A stretch of DNA of 64,000 nucleotides from Hyphomicrobiales bacterium (GTDB lineage: Bacteria > Pseudomonadota > Alphaproteobacteria > Rhizobiales > Rhizobiaceae), in NCBI GenBank assembly GCA_900469445.1, contig UBXM01000011.1, forward strand, positions 1 to 64,000, written 5' to 3'. Shown here one piece after another: positions 1-64,000 of the stretch (within the stretch, counting starts at the first letter, position 1; every line of letters begins with the position of its first letter). The translations under genes and the position numbers were made by a program. The notes beneath the pieces were generated by a model, which worked only from the letters and a program-made list of their open reading frames with translations, ran no database searches and was not told the origin of the DNA.

Positions 1-34
1 CCCCGCGTGCGGGGAGAGGGTTAGGGTGAGGGGC
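1..34. repeat. Right half of a rhizobial palindromic (RIME-type) element
   Basis: The first bases form a short hairpin (CCCCGC/GCGGGG) followed by GAGAGGGTTAGGGTGAGGGG, the typical end of a rhizobial intergenic mosaic element. The other half lies left of the window. It sits just downstream of the binding-protein gene that ends at position 50. The same ending occurs in the element inside the metal ATPase gene at 1573-1704. Confidence 0.75.
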
Positions 35-49
35 GATTTTACGCCGAGC

Positions 50-1090
50 TTACTGTGCGAACAGCTCGTTCCACTGGTCGATCCAGTCGGTCTTGGCCTC
101 GTTCATCTTGGCGTAGTCGATGCGCGAGAGGCTGTTTACCTGTTCGGCGCCGTAGGTCCACATCTTTGCCTGTTCCGGCGTCAGCTCGACCTTGGTGTTG
201 ATCGGTGCATCGACACCCTGTTCGGCTTCCTTCTGCTGGACTTCCTTAGACAGAACGAAGTTGATGAACTGGTAGGCGAGATCGACATTTTCCGAACCCT
301 TCGGGATGTTGATCGTGTTGACGGTGGCGATATCGCCGTCAGAAAGCTTGGCCCAGACCATGGTCGGGACAGCCGCCTGCATGGAGGCAAGCGTGAAGTC
401 CTGGGCGATCGCCACGCGGACTTCGCCGGTGGAGATGAGGTTCACCAGTTCGGAGCCGGTATTGTAGTTCTTCACCACGTTCGGCTTCAGTTCCTCGATT
501 GCCGAGAAGGCGCCTTCGCTGTCTTCGAACGCATCCGTGCCGCCGTGCTTGCCGGCCTGCAGGACGACCATCGGGCCGGCCGTGGTGGTGATGCCCGGCA
601 GCGAGATCGACTTTTCGAGATCGGCGCGCCACAGATCGCCCCATGAGGTGATCGGCGGATTGACCTTGGCGCTGTCGTAAACGATGCCGACGCGGCCGAT
701 CGTGTAGGCCGGGCCGTATTTGCCCTGCGGCTGGCGGCCAAGCTCGTAGATTTCCGACAGGTTCGGGATCTTGGCCGGATCGATCTCGAGGAACTGACCC
801 TGTTCGATGCCGAGCTGCGAGAAGCTGTCGGAGAGGTAGATGATGTCGACGCCCTTGCCGTCGCGCAGGCGCAGCTTGTTGAGGCGGTCGGCATTGTTGC
901 CGGTTTCGAAAACGATATCGCAACCGCAGATCTTCTTGAACGGCTCGATGATATTCGCGTTCATCTTCTCGCCATTATAACCCCACCACGAAATGGTGAG
1001 GGTCTTCGACTGGGCGCTGGCGGCGGAGGCGCCGGCGAGAGAGGCGATGGCTGCGACAGCCGACGCGCGAAGAAGGCGAGAGACGTTCAC
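50..1090 (-). CDS. Polyamine-type ABC transporter substrate-binding protein (PotD/PotF-like)
   Basis: Predicted periplasmic binding protein of about 346 residues for a spermidine/putrescine-type ABC importer. A Sec signal peptide covers roughly residues 1-27 (Arg, hydrophobic stretch, ASAASAQ cleavage region). The mature protein opens with the family-typical LTISWWGYNG. The family binds polyamines or related cations; the ligand here is not determined. I chose the GTG at 1090 because it sits next to the signal peptide and has GAAAGG upstream; the open frame extends further upstream but codes for low-quality sequence. No permease or ATPase gene is visible downstream within the window, so partners may lie to the left. 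A rhizobial repeat follows the stop codon. Confidence 0.82.
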   Translation of the reverse strand: MNVSRLLRASAVAAIASLAGASAASAQSKTLTISWWGYNGEKMNANIIEPFKKICGCDIVFETGNNADRLNKLRLRDGKGVDIIYLSDSFSQLGIEQGQFLEIDPAKIPNLSEIYELGRQPQGKYGPAYTIGRVGIVYDSAKVNPPITSWGDLWRADLEKSISLPGITTTAGPMVVLQAGKHGGTDAFEDSEGAFSAIEELKPNVVKNYNTGSELVNLISTGEVRVAIAQDFTLASMQAAVPTMVWAKLSDGDIATVNTINIPKGSENVDLAYQFINFVLSKEVQQKEAEQGVDAPINTKVELTPEQAKMWTYGAEQVNSLSRIDYAKMNEAKTDWIDQWNELFAQ

Positions 1091-1127
1091 GGGACGAAGA
1101 CCTTTCGGGAAACCGGTTGACCGGGGA

Positions 1128-1178
1128 TACCCCCCGGACTTTGGGGGTAATTCTATTTTTTGAGCGATCGGCCCGCAA
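1128..1178 (-). promoter_or_regulatory. Predicted promoter and start-site inverted repeat of the binding-protein gene
   Basis: On the minus strand TTGCGG (1178-1173) and TAGAAT (1155-1150) are 17 bases apart, a good sigma-70 pair. Just downstream, at the expected start of transcription, is an inverted repeat TACCCCC/GGGGGTA (1128-1134 and 1143-1149). It could be an operator or a leader hairpin. Prediction by eye only. Confidence 0.45.
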
Positions 1179-1263
1179 GCCTGTTTGACGGGCAGTCCAC
1201 GTTTTAAAGGCGCTGTTGCGGCAGTTTTTGTCGGGCTTGATGATTTTTTTGGTGAAAAGACCC

Positions 1264-1294
1264 TTGCAGCTCTAGTGACTAGAGGTCCTAGAAG
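1264..1294 (+). promoter_or_regulatory. MerR-type promoter/operator of the metal ATPase gene
   Basis: A perfect 15-base palindrome CTCTAGTGACTAGAG (1270-1284) lies between TTGCAG (-35, 1264-1269) and TAGAAG (-10, 1289-1294). The spacer is 19 bases, the over-long spacing that MerR-family activators (ZntR, CadR, PbrR) need to untwist. This predicts metal-induced expression. No merR-type gene is visible in the window, so the activator must be encoded elsewhere. Confidence 0.75.
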
Positions 1295-1323
1295 GGGTGC
1301 TCGATGCAATGGCGGAGAGTGAC

Positions 1324-3711
1324 ATGACGGATAACGGGACCTCACATCAGGCGCGCTACAAGGTTGGCGGCATGGATTGCGCCAGCTGCGCGACGAAGAT
1401 CGACACGGCCGTGCGGCGCGTTTCCGGCGTCGAGGATGTCTCGGTTTCGGTTGCCGCCGGGACCATGACGGTAAGCCACGATGGCAGCGTCGATCTTGTC
1501 GCCATGGAAAAAAAGGTGTCCGGACTGGGCTATTCCTTGCGGGCATTGGGTAAAAAGGGTGCCGTCGACACCGGCCCCTCATCCCCCTGCCGGCACCTTC
1601 TCCCCGCAGGCGGGGAGAAGGGGACCAGCCGCGACGCCGAGGTTCCCCCTCGCCCCGTGCACGGGGAGAGGGTCGCCGAGCGAAGCGGAGGCGGGGTGAG
1701 GGGCTCCGTTGACCACGAGCACGGCCCCAGCTGCAGCCATGATCACCATGGGCATGACCATCCACATCACCATGGCGGCGGGCATGATCATGCGGATCAT
1801 GACCATGATCACGCCGAAGTCGAAGGCCTGCATGGGCACGATCACACGCCGATGGATGGGCCCTGGTGGAAATCGAAGAAGGGTCGGCTGACCATTCTCG
1901 TCGGCTTGGTGCTGGTGATCGCCTATGGGCTTGGGCATCTCGTTCCGGCCTATGACAGTATCATCTTCACCGTCGCGATGCTGATCGGTCTCGTGCCGAT
2001 CGCGCGGCGGGCGATCATGGCGGCTTTCGCCGGCACGCCGTTTTCGATCGAGATGCTGATGACGATTGCCGCGCTCGGCGCCGTCATCATCGATGCATCG
2101 GAAGAAGCGGCGGCCGTCGTTTTCCTATTTCTGGTCGGCGAGCTTCTGGAAGGGGTCGCAGCCGGCAAGGCGCGTTCCAGCATTCAGAGCCTCACGGCGC
2201 TGGTGCCGAAGACGGCGCTGCTGGAGGACAACGGCAAGACACGCGAAGTGCCGGCGGAAAACCTCGCCGTCGGCTCCGTCATTCTGGTGCGGCCGGGCGA
2301 CCGGATTTCGGCCGACGGCATCATTGTTGCAGGGACAAGCGCCATCGACGAGGCGCCGGTGACGGGTGAAAGCACGCCGGTTTCCAAGAGCGAAGGCGAG
2401 CAGGTTTTTGCCGGCACGATCAATGGCGATGCGGCGCTGCGCGTCCGCGTGACGGCTGCCGCCGAAGACAATACGATCGCCCGCGTTGTGCGGCTGGTGG
2501 AAGAGGCGCAGGAAAAGAAGGCGCCGACCGAACGCTTCATCGACCGGTTCTCGCGTTATTATACGCCCGGCGTGGTTGTGGTCGCGGCGCTGGTTGCCAT
2601 CCTGCCGCCGCTTCTTGCCGGCGCGGACTGGGGTGAGTGGGTCTATAAGGGGCTGGCCATTCTTCTGATCGGCTGCCCGTGTGCTCTGGTCATCTCGACG
2701 CCGGCAGCAATCGCCGCCTCGCTTTCGTCCGGCGCTCGTCGGGGCCTGCTGTTGAAGGGCGGCGCGGTACTCGAGACACTCGGCAAGCTGACGGCTGTCG
2801 CTTTCGACAAGACCGGAACGCTGACCTCCGGCAAGCCGCAGGTGACCGACGTGATCGCCTTCGGCCGGAATGCAGATGACGTGTTGCGGATTGCGGCGGC
2901 GCTTGAAACCGGCTCCAGCCATCCGCTGGCAATGGCAATTCTGGCCAAGACTGCCGAATACGAGCTGGATATTCCTGTTGCAAGCGAGGCCAAGGCGCTG
3001 GGCGGCAAGGGCGTTACGGCGGTGGTCGATGGCGCTGAGGTGTTTCTCGGATCGCCAAAGGCGGCGGTGGAGCGGGTGTCGCTGCCGATGGCGCATTCGC
3101 GGCAGATCACCGGGCTCAACGACGAGGGCAAGACGGTTTCCGTGCTCGTCGTCGGTGGTGTTCTGGCCGGGGCGATCGCCATGCGCGACGAACCGCGTGC
3201 CGATGCGAAGGCCGGGCTGAAAGCGCTTGCCGATCTCGGCGTGACGACGGTTATGCTGACCGGCGACAATGCCCGCACGGCAGCCGCGATCGGCAAGGAT
3301 CTCGGGATAGAGGTGCGCGCCGAGCTGATGCCGGAAGACAAGCAGCGTATCGTCGGCGAATTGCAGCGCGACGGGTTTGTCGTCGGCAAGGTCGGCGACG
3401 GGATCAACGACGCGCCGGCATTGGCTGCTGCCGATATCGGCATTGCCATGGGCGGCGGCACCGACGTTGCTCTGGAAACGGCCGATGCGGCGGTGCTGCA
3501 TGGCCGGGTGTCGGATATTGCCGGAATGATCGACCTGTCGAAGCGGACGATGCGCAATATCTGGCAGAACATCACCATCGCGCTTGGATTGAAGGCGGTA
3601 TTTCTGGTGACGACGATCATCGGCGTCACCGGACTGTGGCCGGCAATCCTTGCCGATACGGGCGCGACCGTGCTGGTGACGATCAACGCGCTCAGGCTGC
3701 TGCGGCGCTAG
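1324..3711 (+). CDS. zntA: Zn/Cd/Pb-exporting P1B-type ATPase
   Basis: ATP-driven export of Zn(II), Cd(II) or Pb(II) across the inner membrane; about 795 residues. Seen in order: HMA domain with GMDCASC (Cys19, Cys22), a repeat-derived linker (about 84-127), a His-rich metal-binding stretch (about 130-178), membrane helices, CPC at about 451-453, phosphorylation motif DKTGT at about 495, GDGINDAP at about 691, and the C-terminal TGAT region. The CPC plus this C-terminus fits the Zn/Cd/Pb (P1B-2) group rather than copper pumps. I chose ATG 1324 (GGAGAG upstream) because in-frame GTG 1297 would precede the predicted transcription start; ATG 1309 is also possible. Oddity: a two-hairpin rhizobial repeat is read through in frame. 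It converges with the next gene with only 13 bases between stop codons. Confidence 0.9.
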   Translation: MTDNGTSHQARYKVGGMDCASCATKIDTAVRRVSGVEDVSVSVAAGTMTVSHDGSVDLVAMEKKVSGLGYSLRALGKKGAVDTGPSSPCRHLLPAGGEKGTSRDAEVPPRPVHGERVAERSGGGVRGSVDHEHGPSCSHDHHGHDHPHHHGGGHDHADHDHDHAEVEGLHGHDHTPMDGPWWKSKKGRLTILVGLVLVIAYGLGHLVPAYDSIIFTVAMLIGLVPIARRAIMAAFAGTPFSIEMLMTIAALGAVIIDASEEAAAVVFLFLVGELLEGVAAGKARSSIQSLTALVPKTALLEDNGKTREVPAENLAVGSVILVRPGDRISADGIIVAGTSAIDEAPVTGESTPVSKSEGEQVFAGTINGDAALRVRVTAAAEDNTIARVVRLVEEAQEKKAPTERFIDRFSRYYTPGVVVVAALVAILPPLLAGADWGEWVYKGLAILLIGCPCALVISTPAAIAASLSSGARRGLLLKGGAVLETLGKLTAVAFDKTGTLTSGKPQVTDVIAFGRNADDVLRIAAALETGSSHPLAMAILAKTAEYELDIPVASEAKALGGKGVTAVVDGAEVFLGSPKAAVERVSLPMAHSRQITGLNDEGKTVSVLVVGGVLAGAIAMRDEPRADAKAGLKALADLGVTTVMLTGDNARTAAAIGKDLGIEVRAELMPEDKQRIVGELQRDGFVVGKVGDGINDAPALAAADIGIAMGGGTDVALETADAAVLHGRVSDIAGMIDLSKRTMRNIWQNITIALGLKAVFLVTTIIGVTGLWPAILADTGATVLVTINALRLLRR
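1573..1704. repeat. Full rhizobial palindromic element inserted in frame inside zntA
   Basis: Outer arms CCCCTCATCCCC (from 1576) and GGGGTGAGGGG (to 1702) are inverted copies. Between them are a perfect hairpin with 12-base arms (CCTTCTCCCCGC 1596-1607 against 1610-1621) and a second palindrome centred on GTGCAC near 1660. This two-hairpin mosaic is the form of rhizobial RIME-type repeats, normally intergenic. Here it is translated as a Pro/Gly/Arg-rich linker between the HMA domain and the His-rich region. Confidence 0.85.
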
Positions 3712-3724
3712 AATATCCTGTAGG

Positions 3725-5140
3725 TCACGCGCTGAGGCGGGTGAGGGCAGGTGGTTCCGACTGCAATTCGCCGGCCAGCCTGACGCTGCCGCGACCGAAG
3801 GCCTTGGCGCGGTAAAGGGCTGCATCGGCTGCCGCAAAAGCGGTGTCGCAGGAGGTTTCGCTGGTCTCGATGGGCATGATGCCGAAGGAGGCTCCGATCG
3901 ACACGGCGCACTTCGGCAGGTCGACCGGTTCCGACAGGGAGCCGGCAAGCCTGCCGCAGATCTCCCTCGCTTCGGCTCCCGTCACACCCGGCATCAGAAT
4001 GGCGAATTCGTCGCCGCCGAGACGGAAGAGGTGATCCGTTTCCCGCGTGCCCTCACGCAGCCGCTCGGCGACGACTTTCAGGAGTTCGTCGCCTACGGCA
4101 TGGCCATGGGTGTCGTTGACCTTTTTAAAACCGTCGAGATCCAGACAGATGACGGTGAGCGGGCCTTTTTCGCTCAATGCCTGAAATTCCGATTTCAGCA
4201 GGGCGCGGTTGGCAAGGCCGGTGAGGAAGTCGTGGGTTGCGGCATGCCGCATGCGCTTTTCCCGCGCAACCAGCATGCGCGCCGCGTTGCGGGATGTGCG
4301 CAGTGCGAAAATGCCGGCGGTGAGCAGAACGATGCCGACCGTGATGATCAGCGGCAGGGACCGGTAGAAAATATCGGCAGCCGGTGACGGCGGGCGCCAG
4401 GACAGGACTTCGATCTCACCGCCCGGACCGACCGCAATCGCGGCACGGGCCCTGTCGGGTGCGACATCGGCGAGCGTGCTCAACCGGGCATCGTCGAGCA
4501 GGAAGCGGGTTCCGAAGAAGTCCTGGATATTGCCGGCGATCGGCATGGCGGAAATCAGGATCGGGGCGCGGTTGCCCGTCGGCCTTGCAGTGCCGAAATC
4601 CGCCTGGAAAAGCGACGCGGTCATCAGCACGGCGTCATCGCCCAGAACCTCGATACGGCTGACCGAAAGCTGTTCCGGTATGCCTTCGACAACGCGGTTC
4701 TTCTCGCTGAACCGGATGCTTGCCACGAGGGCCGAGGCATCCGTCGCGATGGCTTGCGCGCCTCTCATGAAGAATTTCCGCTCCTTGATGCTATCGTCGG
4801 TGCGCGAATAGATCAGCCGGTCCTGCGCATCGACGATGGCGACGAAACGGGTACGCGACGTGCCGAGCAGCGAAGCGCCGATATTGCGATCCGTCCACTC
4901 GAAATCGAACATATTGTCGATCTTGGCGATCGACTCGTCCCAGATCGTCCAGGCGGAGAGCGAAAACTCGATATCGTCGATCCACAATTCGATATTGCGC
5001 CTGACAAGCGTTTCTTCCCGCTCGCGCAGCGACGCGTCGATCTGGCTGAAGCCGAAATAGGGAATGGCCGCCATGCCGGCAATGATCAGCGTCACCGCAA
5101 TGATTGCGGGGCCAACAAGCTTGAGCTGGATGAAGCGCAT
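3725..5140 (-). CDS. Membrane diguanylate cyclase with CHASE4-type sensor domain
   Basis: Makes cyclic di-GMP from two GTP; 471 residues. An N-terminal membrane segment (about 8-30) is followed by a periplasmic CHASE4-like region containing SAWTIWDESI and a second membrane helix (about 260-280). The C-terminal GGDEF domain has an intact active-site LGGDEF and an upstream RETD that fits the RxxD inhibitory site five residues before GGDEF, so product feedback is expected. No EAL domain is present, so it should be a synthase only. The signal sensed by CHASE4 domains is unknown. The gene stands alone, convergent with zntA. The start is the ATG before the first membrane helix. Confidence 0.88.
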   Translation of the reverse strand: MRFIQLKLVGPAIIAVTLIIAGMAAIPYFGFSQIDASLREREETLVRRNIELWIDDIEFSLSAWTIWDESIAKIDNMFDFEWTDRNIGASLLGTSRTRFVAIVDAQDRLIYSRTDDSIKERKFFMRGAQAIATDASALVASIRFSEKNRVVEGIPEQLSVSRIEVLGDDAVLMTASLFQADFGTARPTGNRAPILISAMPIAGNIQDFFGTRFLLDDARLSTLADVAPDRARAAIAVGPGGEIEVLSWRPPSPAADIFYRSLPLIITVGIVLLTAGIFALRTSRNAARMLVAREKRMRHAATHDFLTGLANRALLKSEFQALSEKGPLTVICLDLDGFKKVNDTHGHAVGDELLKVVAERLREGTRETDHLFRLGGDEFAILMPGVTGAEAREICGRLAGSLSEPVDLPKCAVSIGASFGIMPIETSETSCDTAFAAADAALYRAKAFGRGSVRLAGELQSEPPALTRLSA

Positions 5141-5305
5141 GAGCCGCGCCCTTCGGATGAGTGAGTGCTAATATCTAATATGAGGCGCACTATCCGCAGC
5201 AGTTCTTACGATGGTGTTATCGCTGCCGGCGTATTTCAGTAAGTGAACGGATTTTTTTATAAGACGATTGTGGTGAAGGGCTGCCATCATGCCTGGTGTT
5301 TTTAA

Positions 5306-5330
5306 GGAACCGTCTGCGGGCTGATTGGTT
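5306..5330 (+). promoter_or_regulatory. Candidate EcfG/RpoE2 general-stress promoter
   Basis: GGAAC at 5306-5310 is followed 18 bases later by TT at 5329-5330, matching the alphaproteobacterial general-stress sigma factor consensus GGAAC-N18/19-TT. Transcription would start about 5336-5340, leaving a short leader to the AGGAGG ribosome site at 5354 and the ATG at 5365. Confidence 0.6.
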
Positions 5331-5364
5331 GGGACTATGGAAACCCAAGCCAAGGAGGATCCCC

Positions 5365-5544
5365 ATGGGTAGCAGACTTCCCCCGACACCTTCCGAAAAC
5401 TTGAGCCACAAGGGTTCCGGCGAGCATGATCATGCAGATATCCGCCGTCAACAGCTGCAGTCCGCCACAGACCCCAGCAAACAGGGGCAGCAGGGCAACA
5501 GCAAGATCAACACCACCCATCAGGGCTATCAGCAGGACCGATAA
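5365..5544 (+). CDS. Small hydrophilic protein of unknown function, probable stress protein
   Basis: A 59-residue, strongly hydrophilic protein rich in Gln, Ser, His and Asp, with no signal peptide, membrane segment or cysteine. A very strong ribosome site (AGGAGG, seven bases upstream) supports ATG 5365 over longer in-frame reading. It is the first gene of a two-gene unit with the next small gene, 11 bases apart, behind a candidate general-stress promoter. Composition suggests a disordered, hydrophilin-like protein of the kind induced by osmotic or desiccation stress. I do not recognise a named family, so the role is inferred only from composition and promoter. Confidence 0.7.
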   Translation: MGSRLPPTPSENLSHKGSGEHDHADIRRQQLQSATDPSKQGQQGNSKINTTHQGYQQDR

Positions 5545-5555
5545 GGAGGTTTCCC

Positions 5556-5768
5556 ATGTCGACTTCGACAAAGACGCCGGCCAGCATCCGTCAGGGCGGG
5601 CCGGGCTCGTCGCATGAAAATGCAAAGAAGCCGCTTGAGGTGAAAAAGCCGCCGGCAGACGATGGCAAACATGCCAAGAGCCGGGTTTCCGGTGGAGGCG
5701 GCGAGAGAGACCGCCATCATACCCATGACGCGGCGACGAAAGGTGGCGGCAGCCATCACTCGGCTTAG
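5556..5768 (+). CDS. Small hydrophilic protein of unknown function, second of a pair
   Basis: A 70-residue basic, Gly/Lys/His-rich protein with no hydrophobic segment and likely disorder throughout. It has a near-perfect ribosome site (AAGGAGG) eight bases before the ATG and lies 11 bases after the preceding small gene, so the two are cotranscribed. An intrinsic terminator follows 30 bases after the stop. It shares no obvious sequence with its partner but has the same hydrophilic character. Function unknown; probably made in bulk under stress. Confidence 0.7.
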   Translation: MSTSTKTPASIRQGGPGSSHENAKKPLEVKKPPADDGKHAKSRVSGGGGERDRHHTHDAATKGGGSHHSA

Positions 5769-5797
5769 CCAGGCAAGATAATACAGCTGACGAAAAC

Positions 5798-5830
5798 AAG
5801 CCCCTGGGCCAACCGGCCCGGGGGCTTTTT
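5798..5830 (+). terminator. Intrinsic terminator of the small-protein operon
   Basis: AAGCCCCTGGGCC pairs with GGCCCGGGGGCTT around an AACC loop, followed by a T run. The position right after the second small gene and the strong stem make this a clear terminator. Confidence 0.9.
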
Positions 5831-5948
5831 GCCGTCCACCCGTTCTGGTCCGGGACAGGTGGCTCGTAAAGATTGCATTTAGGATTTTTCAGTAAGGTCC
5901 TGTTAGGAAATCCCGTATTGCGTCCGGAAATGGGCCATTGAGGGCGGG

Positions 5949-7088
5949 ATGGTGTTTTGCGTACGGGTTCTCATGCGTTTTTCTGCTGCCACATCGGCCA
6001 TTCTCGCCACCTGTATCGGCCTGTCCGGTTGCACCTCGTCCAATCCCGAGACAGCGCTGACCGTGCCGCCGTCATCGGTAAAGACGGCAAGGCTCGCGCC
6101 GTCGCAGGCGATCGTTCCACCCTCCATGCCGGCAGCATCCGTTCCTTCGATCGACCCGACGCCGGTTGCCGCGATCGCGCCTCCGGCGGCCGTCAACGAT
6201 CCGCATGAGCTGGCCTGGAACGGCGGGGCGCAGGAAAGCCATGCTTTCGATGGAATGGCGACGACCGTCGGCATGCCGGTTCCGGCCGACCGGCCGGTCG
6301 CATCGCTGCGTCCGGCGCTCAATCCGGCTTTGAGCCAGCCGATGCCGCCAGCCGGCGGCCATCAGCGTCTTCGGGTCTATGGCCAGCGTTTCAGCGACGT
6401 GAAGCCGATGAATTTCGGCCGGGTCGCGCCACGGCATTTTGCCGTGCATGGCGTCGATGTTTCCCGCTGGCAGGCTGATATCGACTGGGCGAAATTGCGC
6501 ACGCAAGGTGCAACTTTCGCCTATATCAAGTCGACCGATGGCGGCGATCACCTGGACCCGATGTTCAAGACCAACTGGAACAGGGCGCACCAGGCCGGTA
6601 TCCGCCGCGGCGCCTATCACTTCTTCTACTGGTGCCGCACCGCCGGCGAACAGGCCGACTGGTTCATTCGCAATGTGCCGCGCGACCCGGATGCGCTGCC
6701 GCCGGTGATCGACGTGGAATATAACCATCAGTCCGACTGCAAGATGCGTCTTTCCACCGAGCGCGTGCTGGAAAAGATGCAGGTCTTTATGGACAAGCTC
6801 GAAAAGCACTACGGCCAGCGTCCGGTCATCTATACCGCGCCGGACTTCTACAAGGATCACTTGCGCGGCCAATTCCGCGACTATCCGTTCTGGCTGCGCT
6901 CGGTCGCAGCACATCCGTCAAAGATCTATCCGGATCGCAAATGGCTGTTCTGGCAATATTCCGGATCCGGCCTTTCCAAGGGCGTCGAAGGTAAGATCGA
7001 CCTGAACGTCTTTAATGGCGGCGAGGAAGGCTGGCACGATTGGGTGGCCCGGACCACATGGTCGGGACGGGCAGTCGCCCGACGCTGA
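5949..7088 (+). CDS. GH25-family muramidase (lysozyme), predicted lipoprotein
   Basis: Predicted to cut the glycan strands of peptidoglycan (N-acetylmuramidase). An N-terminal signal ends in the lipobox LSGC (Cys28), so the protein should be lipid-anchored. A Pro/Ala-rich linker of over 100 residues leads to the catalytic domain (about 165-370), which starts with GVDVSRWQ and carries the active-site pair in IDVE (Asp255, Glu257). The domain covers the expected length for GH25. ATG 5949 has GAGGGCGGG just upstream; ATG 5973 is an alternative that still keeps the signal peptide. The gene stands alone between two terminators. It could act in wall remodelling or against other cells. Confidence 0.85.
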   Translation: MVFCVRVLMRFSAATSAILATCIGLSGCTSSNPETALTVPPSSVKTARLAPSQAIVPPSMPAASVPSIDPTPVAAIAPPAAVNDPHELAWNGGAQESHAFDGMATTVGMPVPADRPVASLRPALNPALSQPMPPAGGHQRLRVYGQRFSDVKPMNFGRVAPRHFAVHGVDVSRWQADIDWAKLRTQGATFAYIKSTDGGDHLDPMFKTNWNRAHQAGIRRGAYHFFYWCRTAGEQADWFIRNVPRDPDALPPVIDVEYNHQSDCKMRLSTERVLEKMQVFMDKLEKHYGQRPVIYTAPDFYKDHLRGQFRDYPFWLRSVAAHPSKIYPDRKWLFWQYSGSGLSKGVEGKIDLNVFNGGEEGWHDWVARTTWSGRAVARR

Positions 7089-7116
7089 TCCAATTCCATC
7101 GGATATCGAGATACAG

Positions 7117-7161
7117 AAACCCCGCGCCCAAAATGCTGAACAAGGCGCGGGGTTTCTTTTT
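7117..7161 (+). terminator. Intrinsic terminator after the GH25 gene
   Basis: AAACCCCGCGCC (7117-7128) pairs with GGCGCGGGGTTT (7144-7155), followed by CTTTT. It lies between convergent genes and may also stop transcription from the emrA side. Confidence 0.85.
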
Positions 7162-7199
7162 GTCCGGAAAGGACGCGGGTAGCGGGCTGACGGCAATTG

Positions 7200-8267
7200 T
7201 CAGTCCGTCTGCGCCAGAGCTGGTCCACCCTGCTGCGCGAGGTCAACGCTTGCAACGACCGACATGCCGGGAACGAGGCTTTCGGTGAGTGGTTGGTTCG
7301 GCTCTATCGCGATCCGGACGGGAATGCGCTGGGCGACCTTGGTGAAGTTGCCGGTCGCGTTATCGGACTTGATGACGGAGAATTCGGAGCCGGTGGCGGG
7401 CGCGAAACGCTCGATGCGACCCTTGAAGCTCTGGTGGCCGAGAGCATCGACCGTGAAGGTGATTTCCTGGCCCGGCTTCATGCCTTCGAGCTGGGTTTCC
7501 TTGTAATTGGCGACGACCCAGACGTGGTTGGGAACGAGCGACGCGATCTGCGTGCCGGTCGAGACATACTGGCCGAGCCGGCCGGTCACTTCGCCGAGTT
7601 CGCCATCCTGCGGGGCGGTGATGCGGGTATTCTGCAGATCGATATCGGCAAGCGCGACGGATGCCTTGGCGCCCTCGACGGTTGCTTCCAGCGTACGGCG
7701 GTTAACGACGATCGTGTTCAGGTCCTGTTCGGCGACGAGGACGGCGGCATCCGCCTGATGCACCGCTGCCTGGGCCTGGTCGTAGGTGGCCTGGGCCTTT
7801 TCGAAATCGCTCTGTGTCGAGACATTGCTCTTCAACAGCGACTGGGTGCGGTTATAGGCGGTTTTTGCGGCATCGAAGGCGGCATTGGCGCTTTCGACCG
7901 CGGCCTTGGCGGAGACGATTTTCGCGTCGGCCGACTTGCGGCTCTGTTCCGAATTGGCAAGCGAGGCTTCCGCGGATGCGAGCGAGGCCTTCGCCTGTTC
8001 CAGCTTCTGGGTGTAGATGCGGTCGTCGATACGGGCGACGAGATCGCCCTTTTTGACCTTCTGGTAGTCCTGGACGGGCACTTCGACGATATAGCCTGCA
8101 AGCTGCGGGCTGAGCAGGGTCACCTGGCCGCGCACATAGGCGTCGTTGGTTGTCTCGATCGTGCCTTTGAAGGGCGGCAGGTTCCAGACATAGAGGATGA
8201 TGAGCACGCCGACGATGCCGACGGCGGCCGCGAGATAGGTTGCGAGGGAGCGAAATACGGTTTTCAT
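7200..8267 (-). CDS. emrA: EmrA-type membrane fusion protein
   Basis: Periplasmic adaptor of an EmrAB-type multidrug export system, 355 residues. One N-terminal membrane anchor (about 10-30) is followed by the HlyD/EmrA pattern TTNDAYVRGQVT, a lipoyl-like half, a long alanine-rich coiled-coil hairpin (about 90-200) and a beta-barrel region. It would link the MFS pump encoded just upstream to an outer-membrane TolC-type channel, which is not in the window. It lies 36 bases after the MFS gene, in the same transcript. The convergent terminator at 7117-7161 is close to its end. Confidence 0.88.
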   Translation of the reverse strand: MKTVFRSLATYLAAAVGIVGVLIILYVWNLPPFKGTIETTNDAYVRGQVTLLSPQLAGYIVEVPVQDYQKVKKGDLVARIDDRIYTQKLEQAKASLASAEASLANSEQSRKSADAKIVSAKAAVESANAAFDAAKTAYNRTQSLLKSNVSTQSDFEKAQATYDQAQAAVHQADAAVLVAEQDLNTIVVNRRTLEATVEGAKASVALADIDLQNTRITAPQDGELGEVTGRLGQYVSTGTQIASLVPNHVWVVANYKETQLEGMKPGQEITFTVDALGHQSFKGRIERFAPATGSEFSVIKSDNATGNFTKVAQRIPVRIAIEPNQPLTESLVPGMSVVASVDLAQQGGPALAQTD

Positions 8268-8303
8268 GGTCTTTGTCTTGTTCTTGAGGCCGGGTTGCGG
8301 ACG

Positions 8304-9995
8304 TCAGGCAGTTTGCGGGGTGTCGGCGTTGCGCAAGAACCGGTGGCGGTTGTTCCAGAGGATGTGAAGCGACAGCAGCGTTATGGCTGCGGCCGCGAGA
8401 AGGAATGTCGCGAAGAAGGCGTCGTTATAGGCGAGCACATAGGCCTGCTGCTGGATCTGCTTGGCGAAAGTGCTGGTGCCCTGGATCGTATGCTGCGCAG
8501 CGTCCGAGCCGGTGCGGCTGTAGGCGGCGACATACTGGTTGATGCGCTGCATGACGAGCGGATCGGTGGGCAGCAGTCGCGCTGTCAGAATGGCGGAGTG
8601 ATACTGTTCCCGCCAGGTCACGAAGCTGCCGAACAATGCGCTGCCGATGAAGGCGCCGACTTTCTGGGTAAACAGAAATACGGCGATGAAGCTGATGATA
8701 TAGGTCAGCCCCTTCTTCAAGGCGGCGGCAAAACCGACAGCCATGGCGGGCGGCAGGAAGAGGCCTGAGCCGAAGGCGATCAGCGACTGGCTGACGAGCA
8801 TCTGGTCCGGCCGCGTCAGCGCCGTCGAATAGCTGTCCATCAATGTGCCGGCAGCGATCAGCACCAGCGACAGGAGATGGATATAGGGTTCTCTGCCCGG
8901 CTTCATGATCAAGCCGCAGAACAGGCCGGAGATGACGCTGGCAATCAGGATTGCCCAGTAGAGATGCGCCATCTGTTCGTTGAACAGGCCAAGCTGGCGG
9001 AAGAAATTGATCGCGCCGGTCGATTGCTCGGTCAAAAGCATGCGGAAGACGAACAGAACGGCGGCGAAATGGAGAATCTCCCTCGAGCCGATCCAGCGGA
9101 CATCGATGAGATTGTTCTTTCGATTGAGCTCCAGCATGATGCAGAGCGTGCCGCTGATGATGCCGGTGATCAGCACCCAGGCCAGCCAGTCTGCTTCCAG
9201 CCACCAGTAAAGCCGGCCCATGGTGAAGAAGACGGCGAGACAGCCCATCGATGTGGCGAGCAGGCCGTAACTGACATAGTCCATCGACGAGATGACCTTG
9301 GCGCGGGGCGGGGATGTCAAAGGCAGGATGTAGATCAGGCCGAAGACGATCAGCGCCAGGGCAAGTTCAACGAGATAGAGGCCGCGCAGGTCGTGCAGGT
9401 CGAGAAGCGAGGGCGATATCAGGCCCGCAAGCGGCGTGGCGAGTGAAAGGCCGATCAGCGCCAGGCACTGGCCCCAGCGGAGCTTTTGCGCCGGCGGAAA
9501 GATCTCCAGCATATAAAGGAAGCCCATCGACGAGATCGGGGCGGCGGCGGCTCCGGCAAAGAAGCGCAGCGCGATGCTGAGGCTGAGATCGTTGACCCAG
9601 AGATGGGCGAGGCTGATGATGACGTAAGGGATGATCGCCAGCTCGCAGAACTGCCGGATACCGTATTGCGTGCGGACCTTGAACAGGAAAAGGCCGAGGC
9701 TGGCATTGGGAAAGAGATAGGCCGCCATCAGCCATGCGGCTTCGTTCTGGGTCGCTTCCAGCGGCCCGGCGATCAGCGGCAGGTTGGTGGAGATCATCGC
9801 CGTGCCAAGGCCCTGCATGATGAAGGCGGTGATCGAGGTCAGCGCATAAAGAAGGGCGATGGGCAGCGGTTTCGGGACGAAAGGCGGCGGGGCAGCAGGG
9901 GTCGGCTCGGCCGGTTGCTGCACGGCAGGAGCTTCCGCTTCCGTGCGCTCGACCACCTGATCCTCCTGCTTGAGGGCAGCATCACGCGCGGACAT
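8304..9995 (-). CDS. emrB: EmrB-type MFS multidrug transporter (DHA2 family)
   Basis: Proton-driven drug exporter of the 14-helix DHA2 family; about 563 residues. After a Pro/Ala/Glu-rich cytoplasmic tail (about 1-45) come repeated hydrophobic helices, and a long extracellular loop rich in Gln lies before the last helix. I chose ATG 9995 for its GTGGAGG ribosome site; an in-frame ATG at 10010 is less well placed. The start overlaps the end of the marR gene by 14 bases, which implies translational coupling. The order marR-emrB-emrA is a typical MarR-controlled pump unit. Substrates cannot be told from sequence. Confidence 0.87.
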   Translation of the reverse strand: MSARDAALKQEDQVVERTEAEAPAVQQPAEPTPAAPPPFVPKPLPIALLYALTSITAFIMQGLGTAMISTNLPLIAGPLEATQNEAAWLMAAYLFPNASLGLFLFKVRTQYGIRQFCELAIIPYVIISLAHLWVNDLSLSIALRFFAGAAAAPISSMGFLYMLEIFPPAQKLRWGQCLALIGLSLATPLAGLISPSLLDLHDLRGLYLVELALALIVFGLIYILPLTSPPRAKVISSMDYVSYGLLATSMGCLAVFFTMGRLYWWLEADWLAWVLITGIISGTLCIMLELNRKNNLIDVRWIGSREILHFAAVLFVFRMLLTEQSTGAINFFRQLGLFNEQMAHLYWAILIASVISGLFCGLIMKPGREPYIHLLSLVLIAAGTLMDSYSTALTRPDQMLVSQSLIAFGSGLFLPPAMAVGFAAALKKGLTYIISFIAVFLFTQKVGAFIGSALFGSFVTWREQYHSAILTARLLPTDPLVMQRINQYVAAYSRTGSDAAQHTIQGTSTFAKQIQQQAYVLAYNDAFFATFLLAAAAITLLSLHILWNNRHRFLRNADTPQTA

Positions 9996-10440
9996 CTTCG
10001 ACCTCCACATTGGAGACGTTTTCGGAAATCCGCTGCATGAGCGTGATGGCCTGCTTCAGCTCGGCCTCGTCGATGCCTTCGAAGAACTGGTGGCGTATCT
10101 GGTCGGCCAACGCGCGCACGAAAGCGGCCTGTTCCTCTCCATGTTCGGTGAGGGCGATCAGCTTCACGCGCCGGTCGTTGGCGTCGGGACGGCGTTCGAT
10201 CAGGCCGTTTTCTTCCATGCGGTCGAGCAGGCGCACTAGGGTCGCCTGTTCGAGTTCCAGCTCGCAGGCAAGCTCGGTCTGGGTCATGTTCTGTTTCTTG
10301 GCCAGTCGGAAAAGCGCACGCGCCCGCGGATAGGTCAGGCCATGGGCCGTAACCTTCTTGTTGAAGGTCGTGCGAATCTTGCGGCTGACCTTGGTCAGCT
10401 CCTCAAGGAATTCCGAGGCTGTTTGATCGATGTAAGGCAT
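9982..10440 (-). CDS. MarR-family transcriptional regulator of the EmrAB pump
   Basis: Winged-helix repressor of about 152 residues. The DNA-binding part reads LTYPRARALFRLA, then MTQTELACELELEQATLVRLLDRMEENGLIERR with the wing motif DRR following, all typical of MarR. It is the first gene of the emrB-emrA transcript and very likely represses it until a toxic ligand binds. I chose ATG 10440 because the predicted -10 box lies between it and an in-frame GTG at 10482. No good ribosome site is seen, so the leader may be short. Confidence 0.87.
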   Translation of the reverse strand: MPYIDQTASEFLEELTKVSRKIRTTFNKKVTAHGLTYPRARALFRLAKKQNMTQTELACELELEQATLVRLLDRMEENGLIERRPDANDRRVKLIALTEHGEEQAAFVRALADQIRHQFFEGIDEAELKQAITLMQRISENVSNVEVEDVRA

Positions 10441-10444
10441 AATG

Positions 10445-10501
10445 GTTAGCACACTAAGATTATCTACCGCATTAGTTAGCACCCAAAGTATCGGATTTCA
10501 A
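10445..10501 (-). promoter_or_regulatory. Promoter and repeated operator-like boxes of marR-emrBA
   Basis: On the minus strand TTGAAA (10501-10496) and TAACTA (10478-10473) are 17 bases apart. GTTAGCAC occurs twice in direct repeat (10445-10452 and 10475-10482, 30 bases apart), and TTAGCACACTAA (10446-10457) is an inverted repeat. One copy overlaps the -10 box, as expected for MarR autorepression. Confidence 0.55.
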
Positions 10502-10569
10502 TGCTTGACGATGCGCAAGCCAGACATCCAATTTTTGCATGGGTCGCGAACCAGCTTGCCCGCATGCCG

Positions 10570-10608
10570 GAAGGGCGTGTGCTAGAAGGGCGTGTGCTGG
10601 AAGGGTGC
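10570..10608. repeat. 15-base tandem repeat
   Basis: GAAGGGCGTGTGCTA (10570-10584) is repeated as GAAGGGCGTGTGCTG (10585-10599), with a broken third unit at 10600-10608. It lies between marR and the SDR gene, just after the SDR stop on the minus strand. Probably replication slippage; no function is evident. Confidence 0.8.
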
Positions 10609-10615
10609 AGGCGCG

Positions 10616-11395
10616 TTAGCGCAGCAATCCCTGTCCGCCATCGATATAGACTGGTGTGCCGGTGACATGGTGCGACAGGTCCGAGGCCAGAAAAAGAACG
10701 AGCGAGGCGACGTCGTCCGCCCGGCCGGACCTGCCATCGGTAATGGGGATGTCTCCTTGAGGAAACTCCACGGGGACAGCTGTCCTGTCCGCCCCGCGGA
10801 CTTTGGTATTGTCGTTTATGCTGGTTTCGATGGCGCCGGGGCATACGGCGTTGATCCTGATCCCATGCCGGCCGAGTTCCAGCGCCAGCTGCTGGACGAT
10901 GGCCACCTGCGCGGCCTTGGTGGCGGCATAGGCCGTCGCGCCGGGCGTGTTGAAGCTGCGATTGCCGTTGATCGACGAGACGACGATGACCGATCCACCC
11001 TGTTTCTTCAGATGCGGGACGCTGGCATTGAGGGTGAGATAGGTGCCGCGCAGATTGACCCGGATCGTCTGGTCCCATTCGTCCGGCTTCAGATCATCGA
11101 TTGCCGCCCAGACGCCGTTTATGCCGGCATTGGCGACCACGACATCCAGCCTGCCGGTTTCGGTAACCAGCCTCTGCACGGCATCATGCATGGCGGTTTC
11201 GTCGGCAACATCCGCATCAAAGGTGATCGCCGTGCCGCCGGCCGTCTCGATCAGTTCGGCGGTCTTCTCAAGCTCGTCGCGCGTATGGCCGAGAACGCCG
11301 ACGGTTGCGCCGGCCTCTGCCAACCTGAGGGCGCAAGCGCGTCCGATGCCTGACCCTGCACCGGTTACCAGAGCGGTCCGTGATCGAAATTCCAT
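10616..11395 (-). CDS. Short-chain dehydrogenase/reductase (FabG-like)
   Basis: NAD(P)-dependent oxidoreductase of 259 residues, full length for a classical SDR. It shows the cofactor motif TGAGSGIG near the N-terminus, the structural NAG motif (about residue 88-90), catalytic Ser in IVVSSING and the YxxxK pair in YAATK, and the family end IDGG. It is often annotated as 3-oxoacyl-ACP reductase, but this family has many substrates and the neighbourhood gives no pathway. It is flanked by same-strand genes without tight coupling. Confidence 0.8.
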   Translation of the reverse strand: MEFRSRTALVTGAGSGIGRACALRLAEAGATVGVLGHTRDELEKTAELIETAGGTAITFDADVADETAMHDAVQRLVTETGRLDVVVANAGINGVWAAIDDLKPDEWDQTIRVNLRGTYLTLNASVPHLKKQGGSVIVVSSINGNRSFNTPGATAYAATKAAQVAIVQQLALELGRHGIRINAVCPGAIETSINDNTKVRGADRTAVPVEFPQGDIPITDGRSGRADDVASLVLFLASDLSHHVTGTPVYIDGGQGLLR

Positions 11396-11466
11396 CGGCT
11401 GTCCTCTCTTATTCGACGGTGTTCCAACCGCCGCAACGAAAGAGGCAAGGCCAAGGTTCCGATCAA

Positions 11467-11901
11467 CTAGACCGGACTGGCCGGATAGGTTTCGGCAAGA
11501 ATGCGCAGGCCCTCGGCGAATTTGCCGCCGTCGCCGCCCATCTGGCGCATCTGCGCAAGATTGTCGGTGAGGTCAGCCCGCTTGACCGGGCGGGCGAGCG
11601 GGCTTGCGATCGAGCGGCGGACGAAATCGAAATAATCCTCGCCGTCGCGTTTGCTCATCGCATCGACGGCATCGATCACCCTTTGCGAAAAACCTTCCTC
11701 GCGCAGGCGCTCGAACGTCCAGCCGGGGCCTTTTTCGACGACATCGTGAAGCCAGGCGACGAGTGTCTCGTCCTCGCCCGTGACATGCTCGGCCACGCGC
11801 CGGACATGATCGATGAACGGGCCGCCCGTCTTGCTGGACTGTCCCTCATGCGCCTTGGTGGCGATATCGATCGCCTTCTTCAATTGTGTCTCGTAGGTCA
11901 T
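11467..11901 (-). CDS. HD-domain protein (RelA/SpoT-like phosphohydrolase fold)
   Basis: About 144 residues. The N-terminal ALKKAIDIATKAHEGQ-like pattern and the metal motif AWLHDVVEKG (the HD pair) mark a small HD-domain hydrolase related to the hydrolase half of RelA/SpoT, without synthetase or TGS domains. It could be a small nucleotide hydrolase such as a Mesh1-type ppGpp hydrolase, but that is a guess. ATG 11901 has GGTGAG six bases upstream; a longer reading from 11943 lacks a better site. It stands alone. Confidence 0.65.
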   Translation of the reverse strand: MTYETQLKKAIDIATKAHEGQSSKTGGPFIDHVRRVAEHVTGEDETLVAWLHDVVEKGPGWTFERLREEGFSQRVIDAVDAMSKRDGEDYFDFVRRSIASPLARPVKRADLTDNLAQMRQMGGDGGKFAEGLRILAETYPASPV

Positions 11902-11973
11902 CGGGGGCTCACCGTGCCATGATTCCAGATGAGGCGAAGGCATATCAAAGCGATGTACGGATGGCGATACGGA

Positions 11974-12351
11974 TCAGAGCCGGTCTTCCTCGAACTGTTC
12001 GGCTCCTTCCAGGGGCGCCAGCCAATCTTCGCGGCGCTTGACCCATAATTCATAGGTGGGCTGGATGTCTGTCGGCGCCATGTCCAGCGTGCCGACCCGG
12101 ATCTCGACCTCGTCTTCGGCCGGTTCGGAAAAGACGCGGGAACCGCAATTCACACAGAAGCCGCGACCCTCGAAATACCGGACGTCTCCCGATGCCTCGA
12201 ACGCGTGAGCGGGCCATATGCCGAAAGTGGCGAATGCCGATCCGCTTTCCTTGCGGCAATCCATGCAATGACACAGCCCTATGCGGATCGGGTCCGATTT
12301 GACCTTGTAGTGAACCTTTCCACACAGACAGCTTCCGGAACGAATGATCAT
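11974..12351 (-). CDS. GFA/CENP-V-family zinc protein
   Basis: About 125 residues, the normal size for a GFA-domain protein (glutathione-dependent formaldehyde-activating family). The zinc ligands are all present: CLC (8-10), CHCMDC (27-32) and CVNC (66-69). Some members promote S-hydroxymethylglutathione formation, but most have unknown roles. I chose ATG 12351 because GGAGGAG lies right before it; the in-frame sequence further upstream has no such site. No formaldehyde-pathway gene is adjacent, so a specific role is not supported. Confidence 0.75.
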   Translation of the reverse strand: MIIRSGSCLCGKVHYKVKSDPIRIGLCHCMDCRKESGSAFATFGIWPAHAFEASGDVRYFEGRGFCVNCGSRVFSEPAEDEVEIRVGTLDMAPTDIQPTYELWVKRREDWLAPLEGAEQFEEDRL

Positions 12352-12484
12352 TATGGCTCCTCCAACCTGAGGCTTTGACATAGCGCCTTGGCCGAATCCG
12401 GCTAGGGCTGGATCTTTTGCCATCCAGCCATCAACTGTTATCTTGATGGCAGAGGCTTGCCCGTCGGGAAAACAGCTCCATTTC

Positions 12485-12509
12485 GGAACTTGTCTCGAAA
12501 ATGGGAGTT
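12485..12509 (+). promoter_or_regulatory. Candidate EcfG/RpoE2 general-stress promoter
   Basis: GGAAC at 12485-12489 and TT at 12508-12509 are separated by 18 bases, matching GGAAC-N18/19-TT. Transcription would begin near 12517, just ahead of the GGAGG ribosome site and the ATG at 12538. Confidence 0.5.
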
Positions 12510-12537
12510 AGGCCTCCATCGTTTGATGGAGGTTCGC

Positions 12538-13050
12538 ATGCATGCGCAGTTCCTCATGTCCCTGATCGCGGTGTCTTGCCTGCAGATCGCGGCGGCTGGC
12601 GCGGCCAGCGCGGCGGAGAGCGATTTTCTCAAGTCGATCGACGGAAAATGGTCCGGCAGTGGAACAATTCTCACTCGGATCGGCGGAAAATCCCTCAATG
12701 TGCGCTGCAACGTCGATTTCTCGGCCGGGGCGGCCGATCTTGCAATGCAGGGCTCCTGCCGCGCACTTGCCATCGTCAGCCGCTCCATTTCAGCGGCGCT
12801 GAAAGCCTCGGGAACCCGGTACAGCGGAACCTATACGGGGCCTTCCGGCCAGCCATCCTCGCTGTCGGGAAGCCGCAAGGGACAATCCATCAATCTGGCG
12901 GTGCGCTGGGCAAGAGATATCAACGGCGACCGCAATGCCAGGATGACCATCGCAAAGCTTGGCGAAAACCGGTTGCGGCTGCAGACCATCGACAATGATC
13001 CGGCAAGCGGCAAGTCCGTGGTGACCAGCAGCATCGATCTGAGCCAGTAA
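12538..13050 (+). CDS. Secreted protein of unknown function
   Basis: A 170-residue protein with a clear Sec signal peptide (about 1-27, ending AASAAES). The mature part starts with a segment reading FLKSIDGKWSGSG and has two cysteines (RCNVDF and GSCRAL) that could form a disulphide. The overall pattern of short beta strands and Ser/Gly turns suggests a small lipocalin-like or beta-barrel periplasmic protein, but I do not recognise the family. ATG 12538 has GGAGG six bases upstream. It sits behind a candidate general-stress promoter and is not closely linked to other genes. Confidence 0.75.
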   Translation: MHAQFLMSLIAVSCLQIAAAGAASAAESDFLKSIDGKWSGSGTILTRIGGKSLNVRCNVDFSAGAADLAMQGSCRALAIVSRSISAALKASGTRYSGTYTGPSGQPSSLSGSRKGQSINLAVRWARDINGDRNARMTIAKLGENRLRLQTIDNDPASGKSVVTSSIDLSQ

Positions 13051-13307
13051 AACCTTCCGAGCTTCGACCCCGTCCGATGACGAGCGGATGTCCATCGCGC
13101 CTGCCGCGCGCCTTCCAGCCGAAAGCCCAAAGCGATATATTTAAAGTTCGGTAGGCTGTCCTTGCGATCCCCAAGCGCCTTGGTGGCGTGACCGGAGGAG
13201 CGCTGATCATCGTTTCAGACCCGCTCCTTTGCATCGTCGGGAATGCAGGATTTTCAGGCGGCCGATCGATTTTTTAAAGCATGTAAAACGATATTGGAGT
13301 GACGATA

Positions 13308-14432
13308 ATGACGGGTTCAAATTGGAATTTCAGATTGCCGACTGCGGTCCATTTCGGTTGGGATCGATTGTCGACCCTGCCCGACATGATTTCGAATTTG
13401 GGTGGTCGTCACGTATTTGCGATGATTGGACGCAGTTTCCTCGACCGCGTCGGCGAGGCGGGATTGAAGCAGCTGGTCGGCGCGGCAGAGCTGACGATCT
13501 TTACCGATATCGAGGAAAACCCGTCGATCGGGACAGTCGACACGGCTGCTGCCCGTTGCCGTGAATGCGGCGCCGATGTCGTTGTCGCAATCGGTGGCGG
13601 CAGCGTGCTGGATGCTGCCAAATGTGTTGCGCTTTTGCAGAGGAATGAAGGCTCCATCCGGGACTATCTCTATCGGGAGAGAAAGCCGGGCGGTCGCGGC
13701 CTGCCGCTGATCGCCGTGCCGACGACGGCCGGCACCGGCAGCGAAGTGACGCCCTTTGCCGTCGTCACCGACAGGGAAAAGAATGCCAAGCCGGCGATCG
13801 CCTGCCCACAGGCCTTCCCGGACCATGCGATCATCGATCCGGCCCTGACGCTCAGCATGCCGACACCCGTTGCGGTTTCAACCGCGCTCGATGCGATGAC
13901 CCAGGCGCTCGAAGGCTTCTGGTCGACACGCGCCAACGACATGACGCGGGCGATGGCGTTTCGCGCCATCGTGCTGATCTTCCGCAATATCGAAGCTGCC
14001 TGCCTCGACAAGGATCGCGACGCGGTGGAAAAGGTGGCGCTCGGAAGCGTGATCGGCGGAACGCAGATGGCGATGATCGGCAACACGGCGCTACATCCGC
14101 TCTCCTATCCGCTGACGCTGGACTACGATCTGCGCCACGGGCTGGCCTGCGCGATCTATGTCCCGGCCTTCCTGCGCTTCAACAAGCCCGAGCTTGGCCC
14201 ATGGTTCGATGATCTTCTGACTGTTCTCGGTTTCGATACGGTCGAGGAATTTGCGGCAGCATTCGAAGCCAAGATGGAAAAGCTTGGCGCACCGACCCGT
14301 CTCTCGGCGCTTGGTGTGACCCGCGAGGCGATCCCGACGATCGTCAGGAACGGTATGGACAGGTCGACGCATTTTAATCCGCGCAAGCTGACCGAGGAAA
14401 CCATGGTGGAAATCCTCGAAACCATGCTGTGA
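13308..14432 (+). CDS. Iron-type (group III) alcohol dehydrogenase
   Basis: NAD(P)-dependent alcohol/aldehyde oxidoreductase of about 374 residues. The nucleotide-binding GGGSVLDAAK and PTTAGTGSEVT motifs are intact. Metal-site positions read DAMTQALE, then ALHPLS and DLRHGLA. The usual THA(I/V)E histidine is Gln here, so one of four iron ligands is changed while Asp and two His remain. The ALEGFWS context recalls phosphonoacetaldehyde-reductase-like members, but that is only a resemblance. ATG 13308 has TTGGAG upstream. No clear partner genes. Confidence 0.8.
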   Translation: MTGSNWNFRLPTAVHFGWDRLSTLPDMISNLGGRHVFAMIGRSFLDRVGEAGLKQLVGAAELTIFTDIEENPSIGTVDTAAARCRECGADVVVAIGGGSVLDAAKCVALLQRNEGSIRDYLYRERKPGGRGLPLIAVPTTAGTGSEVTPFAVVTDREKNAKPAIACPQAFPDHAIIDPALTLSMPTPVAVSTALDAMTQALEGFWSTRANDMTRAMAFRAIVLIFRNIEAACLDKDRDAVEKVALGSVIGGTQMAMIGNTALHPLSYPLTLDYDLRHGLACAIYVPAFLRFNKPELGPWFDDLLTVLGFDTVEEFAAAFEAKMEKLGAPTRLSALGVTREAIPTIVRNGMDRSTHFNPRKLTEETMVEILETML

Positions 14433-14508
14433 TCCCGTCACGCTCAGCGTTTCAAGCCGATCGCCGCCGGGCCATGATCCCGACCGGGCGGCAGAAGCTA
14501 GTCAGACC

Positions 14509-14541
14509 CATCTCGACGCCATTATGACGGGCGTCGAGATG
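14509..14541. terminator. Perfect hairpin between convergent genes
   Basis: CATCTCGACGCC (14509-14520) pairs perfectly with 14530-14541 over a nine-base loop. No T run follows on either side, so it may act as a transcript-end stabiliser rather than a classical terminator. Confidence 0.5.
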
Positions 14542-14556
14542 CTGGAAAACTTTTCA

Positions 14557-14581
14557 GTCTTCACCGTGACGCGGTGAAGAC
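14557..14581. terminator. Second perfect hairpin between convergent genes
   Basis: GTCTTCACCG (14557-14566) pairs perfectly with CGGTGAAGAC (14572-14581) over a five-base loop. It lies 18 bases before the end of the lipoate-ligase-family gene on the minus strand and would form at the 3' end of that transcript. Confidence 0.5.
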
Positions 14582-14598
14582 GACCGGTATTTCCGATG

Positions 14599-15648
14599 TC
14601 AGGGGATGTGGCGCAGCCAGTCCTCGCTGGCGAATTTTTCCGCCGCGAGCTTTTCCGCTGCCGCATATTCCTCGTCGGAAATCGTACCCGGTGTGCCGCC
14701 GTTGAGCGACACGAAGGTTTCCTTCATGCGGCGGATGATTTCCGCGCGCGGCAAGCCGGTCTGGCTGCGCAGCGGATCGACGCGCTTCACCGCGCTCGTC
14801 GTACCCTTGTCGCTGAGCTTTTCGCGGCCGATACGCAGGACCTTGACCATTTTTTCCGCGTCCATGTCATAGGCCATGGTAACGTGGTGCAGGACGGCGC
14901 CGGAGGAGAAACGCTTCTGCGCCGCGCCGCCGATCTTGCCCTTGGAGCTGGAGATGTCGTTGAGCGGCTTGTAGAAGGCGTCGATGCCGAGCGAAATCAG
15001 TGCTTTCAGCACCCAGTCGTCGAGGAAGGCGTAGGAATCGGCAAAGCTCATGTCGCGCACCAGTTCGGCCGGCGCATAGAGCGAATAGGTGACGCTGTTG
15101 CCGGGTTCGACCAGCATCGCGCCGCCGCCGGTGACGCGCCGCACGGTCTCGATGCCGAATTCGGCAGTCGCCTCCATGTCCACTTCGTTTCGCAGCGACT
15201 GGAAACTGCCGATGATGATCGCCGGGCGTTCCCATTCCCAGAAGCGCAGGCAGGGGCCGCGGCGGCCGGACGCGACTTCCTTCGCCAGAACCTCGTCCAT
15301 GGCCAGATGCATGGTGGGGGTGAGAGCAGGCGTCTCGATGATCTGCCACTCGTAGTCGCGCCAGGTGCCGGTGACGCCGAGCGCGCGGCGGATGGCAATC
15401 GCCACGGCTTCCGGGCTGAAACCGATCATTTCGGCGCCGGGGCGCAGGCCGGTGCGCACGGCGGCGATGATGTCTTCAACGGTGGAGCTGGCGGACAGGC
15501 CTTCGAGGGAGGCACGGATATCGTCCAGCGCTTCGGCCGGTTCGAGGAAGAAATCGCCAGAGACCTGAACATTGGCGAGCACGCCGTCGCGGGTTTCGAG
15601 ATCGACGACTACGAGCTTGCCGCCCTGAACCTTGTATTCACCGTGCAT
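14599..15648 (-). CDS. Lipoate-protein ligase family protein with N-terminal accessory domain
   Basis: About 349 residues. The C-terminal two thirds is a lipoate/biotin ligase catalytic domain with RRVTGGGAMLVEPGNS and the lysine motif SKGKIGGAAQ, both intact. The first 90 or so residues (VQGGKLVVVDLE, then VSGDFFLEP) resemble the separate LplB accessory domain, which in E. coli LplA sits at the C-terminus; here the order is reversed. ATG 15648 has AGGAAG seven bases upstream. It is cotranscribed with the MetQ-type gene 45 bases before it. It probably activates and attaches lipoate or a similar short acid to a carrier protein; the true substrate is open. Confidence 0.8.
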   Translation of the reverse strand: MHGEYKVQGGKLVVVDLETRDGVLANVQVSGDFFLEPAEALDDIRASLEGLSASSTVEDIIAAVRTGLRPGAEMIGFSPEAVAIAIRRALGVTGTWRDYEWQIIETPALTPTMHLAMDEVLAKEVASGRRGPCLRFWEWERPAIIIGSFQSLRNEVDMEATAEFGIETVRRVTGGGAMLVEPGNSVTYSLYAPAELVRDMSFADSYAFLDDWVLKALISLGIDAFYKPLNDISSSKGKIGGAAQKRFSSGAVLHHVTMAYDMDAEKMVKVLRIGREKLSDKGTTSAVKRVDPLRSQTGLPRAEIIRRMKETFVSLNGGTPGTISDEEYAAAEKLAAEKFASEDWLRHIP

Positions 15649-15693
15649 CTTTTGACTTCCTGTCTTCAAACTATCCTGTTGTCCGCACCATCC

Positions 15694-16488
15694 TTACGGA
15701 AACGAGACGAGATCGCCGTAAAGCGAGCGGAGCTTTGCCTTTACAGCGTCCGAACCACGGTAGATGTCAATGAATTTGCGCAGGCGCGGATCGTCGCGCA
15801 TGTCCGGCCGGGTGACGAACTGGAAGGCGTAGATCGGATCGTTTTCGAAGATCAGGCCGGAAGCCGGATCTAGGCCTGCGAGCTTGGCGAAGGTCGGATA
15901 GGTGGCGGCGGCATCGACGTCATCGAGCGCACGGGCGATCTGCGGGCCGTCGAGCTGGGTGATCTGCAGCGGCTTCAGCCACTTGACGACATCTTCGAGC
16001 GTGGCGCGATGGTCGACGCCGGGTTTCAGCTCGACCAGCTTGGCCTGCTGGAGCAGCAGCAGCGAACGGCCGGTGTTGACCGCATCGCCTGAAAACGCGA
16101 TCTGGGCGTTGTCGGGAAGCTCTTCCAGAGACTTGTATTTCTTCGAATAGAGGCCGAAGGGCGTGGCATAGGCCGGGGCAACGGCGACGAGATCACGGCC
16201 ACCGGCCTGATTGGTGAATTGCAGATAGGGGATATGCTGGAAGAGGTTGGCGTCCATTTCCCGGTCGGCCACCGCCATGTTCGGCGTGTTCCAGTCGTTG
16301 AACTCGACGAGTTCGACGGTAAGGCCCTGAGCCTTCGCCTCTTCGGCGGCCACTTCCGCCGCCTGATTGGAAATGCTGGTGGCAAGCGCAATGCGCAGCG
16401 GTTTTTCGTCCTGCGCCACGCTGACGGAGGCCGCGAGGGAGGAGGCGATCAAAATTGCGACGGTAAGAATATGCCGGAGAGAGACCAT
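15694..16488 (-). CDS. MetQ/NlpA-family substrate-binding protein without its own permease
   Basis: About 264 residues with an N-terminal signal segment ending SVSVAQ. The diagnostic MetQ stretch is present: EFNDWNTPN and the following DANLFQHIPYLQ. Classical members bind methionine for MetNI, but no MetN or MetI gene lies next to it. It is linked instead to the lipoate-ligase-family gene downstream (45 bases). This suggests a different small ligand, or sharing of a distant MetNI transporter. The start at 16488 was chosen to fit the signal peptide; the ribosome site is weak, so the start is uncertain. Confidence 0.8.
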   Translation of the reverse strand: MVSLRHILTVAILIASSLAASVSVAQDEKPLRIALATSISNQAAEVAAEEAKAQGLTVELVEFNDWNTPNMAVADREMDANLFQHIPYLQFTNQAGGRDLVAVAPAYATPFGLYSKKYKSLEELPDNAQIAFSGDAVNTGRSLLLLQQAKLVELKPGVDHRATLEDVVKWLKPLQITQLDGPQIARALDDVDAAATYPTFAKLAGLDPASGLIFENDPIYAFQFVTRPDMRDDPRLRKFIDIYRGSDAVKAKLRSLYGDLVSFP

Positions 16489-16627
16489 GGACGTGCTCGC
16501 AAATGGGACAGGCGCGGCAACACTGTCACTGTACCGCTTTTTGCGGTGCTTTACCCCTGTTTGCCGATGCAATCCATGGGGGAAATTAAAAATATACTTA
16601 TTGAGTCAAGTTTTTATTGTGGTGAAT

Positions 16628-16653
16628 GGCTACCGGCGCTGCCGCCGGTAGCC
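16628..16653 (-). terminator. Hairpin after the first COG0212 gene
   Basis: GGCTACCGGC (16628-16637) and GCCGGTAGCC (16644-16653) form a perfect 10-base stem just after the stop codon of the minus-strand gene at 16667. There is no clear T run in that direction. It separates the importer operon from the metQ-type/ligase pair. Confidence 0.6.
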
Positions 16654-16666
16654 GGGAGATGAAGGA

Positions 16667-17422
16667 TCAGAGGCCCATGGCCTTGAGTTCCTGCAGCGGC
16701 GGGATGGTGTCGAACATGTGCTGGTCGAGACGATCCCAGATGATGCCGCAGGTCGGCTTGTGCGGGCCCGAGACGTTGATCGCGCGGGTCGGGGTGAAGA
16801 TGACGTCGACGACGGTATCGTAAACGTCGGGGTTCAGCTTTTCCGACAGGACCTGGCAATCATGGACGACGGCGGCGCAGGGGGTTTCGACGGAAATCTT
16901 GCCGAGCTGGTAGAGCATGCCCCATTCGGCATCGAAGAAGCCGTGGCCCTTGCCGAAACGCACGCCATCCAGATTGATCGCGCCGGTGCCGGTGACCATG
17001 TAGTCGACATTCGGCAGCTTCGTCTGGATGTCGGCAAGCGTCATGTGCTGGCCGATGCGTTCCATGCCGTCGAGTGTGGAGGCGTAAAGATAAAGCTCGG
17101 GCTTGATCTTCGACGGGTCGAGCAGCCAGAAGCCGCGCTTGATCGAATAGGTCGTCATCAGCACCAGCTTGCCGTCCTTCAGCGCCTGAAAGCGCAGGCG
17201 GTCGAGGCAATTGTCGGGCGTGATGAAGATCAGGCGGGCGTCGCGGTAGTACGGATTGTCGAGCAGGTGGTTGACGGCCGCTTCGCCGCCTTCGAAATCG
17301 GCGATGAATTCGCCGAAATCGAAATGGAAGCGGCTGTCGGCGACGGCGACCTTGCGCAATTCGGTCCAGACGCGCTCGCGTACGGAAGATTTGTGATCTG
17401 CGATTTCTGCGTGGTTGGACAT
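16667..17422 (-). CDS. COG0212 protein (5-formyltetrahydrofolate cyclo-ligase-like), copy A
   Basis: About 251 residues. It has the family's C-terminal nucleotide/substrate motif in the form GVRFGKGHGFFDAEWG, related to the GxGxGYYD motif of 5-formyltetrahydrofolate cyclo-ligase. COG0212 proteins are known paralogues that lack cyclo-ligase activity where tested and tend to cluster with thiamine genes; their reaction is unknown. ATG 17422 has AAAGGAG upstream. It follows the fused permease gene by 19 bases and ends the operon. A second copy starts the same operon, so the two may form a heteromer or act on two related compounds. Confidence 0.78.
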   Translation of the reverse strand: MSNHAEIADHKSSVRERVWTELRKVAVADSRFHFDFGEFIADFEGGEAAVNHLLDNPYYRDARLIFITPDNCLDRLRFQALKDGKLVLMTTYSIKRGFWLLDPSKIKPELYLYASTLDGMERIGQHMTLADIQTKLPNVDYMVTGTGAINLDGVRFGKGHGFFDAEWGMLYQLGKISVETPCAAVVHDCQVLSEKLNPDVYDTVVDVIFTPTRAINVSGPHKPTCGIIWDRLDQHMFDTIPPLQELKAMGL

Positions 17423-17441
17423 TGGGGGCTCCTTTAAAACT

Positions 17442-19052
17442 TTAGACGGCCGGCTGCATGCCGCGCTTGCGCAGCACATGCCGTTCGATGACGATGACGA
17501 TTTGATAGAAGAGGACCGAGATGAGGACCGAGACCACGGCGACCGTCCAGATCATGCCGTAGTCGAGATAGCCTCGCGACTGGTTCAAGAGATTGCCAAG
17601 CCCGGTGCCGGTGGCGAGCCATTCGGCGATCATCACGCCCAAAAGCGCGCGCGGAACGGCAAGCCGCATTGCGGCGAAGAGATAGGGCAGCGACGCCGGG
17701 ATCGAGACGAGGCGCAACTGCGTGAAGGGGCTGGCGCCATAGGCGCGCACCACATCGAGCGCGCCGCGCGACACCATGCCGAGACCCTGCGCCAGCGTGA
17801 CGAAGGCCGGGAAGAAGGTGACCGAGATGGTGATCCACAGGATGACCGAAGGACCACGGCCGAGAAGCAGGACGAGCAGCGGCGTCAGCGCCACCAGCGG
17901 CATGGTTTGCGTGACGAGCGCCACCGGCATGAACGAGCGGACGATGCCGGGCCGCACGACCGAGGCGAGCGCCAGCAGGAAGGCGAAGGCGAGGCCGGCG
18001 GCCATGCCGATCAGCGTCATCGGCAGCGTCTGGCCGAGCGCCGCGAGAAGACGCGTCTGTGCCGAGGTCGCGGAGGGGGCAAGGAAAAGGTAGTCGAAAA
18101 CGCCGGCGGGGGTTTTGGCGATCATCGCCGGCGTGCCGAGCACTTTCAAAAGCAGCCACCAGACGAGGAAGGGCAGAGTGATCGAGGCGAGCGTGATGGC
18201 GATGGTGGAAAGCCAGCTGCCTTCGGAGCGGATGCCGGGCGGTGTTGCGGCAACCGTGACGGCGCGGGTCGATCGGGTGAGGCGGGCTTCAATGAGCGCA
18301 AAAATGCCGTAGGCAATCAGCGCCATGGCGGTTGCGGCAAGGCCGATGCCCCAGAGGCGGGCGGGGTCGGCGCGGCCGAGTGAGCCGATGAGATAGGCGC
18401 CAAGGCCGAAACGTCCGCCGCCGCCGAATTCGGCGAGAATTGAACCAAGCACCGCTGCGGGCGCCGCGACACGCAGGCCGGCGAGGATGGCGGGCAGGGC
18501 GGCACGGATCTCGACGAGGCGCAGAAGCGCGAGACGTCCGCCGCCATAGGCACGCACCACATCGAGCATGCGCCGGTCCGTCTGGCTGATGCCGGTGACG
18601 GTGGCGCTCATGGTGACGAAATAACAGCCGAGTGCGGCAAGCACGACGCGCGGGGTCATGCCGGAGAAGGTCAGGACCAGGATCGGCGAGATGGCGATCG
18701 GCGGCAGGGCGAAGATCGCGACATTGAGGCCGCGTCCGAGCCTTGCGGCAACCGGCGAGACGGCGAAAAGGATGCCGGCGAGGATGGCGAGGCCGTTGCC
18801 GATCAGGAAGCCGAGCGATGCGCCCTGAAAAGTGGCGAGGATATGGGCGGGATAATCACCGCGATCCGACCAGAAACGGATGAGGACTTCGGTCGGGGCG
18901 GGCAATGCGCCACCGGCGACGAGCTTGAAACGGCCGAGGACTTCCCAGGCGACGAGCAGGATCGCCGCGTTTCTGAGCGCGGACCAGTGGCGAAAACCGC
19001 TGGTTTCCCTGGTCGTGCCGACAGAAGCTCCAAGCGCCGTCTCAGTGGCCAT
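17442..19052 (-). CDS. ABC importer permease, two permease domains fused in one chain
   Basis: About 536 residues, twice the usual 250-270. Two complete SsuC/ThiX-like permease halves follow each other (about 25-280 and 290-530). Each carries its own coupling helix: AYGGGRLALLRLVEIRAALP and AYGASPFTQLRLVSIPASLP. A single chain could thus supply both halves of the membrane pore. ATG 19052 has GGAGG upstream and overlaps the end of the ATPase gene by 11 bases. It works with that ATPase and the THI5-like binding protein. Both halves look intact and have diverged, so the fusion is not a recent error. Confidence 0.88.
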   Translation of the reverse strand: MATETALGASVGTTRETSGFRHWSALRNAAILLVAWEVLGRFKLVAGGALPAPTEVLIRFWSDRGDYPAHILATFQGASLGFLIGNGLAILAGILFAVSPVAARLGRGLNVAIFALPPIAISPILVLTFSGMTPRVVLAALGCYFVTMSATVTGISQTDRRMLDVVRAYGGGRLALLRLVEIRAALPAILAGLRVAAPAAVLGSILAEFGGGGRFGLGAYLIGSLGRADPARLWGIGLAATAMALIAYGIFALIEARLTRSTRAVTVAATPPGIRSEGSWLSTIAITLASITLPFLVWWLLLKVLGTPAMIAKTPAGVFDYLFLAPSATSAQTRLLAALGQTLPMTLIGMAAGLAFAFLLALASVVRPGIVRSFMPVALVTQTMPLVALTPLLVLLLGRGPSVILWITISVTFFPAFVTLAQGLGMVSRGALDVVRAYGASPFTQLRLVSIPASLPYLFAAMRLAVPRALLGVMIAEWLATGTGLGNLLNQSRGYLDYGMIWTVAVVSVLISVLFYQIVIVIERHVLRKRGMQPAV

Positions 19053-19812
19053 CGAGCGCCTCCGCGACCTGATCTTCCAGCGCGTGGAATTCCGGTGTGG
19101 TGAACACTTCCGGCAAGCGTGGGCGGGCGAGCGGGATGTCGACGATTTTGCCGATGCGGCCGGGGCGGCTCTGCATGACGACGACCCGGTCGGCAAGGAA
19201 AACGGCCTCGTCGATGCCGTGGGTGACGAGCAGGGTCGTGGCGCGGCTTTCCATCCAGATGCGCTGTAATTCGAGGTTCATCTGGCGACGCAGGATCTGG
19301 TCGAGCGCGCCAAAGGGTTCGTCGAGGAAGAGAACTTTCGGATCGGTCACGAGGGCGCGGGCGATGGCGACGCGCTGGCGCATGCCGCCGGACAATTCGC
19401 CGGGGAGCGCCTTTTCAAAACCCTTGAGGCCGACCAACTCGATCAGTTCGGCAATCTTGGCCGAAAAGTCGGCCCGCTTGCGGCCGAGCACGTCGAGCGG
19501 CAGGGCGATATTATCTTCCACGCTGCGCCAGGGCATGAGGGCTGCATCCTGAAAGGCGACGCCGGTCAGGCCTGCCTTGGCTGCCTGCTGCGGTTTCATG
19601 CCGGCAATGCCGATATCGCCCGATGTCGCGTCATCGAGGCCGAGCGCGAGGCGCAGCATGGTGGACTTGCCGCAGCCGGACGGGCCGATCAGCGCCGTGA
19701 ACGAGCCTGCGGGACAATTCAGTGAAACATTGTCGAGCGCCTGAACGACAGTCCCGCGCCCCTGAAAGGAGCGCGAGACGGTTTCAAGCGTAATGCCGGT
19801 GGTAGAGGTCAT
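19042..19812 (-). CDS. ABC importer ATPase (NitT/TauT/ThiZ-type)
   Basis: About 256 residues, full length. Walker A GPSGCGKST, signature LSGGMRQRVAIARAL, Walker B LFLDEPFGALD and switch histidine in LLVTHGIDEAV are intact. Closest in pattern to the SsuB/TauB/ThiZ group that serves sulfonate, nitrate and thiamine-precursor importers. The ATG at 19812 shares its A with the stop codon of the binding-protein gene (TGATG), and the end overlaps the permease start, so all three are translationally coupled. Confidence 0.9.
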   Translation of the reverse strand: MTSTTGITLETVSRSFQGRGTVVQALDNVSLNCPAGSFTALIGPSGCGKSTMLRLALGLDDATSGDIGIAGMKPQQAAKAGLTGVAFQDAALMPWRSVEDNIALPLDVLGRKRADFSAKIAELIELVGLKGFEKALPGELSGGMRQRVAIARALVTDPKVLFLDEPFGALDQILRRQMNLELQRIWMESRATTLLVTHGIDEAVFLADRVVVMQSRPGRIGKIVDIPLARPRLPEVFTTPEFHALEDQVAEALDGH

Positions 19813-20783
19813 CAAACTTCTTCAAGAACGGTGGTGTCGAAGTGGTCGCGCTTGGCGGTGATGCCGACGGCGGCGAGCGCCTCGATATTGGCGGCGATCG
19901 CTTCCTCGCTCATCGAGAACACGCCCTTGGCGTTTTCGATCAGCGGCTTCTGCGCGGTGTTGAAATAGACCTCGTTTTCAAGCGAGCGGCCGGTGCCCTT
20001 GAACCAGGTATCGGCAAAGGTCTTCGGGTATGCGGTCGGGTCTGCGAGGTTTTCGTCCCAACCCTTGCGGCTGGCCTTCAGGAAGGCGACGATTTCCTTG
20101 CGCTTGGCCTTCAACGTCTCTTCGGTGACGACGACGGTGTCGTTGAAGATGGTGAAGCCGAAATCATAGAGAAGGAAGGAGGTTGCTTCCTCGCCGGCCT
20201 GTTTGATGGTGAAGGGGACGTTGGTGGTGAAATCGACCGACGCGTCGATCTCGCCCTTGATCAGCGGGGTCGGGTCGTAGGCGTAAGGCACGATATTGAC
20301 TTGGGCGCGGTCTACGCCGGAGATCTTCAGCATGGCTTCGACCGAGATGACGTTGACCGGCGGAACGGCAAGCGTCTTGCCGATCAGGTCCTTCGGTTCC
20401 TTGATCGGGTTTTTCGCCAGGGAAACGATGCCGATCGGGTTCTTCTGGTACTGGGCGCCGATGATCTTGAAGGGTGCGCCCTGTTCGACGATCGCCTTGA
20501 TCGTCGTGTCGGGCGTCGTCAGCGTCAGGTCGGCCTTGCCGGCGATGATCGAGCTTTCCGGGATGACGTCCGGACCGCCGGAGAGATATTCCAGCTCAAG
20601 TCCGGCTTCCTTGTAATAACCCTTGTCGGCGGCGAGGAAATAACCGGCGAATTCGGCATCGTTGATCCACGAGGCCTGGAAGTTGAACGGCGTGGCGGCA
20701 GAGGCCATGCGGCCCATCATCGGCATTGTCGCGGCGGCGCCCATCAGGCCCATGAAATGGCGGCGGTTGAGGGAAAGATGCAT
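19812..20783 (-). CDS. THI5/NMT1-like substrate-binding protein with Tat-type signal
   Basis: About 323 residues. The signal peptide carries a twin arginine (LNRRHFMGLMG), suggesting Tat export. The mature protein has the NMT1/THI5 pattern WINDAEFAGYFLAADKGYY followed by a GG-rich loop, as in ThiY-type proteins that bind formylaminopyrimidine or related thiamine pyrimidines. Other members bind taurine, nitrate or riboflavin, so the ligand is an inference. ATG 20783 has AAGGAA upstream. It lies 43 bases after the second COG0212 gene and is coupled to the ATPase gene. Confidence 0.85.
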   Translation of the reverse strand: MHLSLNRRHFMGLMGAAATMPMMGRMASAATPFNFQASWINDAEFAGYFLAADKGYYKEAGLELEYLSGGPDVIPESSIIAGKADLTLTTPDTTIKAIVEQGAPFKIIGAQYQKNPIGIVSLAKNPIKEPKDLIGKTLAVPPVNVISVEAMLKISGVDRAQVNIVPYAYDPTPLIKGEIDASVDFTTNVPFTIKQAGEEATSFLLYDFGFTIFNDTVVVTEETLKAKRKEIVAFLKASRKGWDENLADPTAYPKTFADTWFKGTGRSLENEVYFNTAQKPLIENAKGVFSMSEEAIAANIEALAAVGITAKRDHFDTTVLEEV

Positions 20784-20826
20784 CGGGCTGTTCCTTATTA
20801 TCGGGGTGAAGTCGTCATTCTTTCTG

Positions 20827-21564
20827 TCAGGCGATGCCGCGCATGCGGGCAAGCTCTTTGAGCGGCGGCGTGTCGGTGATCTCGTCACGCGTCAGCCGCT
20901 CCCATTTGATACCGCGGGGCCGCCGGCTACTGCGCTCGACGATCGCAAGGCGGCTGGGTGTGGCGATATAATCGACCTGAATATCGGTCTCGCTGGGACT
21001 CAGCTGTTCGTCGACCACCTGCACGTCATGGACGATCGCCGCCACCGGCGTCTTTTCGTCGACGAGACCGAGATCGGTGAACATGCCCCATTCGAGATCG
21101 AAATAGGTGTGGCCCTTGCCGAAACGGATACCGTCCTTCGTCACCGCCGATGCGCCGGTGGCGAGCAGATCGAAACGGCCGATCTCCGTCAGTTCTTCCA
21201 GGCTTACCGGCCGGGCGAAATGTTCCATTCCGTCCAGCCATGCCGCAAAGGAGGCGGCTTCCGGCGGGACGATGCCGGGCGCCATGTAGAGAAAGCCGCG
21301 CTGCATGTTGTAGGTCGACATGACGAAGGCCTTGCCCTCGATGATCAACCGGCGGCGAAGCTCGGTCATCGAATTGTCGGGGGTAACGAAGACGAGCCGG
21401 GAGTTTTTCCAGCCGGGCAGTTGCGCGATGCGATCGGTCGCCTCTTCGACGCCTTCGAAATCGGGAATGAATTCGCTGAAGCTTAAATGGAAGCGCGTGT
21501 CAGGGCGTGCGACAACCTTGAGGTTATCCCAAATTCTCTGACGGATGACGCGGGGTTGTGCCAT
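20827..21564 (-). CDS. COG0212 protein (5-formyltetrahydrofolate cyclo-ligase-like), copy B
   Basis: About 245 residues; same family and layout as the copy at 16667-17422. The C-terminal motif reads GIRFGKGHTYFDLEWG. The two copies share blocks such as RFHxxFxEFIxDFEG and FxTPDN but differ widely elsewhere, so this is an old duplication. It is the first gene of the importer operon, directly behind the repeated GTTTCA operator boxes. Two ATGs are adjacent; the second (21564) is better spaced from AGAGG. Reaction unknown. Confidence 0.78.
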   Translation of the reverse strand: MAQPRVIRQRIWDNLKVVARPDTRFHLSFSEFIPDFEGVEEATDRIAQLPGWKNSRLVFVTPDNSMTELRRRLIIEGKAFVMSTYNMQRGFLYMAPGIVPPEAASFAAWLDGMEHFARPVSLEELTEIGRFDLLATGASAVTKDGIRFGKGHTYFDLEWGMFTDLGLVDEKTPVAAIVHDVQVVDEQLSPSETDIQVDYIATPSRLAIVERSSRRPRGIKWERLTRDEITDTPPLKELARMRGIA

Positions 21565-21574
21565 CATGGCCTCT

Positions 21575-21610
21575 GTTTCAACGTTTCATAATTGTGAAAC
21601 AATAGTTTCA
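21575..21610. promoter_or_regulatory. Repeated GTTTCA/TGAAAC boxes, probable RpiR operator
   Basis: GTTTCA occurs at 21575, 21583 and 21605, and TGAAAC at 21595. GTTTCA-TAATTG-TGAAAC (21583-21600) is a perfect inverted repeat. The cluster fills the short gap between the divergent importer operon and the RpiR gene, as expected for a shared, autoregulated control region. Confidence 0.65.
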
Positions 21611-21663
21611 TTGTTGCAATAGGGATGCTAGTCTTTTTATGCATAGTGCTAACGGGAGAAATC

Positions 21664-22509
21664 ATGGCTTCGCGCCTCGTCTTGCGTATTCAGGAACGGT
21701 ATGCCCGGCTGACCGCCGGCGAGCAGAAGCTCGCCCAGCTGATCCTCGATCGGCAGGACGACATCCTGACCCATTCGGCAACCGAGATCGCCGAAATGGC
21801 CGGTGTCTCCAAGGCGACCGCCGCGCGATTCTTCCAGCATCTCGGTTATGCCGACTTTAATGAGGTAAAGTTGCAGGCGCGTGAAGAGCGCAACCGCACG
21901 GAGCCTTACGGTTATTCGGTGACGCAGTCCGAACAGGTGGCGCTGGGGCGCACGATCGGTGCGCATCTGGAGCTCGAACTGAAGAACCTGACCAAGACCT
22001 TCGAGGAGATGCGTTCCGACAAGGTGCGCCAGGCGGCGGAACTGATCGGGGCCGCGCCGAAAGTGTGGGTTCTCGGGCTGGGTGTGGAAGAGGGCGTGGC
22101 CCGGTATGCGCGGCTGGTCTTCTCCCGGTTGAGGCACAGCGTGATGATCCTCGGCATCAACCAGGGATCCTGGGCGGAGGATCTGGCGATGACCGGGCCC
22201 AAGGACGTGCTGCTTCTGGTGACGCTGCCGCCGCACCAGCCGATTCTGAAACCGATCCTCAGCCATGCGGCGACGAGCCGGCTCAGCATCATCACCATTA
22301 CCGACCGCAATTCGGTGCTGGAGGCGCAGCGTTATTCGAATGTCGTATTGCCCTGCCATGTGGCGAGCTTCGCACTCGGGCCGTCGCATACGACGATATT
22401 GAGCACGGTGAGGCTGCTGGCGCTGACCTATGCCGCCCATGCCGGCCGCCCTGCGCAGCAGCGCACCGAGATCATTTCGGCGATCCACGAGGAACTGGGC
22501 GACCTGTAG
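21664..22509 (+). CDS. RpiR/MurR-family transcriptional regulator
   Basis: About 281 residues: an N-terminal RpiR helix-turn-helix domain (about 1-80, with SATEIAEMAGVSKATAARFFQ core) and a C-terminal SIS sugar-phosphate-type domain (about 120-260). RpiR proteins usually sense phosphosugars, though rhizobial members control varied catabolic operons. ATG 21664 has GGGAGA upstream. It faces the COG0212/THI5-like importer operon across 99 bases holding GTTTCA boxes, so it most likely controls that operon. It is convergent with the next gene, nine bases away. Confidence 0.87.
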   Translation: MASRLVLRIQERYARLTAGEQKLAQLILDRQDDILTHSATEIAEMAGVSKATAARFFQHLGYADFNEVKLQAREERNRTEPYGYSVTQSEQVALGRTIGAHLELELKNLTKTFEEMRSDKVRQAAELIGAAPKVWVLGLGVEEGVARYARLVFSRLRHSVMILGINQGSWAEDLAMTGPKDVLLLVTLPPHQPILKPILSHAATSRLSIITITDRNSVLEAQRYSNVVLPCHVASFALGPSHTTILSTVRLLALTYAAHAGRPAQQRTEIISAIHEELGDL

Positions 22510-22518
22510 GACGCCTGC

Positions 22519-23631
22519 CTATCTCAAGAACCGCCGGAAGCGGCGCAGCGCCAGCCAGAACAGGACCGAGCCGATGACCGTGAGCGCCAGCAGTTGCGGC
22601 CAGACGACATCGAGCTGCGCGCCGCGGAAAAGCACGGCCTGAGCCAAAATGACGAAATGCGTGTTGGGAGCCAGCAGCATGATGTACTGGATGATATCCG
22701 GCATGCTTTCGCGTGGCGTCATCGCGCCCGAGAGGACCTGAAGCGGCAGGAGTACGAGGATCAAGAGCAGGCCGAATTGCGGCATGGAACCTGCGACCGT
22801 CGCCAGAAATATGCCCATGGATGTGGTGGCGAACAAAAACAGCGCCGTGCCGACGAGAAAGACCGCGGGCGACCCTTCGATCGGGATCGCCAAGAGCCCC
22901 TTGACGATGACGAACAGGGCGAAGCTCGACGCCAGCAGCACGACGAGGCCCATCGACCAGATTTTGCTGAGCATGATTTCCGTTGGCGTGACCGGCATGA
23001 CGAGCAGGTGCTCGATGGTGCCGTGTTCGCGTTCGCGGATGAGAGCTGCCCCCGTCAGGACGATGGAGAGCAGGGTGATCGAGGTGATGATATTGGTGAT
23101 CGAGCCGAACCAGGATTTTTCCAGCGAGGGATTAAAGCGAGCCCGCAGCGTCAGGTCGACCGGCAGGCTGCTTGCGCCGCGGTAACGGTCGAGGAATTCG
23201 CTGACCTCATTTCCGACAATCGTCTGGATATAGCCGCTGCCGCTGAAGGCCTGGCTCATGCGCGTCGCATCGACATTGAGCTGGATGACCGGCTGCTGGC
23301 CGGCCAGAACATCGCGCTGGAAATCCGGCGGGATGTCGAGCGCGAACGTGTCGAGGCCGGCATCCATGCGGCTGTCCATCTCGGCAATCGAGATCTGTTT
23401 CGGTGGCACGAAATAGGGGGGCATGAAGGCCGTGCTGATACGGCCCGACAGCGGTGACTGGTCCTCGTCGACGATGGCGACGGCCGCATTGTTGAGCGTT
23501 TCCGGCATGGCGCTGGAGCCGGTATAGATCTGCAGGCTGAAGGCGTAGACGATGAGGGCGAGCAGCATCGGATCACGGGCGAGACCGCGCAATTCCTTGA
23601 GGCCGAGCTGGAAGATGTTGGACGAAAACAT
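22519..23631 (-). CDS. yhhJ: ABC-2 type permease, YhhJ-like
   Basis: Membrane permease of 370 residues. One N-terminal helix (about 22-40), a large periplasmic domain, then five helices grouped at 170-370 make a typical ABC-2 exporter subunit. REREHGTIEHLLVMPVTPTEI is the conserved cytoplasmic motif of the family. Partner of the RbbA-like protein three bases upstream; the order yhiI-rbbA-yhhJ matches the E. coli locus. Probable role in export of an unknown compound or large molecule; the E. coli function is itself poorly defined. Confidence 0.83.
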   Translation of the reverse strand: MFSSNIFQLGLKELRGLARDPMLLALIVYAFSLQIYTGSSAMPETLNNAAVAIVDEDQSPLSGRISTAFMPPYFVPPKQISIAEMDSRMDAGLDTFALDIPPDFQRDVLAGQQPVIQLNVDATRMSQAFSGSGYIQTIVGNEVSEFLDRYRGASSLPVDLTLRARFNPSLEKSWFGSITNIITSITLLSIVLTGAALIREREHGTIEHLLVMPVTPTEIMLSKIWSMGLVVLLASSFALFVIVKGLLAIPIEGSPAVFLVGTALFLFATTSMGIFLATVAGSMPQFGLLLILVLLPLQVLSGAMTPRESMPDIIQYIMLLAPNTHFVILAQAVLFRGAQLDVVWPQLLALTVIGSVLFWLALRRFRRFLR

Positions 23632-23634
23632 GGG

Positions 23635-26415
23635 TCAGCTCTCCTGCTTCTTGAGAAGCACCGCGCCGAGGATAGCCAGAACGGGGATGGCGATCAGCAG
23701 GGGGATGAAGGAGCCCGCGAGCCCGGAAAAATCGAGCGCCTTGGAGAAGGTGCCGCGCGAGATCGTCATGAAATGGCTGGTCGGATAGATTTCGCCGATA
23801 AGAGCCCCGACGCCCTGTAGCGAGGAGACGGGATCGGTCATGCCGGAATATTGGGTGGCCGGGATGAGCGTCAGGAGTGCGGTGCCGAAGATCGCGGCGA
23901 TCTGGCTCGACATGAACGTGGACATCAATATGCCGATCGAGGTGGCGATGATGACGTAGAGCAGGGCGGCCGTGGCATAGGTGATGAAGCTGCCGGTGAA
24001 GGGGACGCGGAAGATCAGCGTGGCGAAGGCGACCAGCAGCAGAAAATTCATCATGCCCAGCACGACATAGGGCAATTGCTTGCCGAACAGGAATTCCAGC
24101 CGGGTCACGGGCGTAACGTAAAGATTGATGATCGAGCCCAGTTCTTTTTCGCGCACGACGCTGAGGGCGGCGAGCATGGCGGGGATCAGGATCAGCAGAA
24201 GCGGGATGACCGCCGGCACCATGGCGACGAGGCTCTTGACGTCGGGATTGTAGCGGAAGCGGGTTTCGATGGTGAACGCGCCCTGCGTGGCGGCGGCGCC
24301 ATTGATCTCGCGCGCCTTGCGGTTCAGCCAGTTGGCATGCATGCCCTGCACATAACCGCTGACGGTTTCGGCCCGTTGTGGCATGGCGCCGTCGATCCAG
24401 GCGCCGATCTCAACGGTGTCGCCGCGCAGCACATGGCGACCGAAGCCGGGCGGGATCTCGATCGCCAGGCTGATCTCGCCCTCGCGCATGCGTTTGTCCA
24501 TATCGGCATAATCGCGGATCGGTTCCTTTTCGATGAAATAGCGGGAGCCGGCGATATCGAGCGCATAGTCGCGGCTGATGGTTGAGTCGTCGCGGTCGAG
24601 AACGGCGAATGTCAGGTCCTCGACATCCATGTTGATGCCGTAACCGATGACGAACATCAGGATGACGCTGCCGAGCACGGCGAGCGTGGCGCGGATCGGA
24701 TCGCGCTGCAGTTCCAGCGTCTCGCGCCGCGTGTAACTGAACATGCGGCGGACATCGAAGACGCGGCGTTTCTTCGGGGAATTGCTGTCGTGCGAGAGGA
24801 TTGGCGCGGGCGCGGGCTTTGCCTGTTCCTCAGTCTTGTCGGATGGTGTGATGCCTGAAGCTTCTTCCAGATAGGCGATGAAGGCTTCTTCGAGCGTGGC
24901 GGCGTCCCGGCTTTTGGCGATCCCGGCAGGCGTATCGCTGATCAGCACCTTGCCGGCATGCATGAGCGAGATGCGGTCGCAGCGTTCCGCCTCATTCATG
25001 AAATGGGTGGAGATGAAGATGGTGACGTTATCCTTGCGCGAGAGGTCGGCAAGGATCTGCCAGAAGGCATCGCGGGCGATGGGATCGACGCCGGAGGTCG
25101 GTTCGTCGAGGATCAGCACATCGGGCGCGTGGATCATGGCCACAGCGAGCGACAGGCGCTGGCGGATGCCGAGCGGCAGGCCATCGGGCAGCGTTTCCAT
25201 GACATCGGCTAGGCCGAAACGGCTGGCCATTTCGTCGATCCGCGCCGGAATCTTGTCTTCCGGCAGCTTGAACAGCCGGGCATGCAGGTCGAGGTTCTGG
25301 CGGACGGTGAGTTCGCTATAGAGCGAAAAGGCCTGGCTCATGTAACCGACCCGGCGACGAACGGCCATGTCGCTGGCATCGACCGTACGCCCGAAGAGCT
25401 TTGCCTCACCTTCGCTGGCGGCCAGAAGCCCGGTCAGCATCTTCATCGTCGTCGACTTGCCGCAGCCGTTGGAGCCGAGGAAACCGAAGATCTCGCCGCG
25501 CGGAATCTGGAAGCTGACATTGTCGACGGCGGTGAAATTGCCGAAGCGCATGCTCAGATGGCTGGCTTCGATGGCGTAGTCTTCCGCCCCGTCATGCTGG
25601 CGCTGCGGGATGACGACATCGACATGGCCGCGCCGCTCTGTTTCAGGCAGGAGCGCGATGAAGGCGGCGTCGAGATTGTCGGTTGAGGTGCGCGACAGGA
25701 GTTCGGCGGGCGTGCCGGTATCGAGAACCTTGCCGCCATTCATCGCCACCAGCCAGTCGAAGCCTGCGGCCTCTTCCATATAGGCGGTGGCGACGATGAC
25801 GCTCATGCCGGGGCGGCCGGCGCGGATCGTATCGATCAGTTCCCAGAACTGCCGGCGGGAAAGCGGATCGACGCCGGTTGTCGGCTCGTCGAGGATCAGC
25901 AGGTCGGGATCGTGGATCAGGGCGCAGCAGAGGCCGAGTTTCTGTTTCATGCCGCCCGAAAGTTTGGCGGCGGGCCGGTCGGCGAAAGGGCCAAGGCCGG
26001 TGCTTTCCAGAAGTTCTCTGATGCGCGCCTCGCGTTCCGCCTTAGCTTGGCCGAACAGGCGGGCGAAAAAGTCGACATTCTCGAAGACCGACAGGGTCGG
26101 ATAGAGGTTCTTGCCGAGCCCCTGCGGCATATAGGCGATCTTCGGGCAGGTCGTGTCGCGATGGCGGGCGTCGGACATGTCGCCGCCGAGCACCTCGACC
26201 TTGCCTTTCTGGATCGCGCGGGCACCGGAGACGAGTGACAGAAGGCTCGACTTGCCGACGCCGTCCGGCCCGATCAGGCCGACCATGCAGCCGGAGGGGA
26301 TGTCGATCGTCACGTCGTCGAGCGCGACGGTTTTCTTGTAGGCGAGCGACACCTGCTGCAGCCGGACTACCGGCTTGGCGCTCTCGGTCGGAACTTCTTT
26401 CGTGGCGGCGTCCAT
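23635..26415 (-). CDS. rbbA: RbbA-like fused double ATPase and ABC-2 permease
   Basis: A 926-residue fusion: first ATPase (Walker [28 protein letters not shown]), second ATPase ([19 protein letters not shown]) and a C-terminal ABC-2 membrane part with a periplasmic loop. In the second ATPase the usual LSGGQ is replaced by LPLGIRQ, as in E. coli RbbA, so it is a family trait rather than decay. RbbA was described as ribosome-associated, while the operon looks like an exporter; both ideas remain. It lies 10 bases after the membrane fusion gene and is followed by yhhJ with a three-base gap. Confidence 0.87.
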
Positions 26416-26425
26416 CTCGACGCCG

Positions 26426-27496
26426 TCACTTCACGAGGTTGCGTTCGAGATTTTCGGGCCATGCGGCTTGCGGGTCGAGCCGGACATAGGCCATGCCGGG
26501 CAGGCCGGTCTTGACGTATTGGATGTATTTCTGGAGCAGTTCCTGCGGGATCTGGGCGCGCACGCGGAATGTCAGTTTCTGACGCTCTTCCTCCGTTTCA
26601 ACCGTCTTCGGCGTGAACTGCGCGACATCGGCGACGAAGGAGACCTGTGCCGGGATCGTGTATTGCGGGGCCGCGTCGAGGACGAGGCGGACGTCGGAGC
26701 CGATCGAGGTTTGGCCGGCCTGCGCTGTCGGCAGGAAGAAGGTCATGTAGACATCGCCGAGATCGACCAGATTGAGCACGCGGCCGCCGGCGGACAAAAC
26801 CTCTCCCGGCTGGGCGACGCGGTACTGGACGCGACCATCGCGCGGGGATGTCAGCGTGCTGTCGGCGATATCGGTATCGACGCTGTCGATCTCGGCTTTC
26901 GCGGCATCGACCGCCGCTCCCGCATCGACAACCTGCGCCTTGGCGGCGTTGATTGCCGCATCGGAGGCGGCAAGCGAGGCTTCCGCCGAGGCGAGCGTGG
27001 CGCGGGCCGCCTGTTCGGCCGCCTCGCTGTCATCGACCACCTGCTGTGCGACGGTGTTGTTGGCGAGCAGCTGGCGCGAACGCGCATTGGTCTTGATTGC
27101 CGAATCGAGCTGCGCCTTGCGTTGTTCGATCACCGCAAGGGCGGATTTGCGCTCGGCTTCGCGCTGGGCGACGAGGCTGTGGGCGGTATCGACGGAGATT
27201 TCGGCGCGGCGAAGCTGGGCTTGCGCCTGACGCTTGCCGGCTTCCAGCTGGGCGGTATCCATGCGGGCCAGAACCTGCCCTGCCTTAACGAAATCGCCTT
27301 CGCGAACCAGCAATTCCTTCAGCCGGCCGGCGGTCTTGGTGGAGATGTCGATTTCGACTGCCTCGATGCGGCCGTTGCTGGAGGTGAAGCCGGCGGGCAG
27401 GCTGTCGCCACGCAAAACCGTCCAGGCGTAATATCCGCCTGCAACGACAACGAGGGCGATCACGCCCCAGATCCATCCCCTTGCGGATTTCGCCAT
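26426..27496 (-). CDS. HlyD-family membrane fusion protein, YhiI-like
   Basis: About 356 residues. One N-terminal membrane helix (about 8-28), the motif [18 protein letters not shown], a long alanine-rich coiled coil (about 90-210) and a barrel domain make it a periplasmic adaptor. It is the first gene of the adaptor-rbbA-yhhJ operon and would bridge the pump to an outer-membrane channel that is not encoded nearby. ATG 27496 fits the helix; an in-frame TTG lies 12 bases upstream. The palindrome at 27556-27571, 60 bases upstream, probably controls it. Confidence 0.85.
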
Positions 27497-27555
27497 TACT
27501 GCCCCCAAGCAATTGCAATTGTTCCCGTGACGATAGACTTATAGCGTTACGGTGA

Positions 27556-27571
27556 ATTGACCACGGTCAAT
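27556..27571. promoter_or_regulatory. Perfect 16-base palindrome, probable TetR operator
   Basis: ATTGACCACGGTCAAT is fully symmetric and sits between the TetR gene and the adaptor gene it precedes, with TATAAG a short way downstream on the minus strand. Size and symmetry fit a TetR-family operator. Confidence 0.6.
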
Positions 27572-27599
27572 GCAACTTTTTGCTGCGGCCGGGCAGAAA

Positions 27600-28238
27600 T
27601 CAATCAGGTGGGCAGGCGGGCCGAACGCCACGGACGAAAACATCGATGCAACGCCGCAGATGGCGGTTGCGGTCCTGCCTGTTTCTCCAGTCACGACTTG
27701 CCGGCCCGACAAGGCCGCCGAACAGGAGATCCATCAGCATCCGGGCGCCGCTTAACGTGTCGTCGAGCACGATTTGCTTTCGCGCCACCTGGAGGTCCAG
27801 CCATTCGGCGAGAAGTTTTCGGGATTGCTCGACCCCTTCACGACGCAGGATGTCGCCGATTTCCGGCACCTGTTCCGCCTCCCTTATGACAAAGGAAATA
27901 AAGGCTTCGCGCTCCCGTTCGGCTGTCTCGTCGATATCGATCATGAAGATATCTTCCAGAACCTGATCGACGGGCCTGTCCTCTGCTTCGGGGCGGGGCA
28001 GCGCCAGCATCATCCGGCGATGGGAGCCGACGACCGCGAGGAAAAGATCGGCCTTGCTTTCAAACACCCGATAAATGGTCTGTTTGGAGATATGACAGCG
28101 CGCTGCGACGATATCGGTCGTGGTTCCGCGATAGCCGAGTTCGACGAAGGTGCGGCGAGCCTCTTCGACGATCGCCTGCCGTCGCTCTTCATCGCTCCGT
28201 GTTTTCGGGCGGCCTCTTGAGCGCTTGATCTCAGGCAT
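27600..28238 (-). CDS. TetR-family regulator of the RbbA-type exporter
   Basis: About 212 residues. A basic start (SRGRPKTRSDEERR) leads into a TetR helix-turn-helix (about 20-65) with GTTTDIVAARCHISKQTIYR. The ligand-binding half is of normal length and has a C-terminal TetR fold typical of the RutR/YbiH-like groups. It lies between macB upstream (44 bases) and the adaptor-rbbA-yhhJ operon downstream. The palindrome after its stop codon points to control of that operon; control of macAB is also possible if cotranscribed. Confidence 0.83.
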   Translation of the reverse strand: MPEIKRSRGRPKTRSDEERRQAIVEEARRTFVELGYRGTTTDIVAARCHISKQTIYRVFESKADLFLAVVGSHRRMMLALPRPEAEDRPVDQVLEDIFMIDIDETAEREREAFISFVIREAEQVPEIGDILRREGVEQSRKLLAEWLDLQVARKQIVLDDTLSGARMLMDLLFGGLVGPASRDWRNRQDRNRHLRRCIDVFVRGVRPACPPD

Positions 28239-28282
28239 CGCGTTTCGATCTCCGTTGCGCGCCGTTGCCGTTATCCGCAGCA

Positions 28283-30232
28283 TCACGCAAGGGCGGCCAC
28301 CGGATCAAGTCGCGACGCGTTGCGGGCCGGAAGATATCCGAAGACGATGCCGATCAGGCAGGACGAGACGACGGCAAGCACGATCGGCGCGGTGGTGAAG
28401 ACGAGGCTGAAGCTTGAGCCGAACAGGCTGAATGTCACGCCGAAGAGAAGCGCCAGCGCCACGCCCAAGACACCGCCGATCAGGCAGACGAGGACCGCCT
28501 CGATCAGGAACTGCTGCAGGATATCCTGTCGTCTGGCGCCGACCGCCATGCGCACGCCGATCTCGCTGACCCGTTCGGACACGGAGACCAGCATGATGTT
28601 CATCACGCCGATGCCGCCGACAATGAGCGAAATGACGGCGATCGCGCCGATCAGCAGCGTCATCGTCTGGGTCGTGCTGGTGATCGTCTGGCGGATGTCG
28701 TCGGTGTTGAGAATGAAGAAATCCTTGGTGCCGTGGCGGCCGGTGAGGAAGGTGGTCACAGCCTGCTCGGCAATATTTGTATCGGTATCGTCGCTGATCC
28801 GGAGCGTGACGCTGCGCAGCGACTGGTCGCCGGTAAAACGGGTCTGAACGCTGGTATAGGGCAGGTAGATGGAGAGATTGTCGCTGGAACCGAAGCCGCC
28901 CTGCTGCGAAGAGATCACGCCGATCACCCGCGACGGTACGCTGCCCGCCAGAAAGACCTCGCCGATTGCCTGGGGGGTATCGCTGCCGAACAGGGTCCTT
29001 GCCGTGTTTTCGTCGATCACGGCGTCCTGTTCCATGGCTTGCACGCCGGCATCGTCGAAGAAACGGCCCGCCACGAGCTTCGACCCTTTCACCTCGAAAT
29101 ATTGGCTGCCGACACCGTTGACCAGGGCATTGGCTTCGGTCGCGCCGAAACGCGCTGTCGTGCTGGTCGAGACGGTCGGGGTGGCGGCGGCGATATAGGG
29201 CAGTTTTGAAAGCGCGTTTGCGTCCGAAACCACCAGCGTCTTTACCCGGCCGGAGCGCATGTCGCCGAAACCGGTGCCGGGAAAGACTTCCAGCGTGTTG
29301 GTGCCGAGGCTGCTGATATTGGCGAGCACCTTCTGCTGGCTGCCGGTGCCGAGCGCCACGACCGAGATCACCGAGGCGATGCCGATGATGATGCCGAGCA
29401 TCGTCAGGAACGAGCGCATGCGATGCGCCTTCAGCGCCTTGCAGGCCATCAGGAAGGCTTCGCGAAAACGATCGAGACCTGCACCGACACGGTTGGGCGG
29501 AGCGACGAAGCGGGGCTCCGTCTGTTTTGTCTGAACCGGAGCGGCCTTTGAGCGGGTGTCTGAAATGATCCGGCCATCGGATATCTCGATGATGCGTTCG
29601 GCGCGCGCCGCCACGGTCGCATCATGGGTGACGATGATGATGGTGCGGCCTTCGGCATGCAGCTCGTCGAGAATGCGCAGCACTTCCTCGCCGCTTGCCT
29701 TGTCGAGCGCGCCGGTCGGCTCGTCGGCCAGGATCACGTCGGCATCGTTCATCAGCGCGCGGGCAATCGAGACGCGCTGTTGCTGGCCGCCGGAAAGATG
29801 TCCGGGGCGGTGATCGGTGCGATCCGCCATGCCCAGGCGTCCGAGCAGGGCCGCCGCCCTTTCGCGCCGTTGATTGCGGTCACGGCCCGCATAGACCGCC
29901 GGGATTTCGACATTCGAAAGTGCCGAGATTTCGTCGAGCAGATGATAGCGCTGGAAGATGAAGCCGAAATGCTCGCGCCTCAGCGCCGAACGGTCGTCAT
30001 TGTCGAGCGCAGACGTCTCGCGGCCGGAGATTTTGTATGTGCCGGCGGTCGGCCGGTCGAGCAAGCCGAGAATGTTCATCAGGGTCGACTTACCGGAGCC
30101 GGAAGCTCCGATAATGGCGACCATTTCGCCCTTGTCGATGGTCAGGTCGACGTCCTTGAGAACGGTGATGGTTCCGTCGCCGGAGGCATAGTCGCGGCGC
30201 AGGCCGGCGAGCGAGATAAGAGGTTCGGTCAT
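28283..30232 (-). CDS. macB: MacB-type ABC exporter (ATPase fused to FtsX-like permease)
   Basis: 649 residues, the normal MacB length. N-terminal ATPase with Walker A GASGSGKST, signature LSGGQQQRVSIARAL and LADEPTGALD; then a first membrane helix (about 270-300), a large periplasmic domain and three C-terminal helices. MacB acts as a mechanotransmission exporter for macrolides, heme precursors or secreted peptides, using MacA and a TolC channel. The gene follows macA by 13 bases. No TolC gene is in the window. Confidence 0.92.
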   Translation of the reverse strand: MTEPLISLAGLRRDYASGDGTITVLKDVDLTIDKGEMVAIIGASGSGKSTLMNILGLLDRPTAGTYKISGRETSALDNDDRSALRREHFGFIFQRYHLLDEISALSNVEIPAVYAGRDRNQRRERAAALLGRLGMADRTDHRPGHLSGGQQQRVSIARALMNDADVILADEPTGALDKASGEEVLRILDELHAEGRTIIIVTHDATVAARAERIIEISDGRIISDTRSKAAPVQTKQTEPRFVAPPNRVGAGLDRFREAFLMACKALKAHRMRSFLTMLGIIIGIASVISVVALGTGSQQKVLANISSLGTNTLEVFPGTGFGDMRSGRVKTLVVSDANALSKLPYIAAATPTVSTSTTARFGATEANALVNGVGSQYFEVKGSKLVAGRFFDDAGVQAMEQDAVIDENTARTLFGSDTPQAIGEVFLAGSVPSRVIGVISSQQGGFGSSDNLSIYLPYTSVQTRFTGDQSLRSVTLRISDDTDTNIAEQAVTTFLTGRHGTKDFFILNTDDIRQTITSTTQTMTLLIGAIAVISLIVGGIGVMNIMLVSVSERVSEIGVRMAVGARRQDILQQFLIEAVLVCLIGGVLGVALALLFGVTFSLFGSSFSLVFTTAPIVLAVVSSCLIGIVFGYLPARNASRLDPVAALA

Positions 30233-30245
30233 CGGTCGGCCTCCG

Positions 30246-31454
30246 TCAGAACATCGGCGGCGGGCCGCCGCGGCGGCCGCGGCCGGATGTCGATGAATCG
30301 GCTGCTCCCTGACCGATCACCACCCGCTCGCCTTCTTTCAGGCCGGATTTCACTTCGGCGGTGATCTTGTTGTTGAGGCCGATCTCGACCTTGCGCGTCT
30401 CGATCTTGCCGTCCTTTTCGATGCGCACTTCGGTTTCGCCCGTCGCAGCCGTTTCGGGCAGGGCGGAGGAGGGGATGGTGAGCACGTCGCTGGCCTGGCC
30501 GAGGATGATGTTGACCTCGGCGGACATGTAGGTGCGGAAACGGCCGTCGTCGTTCGGAACATCGAAGACGCCGATATAATAGATGGCAGAGGACGAGCTC
30601 GATGACGAGGAGGACGAGCCGGTGCTGGACGTGGCCACGCTGCTGTCATCGACGATCGATTCCGGCGCCGGTTCGATGGCCGCAAGCGTCGCCTCATAGG
30701 ACCTCGCCCGGTCGCCGATCACGTTGAAGCGCACCTTTTGCCCGGCCTCGACGCGGGTTATGTCGGCTTCGGAAATCTCGGCGCGAACCGTCATTCGGGT
30801 CAGGTCGCCGAGCGCCACGATGGTGGGGGCCGATTGCGTGGCGTTGACGGTGCGGCCTTCCTGATTGACGATCGCCAGAACCGTGCCGTCCATCGGCGCG
30901 CTGATGCGGGTGTAACCGACATCGGCCTGAGCCGTTTCGACGGCGACTTCCGCTTCGGTGATCTGTGCGTCCAGCGCCTCGATCTGGGCGACGACGACTT
31001 TCACTTCGGCTTCGGCGGACTGAAGATCGGCGCGCGTGCCCGCCTGTTTCTCGAAGATCGCCTTCTGGCGTGCCAGCGTCAGATTGGCGTTTTCCAGTTC
31101 GGCGACGCGCTCGTTACGCTGTGCCTGGACGTTCGCCAGCGCCGCCTTGGCGGTTTTCAACGCGTTGTCCTGCGTGGTCGAATCGATCAGCGCGATGAGG
31201 TCGCCGGCCTTCACCGTGTCACCGACGGCAACCTTGAGCGAAGTGATGCGACCGGAGGCCTGTGAGCCGACGGCGACCAGCCGGGAGGGTTTCAGCGTGC
31301 CGGTGGCAAGCACGGTTGATTCCACATCGCCGCGCTTGACCGGGGTCGTGAGTGTTGCCGGGGTGGAGGCCGACGACGACAGCGTGAACGCTGCACCGGC
31401 ACCAATGGTGACAAGTGCGATAAGCAGAATGGGAAGGGCCGCCTTGAGACGCAT
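30246..31454 (-). CDS. macA: MacA-type membrane fusion protein
   Basis: 402 residues with an N-terminal membrane anchor, a lipoyl-like half, a coiled-coil hairpin (about 95-150) and beta-barrel domains. It stimulates the MacB ATPase and joins it to the outer-membrane channel. A run of about ten serines (within SSTGSSSSSSSSSSAIYY) interrupts the barrel region near residue 290, encoded by a GAC/GAG-like simple repeat on the plus strand. The protein ends in a Gly/Arg tail. The start ATG has no good ribosome site. Confidence 0.9.
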   Translation of the reverse strand: MRLKAALPILLIALVTIGAGAAFTLSSSASTPATLTTPVKRGDVESTVLATGTLKPSRLVAVGSQASGRITSLKVAVGDTVKAGDLIALIDSTTQDNALKTAKAALANVQAQRNERVAELENANLTLARQKAIFEKQAGTRADLQSAEAEVKVVVAQIEALDAQITEAEVAVETAQADVGYTRISAPMDGTVLAIVNQEGRTVNATQSAPTIVALGDLTRMTVRAEISEADITRVEAGQKVRFNVIGDRARSYEATLAAIEPAPESIVDDSSVATSSTGSSSSSSSSSSAIYYIGVFDVPNDDGRFRTYMSAEVNIILGQASDVLTIPSSALPETAATGETEVRIEKDGKIETRKVEIGLNNKITAEVKSGLKEGERVVIGQGAADSSTSGRGRRGGPPPMF

Positions 31455-31953
31455 TCGAAATACTCAATCTTTGTAAAACCGATGAGTACCGATATTGTTG
31501 GTCGGCTGTGGCCTGTCAACGCAACGAACATTAAATGATGGTTAGACTCAAGCGGGCCGGGACGCTTGCACGCCGTTGTTCGGTCCTCGGCAAGCGGTCA
31601 ACTTCCAACCTGCTTATTATCAAAACTACGTTAGATCGAATGATCGGCGTTGCGGCGGTCCGGTCGATTGTGGTCGACTGCACGTATCGTGACGGAATGC
31701 GCCTGTTATGCTTGTTCGTTTCATCAAGATATTGATTTTATTTATTTAATATCGTGGCTGTCGTTTTTCGGCAGGACCGGGCGATAATGACGCATGGTTC
31801 TGCGGGTCGTAACGACGCTTCCCGGTTGAGCAATTCTAGCATGAAGTGATAAGCCGTCGCTCAACCACAATGACGTTCAAAATCAACTTGCCATAATTTA
31901 TATACGTATTAGTTTGTATGTAAATTTCTCCCCCTTCAGTTGGAGCTTTCCCA
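31455..31953. other. Intergenic region between divergent macA and the RND adaptor gene
   Basis: About 500 bases without a convincing gene; a 66-codon frame at 31535-31735 lacks a ribosome site and typical codon use. It holds the promoters of two pumps. Near macA, ACCGAT occurs twice on the minus strand ten bases apart (31475-31491 region). Near the RND gene is the 24-base operator listed separately. The middle is AT-richer than the genes around it. Confidence 0.6.
31899..31922. promoter_or_regulatory. AcrR-like operator before the RND pump
   Basis: TATATACGTATT (31899-31910) and AGTTTGTATGTA (31911-31922) are an imperfect inverted repeat, agreeing at 8 of 12 positions. Length and TATGTA/TACATA ends resemble the E. 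coli AcrR box. It lies 32 bases before the adaptor start, where a repressor would block transcription. Confidence 0.6.
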
Positions 31954-33141
31954 ATGCAAAAGACGCCTCTGCGCGCTCTCGCACTTTTGTCTGGTCTCGC
32001 ATTTCTGGCAGGATGCCAGCAGGAGCAGCAGGGGCAAGCCCAGCAGGCGCCGCCGCCGAGCCCTGTCGGCGTAATAACGATCGCCGCTGAGTCGCTGCCG
32101 ATCATCAACGAACTGCCGGGCCGTATTTCACCGACGCGGCTTGCCGAAGTTCGTCCGCGCGTTGCCGGCATCGTCGTCGAGCAGGTGTTCGAGCAGGGGT
32201 CTCACGTCAACCGGGGCGATGTTCTCTACCGGATCGATCCGGCGCCGTTCCAGGTTCAGGTCGATAGCGCCAAGGCGACCGTGGCGCGCGCTAAGGCGGC
32301 CCAGCTCCAGGCACGCCAGACCTCCGATCGCCAGCAGCAGCTGCGTCGCTCCAATGTCGCCTCGCAGCAGGAATTCGACAACGCGATCTCGCAGCTGGCG
32401 CAGGCCGATGCCGAAGTCGCGGTGGCCGAAGCTGGTCTTGCGGAAGCAAATCTCAATCTGCAATATTCGCAGGTGACCGCGCCGATCAGCGGCCGTATCG
32501 GCCGCGCGCTGATCACCGAGGGCGCACTTGTCAGTGCCAACAGCACCGAGAACCTTGCGACCATCCAGCAGCTCGACCCGATCTATGCCGACTTCACCCA
32601 GCCGGCCGCGGACCTGATCCGTCTGCGCAAGGCACTGGAAGACGGTCAGCTGATGACCGGTGACAACGAGGCGGAAGTGAAGCTGCTGCTCGATGACGGC
32701 ACACCTTACGCCCAGACGGGACGCCTGCTGTTTTCCGAAGCCGCCGTCGATGAAACGACCGGCCAGGTGACGCTGCGCGGCGAATTCCCCAATCCGGACG
32801 GCGATCTTCTGCCGGGCATGTATGTCCGTGTGCAGATCCAGCAGGGTATCGAAAAGCAGGCCTTTGCCGTGCCGCAGCAGGCCGTTCAGCGTGATCCGGG
32901 CGGTCAGGCAAGCGTGCTTGTCGTCGGCGAGGCCAACAAGGTCGAGCAGCGCCGCGTCAATGTCGGCCGTGCCTTGGGTGACCGCTGGGTCATCTCGCAG
33001 GGCCTGAAGGCAGGCGATCAGGTGATCGCCGACGGTTTCCAGAAAACTGCGCCGGGCGCCACCGTCAACCCGCAACCCTGGAATCCGGAAAAGCCTGCGG
33101 CTGAAGCAGCGGCAGGCGAAGCCCCGGCGGCACAGAAGTAA
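31954..33141 (+). CDS. RND efflux periplasmic adaptor (AcrA/MexA-like lipoprotein)
   Basis: 395 residues. The signal peptide ends in the lipobox LAGC (Cys23), so it is lipid-anchored. The typical adaptor pattern is visible: GRISPTRLAEVRPRV, coiled-coil hairpin (about 95-165) and GALVSANSTENLATIQQLDPIYADF. It joins the AcrB-type pump encoded 12 bases downstream to an outer-membrane channel. It may correspond to the Agrobacterium AmeA or a similar rhizobial adaptor, but exact naming is not possible by eye. The C-terminal tail is rich in Ala, Glu and Pro. Confidence 0.9.
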   Translation: MQKTPLRALALLSGLAFLAGCQQEQQGQAQQAPPPSPVGVITIAAESLPIINELPGRISPTRLAEVRPRVAGIVVEQVFEQGSHVNRGDVLYRIDPAPFQVQVDSAKATVARAKAAQLQARQTSDRQQQLRRSNVASQQEFDNAISQLAQADAEVAVAEAGLAEANLNLQYSQVTAPISGRIGRALITEGALVSANSTENLATIQQLDPIYADFTQPAADLIRLRKALEDGQLMTGDNEAEVKLLLDDGTPYAQTGRLLFSEAAVDETTGQVTLRGEFPNPDGDLLPGMYVRVQIQQGIEKQAFAVPQQAVQRDPGGQASVLVVGEANKVEQRRVNVGRALGDRWVISQGLKAGDQVIADGFQKTAPGATVNPQPWNPEKPAAEAAAGEAPAAQK

Positions 33142-33153
33142 GGATCCGATCGT

Positions 33154-36100
33154 ATGGCAAGTTTCTTCATCGATCGGCCGATCTTTGCATGGGTCGTGGC
33201 GATCTTCATCATGCTGGCGGGCGTGCTCGCGATCCCGATGCTGCCGATTGCGCAGTATCCGAACGTCGCGCCGCCGCAGATTTCCATCTCCACCAGCTAT
33301 CCTGGTGCATCGCCTGAAAACATCTATCAGAGCGTCACGCGTCCGATCGAAGACGAACTGAACGGCGTGCCGGGACTGATCTATTTCGAGTCCACCTCTG
33401 AATCGTCCGGTCGTATTTCGATCAACGTCACCTTCGCACCCGGCACCAATATCGGTGAAGCGCAGGTCGAAGTGCAGAACCGTATCGCCCGCGCCGAACC
33501 GCGCCTGCCGCAGGCCGTTACCTCGCAGGGTATTCGCGTCGAGCGCGCCGGCACCTCGTTCCTGATGGTCGTCTCGCTGACTTCGACGGACGGCAATACC
33601 GATGCGATCGGTCTCGGCGACTATCTGCAGCGTAACGTCATCGGCGAAATCCGCCGTGTCGACGGCGTCGGCAGTGCCCAGTTGTTCGCCACCCAGCGCT
33701 CCATGCGTATCTGGATGGATCCCGACAAGATGGTCGGCCTCAGCCTGACCTCTGCCGATATCGTCAGTGCGATTTCGGCTCAGAATGCCCAGGTCGCAGG
33801 CGGGCGCATCGGCGCTACGCCGAACCCGATCGGACAGCAGATTTCGGCAACGGTCAACGTCGAGGGTCAGCTGACCTCGCCGGAACAGTTCGGCGCGATC
33901 GTGCTGCGCGCAAATCCCGACGGCTCGTCGGTGCGTCTTCGCGACGTTGCCCGTGTCGAAGTGGGTGGCGAAAGCTACAACTTCTCCAGCCGTCTGAACG
34001 GACAGCCGAGTGCTGCCATCGGTATCCAGCTGTCGCCGACCGGCAACGCGCTTGCGGCTTCGGAAGGCGTCAAGGAAGTGATGGCGGAACTGGCGAGGTA
34101 TTTCCCGGCCGGCGTCCAGTATGAAATTCCCTATGACACCAGTCCGTTCGTGGCGGTTTCGATCGAGAAGGTCATTCATACGCTGATCGAGGCGATGATC
34201 CTCGTCTTCGTCGTCATGTTCATCTTCCTGCAGAACATCCGTTACACCGTCATTCCGGCGCTGGTCGTGCCGGTGGCGCTGCTCGGCACCTGTGCCGTCA
34301 TGTATGCGTCCGGGTTCTCGATCAACGTCTTGACGATGTTCGCGATGGTTCTGGCGATCGGTATTCTCGTCGATGACGCGATCGTCGTCGTTGAAAACGT
34401 CGAACGCATCATGGCGGAAGAGAAGCTGTCGCCGAAGGATGCGACCCGCAAGGCGATGGGGCAGATCTCGGGCGCCATCATCGGTATCACGCTGGTCTTG
34501 ACGGCGGTCTTCGTTCCGATGGCCTTCTTCCCCGGCGCGGTCGGCATCATCTATCAGCAGTTCTCGCTGACGATGGTCGTATCGATCCTGTTCTCCGGCT
34601 TCCTCGCACTTTCGCTGACGCCGGCACTTTGCGCCTCGTTCCTCAAGCCGATCAAGGACGGCCACCACGAGAAGAAGGGTTTCTTCGGTCTCTTCAATCG
34701 CGGTTTCAACAAGGCATCGCACGGCTATTCCAGCACCGTGGGCGGTATCATCAAGCGGTCCGGCCGTTTCATGATCATCTATCTGGCGCTGGTTGCCGGT
34801 CTCGGCTGGGCCTATATCCAGCTGCCGACATCGTTCCTGCCGAATGAAGACCAGGGCTTCCTGATCGTCGACGTGCAGGCGCCGGCAGAGGCCAGCACCG
34901 ACCGCACGATCGACGTCATCTCGCAGATCGAAAAGATCGCCATGGCGGAGAAGGCCGTCGACCGCATCATCGCCATCAACGGCTTCTCCTTCTCGGGTTC
35001 GGGCCAGAATGCCGGCCTCGCCTTCATCACCCTGAAGGACTGGAGCGAGCGTGGGCCGGAAGATAGCGCCAATGCGCTGGCGCAGCGTATCAACGGCCAG
35101 ATCTTCGGTATCCGTGATGCGATCGCGTTCTCGCTGTCACCGCCGCCGATCCAGGGTCTCGGCAACTCGTCGGGCTTCACCTTCCGTCTGCAGGATCGCG
35201 CGGGCGTCGGGCAGGCAGCGCTTGCTGCAGCGCGTGACCAGCTGATGGCGGAAGCCCGCAAGAGCCCGATCCTTGCCGGTCTGCGTATCGAAGGCATGCC
35301 GGATGCGGCACAGGTGAACCTGCTGATCGATCGCGAAAAGGCCAATACGTTCGGTGTCACCTTCAGCGACATCAACTCGACGATCACCGCCAATCTCGGC
35401 TCGTCTTACGTCAACGACTTCCCGAATGCGGGCCGCATGCAGCGCGTGACGGTGCAGGCGGACGGCAATCAGCGTATGCAGACGGCCGATCTGTTGAAGC
35501 TGAACGTGCGCAATGCCAGCGGTGGCATGGTGCCGATGTCCTCCTTCGCAACGGTGGAGTGGATGCGCGGTCCGGCGCAGGTCGTCGGTTACAACGGCTA
35601 TCCTTCCGTCCGTATCGCCGGTCAGGCCGGTCCGGGCTACTCGTCCGGTGATGCGATCGCGGAAATGGAGCGTCTTGCCGGGCAGCTGCCGAGCGGCTTC
35701 GGTTATGAGTGGACAGGCCAGTCGCTGCAGGAAATCCAGTCGGGCTCACAGGCGCCTGCGCTGATCGCGCTCTCGATCCTGTTCGTCTTCCTGCTTCTGG
35801 CAGCACTTTACGAAAGCTGGTCGATCCCGCTCTCGGTCATGCTCGTGGTGCCGCTCGGCGTCATCGGTTGCGTTGCTGCCGTAATGATACGCGACATGCC
35901 CAACGACGTTTACTTCCTTGTCGGGTTGATCGCGATCGTCGGTCTGTCGGCAAAGAACGCGATCCTGATCATCGAGTTCGCCAAGGATCTGCGCGCCGAA
36001 GGCAAGACCACCTACGAGGCGACGGTGGAAGCGGCGCATCTGCGCTTCCGTCCGATCCTGATGACGTCCATGGCGTTTACCCTCGGCGTCGTGCCGATGG

Positions 36101-36300
36101 CGATCGCCACAGGCGCCAGCGCGGCCAGCCAGAACGCCATCGGTACCGGTGTTCTCGGCGGCATGATCTCGGCCACGGTTCTGGCGATCTTCTTCGTGCC
36201 GGCCTTCTTCATGTTCATCGTGAGGCTGTTCAGCAAGAGCGCCCGCGCGGAGCCGATGGGCGGCAAGTACGAAGCCAAGAACGGCACGTCGACACATTGA
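33154..36300 (+). CDS. RND multidrug efflux pump (AcrB/MexB-like, HAE1 family)
   Basis: 1048 residues, standard for HAE1 RND pumps, with 12 membrane helices and two large periplasmic loops. It opens with the typical FFIDRPIFAWVVAI and shows the proton-relay motif GILVDDAIVVVENVER in helix 4. It exports hydrophobic drugs, plant phenolics or bile-like compounds by proton antiport. Codon choice here favours cgt and other high-expression codons more than the flanking genes do, which hints at strong expression. Followed by a hairpin and the TetR gene. Confidence 0.93.
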   Translation: MASFFIDRPIFAWVVAIFIMLAGVLAIPMLPIAQYPNVAPPQISISTSYPGASPENIYQSVTRPIEDELNGVPGLIYFESTSESSGRISINVTFAPGTNIGEAQVEVQNRIARAEPRLPQAVTSQGIRVERAGTSFLMVVSLTSTDGNTDAIGLGDYLQRNVIGEIRRVDGVGSAQLFATQRSMRIWMDPDKMVGLSLTSADIVSAISAQNAQVAGGRIGATPNPIGQQISATVNVEGQLTSPEQFGAIVLRANPDGSSVRLRDVARVEVGGESYNFSSRLNGQPSAAIGIQLSPTGNALAASEGVKEVMAELARYFPAGVQYEIPYDTSPFVAVSIEKVIHTLIEAMILVFVVMFIFLQNIRYTVIPALVVPVALLGTCAVMYASGFSINVLTMFAMVLAIGILVDDAIVVVENVERIMAEEKLSPKDATRKAMGQISGAIIGITLVLTAVFVPMAFFPGAVGIIYQQFSLTMVVSILFSGFLALSLTPALCASFLKPIKDGHHEKKGFFGLFNRGFNKASHGYSSTVGGIIKRSGRFMIIYLALVAGLGWAYIQLPTSFLPNEDQGFLIVDVQAPAEASTDRTIDVISQIEKIAMAEKAVDRIIAINGFSFSGSGQNAGLAFITLKDWSERGPEDSANALAQRINGQIFGIRDAIAFSLSPPPIQGLGNSSGFTFRLQDRAGVGQAALAAARDQLMAEARKSPILAGLRIEGMPDAAQVNLLIDREKANTFGVTFSDINSTITANLGSSYVNDFPNAGRMQRVTVQADGNQRMQTADLLKLNVRNASGGMVPMSSFATVEWMRGPAQVVGYNGYPSVRIAGQAGPGYSSGDAIAEMERLAGQLPSGFGYEWTGQSLQEIQSGSQAPALIALSILFVFLLLAALYESWSIPLSVMLVVPLGVIGCVAAVMIRDMPNDVYFLVGLIAIVGLSAKNAILIIEFAKDLRAEGKTTYEATVEAAHLRFRPILMTSMAFTLGVVPMAIATGASAASQNAIGTGVLGGMISATVLAIFFVPAFFMFIVRLFSKSARAEPMGGKYEAKNGTSTH

Positions 36301-36309
36301 TCGGTTACC

Positions 36310-36336
36310 CCCCGGAGGCCCTGCAGGCTTCCGGGG
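36310..36336 (+). terminator. Hairpin after the RND pump gene
   Basis: CCCCGGAGGCC (36310-36320) pairs with GGCTTCCGGGG (36326-36336), one pair being G-U, over a five-base loop. No T run follows, so it may only attenuate transcription into the TetR gene. Confidence 0.5.
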
Positions 36337-36397
36337 TGCTGCCACCTTAGCCTGAGAGTGTGGAGTTCTCGGGCATGATGGATGGAAAGGAGGAGGG

Positions 36398-37024
36398 ATG
36401 AGAAGAACCAAGGCAGAGGCTGCCGAGACACGCTGCTCGATCCTTTGTGCTGCCGAGCAACTGTTTTTCGAAAAGGGCGTCGCCAACAGCGCGCTTGACG
36501 AGATTGCCGCAGCGGCGGGCGTTACCCGTGGAGCGATCTACTGGCATTTCGCCAGCAAGAGCGACCTTTTCCTCGAACTCTACAACGCGGCCCAGCTTCC
36601 GCGGGTCGATATGGCGGATGTCGACGGTATTGATGCCGATGACGCTGACGCTTTTTATACAATCGAGAAGATGGCTTGTGACTGGCTGAAGCAACTGGCT
36701 TCAGACCGGCACCGCCAGCGCCTGCTTTCGATATTGCTGAGGACCAATTTTACCGAAGAGTTCCAGCCTGTGATGAACGAGCTGGAGAAGCTCGACCAGG
36801 AACATACCCTTCACATGGAGAGCATACTCACCAGGGCTCACAATAACGGCCGGCTGGCGGAGATGTGGACGCCGCAATCAGCCAGCAAGGCTTTCAAATG
36901 GCTGATGAAGGGAATGTGCTGGGATTGGCTTCTGTTCGGCCAGAAATTCGATCTGGCCGAAGACGGCGCCGACCGGGTCAAGCGACTGCTTGCAAGTTTC
37001 CAGAAGCTGCCGGCTGCAAAGTAA
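36398..37024 (+). CDS. TetR/AcrR-family repressor of the RND pump
   Basis: 208 residues. The N-terminal helix-turn-helix (about 10-60) has LDEIAAAAGVTRGAIYWHF, the AcrR/TtgR subgroup pattern, and the C-terminal half matches the AcrR-type ligand domain in length. GGAGG lies just before the ATG. It is downstream of the pump genes on the same strand, and the AcrR-like operator at 31899-31922 is its likely target. Ligand unknown. Confidence 0.87.
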   Translation: MRRTKAEAAETRCSILCAAEQLFFEKGVANSALDEIAAAAGVTRGAIYWHFASKSDLFLELYNAAQLPRVDMADVDGIDADDADAFYTIEKMACDWLKQLASDRHRQRLLSILLRTNFTEEFQPVMNELEKLDQEHTLHMESILTRAHNNGRLAEMWTPQSASKAFKWLMKGMCWDWLLFGQKFDLAEDGADRVKRLLASFQKLPAAK

Positions 37025-37102
37025 TAGCAGCCAGCCCAATTTTTTTGTCTTGACGCAATTCCGGACGCAAAACCGGTTCCCGCATTTGCTGGAGTTGCTC
37101 TA

Positions 37103-37357
37103 TTACCAGCGGGGGCCGGCACCCTGGCCGCTCAATAGCCAGGTGACGCTTACCTGCAGGACGCCGGCCATCATGTCGATGCGATTGGAGCGCGGCTCGG
37201 CACGATCGTTTTCCCAGGCCGACCATGTGGCGGGCTCGACGCCGAGAATATGGGCGGCCTCATCGACGGAAATGTCGCGGGCGTCGCGGGCAAGCGAGAT
37301 GCGCCCGCCGATCGTGTCGTCTATGCCGTAGACCGGCTCGAATGTTCGGTTGCTCAT
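37103..37357 (-). CDS. Small XRE-type helix-turn-helix regulator
   Basis: About 84 residues: an XRE/Cro-like domain with VDEAAHILGVEPATWSAWEN as its core, ending in VSVTWLLSGQGAGP, a tail seen in many small rhizobial XRE proteins. No ligand or partner domain. ATG 37357 has GGGGAC upstream; a TTG lies directly before it. It lies 65 bases after the last gene of the betaine importer operon on the same strand, beyond a hairpin, and converges with the RND repressor gene. Target unknown. Confidence 0.72.
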   Translation of the reverse strand: MSNRTFEPVYGIDDTIGGRISLARDARDISVDEAAHILGVEPATWSAWENDRAEPRSNRIDMMAGVLQVSVTWLLSGQGAGPRW

Positions 37358-37383
37358 CAATTTGTCCCCGTATCGAACGAAAG

Positions 37384-37408
37384 TGGCCGCCTCCGGTGGA
37401 AGCGGCCA
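37384..37408 (-). terminator. Hairpin after the second betaine binding-protein gene
   Basis: TGGCCGC (37384-37390) pairs with GCGGCCA (37402-37408), placed 15 bases after the stop codon of the minus-strand gene. The sequence after it in that direction is moderately T-rich. Probable end of the proVWX operon. Confidence 0.55.
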
Positions 37409-37422
37409 TTTTCATTCAAAGA

Positions 37423-38328
37423 TTAGCTCTCATCACCGACCCAGGTCTTGATCTGGTCCGGATGGTCTTCAATGTATTTGGCCACGGCCTGATCGTAGGA
37501 GGTCGCCTGCGCGTCGGACATGCCGGCCTCGAGATCCTCGATCGGGATCTTCATGCGCGACAGGAATTCTGCGGCCACCGGATTGTCGGACTTGAAATCC
37601 TTGCGGGACAGGATGTCCACATGTTCGGAGCCGCCGATCGCCTTTTTCGGGTCGTCGATGTAGCGCAGCTTGTATTTGCCGAACATCCAGTGAGGGCTCC
37701 AGGCCGTCGCCACGAACCATTTTTCGTTGCGATAGGCACGGTCGACCGCCGACAGCATGCCGGCTTCGCTGGAGATCTGCAGCGTGTAATCGTCGAGCCC
37801 GTAATCCTTCAGCGCCTGCTCCGACATGCGGGTCAGGCCCGCGCCCGGTTCGGTGCCCTGGACCTTGCCGGCCAGCTTTTCCTGCACTTCGGGCTTCTTC
37901 AGATCTTCGAAGGAAGCGATCTCGCTTTCCGGGACATAGGCAGGAACCACCCAGCCTTGTCTGGCGCCATCATAGATGGTGCCGAGTGTCTCGACCCGGT
38001 CCTTGACCTTGCCGTAATAGTCGGCATGGGTCACCGGCAGCCATGCCATCAGGATCGCGTCTAGATCACCTCGGCTGACACCCTGAAAAAGCGGCGCGAC
38101 ATCGGTCTGCAGCAGTTCAACCTTCTGGCCGAGTTTATCCTCGATAACCTTGGCGGCAAGTTTGGTCACGAATTCGGCGTCGGACCAGGGTGCGTATCCG
38201 AGCTTCACGGTTTTCGCATCCTGCGCCAGTGTCGGCAGGGCGGATGTGGCAAGAAGTGCTGCGGCGAGGCTGACGGTGGCACCGAGCGTCGCGCGGCGGG
38301 TCAACCCATTCCTGGAAAAAGTCTTCAA
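37423..38328 (-). CDS. proX: Glycine-betaine/proline-type binding protein, copy 2 (ProX/OpuAC-like)
   Basis: About 301 residues with a signal peptide containing TRRATLGAT (possible Tat or Sec). The mature region holds the OpuAC-type WSDAEF, WLPVTHADYY and SPHWMF segments that form the aromatic box for quaternary amines. I place the start at TTG 38328: it has AAGGAG nine bases upstream and aligns with the ATG of the neighbouring copy. Roughly three quarters of residues match copy 1, so this is a tandem duplication. Small changes lie near the ligand box (LGYAPW here against IGWSAW), which may alter ligand preference. Confidence 0.85.
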   Translation of the reverse strand: MKTFSRNGLTRRATLGATVSLAAALLATSALPTLAQDAKTVKLGYAPWSDAEFVTKLAAKVIEDKLGQKVELLQTDVAPLFQGVSRGDLDAILMAWLPVTHADYYGKVKDRVETLGTIYDGARQGWVVPAYVPESEIASFEDLKKPEVQEKLAGKVQGTEPGAGLTRMSEQALKDYGLDDYTLQISSEAGMLSAVDRAYRNEKWFVATAWSPHWMFGKYKLRYIDDPKKAIGGSEHVDILSRKDFKSDNPVAAEFLSRMKIPIEDLEAGMSDAQATSYDQAVAKYIEDHPDQIKTWVGDES

Positions 38329-38450
38329 ACGTGTGCTCTCCTTTGGGGGAGGTCGCAAGCGCTTCATGCGCGCTTGCAGAGTGGTGCAGGCGGCAGGCAG
38401 GCCGAAACATCCGGCTGCATGCGCATATGAGGGCCTGTCACTTCGGGTAT

Positions 38451-38481
38451 CCACGGCCGCGCCTCAAGGCTGCGGCCGTGG
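38451..38481 (-). terminator. Hairpin between the two proX copies
   Basis: CCACGGCCGC (38451-38460) and GCGGCCGTGG (38472-38481) form a perfect 10-base stem right after the stop codon of copy 1. Without a T run it probably acts as an attenuator or 3' stabiliser, favouring copy 1 mRNA over copy 2. Confidence 0.6.
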
Positions 38482-38490
38482 AAGACGTGG

Positions 38491-39390
38491 TCAGCCTTCG
38501 TCACCGACCCAGGTCTTGATCTGGTCCGGATGGTCCGTGATGTATTTGGCCACGGCCTCGTCGTAGGAGGTCTCCTGCGCATTGAACATCGCGGCCTCGA
38601 GATCGTTGATCGGCAGCTTCATGCGCGACAGGAAGGCGGCAACCTTCGGGTTTTCGTCCTTGAAGCCCTTGGTTGCAAGAATGTTGACATGTTCGGCTTC
38701 ACCGAGAGACTTCTTGGGGTCTTCCAGATAACGCAGCTTGTGCTTGCCGAACATCCAGTGGGGGCTCCACGACGTTGCGACGAACCACTTCTCGCTCCGA
38801 TAAGCACGGTCGACTGTCGTCAGCATGCCGGCTTCACTGGAGATTTGCAGCTTGTAGTCGTCGAGTGCGTAGTCCTTCACGGCTTGCTCCGAAAGACGCG
38901 TCAGGCCGGCACCGGGGTCGATACCCTGGATGGTCTTGGCAAGCTTTTCCTGAACCTCGGGCTTCTTCAGATCCTCGATCGAGGCGATCTCGCTTTCCGG
39001 AATATAGGTCGGAACGACCCAGCCGAGCTTGGCGCCATCGTAAACGGTGCCGAGCGTCTCGACGCGGTTCTTGACCTTGTCGAAATAGTCGGCATGCGTT
39101 GCCGGCAGCCAGTTCATCATCATGACGTCCACATCGCCACGGCTGACGCCCTGGTAGAGCGGTGCGACATCCGTCTGCACCAACTCGACCTTGCCGCCGA
39201 GTTCATCGGTGATCAGCTTGGCGGCGAGTTTGGTGACGAATTCGGCATCGGACCAGGCGGACCAGCCGATCTTTACCGGCTTGGCATCCTGGGCTATCGC
39301 CGGCATGACGGAACCGCCGACAAGTGCCGCGGCAAGTCCGAGTGTTGCAGTCAGCGTGGCCCGGCGGGTCGTAGAAATTGACTTGAACAT
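38491..39390 (-). CDS. proX: Glycine-betaine/proline-type binding protein, copy 1 (ProX/OpuAC-like)
   Basis: 299 residues. The signal peptide carries TRRATLTAT and ends near VMPAIAQ. The binding segments WSDAEF, WLPATHADYF and SPHWMF match copy 2, and the C-terminus HPDQIKTWVGDE is nearly identical. The ATG at 39390 has AAAGGAG upstream. It delivers osmoprotectants such as glycine betaine or proline betaine (or choline) to the ProW permease. It follows the permease gene by 66 bases. Confidence 0.88.
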   Translation of the reverse strand: MFKSISTTRRATLTATLGLAAALVGGSVMPAIAQDAKPVKIGWSAWSDAEFVTKLAAKLITDELGGKVELVQTDVAPLYQGVSRGDVDVMMMNWLPATHADYFDKVKNRVETLGTVYDGAKLGWVVPTYIPESEIASIEDLKKPEVQEKLAKTIQGIDPGAGLTRLSEQAVKDYALDDYKLQISSEAGMLTTVDRAYRSEKWFVATSWSPHWMFGKHKLRYLEDPKKSLGEAEHVNILATKGFKDENPKVAAFLSRMKLPINDLEAAMFNAQETSYDEAVAKYITDHPDQIKTWVGDEG

Positions 39391-39456
39391 AGATGCTCCT
39401 TTTTGGGAGTTTGCATTCGCGGGTTCGGCACCCGCATGGGTCGGCGGGGGATTGGC

Positions 39457-40338
39457 TCAGGCGGTTGCCGTTGCCAGTTCCTCACGCTCGGTCTTTTTGA
39501 AAAGCTGGCTCCAGAACGCGGCGCGGGGCTTTCCGAGGGATTGGGTCAGACGATCGAGGATGACCGCGAGGATGACGACCGCGAGGCCACCTTCGAAGCC
39601 GGTACCGACGTCGAGACGCTGGATGCCGGTCAGAACCGTGTTGCCGATGCCGCCTGCACCGATCATCGAGGCGATCACCACCATCGACAGCGACAGCATG
39701 ATCGTCTGGTTGATGCCGGCCATGATCGAAGGCATGGCGTTGGGCAGCTGGACCTTGAACAGAAGCTGCGCCGAGGTGCAGCCGAAGGCATTGCCGGCTT
39801 CGATGAATTCGGCATGCACCTGGCGGATGCCCAGATTGGTGAGGCGCACGACCGGCGGCATGGCGAAGATAACCGTTGCAATCGCACCCGGAACTGCGCC
39901 GAGGCCGAAGAACATGGCGGCGGGGATGAGATAGACGAAGGCCGGCATGGTCTGCATCAGGTCGAGGATCGGGCGGATGACGGCCGCGACCGAATCCCTG
40001 CGCGCCATGGCGATGCCGAGCGGCAGGCCGATGATGATCGCCATCAGGGTCGAGGCGATGACCAGCGACAAGGTTTCCATCATCGCGCTCCACAGACCCA
40101 TATGGTCGACGAGCCAGAGAGCCACGCCGGTGAGAATGCCGAAGCCGAGGCTGACGCGCCAGAGCGAGAGAGCGACAAAGATGGCGATGCCGACGGGCAT
40201 CGGAATGGCAACAAGCGCATCCTGAATGCTGCCGGTTACGAAGCCGATCAGGCTGGCGATCAGGTCGAGGACTGGCGAGAAATTGTCCAGTACGTAATTG
40301 ACGGCGGCGTCGATGCCGTCACCGATATCGAAATTCAT
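39457..40338 (-). CDS. proW: Glycine-betaine/proline-type ABC permease (ProW-like)
   Basis: 293 residues with about six to seven membrane helices. The permease coupling motif is visible around NAFGCTSAQLLFKVQLPNAMPSI, and GAGGIGNTVLTGI follows, both standard for ProW/OpuAB. N-terminal residues before the first helix are short. CGGAGA precedes the ATG. It pairs with the ProV-type ATPase encoded 54 bases upstream and is served by two binding proteins downstream. Confidence 0.9.
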   Translation of the reverse strand: MNFDIGDGIDAAVNYVLDNFSPVLDLIASLIGFVTGSIQDALVAIPMPVGIAIFVALSLWRVSLGFGILTGVALWLVDHMGLWSAMMETLSLVIASTLMAIIIGLPLGIAMARRDSVAAVIRPILDLMQTMPAFVYLIPAAMFFGLGAVPGAIATVIFAMPPVVRLTNLGIRQVHAEFIEAGNAFGCTSAQLLFKVQLPNAMPSIMAGINQTIMLSLSMVVIASMIGAGGIGNTVLTGIQRLDVGTGFEGGLAVVILAVILDRLTQSLGKPRAAFWSQLFKKTEREELATATA

Positions 40339-40392
40339 GGTCTGTCTCCGGTGGTTGGCCGGTTATAGGAAAGGCGTGCGATCCGCTGAGGA

Positions 40393-41625
40393 TCAGCCTG
40401 CGCGGTCGAGCGTTTCGAGCAGCATCGACTTGCTGATGGAGCCGAGATAGCGTTTGCCGTCGTCGATGACGGGAACGGGCCAGGGGCTCGCTGCCACCTT
40501 GCCGATCACATTCGACAAGGGCTCGTCGGCCGGAATGGGCTCGATCTCGGACAGGAAGGCGCCCCGATAGGGATCGGCGGCCTTGGTCCGCATCTTCTCC
40601 AGAAGCGACGTCTGGCTGACCACGCCGTGATAGGTCTTGTCGCGGCCGAGGATGATCGCGTATTCGCGGTCGAAATTCTTCATCCGCTCAAGTGCCGCCG
40701 CGGCTGTCGTGCCCTGGCGCTCGATGATGGTGATCTGGGTCTTGCGGGCGACATCGCCTGCCTTGAAGACCTGGGACACATCGACATTGCGGAAGAAGGA
40801 CCGCACGTAGTCATTGGCCGGGCTCATGACGATCTCGTCCGGCGTGCCGACCTGTACGACATTGCCGTTCTGCATGATGCAGATGCGGTCACCGATGCGC
40901 ATCGCCTCGTCGAGATCGTGGCTGACGAAAACGATGGTGCGGCTGTGTTCCGACTGGAGGCGTACGAGTTCGTCCTGCATTTCCGTGCGGATGAGCGGGT
41001 CGAGCGCGGAAAAGGCTTCGTCCATCAGAAGGATGGTCGGCTCGCTGGCCAGGGCGCGGGCAAGACCGACACGCTGCTTCATGCCGCCGGAAAGCTGGTC
41101 GGGCATGCTGTCGGCATAACCGTCGAGACCGACGGCTTTCAGGGCGGCAAGCGCCTTTTCCTTGCGTTCCGTTTCGCCGATACCGGCAACTTCCAGACCG
41201 AAGGCGGCGTTGTTGAGCACCGTGCGGTTGGGCAGGAGCGCGAAGGACTGGAACACCATGCTGATATCGCGGCGGCGCACGTCGATCAGCTCGCGGCGCG
41301 ACATTTTCGTGATGTCACGGCCGTCGATCTCGATCGAACCGGACGTAGGTTCGATCAGCCGGTTGAGGAGGCGAAGAAGCGTGGATTTACCGGAGCCGGA
41401 AAGGCCCATGATGACGAAAATCTCGCCGGCCTTGATGTCGAAGCTGGCATTGTTGACGCCGACCGAACAGCCGGTCTGGGCGTGGATTTCCGATTTCGTC
41501 TTGCCGGCGCGGATCATTTCCAGGGCCTTTTCAGGCCGTTCGCCGAATATCTTGTAAACGTTGTTGATACTGATCTTGGTCGAAGCCGGCTCAGCCGACG
41601 CGTCATTTTCAGTTGCAAAAGCCAT
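40393..41625 (-). CDS. proV: Glycine-betaine/proline-type ABC ATPase with CBS domains (ProV-like)
   Basis: 410 residues. The ProV-specific N-terminus (VYKIFGERPEKALEMIRAG) leads to Walker A GLSGSGKST, LSGGMKQRVGLARAL and MDEAFSALDP. The last 130 residues are a CBS pair that in OpuA-type systems senses ionic strength. First gene of the proV-proW-proX-proX operon. The ATG at 41625 lacks a strong ribosome site. An inverted repeat lies about 100 bases upstream. Confidence 0.92.
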   Translation of the reverse strand: MAFATENDASAEPASTKISINNVYKIFGERPEKALEMIRAGKTKSEIHAQTGCSVGVNNASFDIKAGEIFVIMGLSGSGKSTLLRLLNRLIEPTSGSIEIDGRDITKMSRRELIDVRRRDISMVFQSFALLPNRTVLNNAAFGLEVAGIGETERKEKALAALKAVGLDGYADSMPDQLSGGMKQRVGLARALASEPTILLMDEAFSALDPLIRTEMQDELVRLQSEHSRTIVFVSHDLDEAMRIGDRICIMQNGNVVQVGTPDEIVMSPANDYVRSFFRNVDVSQVFKAGDVARKTQITIIERQGTTAAAALERMKNFDREYAIILGRDKTYHGVVSQTSLLEKMRTKAADPYRGAFLSEIEPIPADEPLSNVIGKVAASPWPVPVIDDGKRYLGSISKSMLLETLDRAG

Positions 41626-42205
41626 TCAATCCTGGCCCGGGCTCGATAGCGCGGGCGTTCTCCTTTTGTGATTTCCTTGAATGCAGCGCCTGGACGGGCC
41701 GGCGCTAAGGATATCAAGACACTAAAAAGCGGCGAATAAGTATCGCCGCTGCGAAATTGATGTGTAGCCGACGCAATGAATGCATCAATCAGGCCACCAG
41801 AAAGACATGCGTTGGTTCAGTCGAGATCTACATTGCGATATACGTGCGACTGACCGGTTGCCTTCGAAAAGGTAGGGAGGCAGGGCCGATATGTCCATAA
41901 AAAAACACAATTCCATTGTCGCAGCGCATTGGTCTATTCCGCGATGCCCCGGCGCTATCGCTTGCTCAGCAACGTCTTTCACCGATCCTGCAACAGCTGA
42001 AAATAGCCGATCACGAACGCGTGAACAGGGCTTCCGAAAGCCTTATGAGACCTGCTGAACGGCTGTCTTGCGACGACAGGGCACACCGGGTCGCACAGTA
42101 CAAGCGGGTGGCTCCGAGCATTTTGATGCCGAGCCGTTGACGGCCTTTATCGACCCGCTTAGTCCTTTCGCCCTGCAATTTGATTTTCTTCAAGTCAGGA
42201 CGCCC
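41626..42205. other. Intergenic region between divergent proV and aminotransferase genes
   Basis: About 580 bases without a convincing gene; short frames on both strands lack ribosome sites and typical codon use. It contains a perfect inverted repeat AGCGGCGA-N7-TCGCCGCT (41728-41735 and 41743-41750), placed upstream of proV where an osmotic or ligand regulator could bind or a leader hairpin could form. I see no other clear structure. Confidence 0.6.
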
Positions 42206-43375
42206 ATGACCATTATCAGACCGGATATCAGCGCCCGTGCGGCGGCGGCACCGCGCAGCGGTATCGGCGAAATCGTCGCCTATGCCAGAGGCCGTGAAAA
42301 CCTGATGCCGCTATGGATCGGTGAGGGCGATCTGCCGACGCCGGACTTCATCACCAAGGCGGCAGGCGCTGCCCTTTCGGCGGGTGAAACCTTCTATACA
42401 TGGACGCAAGGCATTCCCGAGCTTCGCGAAGCGATCCTTCGTTATTACCAGCGTCACTATGGCGCCGATCTGTCGGTCGACAATGTCTATGTCACCGGAT
42501 CCGGCATGCAGTCGATCGTGCTGGCGATCCAGACGGTTGCTTCTGCCGGTGACGAGATCATCTATTTCTCGCCCGCCTGGCCGAATGTCGTCAACGCGAT
42601 CACCGTGGCCGAGGCTAAGCCCAAAGCCGTCGTCCTCGATTTCATCGACGGTCAGTGGAAGATCGATATCGACCGGCTGGCATCCTCGATCACGCCGAAG
42701 ACGAGAGCGCTGTTCATCAACTCGCCGTCGAACCCGACCGGGTGGACGGCGACGAAGGAGGATCTGGCTGCCGTGCTCGATCTTGCCCGCAAGCATGGTC
42801 TTTGGATCATCGCCGACGAGATCTATGGTCTTTATTATTTCGATGGCGCCCGCGCGCCGTCCTTCATGGATGTGATGGATAAGGAAGACCGGATCATCTT
42901 CGCCCAGTCGTTCTCGAAGAACTGGTGTATGACCGGCTGGCGTGTTGGCTGGATGGTGGCGCCGGCCGAAATCGGCCAGACGCTGACCAATCTCATCCAG
43001 TATTCCACCTCCGGCGTGGCGCAATTCATGCAGAAGGGCGCGATCGCGGCGCTCGATCACGGTGACGATTTCGTTCGCACCAATATAGAGCGGGCGCGGA
43101 CTTCGCGCGACATTCTCTGCGATGCGCTGGTGGCGACCAACCGGGTGGAAACCCGCAGGCCGCCGGGGGCGCTTTATTCTTTCCTGAAGATAGACGGCGT
43201 GACAGATGCCCGCGCCGAAGCGTTCAGGATCGTCGATGCGACCGGTGTCGGTCTGGCGCCGGGAACCGCCTTCGGACCCGGCGGGGAGGCCTTCATGCGC
43301 GCCTGTTATCTGCGCGATCCGAGGCAGATCGAAGATGCGGCCGAGCGGCTGAGCAACTATATCCGGGCGCTCTAA
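42206..43375 (+). CDS. Class I/II pyridoxal-phosphate aminotransferase
   Basis: About 389 residues, fold type I. The cofactor-contacting motifs are visible: NSPSNPTGW, DEIYG, and the lysine motif SFSKNWCMTGWRVGW. Members move amino groups between an amino acid and a 2-oxo acid; the pattern is close to aspartate/aromatic aminotransferases of rhizobia. ATG 42206 has CAGGAC upstream. It sits alone between the betaine importer and the fucose regulator, convergent with the latter by six bases, so the substrate cannot be inferred from neighbours. Confidence 0.87.
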   Translation: MTIIRPDISARAAAAPRSGIGEIVAYARGRENLMPLWIGEGDLPTPDFITKAAGAALSAGETFYTWTQGIPELREAILRYYQRHYGADLSVDNVYVTGSGMQSIVLAIQTVASAGDEIIYFSPAWPNVVNAITVAEAKPKAVVLDFIDGQWKIDIDRLASSITPKTRALFINSPSNPTGWTATKEDLAAVLDLARKHGLWIIADEIYGLYYFDGARAPSFMDVMDKEDRIIFAQSFSKNWCMTGWRVGWMVAPAEIGQTLTNLIQYSTSGVAQFMQKGAIAALDHGDDFVRTNIERARTSRDILCDALVATNRVETRRPPGALYSFLKIDGVTDARAEAFRIVDATGVGLAPGTAFGPGGEAFMRACYLRDPRQIEDAAERLSNYIRAL

Positions 43376-43381
43376 CGTCGA

Positions 43382-44053
43382 TCAATTCTCAAGCCAGCGG
43401 CGGCCGGAGGCGGTAAGGTGCGAGTGCATCGCCGCCTGGGCCGCCAATGGATCGCGCGCCTCCAGTGCCGCCAGAATGGCGTGATGTTCCGTGAGCGCCG
43501 AGGTCCAGCTTTCCGTCGTCTCGAAATGGCCGCGAATACCCGCGGTCATCGGGCTATGGCGTTCGTCGAACAGGTTTTCGACGATTTCCACCAGCAGCGT
43601 ATTGCCGGTGCTTTCCGCGATGATCAGATGAAAAGCCCGGTCCTGTTCGATCGGCTTTCGCGCATTGGCGATATCGTCCGCCATCGCTTCGAGCGTGGCG
43701 CGCAAGGTGGCGAGCGTCTCTTCCGTCATCGCCGCTGCCGCCTGGACGATGATGGCGCTTTCGATCACGGCGCGGGCCTGCATCAGTTCGGAGGGACTTT
43801 CCCCCAGTGAGCGACCGTTGCCCGATGGTTTGGACGTGTTGAGCACATAGATGCCCGACCCCATGCGGATTTCGATCGTGCCGTCGATTTCGAGCGCGAT
43901 CAGTGCTTCCCTGAGCGACGGGCGTGATACGCCGAGTTGCTGGGCAAGTTCGCGCTCCGCGGGAAGGCGCGCGCCGGACTGATACTCGCCGGTGGCGATG
44001 AGTTGCCGGACGCGATCTGCTGTCTGCTGATAAAGGCGTCGTGTATCCGTCAT
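43382..44053 (-). CDS. GntR/FadR-family repressor of the L-fucose operon
   Basis: About 223 residues: N-terminal winged helix (about 5-70) with LPAERELAQQLGVSRPSLREALIALE, and a C-terminal FCD ligand domain with its Asp/His metal-site pattern (QDRAFHL and later TEHHAIL). It is divergent from the sugar ABC importer and L-fucose degradation operon, 165 bases away, and the TTGG-N5-CCAA box there is a likely operator. L-fucose, its lactone or 2-keto-3-deoxyfuconate would be a natural inducer. It shares its subgroup with the GntR at 61056-61769. Confidence 0.85.
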   Translation of the reverse strand: MTDTRRLYQQTADRVRQLIATGEYQSGARLPAERELAQQLGVSRPSLREALIALEIDGTIEIRMGSGIYVLNTSKPSGNGRSLGESPSELMQARAVIESAIIVQAAAAMTEETLATLRATLEAMADDIANARKPIEQDRAFHLIIAESTGNTLLVEIVENLFDERHSPMTAGIRGHFETTESWTSALTEHHAILAALEARDPLAAQAAMHSHLTASGRRWLEN

Positions 44054-44138
44054 TGAGGTCAGGCCAATTGCGTATTTCTTGTGCGTATGACCGCCAGTTG
44101 GCGTCAAATTTTGCCAGGGCGCAACAAAAAACTTTAAA

Positions 44139-44151
44139 TTGGCTTGACCAA
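44139..44151. promoter_or_regulatory. GntR/FadR-type operator candidate upstream of the fucose operon
   Basis: TTGGCTTGACCAA is an inverted repeat TTGG-N5-CCAA, extended by A/T on both sides, close to the TTGGT/ACCAA half-sites typical of FadR-subgroup regulators. It lies between the divergent regulator and importer genes. Confidence 0.55.
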
Positions 44152-44218
44152 ATGTCGCAGTCGCGATTTGATAATCGACAAGAGCCCTGGGAAGCTCTTG
44201 CGCGAAGAGGAGATCGCG

Positions 44219-45778
<1,560 letters not shown>

Positions 45779-45782
45779 GAGC

Positions 45783-46850
45783 ATGGCCGACATGACCAGC
45801 GAAAAACCGGCAGAGCAGCCGGCCAAGTCTTCCGGCCAGGCACCGGCGGGCCAGGGTCGTCGCCTGAGCGAGCGGCAGAAGGACATCATCCAGAAATTTG
45901 CTGCCCTCGGCAGTCTGCTTGTGCTGGCCGCGGTGTTTTCCGCCACCAGCAGCGCCTTCTTCACCGTCGGCAACGGCATGACCATTGCGCTGCAGGTGAC
46001 GTCGATCGCTTTGCTCGGCATCGGCGCGACCTATGTCATCATCACCGGCGGTATCGATCTCTCGGTCGGTTCGGTTCTGGCGCTGGCCGGTGTGGTGGCG
46101 GCGCTTGCGGTGAAGGAACTGCAACTGCCGATCTGGATCGGCATGCTGCTCGGTATCCTGACCGGTTCGCTCTGCGGGCTGATCAACGGCTTCGTCATCA
46201 CCCAGCTCAAGCTGCCGCCCTTTATCGCGACGCTCGGCATGATGCTGATCGCCCGTGGCGTGGCGCTGCAGATCACTGGGGCACGCGCTGTGTCGGGCCT
46301 TGGCGAAGCTTTTGGCGAGCTTGGCAACGGTTCGCTGTTCCGCATCGAATCCATCGACGATCAGGGATTTCCGGTCGTGACGTTCCCCGGCATTCCCTAT
46401 CCGGTCGTGCTGATGATCGTGATTGCCTTCATTGCCGCCTTCGTGCTGAACCGCACGGTGCTCGGCCGCTACATCTATGCGATCGGCTCCAATGCCGATG
46501 CCGCAAGGCTTTCCGGCGTCAACGTTTCGCGGGTCACGGCCTTCACCTATGTCGTATCGGGAACTCTCGCAGGCCTCACCGGCTGCGTACTGATGTCCCG
46601 CCTTGTCACCGCCCAGCCGAACGAGGGTGTGGCTTATGAACTCGATGCGATCGCCAGCGCGGTGATCGGCGGCACGTCGCTGATCGGCGGGGTCGGCACG
46701 ATTTCGGGCACGATGATCGGTGCTTTCGTCATCGGCATATTGCGCAACGGATTGAACATGAACGGCGTCTCCGCCTTCACCCAGCAGATCATCATCGGCC
46801 TCGTCATTCTGGTCACCGTGTGGATCGACCAGTTGCGCAACCGCCGCTGA
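45783..46850 (+). CDS. Sugar ABC importer permease (RbsC-like)
   Basis: About 355 residues. A charged N-terminal tail (about 1-40) precedes eight to ten membrane helices of a CUT2 permease. Motifs YVIITGGIDLSVGS and YAIGSNADAARLSGVNV are characteristic. The start ATG lies five bases after the ATPase stop. It makes the membrane pore of the fucose-linked importer as a homodimer. Confidence 0.9.
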   Translation: MADMTSEKPAEQPAKSSGQAPAGQGRRLSERQKDIIQKFAALGSLLVLAAVFSATSSAFFTVGNGMTIALQVTSIALLGIGATYVIITGGIDLSVGSVLALAGVVAALAVKELQLPIWIGMLLGILTGSLCGLINGFVITQLKLPPFIATLGMMLIARGVALQITGARAVSGLGEAFGELGNGSLFRIESIDDQGFPVVTFPGIPYPVVLMIVIAFIAAFVLNRTVLGRYIYAIGSNADAARLSGVNVSRVTAFTYVVSGTLAGLTGCVLMSRLVTAQPNEGVAYELDAIASAVIGGTSLIGGVGTISGTMIGAFVIGILRNGLNMNGVSAFTQQIIIGLVILVTVWIDQLRNRR

Positions 46851-46955
46851 GGAAAAGGGAACGGCCGGGGGCCGGACCTGAAAATGCCAAGCCACGGGAA
46901 GGGGAGGAGCCTTCCTTTTAAACAGGTCCTTTCGGGCCATTCGAGGAGGAAAGAC

Positions 46956-47900
46956 ATGCGTAGACTTGCAACGGTCCTGATGGCGTCGGCACTTGCCTTT
47001 GCCGGAGCTTCCGCCGCATCGGCCGGCGAAATCGCCGTCATCGTCAAGACGGTCAACTCGACCTTCTGGCAGAACGTGCAGAAGGGTGCCGAAGCCGCGA
47101 TCGGCTCTGCCAAGGGCGAACACACGATGACCTTCCAGGGCCCGGCGGCGGAATCCGCCATCGCCGATGAGGTCAACATGGTGGAAAATGCCGTCAACCG
47201 TAAGGTGGCAGCGATCCTGCTTGCTCCATCCGATCCGGACGCGCTGGTGCCGGCGGTGAAGAAGGCGTGGGAAGCCCGTATCCCGGTCGTCATCATCGAT
47301 AGCCAGCTTTCCGAAGGTTCGGACAAATATTACCAGTCCTTCCTTGCTACCGACAACCGCAAGGCCGGTGAACTCGCCGCCAAGGCACTGATCGAGAAGG
47401 TCGGTGAGACCGGCAAGATCGCGGTCATGTCCTATGTTGCCGGTGCCGGTTCCGAGATCGGCCGCGTCGGTGGTTTCACCGATTACATCAAGGCCAATTC
47501 CAAGCTGGAAATCGTCGGTCCTTATTATTCGCAGTCGCAGATGGCGACCGCGCTTAACCAGACGACCGACGTTCTGGCTGCCAATAGCGACCTCAAGGGC
47601 ATTTTCGGCGCCAATGAGCCGACCGCGATCGGCATGGGCCGGGCGATCAAGCAGGCGGGCAAGGCCGGCAAGGTCGTGGCGATCGGTTTCGACGGTAACC
47701 AGGACCTGCAGGAATTCGTCAAGGACGGTACGCTGACGGCAACCGTCGTGCAGGGTTCCTACCAGATGGGCGAAAAGGGCATCGAGACGCTGCTTTCGAT
47801 CCTCGGCAAGCAGAAGGTCGAAAAGACCGTCGATACCGGCGTCGTCGTGGTGACCAAGGACAATATCGACAAGCCGGAAGCCAAGAACGTTCTCTACTAA
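46956..47900 (+). CDS. Sugar-binding protein of the fucose-linked ABC importer (RbsB-like)
   Basis: About 314 residues with a Sec signal peptide (about 1-22, ending ASAAS). The two-lobed periplasmic binding-protein family 1 pattern is clear: IAVIVKTVNSTFWQNV, VVIIDSQL, IFGANEPTAIG and AIGFDGN. AGGAGGAAAG precedes the ATG, a very strong ribosome site. A GC-rich hairpin with T run follows the gene, typical for raising binding-protein mRNA in an operon. Likely ligand L-fucose, inferred from the enzymes downstream. Confidence 0.9.
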   Translation: MRRLATVLMASALAFAGASAASAGEIAVIVKTVNSTFWQNVQKGAEAAIGSAKGEHTMTFQGPAAESAIADEVNMVENAVNRKVAAILLAPSDPDALVPAVKKAWEARIPVVIIDSQLSEGSDKYYQSFLATDNRKAGELAAKALIEKVGETGKIAVMSYVAGAGSEIGRVGGFTDYIKANSKLEIVGPYYSQSQMATALNQTTDVLAANSDLKGIFGANEPTAIGMGRAIKQAGKAGKVVAIGFDGNQDLQEFVKDGTLTATVVQGSYQMGEKGIETLLSILGKQKVEKTVDTGVVVVTKDNIDKPEAKNVLY

Positions 47901-47908
47901 ACGGACCG

Positions 47909-47943
47909 GCGCGCGGGTGGAGTTCTCCCCGCGCGCTCCTTTT
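47909..47943 (+). terminator. Attenuator/terminator after the sugar-binding protein gene
   Basis: GCGCGCGGG (47909-47917) pairs with CCCGCGCGC (47928-47936) over a ten-base loop, followed by TCCTTTT. It lies within the operon and would let only part of the transcripts continue into the enzyme genes. Confidence 0.7.
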
Positions 47944-47970
47944 CGATCACGATCGGGATTTCAGGATATC

Positions 47971-48978
47971 ATGAAGGTTTCGGACAGGCGCAGGCTGCGC
48001 AATCGCGACGTCTCGTTCACGCTCATGGGGCTCGGCTGCGCCCAGATGGGCAATCTCTACCGGCTCACCCCCTATCAGGAATCCCTTGGCGCCTTCGAGG
48101 CCGCCTGGGATGCGGGCATCCGTTATTTCGATACGGCGCCGTTTTACGGTTACACCCGCTCGGAGCGTCGGCTTGGGACGATGGTGACCGACCGCGAGCG
48201 GAACGACTATGTGCTGAGCACCAAGGTCGGGCGCATCATGGTGCCGGATGAGACGGTCGGGCCGGAAGAGGACGCCTATGTCGCGCCACTGCCGTTCCGG
48301 CCGCACTATGATTACGGCTATGACGCGATCCTGCGCTCCTTCGAGGCAAGCCAACAGCGTCTCGGCGTCTTTAGGCCCGATGTGCTTTACGTCCATGATA
48401 TCGGCCGCGCCACCCATGGCGATCTCCACCAGCATTACTGGGATCAGTTGACCAAGGGTGGCGGGTTCAGGGCGCTCGGCGAATTGCGCGTTGCCGGTCT
48501 GGTCAAGGCGATCGGGCTCGGCGTCAACGAATGGCAGGTGATCGCCGACGCGATGGACGAATGCGATATCGATGTCTCGATGCTGGCCGGACGCTACACG
48601 CTTCTGGAACAGGAAAGTCTGCCGCTTCTGGACCGATGCCATCGCGAAGGTGTCGGCATCGTCGTTGCCGGCGCGTTCAATTCCGGGCTTCTGGCCGGGA
48701 ACCGCAAGTTCAATTATGCCGAGGCGCCTGCCGATATTCTGGCGCGTGTCGGCGAGATCGAGGCGGCCTGTGAGGCCGAAGGCGTGGCCATGCAGGCGGC
48801 GGCTCTGGCGTTTCCGGCGCTGCATCCGGCCGTGGTGACCGTCGTTTCCGGTGCCCGCAATGCCGAGCAGATGAAGGCCAATGTCGGCTGGTTCGAAGAG
48901 GAGATCCCCGCATCCTTCTGGACGCGGCTGAAGGACAAGGGCGTGATATCGGCCGATGCAGCGGTTTCGGGTGGCTGA
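47971..48978 (+). CDS. Aldo/keto reductase, probable L-fucose dehydrogenase
   Basis: About 335 residues. Aldo/keto reductase barrel with RYFDTAPFYGYTRSERRLG near the N-terminus (catalytic Asp and Tyr) and the C-terminal nucleotide site around VVSGARNAEQM. This branch (D-threo-aldose 1-dehydrogenase/pyridoxal 4-dehydrogenase type) oxidises L-fucose or L-galactose to the 1,5-lactone with NAD(P). It is the first enzyme of the adjacent oxidative pathway and is followed by the lactonase gene with a four-base gap. ATG 47971 follows CAGGAT. Confidence 0.85.
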   Translation: MKVSDRRRLRNRDVSFTLMGLGCAQMGNLYRLTPYQESLGAFEAAWDAGIRYFDTAPFYGYTRSERRLGTMVTDRERNDYVLSTKVGRIMVPDETVGPEEDAYVAPLPFRPHYDYGYDAILRSFEASQQRLGVFRPDVLYVHDIGRATHGDLHQHYWDQLTKGGGFRALGELRVAGLVKAIGLGVNEWQVIADAMDECDIDVSMLAGRYTLLEQESLPLLDRCHREGVGIVVAGAFNSGLLAGNRKFNYAEAPADILARVGEIEAACEAEGVAMQAAALAFPALHPAVVTVVSGARNAEQMKANVGWFEEEIPASFWTRLKDKGVISADAAVSGG

Positions 48979-48982
48979 GCCG

Positions 48983-49795
48983 ATGATCATCGATGCGCAC
49001 CAGCATTTCTGGCTGATGAGGGACCGCAAGGGCGGCTGGCCGCCGCCGGAACTTGCCGCCATCCATCGCGACTTCCTGCCGGCCGATCTGGGCCCGGAGA
49101 TCGAGGCCGCCGGTGTTGACGGCACGATCCTTGTGCAGTCGCTGCCGAGCGTCGAGGATACGCGCTTCATGCTGGGGCTTGCAGAACAGAGCGACACCAT
49201 CCTCGGTGTGGTCGGCTGGGTGGACATGAAGGCGGCGGATGCGCCGGCGGTGATCACCGATCTTGCCAAATCGCCGAAGCTCAAGGGCCTGCGGCCGATG
49301 CTGCAGGATATCGCCGATCCCGACTGGATCGACGATCCGGCCCTGGAGCCGGCGGTGGAGGCGATGATGGCGCATCGTCTGGTTTTCGACGCGCTGGTTC
49401 TGGAGCCGCATCTTTCGGCGCTGCATGCCTTTGCCCGCCGCCATCCCGGCCTGCCGGTCGTGATCGACCATGGAGCCAAACCGAGGATCGCCACGGGGCA
49501 TTATCGCGACTGGCGGCATGCGATGCTGCGGCTCGCAGAGCTGGACAATATCTGCTGCAAGCTCTCCGGCCTGCTGACCGAGGCTGGCGGCCAGACGCCC
49601 GAGGCGGTGCGGCCCTATGTCGAGACGATCCTTGAATTGTTCGGGCCTGAGCGGGTGATCTGGGGCAGCGACTGGCCGGTGGTCAATCTGGCCGGCAGTT
49701 ATGCGGGATGGATCGGGCAATGCCGTGAGATCGTGCCCGAGGCAGATCACGCAGCGGTGTTCGGCGGCAATGCCCGACGCTTCTATCGATTGTGA
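48983..49795 (+). CDS. Amidohydrolase-family lactonase, probable L-fucono-1,5-lactonase
   Basis: About 270 residues. Begins MIIDAHQHFW, the first metal motif of this amidohydrolase branch; later IDHGAKP and the final metal/catalytic Asp in IWGSDWPV are in place. COG3618 members open sugar lactones; here L-fucono-1,5-lactone to L-fuconate fits the operon. ATG 48983 lies four bases after the preceding stop. Full length. Confidence 0.87.
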   Translation: MIIDAHQHFWLMRDRKGGWPPPELAAIHRDFLPADLGPEIEAAGVDGTILVQSLPSVEDTRFMLGLAEQSDTILGVVGWVDMKAADAPAVITDLAKSPKLKGLRPMLQDIADPDWIDDPALEPAVEAMMAHRLVFDALVLEPHLSALHAFARRHPGLPVVIDHGAKPRIATGHYRDWRHAMLRLAELDNICCKLSGLLTEAGGQTPEAVRPYVETILELFGPERVIWGSDWPVVNLAGSYAGWIGQCREIVPEADHAAVFGGNARRFYRL

Positions 49796-49803
49796 GGACA
49801 GGC

Positions 49804-50133
49804 ATGCAGAGAATGGGAATGGTGATCGGCCTCGCGCCGGAAAAGGTCGAGGAATACAAAGCGCTGCATGCCGCGGTATGGCCGGAAATCCTCGATCTGA
49901 TATCGCGCTGCAATATCCGCAACTACTCGATATTCCTGCGCGAGCCGGAGAACCTGCTATTCGGCTATTGGGAGTATCACGGCACTGATTTTGCTGCCGA
50001 TATGGCGAAAATGGCGGCGAGTGAAAAGAACCAGGAATGGTGGTCGTACTGTATTCCCTGCCAAAGGCCTTTCGCAACGCGAAAGGATGGGGAATGGTGG
50101 GCATCGATGGATGAGGTGTTCCATCTGGACTGA
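49804..50133 (+). CDS. Sugar mutarotase (RhaM/L-fucose mutarotase family)
   Basis: 109 residues, the normal size of the RhaM-like ferredoxin-fold mutarotases. Motifs MGMVIGLAPEKVEEYKALH and NYSIFLREPENLLFGYWEY match the family, with the catalytic His/Tyr/Trp region in place. It interconverts the alpha and beta forms of a deoxy-sugar, in this operon most likely L-fucose, giving the dehydrogenase its preferred anomer. GAGGACAGG precedes the ATG; the gap to the lactonase gene is eight bases. Confidence 0.88.
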   Translation: MQRMGMVIGLAPEKVEEYKALHAAVWPEILDLISRCNIRNYSIFLREPENLLFGYWEYHGTDFAADMAKMAASEKNQEWWSYCIPCQRPFATRKDGEWWASMDEVFHLD

Positions 50134-50146
50134 AAGGGAGAAGAGG

Positions 50147-50881
50147 ATGACAGGGAAGCTAGGAGGCAAGGTGGTCGTGGTGACCGCCGCCGGTCAGGGA
50201 ATAGGGCGGGCCAGCGCATTGGCCTATGCGAGCGCCGGTGCCAAGGTCTGGGCGACCGATATCAACGAGGAAGCACTGGCGACGCTGAACGGTGAAGCCG
50301 GTATCGAAACGGCGAAGCTCGACGTGCTGGACGGCGCTTCCGTGACGGCATTTTTCGAGCGCATCGGCGCAGTCGACGTGCTGTTCAATTGCGCGGGCGT
50401 CGTTCATGGCGGCTCGGTGCTGGAAATGTCGGACAAGGATCTCGATTTCGCCTTCGATCTCAATGTCCGCGCCATGGTGCGCACCATCAAGGCGGTGCTG
50501 CCGGGCATGCTGGAGCGCGGTGACGGCGCAATCATCAACATGGCCTCGATCGCATCGAGCTCCAAGGGTGTGCCGAACCGCTGCGCCTATGGCACGACCA
50601 AGGCTGCCGTGATCGGGCTGACCAAGGCGGTTGCCGCCGACTACGTAACGCGCGGTATCCGTTGCAACGCGATCTGCCCCGGCACGGTCGAAAGCCCGTC
50701 GCTGGAACAGCGTATGCGCGCACAAGGCAATTACGAAGAGGCGCGTGCTGCCTTCATCGCCCGCCAGCCGATGGGCCGTCTCGGCAGCCCGGAGGAAATT
50801 GCGGAACTGGCGGTCTATCTCGCCGGCGCTACCTACACTACCGGTCAGGCTGTCGGCATCGACGGCGGCTGGTCGATCTGA
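50147..50881 (+). CDS. Short-chain dehydrogenase, probable 2-keto-3-deoxy-L-fuconate dehydrogenase
   Basis: About 244 residues. Cofactor motif TAAGQGIGRA, NCAG, catalytic Ser in INMASIASSS and YGTTK, plus the IDGGWSI end. TAAGQGIGRA is typical of the KDF-dehydrogenase/BDH2 branch rather than FabG. It would oxidise 2-keto-3-deoxy-L-fuconate at C4 with NAD. The ATG at 50147 has AGAAGAGG upstream. Placed between mutarotase and FAH-family hydrolase genes, exactly as expected for the pathway. Confidence 0.88.
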   Translation: MTGKLGGKVVVVTAAGQGIGRASALAYASAGAKVWATDINEEALATLNGEAGIETAKLDVLDGASVTAFFERIGAVDVLFNCAGVVHGGSVLEMSDKDLDFAFDLNVRAMVRTIKAVLPGMLERGDGAIINMASIASSSKGVPNRCAYGTTKAAVIGLTKAVAADYVTRGIRCNAICPGTVESPSLEQRMRAQGNYEEARAAFIARQPMGRLGSPEEIAELAVYLAGATYTTGQAVGIDGGWSI

Positions 50882-50923
50882 GCCATTTTGAAAAGCCAAG
50901 TTTGAATTGAAAGGACTATTCCC

Positions 50924-51769
50924 ATGAAATTCCTTCGTTACGGCGCACCCGGCGCTGAAAAGCCCGCGATCGTTGATGCCGACGGCAAGATCCGCGATCT
51001 CTCCGCCCATATCTCCGATCTTTCGGGCGCGGCCCTTGCCCCCGATGCGCTGGCGAAGCTCGGCGCCATCGATGCGAAAAGCCTGCCGCTGGTCGAAGGC
51101 GATCCGCGTCTCGGCCCCTGCGTTGCCGGTACCGGCAAGTTCATCTGCATCGGTCTCAACTATTCCGACCACGCCGCCGAAACCGGCGCGACCGTACCGC
51201 CGGAGCCGATCATCTTCATGAAGGCGTCTTCGGCCATTGTCGGCCCGAACGACAATGTCACCATCCCGCGCGGTTCGGAAAAGACCGACTGGGAAGTCGA
51301 GCTTGGCGTCGTCATCGGCAAGACGGCGAAATATGTTTCGGAAGCCGATGCGCTGAATTATGTCGCCGGTTATTGCGTCACCAACGATGTGTCCGAACGC
51401 GCCTTCCAGACGGAGCGCTCCGGCCAATGGACCAAGGGCAAGTCCTGCGACACGTTCGGCCCGCTCGGCCCCTGGCTGGTAACCAAGGACGAGGTTCCGG
51501 ACCCGCAGGACCTCGGCATGTGGCTGACGGTGAATGGCGAAAAGATGCAGGACGGTTCGTCCAAGACCATGGTCTATGGCGTCGCCTTCCTCGTCTCCTA
51601 TCTTTCGCAGTTCATGTCGCTGCATCCGGGCGACGTGATCTCCACCGGCACGCCTCCGGGCGTCGGCATGGGCTTGAAGCCGCCGCGTTACCTGAAGGCC
51701 GGCGATGTCGTGGAACTCGGCATTGAGGGCCTCGGTACGCAGAAGCAGACCTTCGTCGCCGATATCTAA
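50924..51769 (+). CDS. FAH-family hydrolase, probable 2,4-diketo-3-deoxy-L-fuconate hydrolase
   Basis: 281 residues. Metal and catalytic motifs of the fumarylacetoacetate hydrolase fold are present: GLNYSDHAAE, TDWEVELGVVIG, CDTFGPLGPWL and STGTPPGVG. It would split 2,4-diketo-3-deoxy-L-fuconate to pyruvate and L-lactate, the last step. AAGGAC precedes the ATG. Highly conserved appearance and high-expression codons. Confidence 0.88.
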   Translation: MKFLRYGAPGAEKPAIVDADGKIRDLSAHISDLSGAALAPDALAKLGAIDAKSLPLVEGDPRLGPCVAGTGKFICIGLNYSDHAAETGATVPPEPIIFMKASSAIVGPNDNVTIPRGSEKTDWEVELGVVIGKTAKYVSEADALNYVAGYCVTNDVSERAFQTERSGQWTKGKSCDTFGPLGPWLVTKDEVPDPQDLGMWLTVNGEKMQDGSSKTMVYGVAFLVSYLSQFMSLHPGDVISTGTPPGVGMGLKPPRYLKAGDVVELGIEGLGTQKQTFVADI

Positions 51770-51844
51770 GACGATCGATCGGCGCGCCGGTTTGGAGGCT
51801 GGCGCGCCGATTTCATGAGAATTAAGCCGGCAGAGGAGGCCGCA

Positions 51845-53134
51845 ATGACCCGCATCACCAATCTTCGTGTTTTCGACCTTCGCTTCCCGACTTCGGCAAG
51901 CCTTGACGGGTCCGATGCGATGAACCCCGATCCGGATTATTCGGCGGCCTATGTCATTCTCGAAACCGATCGCGACGGGATCGAGGGTCACGGCCTGACC
52001 TTCACCATCGGCCGCGGCAACGACATCGTCTGCATGGCGATCGAGGCGATGCGCCATCTGGTGATCGGCAAGGATCTGTCGGAAATGCGCGCCAACCCCG
52101 GCAAATTCTGGCGGCATCTGACGGGCGACAGTCAGTTGCGCTGGATCGGCCCGGACAAGGGCGCGATGCATCTGGCAACCGGTGCCGTCGTCAACGCGTT
52201 CTGGGATGCGCTTGCCAAGGAAGCGGGCATGCCCGTGTGGAAATTCGTCGCCACCATGTCGCCGGAAGAGATCGCCGATATCGTCGACTACCGTTATCTG
52301 ACCGATGCGCTGACACGCGACGAGGCGATCGACATTCTGCGCAAGGCCGAAGCCGGCAAGGCGGAACGGATCGCGATCCTGGAGCGTGAAGGATACGCCT
52401 GCTACACGACCTCGGCCGGCTGGCTCGGTTATCCCGACGACAAGCTGCGCCGTTTGGCGCAGGAGGCAGTCGACGCAGGTTTCAGCCATGTGAAGATGAA
52501 GGTCGGCCGTGATCTCGAAGACGATATCCGCCGGCTGACCATTTGCCGCGAGGTGATCGGCCCGGACCGCTACATGATGATCGATGCCAATCAGGTCTGG
52601 GATGTCGATCAGGCGATCGACTGGGTGAAGGCGCTCGCCTTCGCAAAGCCTTTCTTCATTGAGGAGCCGACAAGCCCGGACGATGTGGCGGGTCACAAGA
52701 AGATCCGCGAGGCGATCGCGCCGGTAAAGGTCGCGACCGGCGAGATGTGCCAGAACCGCATCATGTTCAAGCAGTTCATCGCCGAAGGCGCGATCGATAT
52801 CGTGCAGATCGATGCCTGCCGCATGGGCGGATTGAACGAGGTTCTGGCGGTGCTGCTGATGGCGGCGAAATACGGCAAGGCCGTGTGGCCGCATGCGGGC
52901 GGCGTCGGCCTTTGCGAATATGTGCAGCATCTGTCGATGATCGATTACATCGCCGTGTCGGGCACCAAGGAAGGCCGGGTGATCGAGTATGTCGACCACC
53001 TGCACGAACATTTCATCGATCCCTGCGTGATCAAGGATGCGGCCTATATGCCACCGTCACGGGCCGGCTTTTCGATCGAGATGAAGCCGCAGTCGATCGA
53101 GGCCTATCAGTTCGGCCGGCCCAAGGCGGCGTGA
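51845..53134 (+). CDS. L-fuconate dehydratase (enolase superfamily)
   Basis: About 429 residues, full length for L-fuconate dehydratase of the mandelate-racemase group. Catalytic elements are visible: KMKVGRD (base Lys), Mg ligands in MIDANQVWD, IEEPTSPDD and TGEMCQNR, and the His region WPHAGG. It removes water from L-fuconate to give 2-keto-3-deoxy-L-fuconate. ATG 51845 has GAGGAGG upstream. Last gene of the operon, followed by a strong terminator. Confidence 0.92.
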   Translation: MTRITNLRVFDLRFPTSASLDGSDAMNPDPDYSAAYVILETDRDGIEGHGLTFTIGRGNDIVCMAIEAMRHLVIGKDLSEMRANPGKFWRHLTGDSQLRWIGPDKGAMHLATGAVVNAFWDALAKEAGMPVWKFVATMSPEEIADIVDYRYLTDALTRDEAIDILRKAEAGKAERIAILEREGYACYTTSAGWLGYPDDKLRRLAQEAVDAGFSHVKMKVGRDLEDDIRRLTICREVIGPDRYMMIDANQVWDVDQAIDWVKALAFAKPFFIEEPTSPDDVAGHKKIREAIAPVKVATGEMCQNRIMFKQFIAEGAIDIVQIDACRMGGLNEVLAVLLMAAKYGKAVWPHAGGVGLCEYVQHLSMIDYIAVSGTKEGRVIEYVDHLHEHFIDPCVIKDAAYMPPSRAGFSIEMKPQSIEAYQFGRPKAA

Positions 53135-53156
53135 TCGGAACTGCAACCGGGATATC

Positions 53157-53182
53157 AAAAAGGCGCCTTTCGGCGCCTTTTC
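53157..53182. terminator. Bidirectional terminator between convergent sugar operons
   Basis: AAAAAGGCGCC and GGCGCCTTTTC pair over a TTTC loop (stem 53159-53167 with 53172-53180). A/T tracts on both sides allow termination in both directions: the fucose operon from the left and the sugar-acid operon from the right. Confidence 0.9.
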
Positions 53183-53199
53183 TATGAGATGCAGAGCTA

Positions 53200-54210
53200 T
53201 CAGACCTCCAGAATGGCCTTGATCACGCCGGCTTCCGGTTTCGACCATTCGGAAAAGAGTTTGACCGCATCGGCAAGCGGGGCGCGGTGGGTGTTCAGCG
53301 CGCGGGTCGGGACCTTGCCGGCCTCGATCTGGCGGACCACTTCGGCAAAATCATCCGGCTGGGCGTTGCGGCTGGCGATCAGGGTCGCTTCGCGTTTGTG
53401 GAATTCCGGATCCGAGAAGGTGATGTCCTGGCGGACGACCGAGAGCAGTACGTAGCGTGCGCCATGGGCAAGGAAATTGAAGCCGCGCTGCATGGGGATG
53501 GCATTGCCGGTGGCATCGATGACGACGTCATACCATTCGCCGCCGGTCTGCCTTTCGGCGACCTGTTCCGCGTCGGCATCGGCGAAGATCGTCTCGTCGG
53601 CACCGAGCTTTTCGACGGCGAAGGCGAGGCGGTCCTCGCGTGTGTCCATGACGGTGACATGTGCGCCGCGCGCCTTGGCGAAGATGATCGCCGACATGCC
53701 GATCGGACCGGAGCCGGTGACGAGCACGCGGTCTTGCGCCGTGATCGCGCCGCGCTTGACGCCATGGGCGCCGATCGCGAGGAACTCGATCATGGCGGCG
53801 TCTTCGAGCGGGATATTGCCGGTTGGAATGACATTGTTTTCCGGCACGCAAAGGTATTCCGCCATGCCGCCGTCGCTATGGACGCCGAGGACTGCGATAT
53901 TGCGGCAGGCATTGCTGATGCCGCGGCGGCAGGCCTGGCAGGTGCCGCAGGAGAGATAGGGGACGATATAGACCGGTTCACCGGCCTTGAGTTTGCTGCC
54001 GGCCGGCGCTTCCTCGACAGTGCCGGACAGTTCATGGCCCATGACCCGCGGATATTCGAGGAAGGGGTGTTTTCCCGCAAAAATGTGAAAATCGGTGCCG
54101 CAGATGCCGATATGGCGGATGCGGACCTTGACCTCGCCTTCGCCGCGAACCGGAACGGGGCGGTCTTCCAGCGCAAGGCGGCCGGGCTCGATACAGACGA
54201 GCGCCTTCAT
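53200..54210 (-). CDS. Zinc alcohol dehydrogenase, probable L-gulonate/L-galactonate 5-dehydrogenase
   Basis: About 336 residues of the medium-chain dehydrogenase family. Catalytic zinc site GICGTDFH and GHE, four structural-zinc cysteines in CGTCQACRRGISNAC, and the nucleotide fold GSGPIGM. The branch is near E. coli LgoD/RspB-type sugar-acid dehydrogenases, which would turn L-gulonate or L-galactonate into D-fructuronate or D-tagaturonate. That would feed the UxuB and UxuA products encoded just upstream. CAGGAG precedes ATG 54210. Last gene of the TRAP-linked operon. Confidence 0.83.
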   Translation of the reverse strand: MKALVCIEPGRLALEDRPVPVRGEGEVKVRIRHIGICGTDFHIFAGKHPFLEYPRVMGHELSGTVEEAPAGSKLKAGEPVYIVPYLSCGTCQACRRGISNACRNIAVLGVHSDGGMAEYLCVPENNVIPTGNIPLEDAAMIEFLAIGAHGVKRGAITAQDRVLVTGSGPIGMSAIIFAKARGAHVTVMDTREDRLAFAVEKLGADETIFADADAEQVAERQTGGEWYDVVIDATGNAIPMQRGFNFLAHGARYVLLSVVRQDITFSDPEFHKREATLIASRNAQPDDFAEVVRQIEAGKVPTRALNTHRAPLADAVKLFSEWSKPEAGVIKAILEV

Positions 54211-54259
54211 GGTGAACTCCTGGGGTGATTTCGGGGTGTCGTATCGGGGCAGATCGGTG

Positions 54260-55666
54260 TCAGAGCCATTTCGCCACCTCGGCATTGACCAGATCGCGCC
54301 ATGGGCGGGACTGGGCGAGTTGCGACGGGAAAAGTCCTTCGATGGCGATGAAGGATGCCGTGTAATCGCGCGGATCGGCGGTCTCTGCGGCCCTCAACAA
54401 CTCGTCGCGGCGCGGGTCGTTGCAGTCCTTGAAGCGGATCAGCGCTGCGATCCACAGGCCGACGACGCGGGCGAAGCTTCTCCCATCTGATCCATTGGCA
54501 AGTGCGTCCATCGTCGGCGAAAAGATGCGCTGCGGCAGTTTCTGGCTGCAGTCCATGGCGATCTGGATGTTGCGATGGGCAATCGCGCGGTTGCTGAAAC
54601 GTTCGATCAGCTGGTTCATGTAGTGATCGAGATCGATGCCGGGGACCGGGTCAAGCGTCGCGGCGGCTGCCCGCATATGCTCTCTCGTCAGCGCGACGAA
54701 TTCCGGCACGGCCATGACGTCGCGCACGCATTCCAGGCCGTTGAGCAGGCCGAGATGGGCGATCATCGTGTGCGAGCCGTTGAGCAGCCGCAGCTTCATC
54801 TTCTCGTATGGTTCGACATTTTCGACGAACAGCGCACCGCCGGCTTCCCAGGCCGGGCGACCGGAGACGAATTCGTCCTCGATCACCCATTGCATGAAGG
54901 GTTCGGTATCGAGCGCCAGCGCATCGTCCACGCCGAGCAGGTTTTTGGCGCGGGCGCGGGTGTCGTCTGTCGCGGCGGGGACGATGCGGTCGACCATGGA
55001 GGAGGGGAAGGTCACTTCCTCTTCGATCCATTGCGCCAGCTGCGGATCGCGCCTCTTAGCCATTTCGAGGACCAGCCGCCGCACGACCTTGCCGTTGGAC
55101 GGTAGGTTGTCGCAGCAGAGAATGGTGAAGGGGCGCATGCCTTTCTCGCGGCGGGAGGCAAGGCCGGCAACGAGATAACCGACGGCTCCGACGGGTGCAT
55201 CGGGATTGGCGAGGTCATTGGTGATGGCCGGATGCGCCTCGTCGAGCCCGCCGGTTGACGGATGAAGGCCATAGGCCTTTTCCGAGACGGTCAGGGTCAC
55301 GACGTGGATGAAAGGGCTGGCGAGATAGGCGAGCACGCGGTCGCGGTCGGTTGCGGCGCAGAGCCAGTCGACGGTGGCGCCGACGACCTCGCTCGTTTCG
55401 CCATCGCTGTCGCGCACGGTGATCGAATAGAGGCCATCCTGCGCGGCGAGTGCATCGACCGGTTCGGGTGAACGAAGATTGACGGCGACGATGCCCCAGG
55501 GGCCGAAATCTCTTTGCAGCGCGCGCTGGGTGTAGATGCCCTGATGGGCGCGATGGAAAGCGCCGAGGCCGAAATGCAGGATGCCCGGTTTCAGCGCGGT
55601 TCGATCGAAGCCGGGTTTTGCGACAGTGGGCGGCAGCTGTGTCTCGGCGGAGAGTTGGTTGGTCAT
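54260..55666 (-). CDS. uxuB: D-mannonate oxidoreductase/fructuronate reductase (UxuB-like)
   Basis: 468 residues, polyol dehydrogenase family. N-terminal ILHFGLGAFHRAHQ binds the cofactor; the catalytic motif is in KLRLLNGSHTMIAHLG, with the Lys upstream, as in mannitol dehydrogenase and UxuB. It would reduce D-fructuronate to D-mannonate. Its ATG overlaps the TGA of uxuA (ATGA), so the two are translationally coupled and act in sequence. Mannitol dehydrogenase is a close alternative, but the uxuA link favours mannonate. Confidence 0.87.
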   Translation of the reverse strand: MTNQLSAETQLPPTVAKPGFDRTALKPGILHFGLGAFHRAHQGIYTQRALQRDFGPWGIVAVNLRSPEPVDALAAQDGLYSITVRDSDGETSEVVGATVDWLCAATDRDRVLAYLASPFIHVVTLTVSEKAYGLHPSTGGLDEAHPAITNDLANPDAPVGAVGYLVAGLASRREKGMRPFTILCCDNLPSNGKVVRRLVLEMAKRRDPQLAQWIEEEVTFPSSMVDRIVPAATDDTRARAKNLLGVDDALALDTEPFMQWVIEDEFVSGRPAWEAGGALFVENVEPYEKMKLRLLNGSHTMIAHLGLLNGLECVRDVMAVPEFVALTREHMRAAAATLDPVPGIDLDHYMNQLIERFSNRAIAHRNIQIAMDCSQKLPQRIFSPTMDALANGSDGRSFARVVGLWIAALIRFKDCNDPRRDELLRAAETADPRDYTASFIAIEGLFPSQLAQSRPWRDLVNAEVAKWL

Positions 55667-56862
55667 CGGGCGATCCCGAACTGGCTGTGGCTGAGTGCCC
55701 GCTCGATGCCGCGCAGCTCCGCCAATCCCTTCAAGCGGCCGATGGCCGGATAGCCGGGTTGCGCACCGCGCGTCAGGTCGTCGAGGATTTCCTGGCCATG
55801 GTCGGGGCGCATCGGGATCTGGTGGTCCTCGCGGCCCTCCGCCTTGCGGCGTTTTTCTTCGGTCAGAAGCGCGGCGATGACGGCGACCATGTCGGTGCCG
55901 CCTTCCAGATGCTCGTCTTCGAAGAAGGAGCAGGGCAGGCTGTCCTCGTCTCGGGTGACGTTGCGCAGATGGACGAAGTGGATGCGGTCGGCAAAACGCT
56001 TGGCGATCGCCGGCAGGTCATTGTCTGCGCGGGCGCCGAGTGAACCGGAGCAGAGCGTCACGCCATTGGCACGGCTGTCCACCTGGGTGAGCATGTGGGC
56101 GTAGTCCGCTTCGGTCGACAGGATGCGCGGCAGGCCGAGCAGCGGCCACGGCGGATCATCCGGATGGGCGCAGATGTTGATGCCGACTTGTTCTGCGACC
56201 GGCGTGACCTCAGAGAGGAAGTCGATGAGATGCGCCTGCAGTTTTTTCGCGTCGATGCCCTGATAGGTTCGGAGTTTTTCGAGCAACTGGTCGAGCGAGT
56301 AGCCATCCGCAGAACCCGGCAGGCCGGCGCCGATATTCTTGCCGAGCGCCTTGATGCGGTTATCGTCCATCGTGGAAAGGCGCTTCGCGGCTTCGTCCTG
56401 CAGCTTTTCCGGATAGTCGTGGGCAGCACCCGGACGTTTCAGGATATGGATATCGAAGGCGACGAAATCGGTGAGATCGAAGCGCATCGCCTTGGCGCCG
56501 TGTTTGGTTTCCCAGCGCAGGTCGGTGCGGGTCCAATCGAGAACCGGCATGAAATTGTAGCAGACGGTCTTGATGCCGGAGGCGGAGAGGCGGCGCAGGC
56601 TTTCCTGCCAGTTCGCCACGTGCTCACGCCAGTCGCCGGTCTGGGTCTTGATCTCTTCGGAGACGGGTACGCTTTCAACCACATCCCAGAACAGCCCGCC
56701 GTCGCGGATCGCCTGATGGCGTTTCTCGATTTCATCCACCGGCCAGACGGCGCCGGTCGGGATGTGATGCAGGGCGCTGACAATGCCCTCGGCACCCGCC
56801 TGGGCGGCATCCCTGACCGTGACCTTGTCGACCGGGCCGAACCATCGCCATGTATGTCTCAT
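55663..56862 (-). CDS. uxuA: Mannonate dehydratase (UxuA)
   Basis: 399 residues with the UxuA pattern from the first residues (TWRWFGPVDKVTV) and the metal-site segments ICAHPDDPPWPLLGLPRI, CSGSLGARADND and FVHLRNV. It dehydrates D-mannonate to 2-keto-3-deoxy-D-gluconate, which then enters the Entner-Doudoroff route. AAAGGACT lies before the ATG. Placed between idnD-like and uxuB genes in one transcript. No KDG kinase gene is visible in the window. Confidence 0.93.
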   Translation of the reverse strand: MRHTWRWFGPVDKVTVRDAAQAGAEGIVSALHHIPTGAVWPVDEIEKRHQAIRDGGLFWDVVESVPVSEEIKTQTGDWREHVANWQESLRRLSASGIKTVCYNFMPVLDWTRTDLRWETKHGAKAMRFDLTDFVAFDIHILKRPGAAHDYPEKLQDEAAKRLSTMDDNRIKALGKNIGAGLPGSADGYSLDQLLEKLRTYQGIDAKKLQAHLIDFLSEVTPVAEQVGINICAHPDDPPWPLLGLPRILSTEADYAHMLTQVDSRANGVTLCSGSLGARADNDLPAIAKRFADRIHFVHLRNVTRDEDSLPCSFFEDEHLEGGTDMVAVIAALLTEEKRRKAEGREDHQIPMRPDHGQEILDDLTRGAQPGYPAIGRLKGLAELRGIERALSHSQFGIAR

Positions 56863-56878
56863 CTGTCAGTCCTTTGGT

Positions 56879-57916
56879 TTAATTAAGCGCGATCTGCACC
56901 TTGCAGGCGGCGGTGCGGTCACCGGCCTGCTGGAAGGCTTGAAGCGCTTCGTCGATCGGGAATGTGTGGGAGAGGATCGGGCGCACATCGATTGCGCGGC
57001 TGCCGATCAGTTTTACGGCGCCGGCGAATTCCTCGTGGAACCGCTGCGAACCGCGCCAGACGATTTCCTTGCCGACCAGCATGTTGACCGGAACGGACAA
57101 TTCGCCGGTGACGCCGACCTGTACGATCGTGCCGCGCGGCTTGACGCTCTGGAACGCGGACACGAGGGCCGGACCGGCAGCCGAGCATTCGAAAACGACG
57201 TCGAACGAGCCTTTGTCCTTCTGGTAGGGGGCAAGCGCATCGGGTTTCGAAACATTGATCGTCTCGTCCGCGCCCATCGCCGGACCACGGGACAGGGCCG
57301 CGTCGGCGAGGTCGGTGATTGTAATCCGACCCGCACCGGCATGGCGGGCGGCTGCAACGACCAGCAGGCCGATCGGACCGGCGCCGGTGACGAGCAGGTT
57401 TTTACCGGAAAGGTCACCTGCCTGGGCAACCGCATGAAGGCAGACGGCCAGCGGCTCGGCGCAGGCGGCTTCGGCCGAGGAAGCTTCGCCTTCGACCGGA
57501 AAGCACTGGATTGCCGGGACGACAAGCTGTTCACGGAACATGCCCTGTTCATGGGGAAGGCGCATGGCCGAGCCCATGAATTTCATGTCGAGGCAATGGA
57601 TCGGCAGGCCCGTGTTGCAATAGTGGCAATGGCCGCAGGCTTGCGACGGGCTGACGGCGACGAGCGTGCCGGGGGTAAGTCCGGTCACGTCGGGTCCTAC
57701 GGCTTCGACGACACCGGAGGCCTCATGGCCGGAAATGATCGGTTCGCGGACGCGCACAGGGCCGAAACCGCCATCCTGGAAATAGTGGAGGTCGGAGCCG
57801 CAGATGCCGCCCCAGGCCATTTTCAGTCGAACTTCGCCGGGGCCGGGTTCGGGGCATTCCTGCGTTTCGACATGCAAGTCCTGCTTGCCGTAAAGACGAA
57901 CGATCTTCGTCAACAT
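56879..57916 (-). CDS. idnD: Zinc alcohol dehydrogenase, L-idonate 5-dehydrogenase-like
   Basis: 345 residues. GGICGSDLHYFQDGGFG is characteristic of IdnD, with GHEASG, structural cysteines in CGHCHYCNTGLPIHC, and the Rossmann motif GAGPIGL. It would oxidise L-idonate to 5-keto-D-gluconate, or act on a related hexonate. A different branch from the other zinc dehydrogenase in this operon, so two sugar acids or two steps are handled. AAGG lies before the ATG. It follows dctM across a hairpin. Confidence 0.87.
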   Translation of the reverse strand: MLTKIVRLYGKQDLHVETQECPEPGPGEVRLKMAWGGICGSDLHYFQDGGFGPVRVREPIISGHEASGVVEAVGPDVTGLTPGTLVAVSPSQACGHCHYCNTGLPIHCLDMKFMGSAMRLPHEQGMFREQLVVPAIQCFPVEGEASSAEAACAEPLAVCLHAVAQAGDLSGKNLLVTGAGPIGLLVVAAARHAGAGRITITDLADAALSRGPAMGADETINVSKPDALAPYQKDKGSFDVVFECSAAGPALVSAFQSVKPRGTIVQVGVTGELSVPVNMLVGKEIVWRGSQRFHEEFAGAVKLIGSRAIDVRPILSHTFPIDEALQAFQQAGDRTAACKVQIALN

Positions 57917-57943
57917 GATTGATGCCTTCGATTGGAATTGGGT

Positions 57944-57968
57944 GCCTGCGCCGCTCTACGGCGCAGGC
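57944..57968 (-). terminator. Hairpin between dctM and the idnD-like gene
   Basis: GCCTGCGCCG (57944-57953) and CGGCGCAGGC (57959-57968) form a perfect 10-base stem with a five-base loop, ten bases after the dctM stop on the minus strand. No T run. Probably attenuates or processes the operon mRNA between transporter and enzyme genes. Confidence 0.6.
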
Positions 57969-57977
57969 GGGGTATCG

Positions 57978-59384
57978 TCAGCGGATCAGGCCCATCTCGG
58001 TCGGCAGCCAGAGCGTGACGGCCGGGACGAAGGTGATGATGATCAGCGCGATGAAGAGCGGGACCAGCCAGGGCAGGATCGCCATCGTCGTGCGTTCGAC
58101 CGACAGTTTTGCGACGCGCGAGAGGACGAAGAGCACCATGCCGAGAGGCGGATGCAGCAATCCGATCATCAGGTTCAGCGTCATGATCAGGCCGAAATGC
58201 ACCGGGTCGATATCGAACTGCAGCACCAGCGGCATCAGGATCGGCACGAGAATGGTGATCGCGGCGATCGTATCGAGGAAGCAGCCGACGAAGAGCATCA
58301 GCAGGTTGACGAGGATGAGGAACACCCACTTGCTGTCGGTGAGGCCTGTAATGGCCGTCGAAAGCAGCTGGGCGGTCTGGCTGACGGTGAGCAACCAGGC
58401 GAAGACCGAGGCCGCCGCAACGATGAACAGAACCGAGGCGGTGGTTTCGACCGTGTCCATGGTTGCCTTGGCGAGGCTCTTGAAGGTCATCGTGCGGTAA
58501 CGCACGAGGCCGAGGAAGAGCGACCAGAGGACGGCGGCGACTGCAGCTTCGGTCGGTGTGAACCAGCCCATCGTCATGCCGCCGATCAGGATGACCGGGG
58601 TCATCAGCGCCATGACGGCCGAGAAGTCGAAATACCAGTCGGCGGCGATGAGGATGATCAGTGCGATGCCGACCGCAAAGTTCAGCGACAGGCCCATCAG
58701 CGTCAGGAGATAGATGCCGAGCGGCACCATCATGACGACCACGACTTCCAAGGAGGCGCCGAAAAGGTTGCGGATGTTGAAGGGCGTATCCGAACCCCAG
58801 CGCTTGACGAAGGCGAAGACGGCGACCGTGATCATCATCAGCACCGTCATGACGACACCGGGAACGATGCCGGCCATGAACAGCGCGCCGATCGAGACGT
58901 TGGCCATCATGCCGTAGATGACGAAGGGCAGCGAAGGCGGGAAGATCGGGCCGAGCGTTGCCGATGCGGCAGTGACGCCGACGGCGGCTTCGACCGGATA
59001 ACCGTGGTCCTTCATCGCCTTGATTTCGATCGTGCCGATGCCGGCAGCGTCGGCGAGTGCGGTGCCGGACATGCCCGAAAAGACAACAGAGCCGATGATG
59101 TTGACCTGCGCCAGGCCACCCTTCATCCAGCCGACGAGGGCGACGGCGAAGGAATAGATGCGGCCGGTGACGCCGGCGACATTCATCAGGTTGCCGGCAA
59201 GGATGAAGAAGGGAACGGCGAGAAGCGGAAAGCTTTCGACGCCGGCAATCAGGCGCTGGGCAGCGATGATGTCAGGGGCGACGCCGTAGAAGATGATGTA
59301 GGACACCGACGAGACGGCCATCGAGATGGCGACCGGCACGCCGAGCAGCATCAGCGCCAGAAATGATCCAATGAGAAGCAGCAT
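57978..59384 (-). CDS. dctM: TRAP transporter large permease (DctM)
   Basis: 468 residues; 12 or more membrane helices, with the DctM motifs PFFILAGNLMNVAGVTGRI, VVFSGMSGTALADAAGIG and GWFTPTEAAAV-like TPTEAAVAAV. The large subunit of a sodium-driven TRAP importer for small carboxylates or sugar acids. It starts two bases after the dctQ stop. Full length, slightly longer than the usual 425-430 because of an extra hydrophilic segment near residue 190-220. Confidence 0.92.
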   Translation of the reverse strand: MLLLIGSFLALMLLGVPVAISMAVSSVSYIIFYGVAPDIIAAQRLIAGVESFPLLAVPFFILAGNLMNVAGVTGRIYSFAVALVGWMKGGLAQVNIIGSVVFSGMSGTALADAAGIGTIEIKAMKDHGYPVEAAVGVTAASATLGPIFPPSLPFVIYGMMANVSIGALFMAGIVPGVVMTVLMMITVAVFAFVKRWGSDTPFNIRNLFGASLEVVVVMMVPLGIYLLTLMGLSLNFAVGIALIILIAADWYFDFSAVMALMTPVILIGGMTMGWFTPTEAAVAAVLWSLFLGLVRYRTMTFKSLAKATMDTVETTASVLFIVAAASVFAWLLTVSQTAQLLSTAITGLTDSKWVFLILVNLLMLFVGCFLDTIAAITILVPILMPLVLQFDIDPVHFGLIMTLNLMIGLLHPPLGMVLFVLSRVAKLSVERTTMAILPWLVPLFIALIIITFVPAVTLWLPTEMGLIR

Positions 59385-59386
59385 GC

Positions 59387-59962
59387 TCAGCCCTCGCTCT
59401 GGAAGGCTTCGGGCCGCTCGAGCACCGAATAACCACGGCGCATATTGGCAACGAAGACCTGAATGGAACGCAGCAGCATCAGAACGAATGCCACCAGAAC
59501 GGAATAGAAGACGATATCGCGGGGAAGGGCGACGGTGACCATTTCCTCACCGGCGACGACTTCCATGTAACGCCACATCAGCCAGGAACCGTAGGCGAAA
59601 AAGCCGATACGGATGATGTCGACAATGGTCGCCATGACGCGTGTCATGCGGGCGGGCAGATAGTGGTAGAGCACGTCCACCTGGATGTGGCGCGACATGC
59701 GCACGCACATGACGGAGCCGAGAAACACCACGCCGATCAGGCAGTTGACGGCGATTTCCTCGGTCCAGGCATAGCTGTCGTTCAGGACGTAACGGGTAAA
59801 GAATTGCAGGAAGACGCAGCCCGTCATCAGCCAGAAAAGGCCGAGCGTGATCCAGTCTTCGAAAGCGTAGACCTTGAGATCGACGTCGGCCGGGGCCTCG
59901 TCAAAGGTATGCGCTATCTCCTCAGGAGTGACCTGAGTGTGAATTTCCTGTGCTGTCGACAT
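59387..59962 (-). CDS. dctQ: TRAP transporter small permease (DctQ)
   Basis: 191 residues with four membrane helices, preceded by a 30-residue acidic cytoplasmic tail. The DctQ pattern is visible in YAWTEEIAVNCLIGVVFLGS and RHIQVDVLYHYLP. It forms the membrane complex with DctM, whose gene starts two bases downstream. The gap to dctP holds a hairpin. Confidence 0.9.
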   Translation of the reverse strand: MSTAQEIHTQVTPEEIAHTFDEAPADVDLKVYAFEDWITLGLFWLMTGCVFLQFFTRYVLNDSYAWTEEIAVNCLIGVVFLGSVMCVRMSRHIQVDVLYHYLPARMTRVMATIVDIIRIGFFAYGSWLMWRYMEVVAGEEMVTVALPRDIVFYSVLVAFVLMLLRSIQVFVANMRRGYSVLERPEAFQSEG

Positions 59963-59986
59963 GAGTTTGTCCCATTCAAGAGAAGC

Positions 59987-60013
59987 CGGCGCGGCCGCAT
60001 TTCAGCCGCGCCG
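59987..60013 (-). terminator. Hairpin after dctP
   Basis: CGGCGCGGC (59987-59995) pairs with GCCGCGCCG (60005-60013) over a nine-base loop, seven bases after the dctP stop on the minus strand. No T run; likely a stabiliser or attenuator that keeps binding-protein mRNA high. Confidence 0.65.
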
Positions 60014-60020
60014 AACGGGA

Positions 60021-60995
60021 TCACTGGATGGCGCGGATCGCTTCCCAGTCGGACTTCTCGTAACCGAAGTCTTCGAACTTGACCTTTTCGAGGACGTTCT
60101 TCTCGAAGTCGGCCTTGTCGACTTCAACGACATTGAGGCCACGCTTCTTGAAGTCGTCGACGAGAGCCTTTTCACGGTCCTCGATGATCTTCGTCGTCTT
60201 GGCGGCAGCTTCCTGCATCACGTCGCGGAAGATCTGCTTGTCTTCATCGGACAGGCTCGCCCAGCGGCTCTTGGAGATGACCGTGTTCAGGTGGTCGACG
60301 ATGTGGCCGGAAAGAACGATGTTCTTCTGCACTTCGAAGAACTTCTTCGCTTCGATCGTCGTCAGCGGGTTTTCCTGGGCGTCGACCGTGCCGTTCTGCA
60401 GCGCGAGATAGACTTCGGCGAATGCGATCGGCGTGGTGTTGGCACCGCAGGCGCGCGGCATGGCGAGATAGGCCGGAACGTCCGGAACGCGCATCTTGAC
60501 GCCTTTCAGGTCGGCGCATTTGGTGATGGCGGTGTTCGAGGTCGTGTGGCGTGTGCCGTAATAGCTGACGGCGGTGATGACGTTGCCGGTCTTGTCTTCG
60601 TAACCCTTGGCGAGGCGTGTGAAGACGTCGCTCTTGGTATAGGCGATGAGGTGGCTCGGATCGCGGAAGATATAAGGGAAATAGGTGACGCCGATCGGCT
60701 TGAAATCGCGGGCGGCGAAGCTCGAACCCGAGATGATCATGTCGACGGTGCCGAGCTTGAGGCCCTGGTTGATATCGGCTTCCTTGCCGAGCTGCGATGC
60801 CGGATAGACGTCGATCTTGTAACGTCCATCGGTGCGCTTGGCGATCTCGCCGGCAGCCCAGACCGATTCCGTATGGAAGGGTTCGGATGTCTCGTAGACA
60901 TGCGCCCATTTCAGCGTTTCAACCGCATGCGCGGACATTGTCGACGCTACGATGACTGCCGCTGCACCAAGCAGCGTCTTCAATCTTGAACTCAT
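60021..60995 (-). CDS. dctP: TRAP transporter substrate-binding protein (DctP)
   Basis: About 324 residues with a Sec signal peptide (about 1-24, ending MSAHA). The carboxylate-binding Arg motif is in MRVPDVPAYLA, and VYLALQNGTVDAQENPL is the classic DctP segment. GGGAGGACA precedes ATG 60995. The ligand should be a sugar acid such as L-gulonate, L-idonate or D-mannonate, judging from the cotranscribed enzymes. It is the first transporter gene after the GntR regulator. Confidence 0.92.
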   Translation of the reverse strand: MSSRLKTLLGAAAVIVASTMSAHAVETLKWAHVYETSEPFHTESVWAAGEIAKRTDGRYKIDVYPASQLGKEADINQGLKLGTVDMIISGSSFAARDFKPIGVTYFPYIFRDPSHLIAYTKSDVFTRLAKGYEDKTGNVITAVSYYGTRHTTSNTAITKCADLKGVKMRVPDVPAYLAMPRACGANTTPIAFAEVYLALQNGTVDAQENPLTTIEAKKFFEVQKNIVLSGHIVDHLNTVISKSRWASLSDEDKQIFRDVMQEAAAKTTKIIEDREKALVDDFKKRGLNVVEVDKADFEKNVLEKVKFEDFGYEKSDWEAIRAIQ

Positions 60996-61055
60996 TCTGT
61001 CCTCCCGAATTGCGTTCAGATTACTCCCCAACCGGCCGCCTCCTCGCGGTCTCGG

Positions 61056-61769
61056 TCACTCCTCTCTCGTGGGCTCCTCTCCGAAGCTTTCCGAGAATCT
61101 CTTCTGCGACAAGGTCAGATGCATGCGCATCGCCTCGCGCGCTGCTGCCGGATCTCCTGCCGCCAGCGCATTTCGTATGATCCTGTGTTCGTCCAGTGCG
61201 GCCCGCCATGTGTGGGGACCTTCGAAATAGCTGGCCAGCTTTTCGAAGAAAGGCGAGGCGCGCTTGTCGTAGATCAGGCCGATAAAGACGTTGAGCGACG
61301 AATTGCCGATGATGTCGGCGATCGCCGTATGGAAAGCCCGGTCAAGGGCCAAGGCCCGTTCGGAATTCTCCAATGCACCTTCCATTTCATCAAGGATGAC
61401 GTCGAGGCTTCGAATACCTGCCTCGTCGACGCAGCGCGCGGCTTCTTCCGCGATGGCGCTTTCGATGATGCAGCGGGCTTGCAGGATCTCGAACGGCGCT
61501 TCGCTGTCATCGGCGGCAAGCACCTTGGGTGCGCCGGCCAGTCTCGGATTGACATAGACACCCGAGCCCATGCGGATCTGCACAAGGCCCTCGACCTCAA
61601 GAACGATCAGCGCTTCCCGCACGGTGGGGCGGGAAACACCAAGCCGTTCCGCCAGCTCGCGTTCGGCCGGCAGCCGCTCGCCGACGGGAATTTCTCCCGA
61701 CTGGATGAGCATACGAAGCTGTTCCGCGGCCTGGCGATAAAGCCGGCGTGGTTCAAGCGCGACAAACAT
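61056..61769 (-). CDS. GntR/FadR-family regulator of the sugar-acid operon
   Basis: 237 residues. Winged helix (about 5-70) with LPAERELAERLGVSRPTVREALIVLE, then an FCD ligand domain with LDRAFHTAIA and DEHRIIRNAL metal-site segments. AGGAGG lies seven bases before the ATG, an unusually strong site for a regulator. First gene of the operon GntR-dctPQM-idnD-uxuA-uxuB-dehydrogenase, so it is likely autoregulated and induced by a sugar acid, as UxuR/ExuR relatives are. Confidence 0.88.
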   Translation of the reverse strand: MFVALEPRRLYRQAAEQLRMLIQSGEIPVGERLPAERELAERLGVSRPTVREALIVLEVEGLVQIRMGSGVYVNPRLAGAPKVLAADDSEAPFEILQARCIIESAIAEEAARCVDEAGIRSLDVILDEMEGALENSERALALDRAFHTAIADIIGNSSLNVFIGLIYDKRASPFFEKLASYFEGPHTWRAALDEHRIIRNALAAGDPAAAREAMRMHLTLSQKRFSESFGEEPTREE

Positions 61770-61812
61770 GAAAACCTCCTGACGCGTCTCTCCTCCCGCG
61801 TCGTGTGGTCAG

Positions 61813-61826
61813 ATTGTCTTACCAAT
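61813..61826. promoter_or_regulatory. GntR/FadR-type operator candidate of the sugar-acid operon
   Basis: ATTGTCTTACCAAT is an imperfect inverted repeat; read on the minus strand it is ATTGGTAAGACAAT, with the TTGGT half-site favoured by FadR-subgroup regulators. It lies 44 bases upstream of the GntR start. Confidence 0.5.
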
Positions 61827-61862
61827 TATCATTCGTCAAGTGGACTCTTCACAGAAACTTGT

Positions 61863-62921
61863 TCAGGCCGGCATCGGCACGCTGTAGGTTCCGGACAGTT
61901 CCAGGAAGGCTGCGCGAGTTGCCGGATCAAGCTCGACGCCATGGGCGTCTCGATGGCGCGCGACCTTCCACTCGCGGTCGCCGGGCGCCATGACGGATGC
62001 GCCGGCCCGGGTGGGCGAAGTCCGCAACGTTTCCACATAGCGTTTCATGCCGGCTTCAAATGTCGGCCTGTCGACAAATGCCTCGGGCTGGATCGCCATG
62101 ACGAAGGCGCCGAGCTGGCGGGGCGTCTGCATGTCCTCGCCCATCATCGCCGGTATGTCGAAGCTGAGGCGCATGCCGGTGAGCACGGCGCTGAAGATTT
62201 CCGCGATGCCGGCAAGGCCCGCGCCCTTGAAGCCGAAGGCATCACCGAGAGGGGCGAGCATTTCGGTCAGATGCGGGTCAGTCGTGTTGATGCCGAGCTC
62301 ATTCGAAGCGACACCTTCCGGCAGCTGAGCTCCGGTGCTGCGATAAAGAAGGACGCGGTTGAAGGGGACGGCGCTGGTGGCCATGTCGAGGAACCACGGG
62401 TCTTCGCCCGGCACCGGAACAGCCATCGAAATCGGATTTGTGCCGTGAAAGCGCGAGGCGCCATCATGCAGCCGGACAAAACTGTCGGAGTTGCAGAAGG
62501 ACAGGCCGATCAGACCATGTCTGGCGGCTTCGACGGAATAGGCGCCGGCTGCGCCGAAATGTGAATTGTTGCGGATGCCGACCGCGCCGATGCCGAATTT
62601 GCCCGCCAGATCGATCGCCCTTGCCATGCCGGCATAAGCGGGGACTGCGCCCTGGGCGTGGTCGCCGTCGAGCGTTTCGACTGCGCCAAAACCGGAAACC
62701 TTCCTGATGTCCGGTGTCTTATTCAGCCGGCCACCATCCAGGGCCTTGATGTAATGCGCCAGCAGCCGGACGCCGTGGCTGTCCACGCCGCAGCGCGTGG
62801 CATGCATCAGCGCGCGCGTCGTCGCGTCCGCCGTCTCACCATTCGCGCCGCAGGCTTTCAGAACCTCGCGGCAGAACCGGTCGAGATCCGAAAGCGACAC
62901 TGTTTGATGAAGGGCGTCCAT
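61863..62921 (-). CDS. Ldh2-family oxidoreductase (malate/L-lactate/keto-acid reductase type)
   Basis: 352 residues with the Ldh2 (YlbC/YiaK) pattern: DSHGVRLLAHYI near the N-terminus with the catalytic His, then NNSHFGAAGAYS and GTNPISMAVP. The family reduces or oxidises 2-oxo/2-hydroxy acids and cyclic imines with NAD(P)H; members include 2,3-diketo-L-gulonate reductase, ureidoglycolate dehydrogenase and piperideine-carboxylate reductase. GAGGAACC precedes the ATG. It is divergent from a GntR gene and just upstream of the sugar-acid operon, so a sugar-acid substrate is plausible but unproven. Confidence 0.83.
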   Translation of the reverse strand: MDALHQTVSLSDLDRFCREVLKACGANGETADATTRALMHATRCGVDSHGVRLLAHYIKALDGGRLNKTPDIRKVSGFGAVETLDGDHAQGAVPAYAGMARAIDLAGKFGIGAVGIRNNSHFGAAGAYSVEAARHGLIGLSFCNSDSFVRLHDGASRFHGTNPISMAVPVPGEDPWFLDMATSAVPFNRVLLYRSTGAQLPEGVASNELGINTTDPHLTEMLAPLGDAFGFKGAGLAGIAEIFSAVLTGMRLSFDIPAMMGEDMQTPRQLGAFVMAIQPEAFVDRPTFEAGMKRYVETLRTSPTRAGASVMAPGDREWKVARHRDAHGVELDPATRAAFLELSGTYSVPMPA

Positions 62922-62948
62922 GGTGGTTCCTCAGTATTATTGTCTTTT

Positions 62949-62956
62949 GTGTACAC
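62949..62956. promoter_or_regulatory. GTGTACAC palindrome in the divergent Ldh2/GntR promoter region
   Basis: TTGTGTACACTA contains the perfect palindrome GTGTACAC. GntR regulators with FCD domains often bind GTATAC/GTGTAC-centred sites, and this lies between the divergent pair, 28 bases before the Ldh2-family start. Confidence 0.45.
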
Positions 62957-63037
62957 TAGACATTCTTTTCTGCGAATGTAAATGAATGAAAGACGATCGG
63001 TTGTGATTTCTGCCGGTGTGGCACCATGGGGGATTGG

Positions 63038-64000
63038 ATGACGGAGGAGAGGAGTGATGCCGTACCGGGGCGTTCGCCCAAGCTCTATCAGCGCGCGCTG
63101 GCCGTGGTCGCCTCGGAAATCCGCTCGGGCGGGTGGCATGACGCCGCAAGGCTGAACGAAACCGCGATTGCAAAACGTTTCGGCATCAGCCGCGCACCGG
63201 CAAGGCAGGCGCTGGCGGAGCTGGAAGCGCTGGGGCTTGTCCGTAAATCGGATGGACGGGGCTATCAGGTTGTTGCGGGAATGAGATCTGCGCGCGACGA
63301 GGCTGATGGCACTGTTGATCCTTCCGTTCCAGACGATATGCAGCTTCATTTTCTGGCGAGCTGGGAGCTGATTTACCGCCAGGTGGAAATGGAGATCGTC
63401 TCGCGCACATCGATCGCAAGTTGGCGCATCAACGAAGTTGCGCTGGCGAAATCCTTCGGTGTGAGCCGAACGGTCGCCCGCGAGGTGGTGGCAAGGCTGC
63501 AGCAGCGCGGCATCGTCAGCAAGGATGACGCCGGACGCTGGCATGCACCGGCTTTGACCGCAAGGCATGTGAGCCAGCTCTACGAATTGCGCTGGACACT
63601 GGAGCCGCTGGCGCTTGAACAGGCCTTTCCGCGCTTTCCCGAAACTCTGCTGCCGGTTTTATTTCGAGATCTGCAAGCCGCGATCGCAGCGGGTGATGGC
63701 GTCGATGGCGTTATGCTTGACGCGGTGGAGCAGCAGCTTCATGGCCAGCTGCTCGGTTATTGCGACAATGCCCCGCTGATGCAGGCAATTAGCCTGCCGC
63801 AGGCCATTCTCGTTGCGCATCACCGGCTGTATCAGCCGAAAGCGCCGATCATCGCTGAAGAGCCTTTCCTTCTTGAGCATGTGAGCGTGTTCGAGCGCCT
63901 GATGGTGGGCAGGGTCGCGGATGCCGGGACGGCACTCGCCAACCATCTGAAAATTTCGCGCGAACGCGCCATGCTGCGTATCGCCAATACGGCCCGCAGC
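63038..64000 (+). CDS. GntR-family regulator with two DNA-binding domains and an FCD domain (partial)
   Basis: Reads without stop to the window edge (321 codons so far). Two winged-helix domains follow one another: residues about 15-80 (LNETAIAKRFGISRAPARQAL, then GLV) and about 108-170 (INEVALAKSFGVSRTVAREVV, then RGIV), joined by an acidic linker. The rest (from about 174) is an FCD-type ligand domain with its Asp/His pattern (LDAVEQQLH, LEHVSVFE, ANHL). Usual GntR proteins have one DNA-binding domain. ATG 63038 has GGGGG five bases upstream; ATG 63026 is also in frame. Divergent from the Ldh2-family gene, which it probably controls. Confidence 0.85.
   Translation, partial: MTEERSDAVPGRSPKLYQRALAVVASEIRSGGWHDAARLNETAIAKRFGISRAPARQALAELEALGLVRKSDGRGYQVVAGMRSARDEADGTVDPSVPDDMQLHFLASWELIYRQVEMEIVSRTSIASWRINEVALAKSFGVSRTVAREVVARLQQRGIVSKDDAGRWHAPALTARHVSQLYELRWTLEPLALEQAFPRFPETLLPVLFRDLQAAIAAGDGVDGVMLDAVEQQLHGQLLGYCDNAPLMQAISLPQAILVAHHRLYQPKAPIIAEEPFLLEHVSVFERLMVGRVADAGTALANHLKISRERAMLRIANTARS

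Follow-up and report, generated by a model that had tools for sequence, protein, structure and literature searches.

How does a palindromic repeat come to lie within the reading frame of a metal pump gene, and what becomes of it there? Until now, coding palindromes have mostly been regarded as peculiar to Rickettsia and Wolbachia, apart from scattered intragenic REPs in other organisms. In rhizobia, RIME1 has two large palindromes. RIME and the AB and C palindromes of Sinorhizobium are multi-copy intergenic repeats according to the accessible part of PMC2573895. The stretch of 64,000 nucleotides analysed here (the window), which starts at base 1 of contig C41 of its genome (G000), raised the question when an earlier note proposed that a rhizobial repeat of two hairpins with inverted outer arms had been inserted in frame into its zntA gene.

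The element and the pump that carries it

Hairpin searches, RNA folding and a reading of the outer arms bore out the two-hairpin structure proposed for positions 1573-1704, for which both the length of 132 bases and the translation into a linker of about 44 residues were correct (Table 1). The predicted RNA fold of the element reached -93.6 kcal/mol, against a mean of -69.27 (sd 4.02) for dinucleotide shuffles (z -6.05), and none of the 200 shuffles was as low. Inspection of the open reading frame showed that it remains open across the element, from the ATG to the stop codon, and together with the Pfam matches placed the repeat in frame between the HMA domain and the His-rich region, as had been claimed. 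An Rfam scan of the whole 64,000-nt window gave no match at or above a gathering score.

Table 1. Coordinates of the features in the window
Feature	Position	Strand	Remarks
Palindromic element, 132 nt, type A left half with the right end of an A/D variant	1573..1704		Reads as ZntA residues 89-132
Outer inverted arm, left, GGCCCCTCATCCC	1573..1585		Read from sequence; pairs with the right arm in the fold
Hairpin 1	1596..1621		12-nt arms, 100% complementary
Hairpin 2	1647..1672		15-nt arms, 93% complementary
Outer inverted arm, right, GGGGTGAGGGGC	1693..1704		Read from sequence; pairs with the left arm in the fold
Right part of another family copy, cut by the contig start	1..34		Read; BLAST of a part: 90% over 21 nt, E 0.006
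zntA-type P1B ATPase gene	1309..3711	+	ATG 1309 (alternative GTG 1297); Pfam and NCBIfam
HMA metal-binding domain, residues 17-75	1357..1533	+	Pfam PF00403, 52.2 bits; AlphaFold
His-rich region 3' of the element, bounds approximate	1711..1848	+	Sequence; within the stretch of pLDDT <50

The protein has the domains and motifs of a ZntA-type P1B ATPase. Pfam matches on residues 1-800, counted from the ATG at 1309, comprise HMA (17-75), E1-E2 ATPase (298-478) and HAD hydrolase (495-709), and the CPC (456-458) and DKTGT (500-504) motifs are invariant across 23 ZntA sequences. In NCBIfam, TIGR01525, TIGR01512 and TIGR01511 exceed their cut-offs; two zinc-specific models give the top scores, yet these lie below their own cut-offs. 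An AlphaFold model computed from 23 aligned ZntA proteins was moderate as a whole (mean pLDDT 65.1, pTM 0.38), with block means of 81-90 at residues 11-80 and, at residues 83-182, a predicted stretch of pLDDT <50 without secondary structure. A role of the insert in metal handling would seem unlikely. Directly upstream of zntA, positions 1270-1284 read CTCTAGTGACTAGAG, which we take to resemble a MerR-family operator-promoter.

A mosaic family of multi-copy repeats

Searching the element against rhizobial genomes, as the earlier note had suggested, did reveal further copies. Within G000, BLAST gave at least 92 alignments in at least 40 distinct places, a lower bound because 40 of the 81 first-look candidates were scored, and many of the alignments are sub-hairpins. 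The best other full-length copy among those scored showed 83% identity (E 1.2e-30), and the window element is 80-94% identical to other type A copies of its genome, most of which consist of two hairpins within about 125-160 bases. The variant right end of the window copy is shared with few copies (e.g., L032 and L042), and the whole element matches, in reverse and with 75% identity, the type D element of G071, so that the family is a mosaic. Outside G000, the type A consensus matched 339 plasmid records, mainly from Rhizobium and Sinorhizobium, and gave at least 34 alignments in G006 (40 of 61 candidates scored) and at least 48 in G003 (40 of 95). No match to the element was found in a phage collection.

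In regard to mobilization, a RAYT-type mobiliser for the family was rejected, since a scan of G000 for Y1_Tnp gave a single match, whose 3.35 kb locus contains neither an A nor a B palindrome. This sole match (L438, G000:C69:108130-108483) resembles an IS200-type transposase with small hairpins of its own. Moreover, the family repeats seem to break the assembly, as the window contig starts within a copy and contigs C39, C46 and C55 of G000 also start near family copies.

Few of the tested copies pass as in-gene

In order to be counted as in-gene, a copy had to be crossed by an open frame that extended for 50 codons or more to either side, with a codon score above 0.1 on both. Thirty type A loci were taken from each of G000, G006 and G003, and 6 of these 90 were too short, leaving 84 tested. 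Three passed, namely ZntA of G000 and the CopA of G000 and of G006; the other 81 failed, a result that alone does not prove an intergenic position for each of them. The copies are the best-scoring ones and hence a non-random sample in which eroded insertions would be missed, and looser criteria added only ambiguous cases. The type B census, which drew 60 loci from two genomes and counted each arm of a pair, yielded ZntA of G077, FtsY of G000 and candidate L320, which passed the codon score and had no Pfam match. The type D census, covering 27 of 30 loci, yielded ZntA of G079, the window ZntA and candidate L461, which also passed the codon score within an 837-residue frame that looks like an antisense one.

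Other candidates were discarded. At L037 the 3HCDH and thioesterase-like domains all lie downstream of the element, which probably precedes the start, whereas at L223 two coding stretches that differ in frame meet at the element; opposite-strand frames at L300 and L314 were set aside as the same place as FtsY. A DMT transporter was named under 8 of the 60 plasmid matches listed, and in the one examined the frame ends inside the element, which is not an internal insertion. In this case (L360, NZ_CP013565.1 350605-350744), the C-terminal codons and stop of a Rhizobium phaseoli DMT-family transporter come from a copy of the element. The residues PGSEKRQA make up 72-83% of the four longest palindrome peptides tried and 65% of the B arm, values given without a computed background.

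Different palindromes at the same ZntA linker

ZntA was located in 46 of the 57 genomes of the genus, that of the window included. By peptide and DNA, 18 of these 46 genes have a palindrome-derived linker, intact in 11 (G000, G001, G002, G013, G014, G062, G071, G076, G077, G079 and G080) and eroded or altered in 7 that were classed by peptide similarity (G006, G015, G022, G024, G027, G034 and G063). The linkers comprise type A, as in the window, type B, B with an inner insertion, a half of type C, C joined to B, and type D. The type B peptide resembles PPSALPGISPSRGEI. A and B have similar left halves when compared by eye, the C half is one end of a reversed B, and type D and the window element are members of one superfamily in opposite orientations; the linkers of G077 and G062 hold the full C+B composite. 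The longest exact stem was rejected as a classifier of these linkers, because G016 and G003, with no recognised palindrome, have exact stems of 11 and 10 that enclose long loops. Among 80 named ZntA loci, 14 of them unparsed, the readable linkers of Agrobacterium, Shinella and the Rhizobium leguminosarum group showed no such peptide by eye.

As a separate observation, the zntA frame of G062 (L150) is broken between the HMA domain and the core, and its FtsY row (L386) also fails to read through; as both frames fail there, an assembly error at G-runs is possible in this genome.

A tree of the ZntA catalytic region was built with 45 rows, leaving out G061, whose stretch was unrecognised and whose linker has no palindrome. 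Carriers occupy all 8 rows of the window clade (support 96) and all 9 rows of the galegae clade (support 100), to which G076 adds a single hairpin; the remaining 27 rows have no palindrome-derived linker. The ZntA of G070, adjoining the window clade, is free of a palindrome, and none was recognised in the linkers of the clades lying between both carrier clades. In the nearest supported clade of the window ZntA, 5 of 6 members carry B or B with the inner insertion. The proposal of a single insertion therefore stood in part: a multi-copy element does lie in frame, but an insertion into an empty linker does not agree with the type B palindromes of the nearest clade members. Since each of the rows closest to the window carries B, with or without the insertion, the type A copy probably replaced or overwrote an older type B palindrome in its lineage. 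The flanks differ too much among relatives for a target duplication to be seen and, with an exact empty site lacking as well, insertion and exchange are indistinguishable at this site.

A second pump with the repeat in both orientations

A CopA-type ATPase of G000 holds another type A copy in frame (L038, G000:C37:18377-18437 plus a second hairpin), again between the HMA domain and a His-rich stretch, where it is read forward and in the frame that ZntA also uses. The CopA linker of G006 contains the whole element in reverse (80%), and those of G024 and G027 encode nearly the same reversed peptide. A peptide-specific role is thus disfavoured, as the linker is forward in G000 and reversed in three sister species, with unrelated peptides. 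Clear palindrome-like linker peptides were seen by eye in 8 of the 57 CopA rows of the genus (G000, G003, G006, G013, G019, G024, G027 and G070) and eroded ones in three (G009, G015 and G034), G066 being uncertain; one row was unparsed, about a dozen are a different form of CopA, and the DNA-level test covered G000 and G006.

Coupled changes in FtsY

The FtsY of G000 (TIGR00064, 315.8 bits against a cut-off of 260.7) carries a two-armed type B element of about 230 bases, in frame within its N-terminal A domain (L300 and L361; G000:C22:56681-56910). Across the 57 genus genomes, a right B arm detected by pattern with a matching left arm is present in 34 of the 54 readable FtsY rows, three of which (G017, G066 and G070) have another palindrome family in both arms. 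The duplex energies of the arms, from -58.9 to -122.9 kcal/mol, compare with control minima of -33.0 to -49.9. The left arm is damaged in G021, and the right arm was not found by pattern in 20 of the 54 rows, with partial traces in G015, G032 and G065. In other genera of the family, 7 of 20 FtsY rows look similar by eye. Palindrome-like paired peptides were noted in the FtsY A domains of such genera at L420, L421, L426, L427, L429, L431 and L433, some of their left arms reading differently.

Coupled changes were counted on a MAFFT alignment of the 34 rows, with the structure drawn from one row (G014) and with related rows that are not independent events. In the long-range helix between the arms 96.5% of the cells are paired, against 48.9-57.6% when one side is slid by 1-3 columns, and changes on both sides occur at 7 pairs (shuffled mean 3.5; reached by 1 of 500 shuffles). 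The local hairpins are paired in 94.8% of the cells and show 25 double-change cells (shuffled mean 6.4; reached by 0 of 500), with 3 double-change pairs (reached by 87 of 500) and 11 further pair types (154 of 500) that are both within the shuffles. A detailed view of columns 35 and 45, an intra-arm pair of two second codon positions that specify either Ala-Gly or Val-Asp, gives 17 UA, 13 CG, one AU and one GC, with none of 32 unpaired. Each arm behaves as a hairpin of its own, as this pair holds while column 35 does not pair across the arms in 11 of the 34 rows. Genomic B arms show the same coupling and are complementary in 58 of 59 cases, in a set that includes gene copies.

Origin and turnover of the coding palindromes

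Altogether, we regard it as quite probable that a mosaic rhizobial palindrome fills the disordered linker of ZntA in frame, and that genic copies survive in tolerant linkers where they are later exchanged and eroded. Copies would enter many places, and inside genes they would survive only if the frame stays open and the Pro/Gly/Ser/Arg-rich peptide, of the sort that GC-rich palindromes are expected to encode, falls in a disordered linker able to tolerate it. A resident palindrome could afterwards be eroded or exchanged, the latter through renewed insertion or because repair copies another palindrome of the genome into its place, so that different families and orientations would succeed one another at a single site of the protein. 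For ZntA the most likely outcome would be an extended linker that the protein tolerates and that hardly affects transport. A wider reading, in which we place as much belief as doubt, is that palindromes are, in this lineage, a renewable source of disordered linkers in ZntA, CopA and FtsY, which unrelated or inverted palindromes fill again and again, and that the FtsY hairpin dictates the paired changes from Ala-Gly to Val-Asp within one arm; these would arise through compensatory changes at second codon positions, owing to selection on the hairpin or to copying from other palindromes.

The relatedness of the types, seen in the left halves of A and B, in the C half as a reversed B end and in the reversed 75% match of D, would also be expected if one ancient palindrome had entered the ZntA linker and diverged in place, with A, B, C and D as its descendants. 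The C+B composite of G077 and G062 could then yield the halves by deletion, and the same alternative is left open for Rickettsia in the accessible part of PMC3767692. We nevertheless find this history doubtful: the window copy is 80-94% identical to the A copies of its own genome while its nearest sisters have B, no palindrome is recognised in the clades between the two carrier clades, and CopA carries the family in opposite orientations in close relatives, although an inversion through the outer arms could explain the orientation. An artefact of assembly or gene calling, which the contigs starting close to family copies (C39, C46, C55 and that of the window) might bring to mind, is hardly credible for a zntA copy 1.5 kb inside its contig, with its frame open, both of its sides belonging to one gene in relatives, and palindromes at the same linker in independent assemblies of sister species.

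A different view is that the hairpins are kept by selection, whether for an RNA or DNA structure (e.g., translation pausing between domains) or for useful linkers. The FtsY arms, nearly constant while the spacer between them diverges, would fit it, as would the column 35-45 pair without an unpaired case in 32 and the excess of long-range pairing over slid alignments. However, copying from genomic palindromes would give an equal pattern, the genomic B arms being complementary in 58 of 59 cases, and neither the double-change pair count nor the further pair types are unusual against shuffles. Moreover, the right arm was not found by pattern in 20 of 54 rows, so that the FtsY element is dispensable, and we consider selection on the hairpins an unlikely explanation.

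Relation to known palindromic elements

The parallel with palindromes inside rickettsial genes that the earlier note drew is apt, to the extent that PMC3767692 is accessible. In the available parts of PMC3767692 and PMC10969869, the palindromes of Rickettsia and Wolbachia are about 100-150 bp long and lie in frame inside genes at solvent-exposed places, with different groups sometimes at or near one site, and the question of a hotspot is left open. In-frame palindromes with different types at one site are common to both cases, as far as those parts go. The element described here likewise lies in frame with conserved protein on both sides (ZntA and CopA) and in a predicted fold-tolerant place (residues 83-182, pLDDT <50). 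The encoded peptide, however, is not conserved, as G000 reads type A forward in both ZntA and CopA, and G006, G024 and G027 read it in reverse in CopA. Other differences are the free-living Rhizobiaceae host, the GC-rich and mosaic elements, the 3 of 84 tested A copies that pass as in-gene and the use of one linker in both orientations.

In this line, the accessible part of PMC3733652 describes REPs within genes of several species, among them two Xanthomonas species whose recB genes have differing REPs at much the same site, so that palindromic repeats inside genes of several species are shared with the GTAG/CGTC REPs of that source. The elements described here differ in being longer and two-hairpin, with metal pumps and FtsY as carriers instead of DNA repair genes. 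The GTAG/CGTC tetranucleotide is absent from the ends of the window element as read, and the only Y1_Tnp gene of G000 is not flanked by the A/B repeats. The likeness to RIME, which is one of description, lies in two palindromes with inverted outer arms and in the many rhizobial copies that the available text of PMC2573895 gives for RIME; whereas RIME is described there as intergenic, the window copy lies inside zntA. The outer arms also form terminal inverted repeats as in MITEs, and regarding target duplication no empty site with similar flanks was present among the ZntA linkers compared. The palindromic element of PMC6280393 is a regulator site in the part of that paper available, and was discarded as a precedent. 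Our search of the open-licence literature turned up nothing on in-frame rhizobial palindromes of P-type ATPases or FtsY, which leaves the absence of such a report unproven.

What the coding palindromes mean for rhizobia

With in-frame palindromes already known in Rickettsia and intragenic REPs elsewhere, those of rhizobial pumps and FtsY are a further variant. This variant occurs in a cultivable, free-living group, in many species, in a metal pump and in the essential gene ftsY, and with a history that can be read on a tree. It makes it testable whether the different palindromes at one site stem from renewed insertion, from copying between repeats or from the divergence of a single insertion, the question left open for Rickettsia in the accessible part of PMC3767692. 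It also offers a case where the choice of amino acids that change jointly appears to lie with hairpins at the DNA level and not with the protein. Given the other palindromes at the same ZntA site in relatives and the repeats in CopA and FtsY, palindromic repeats seem to be a means by which disordered linkers in proteins are formed and renewed.
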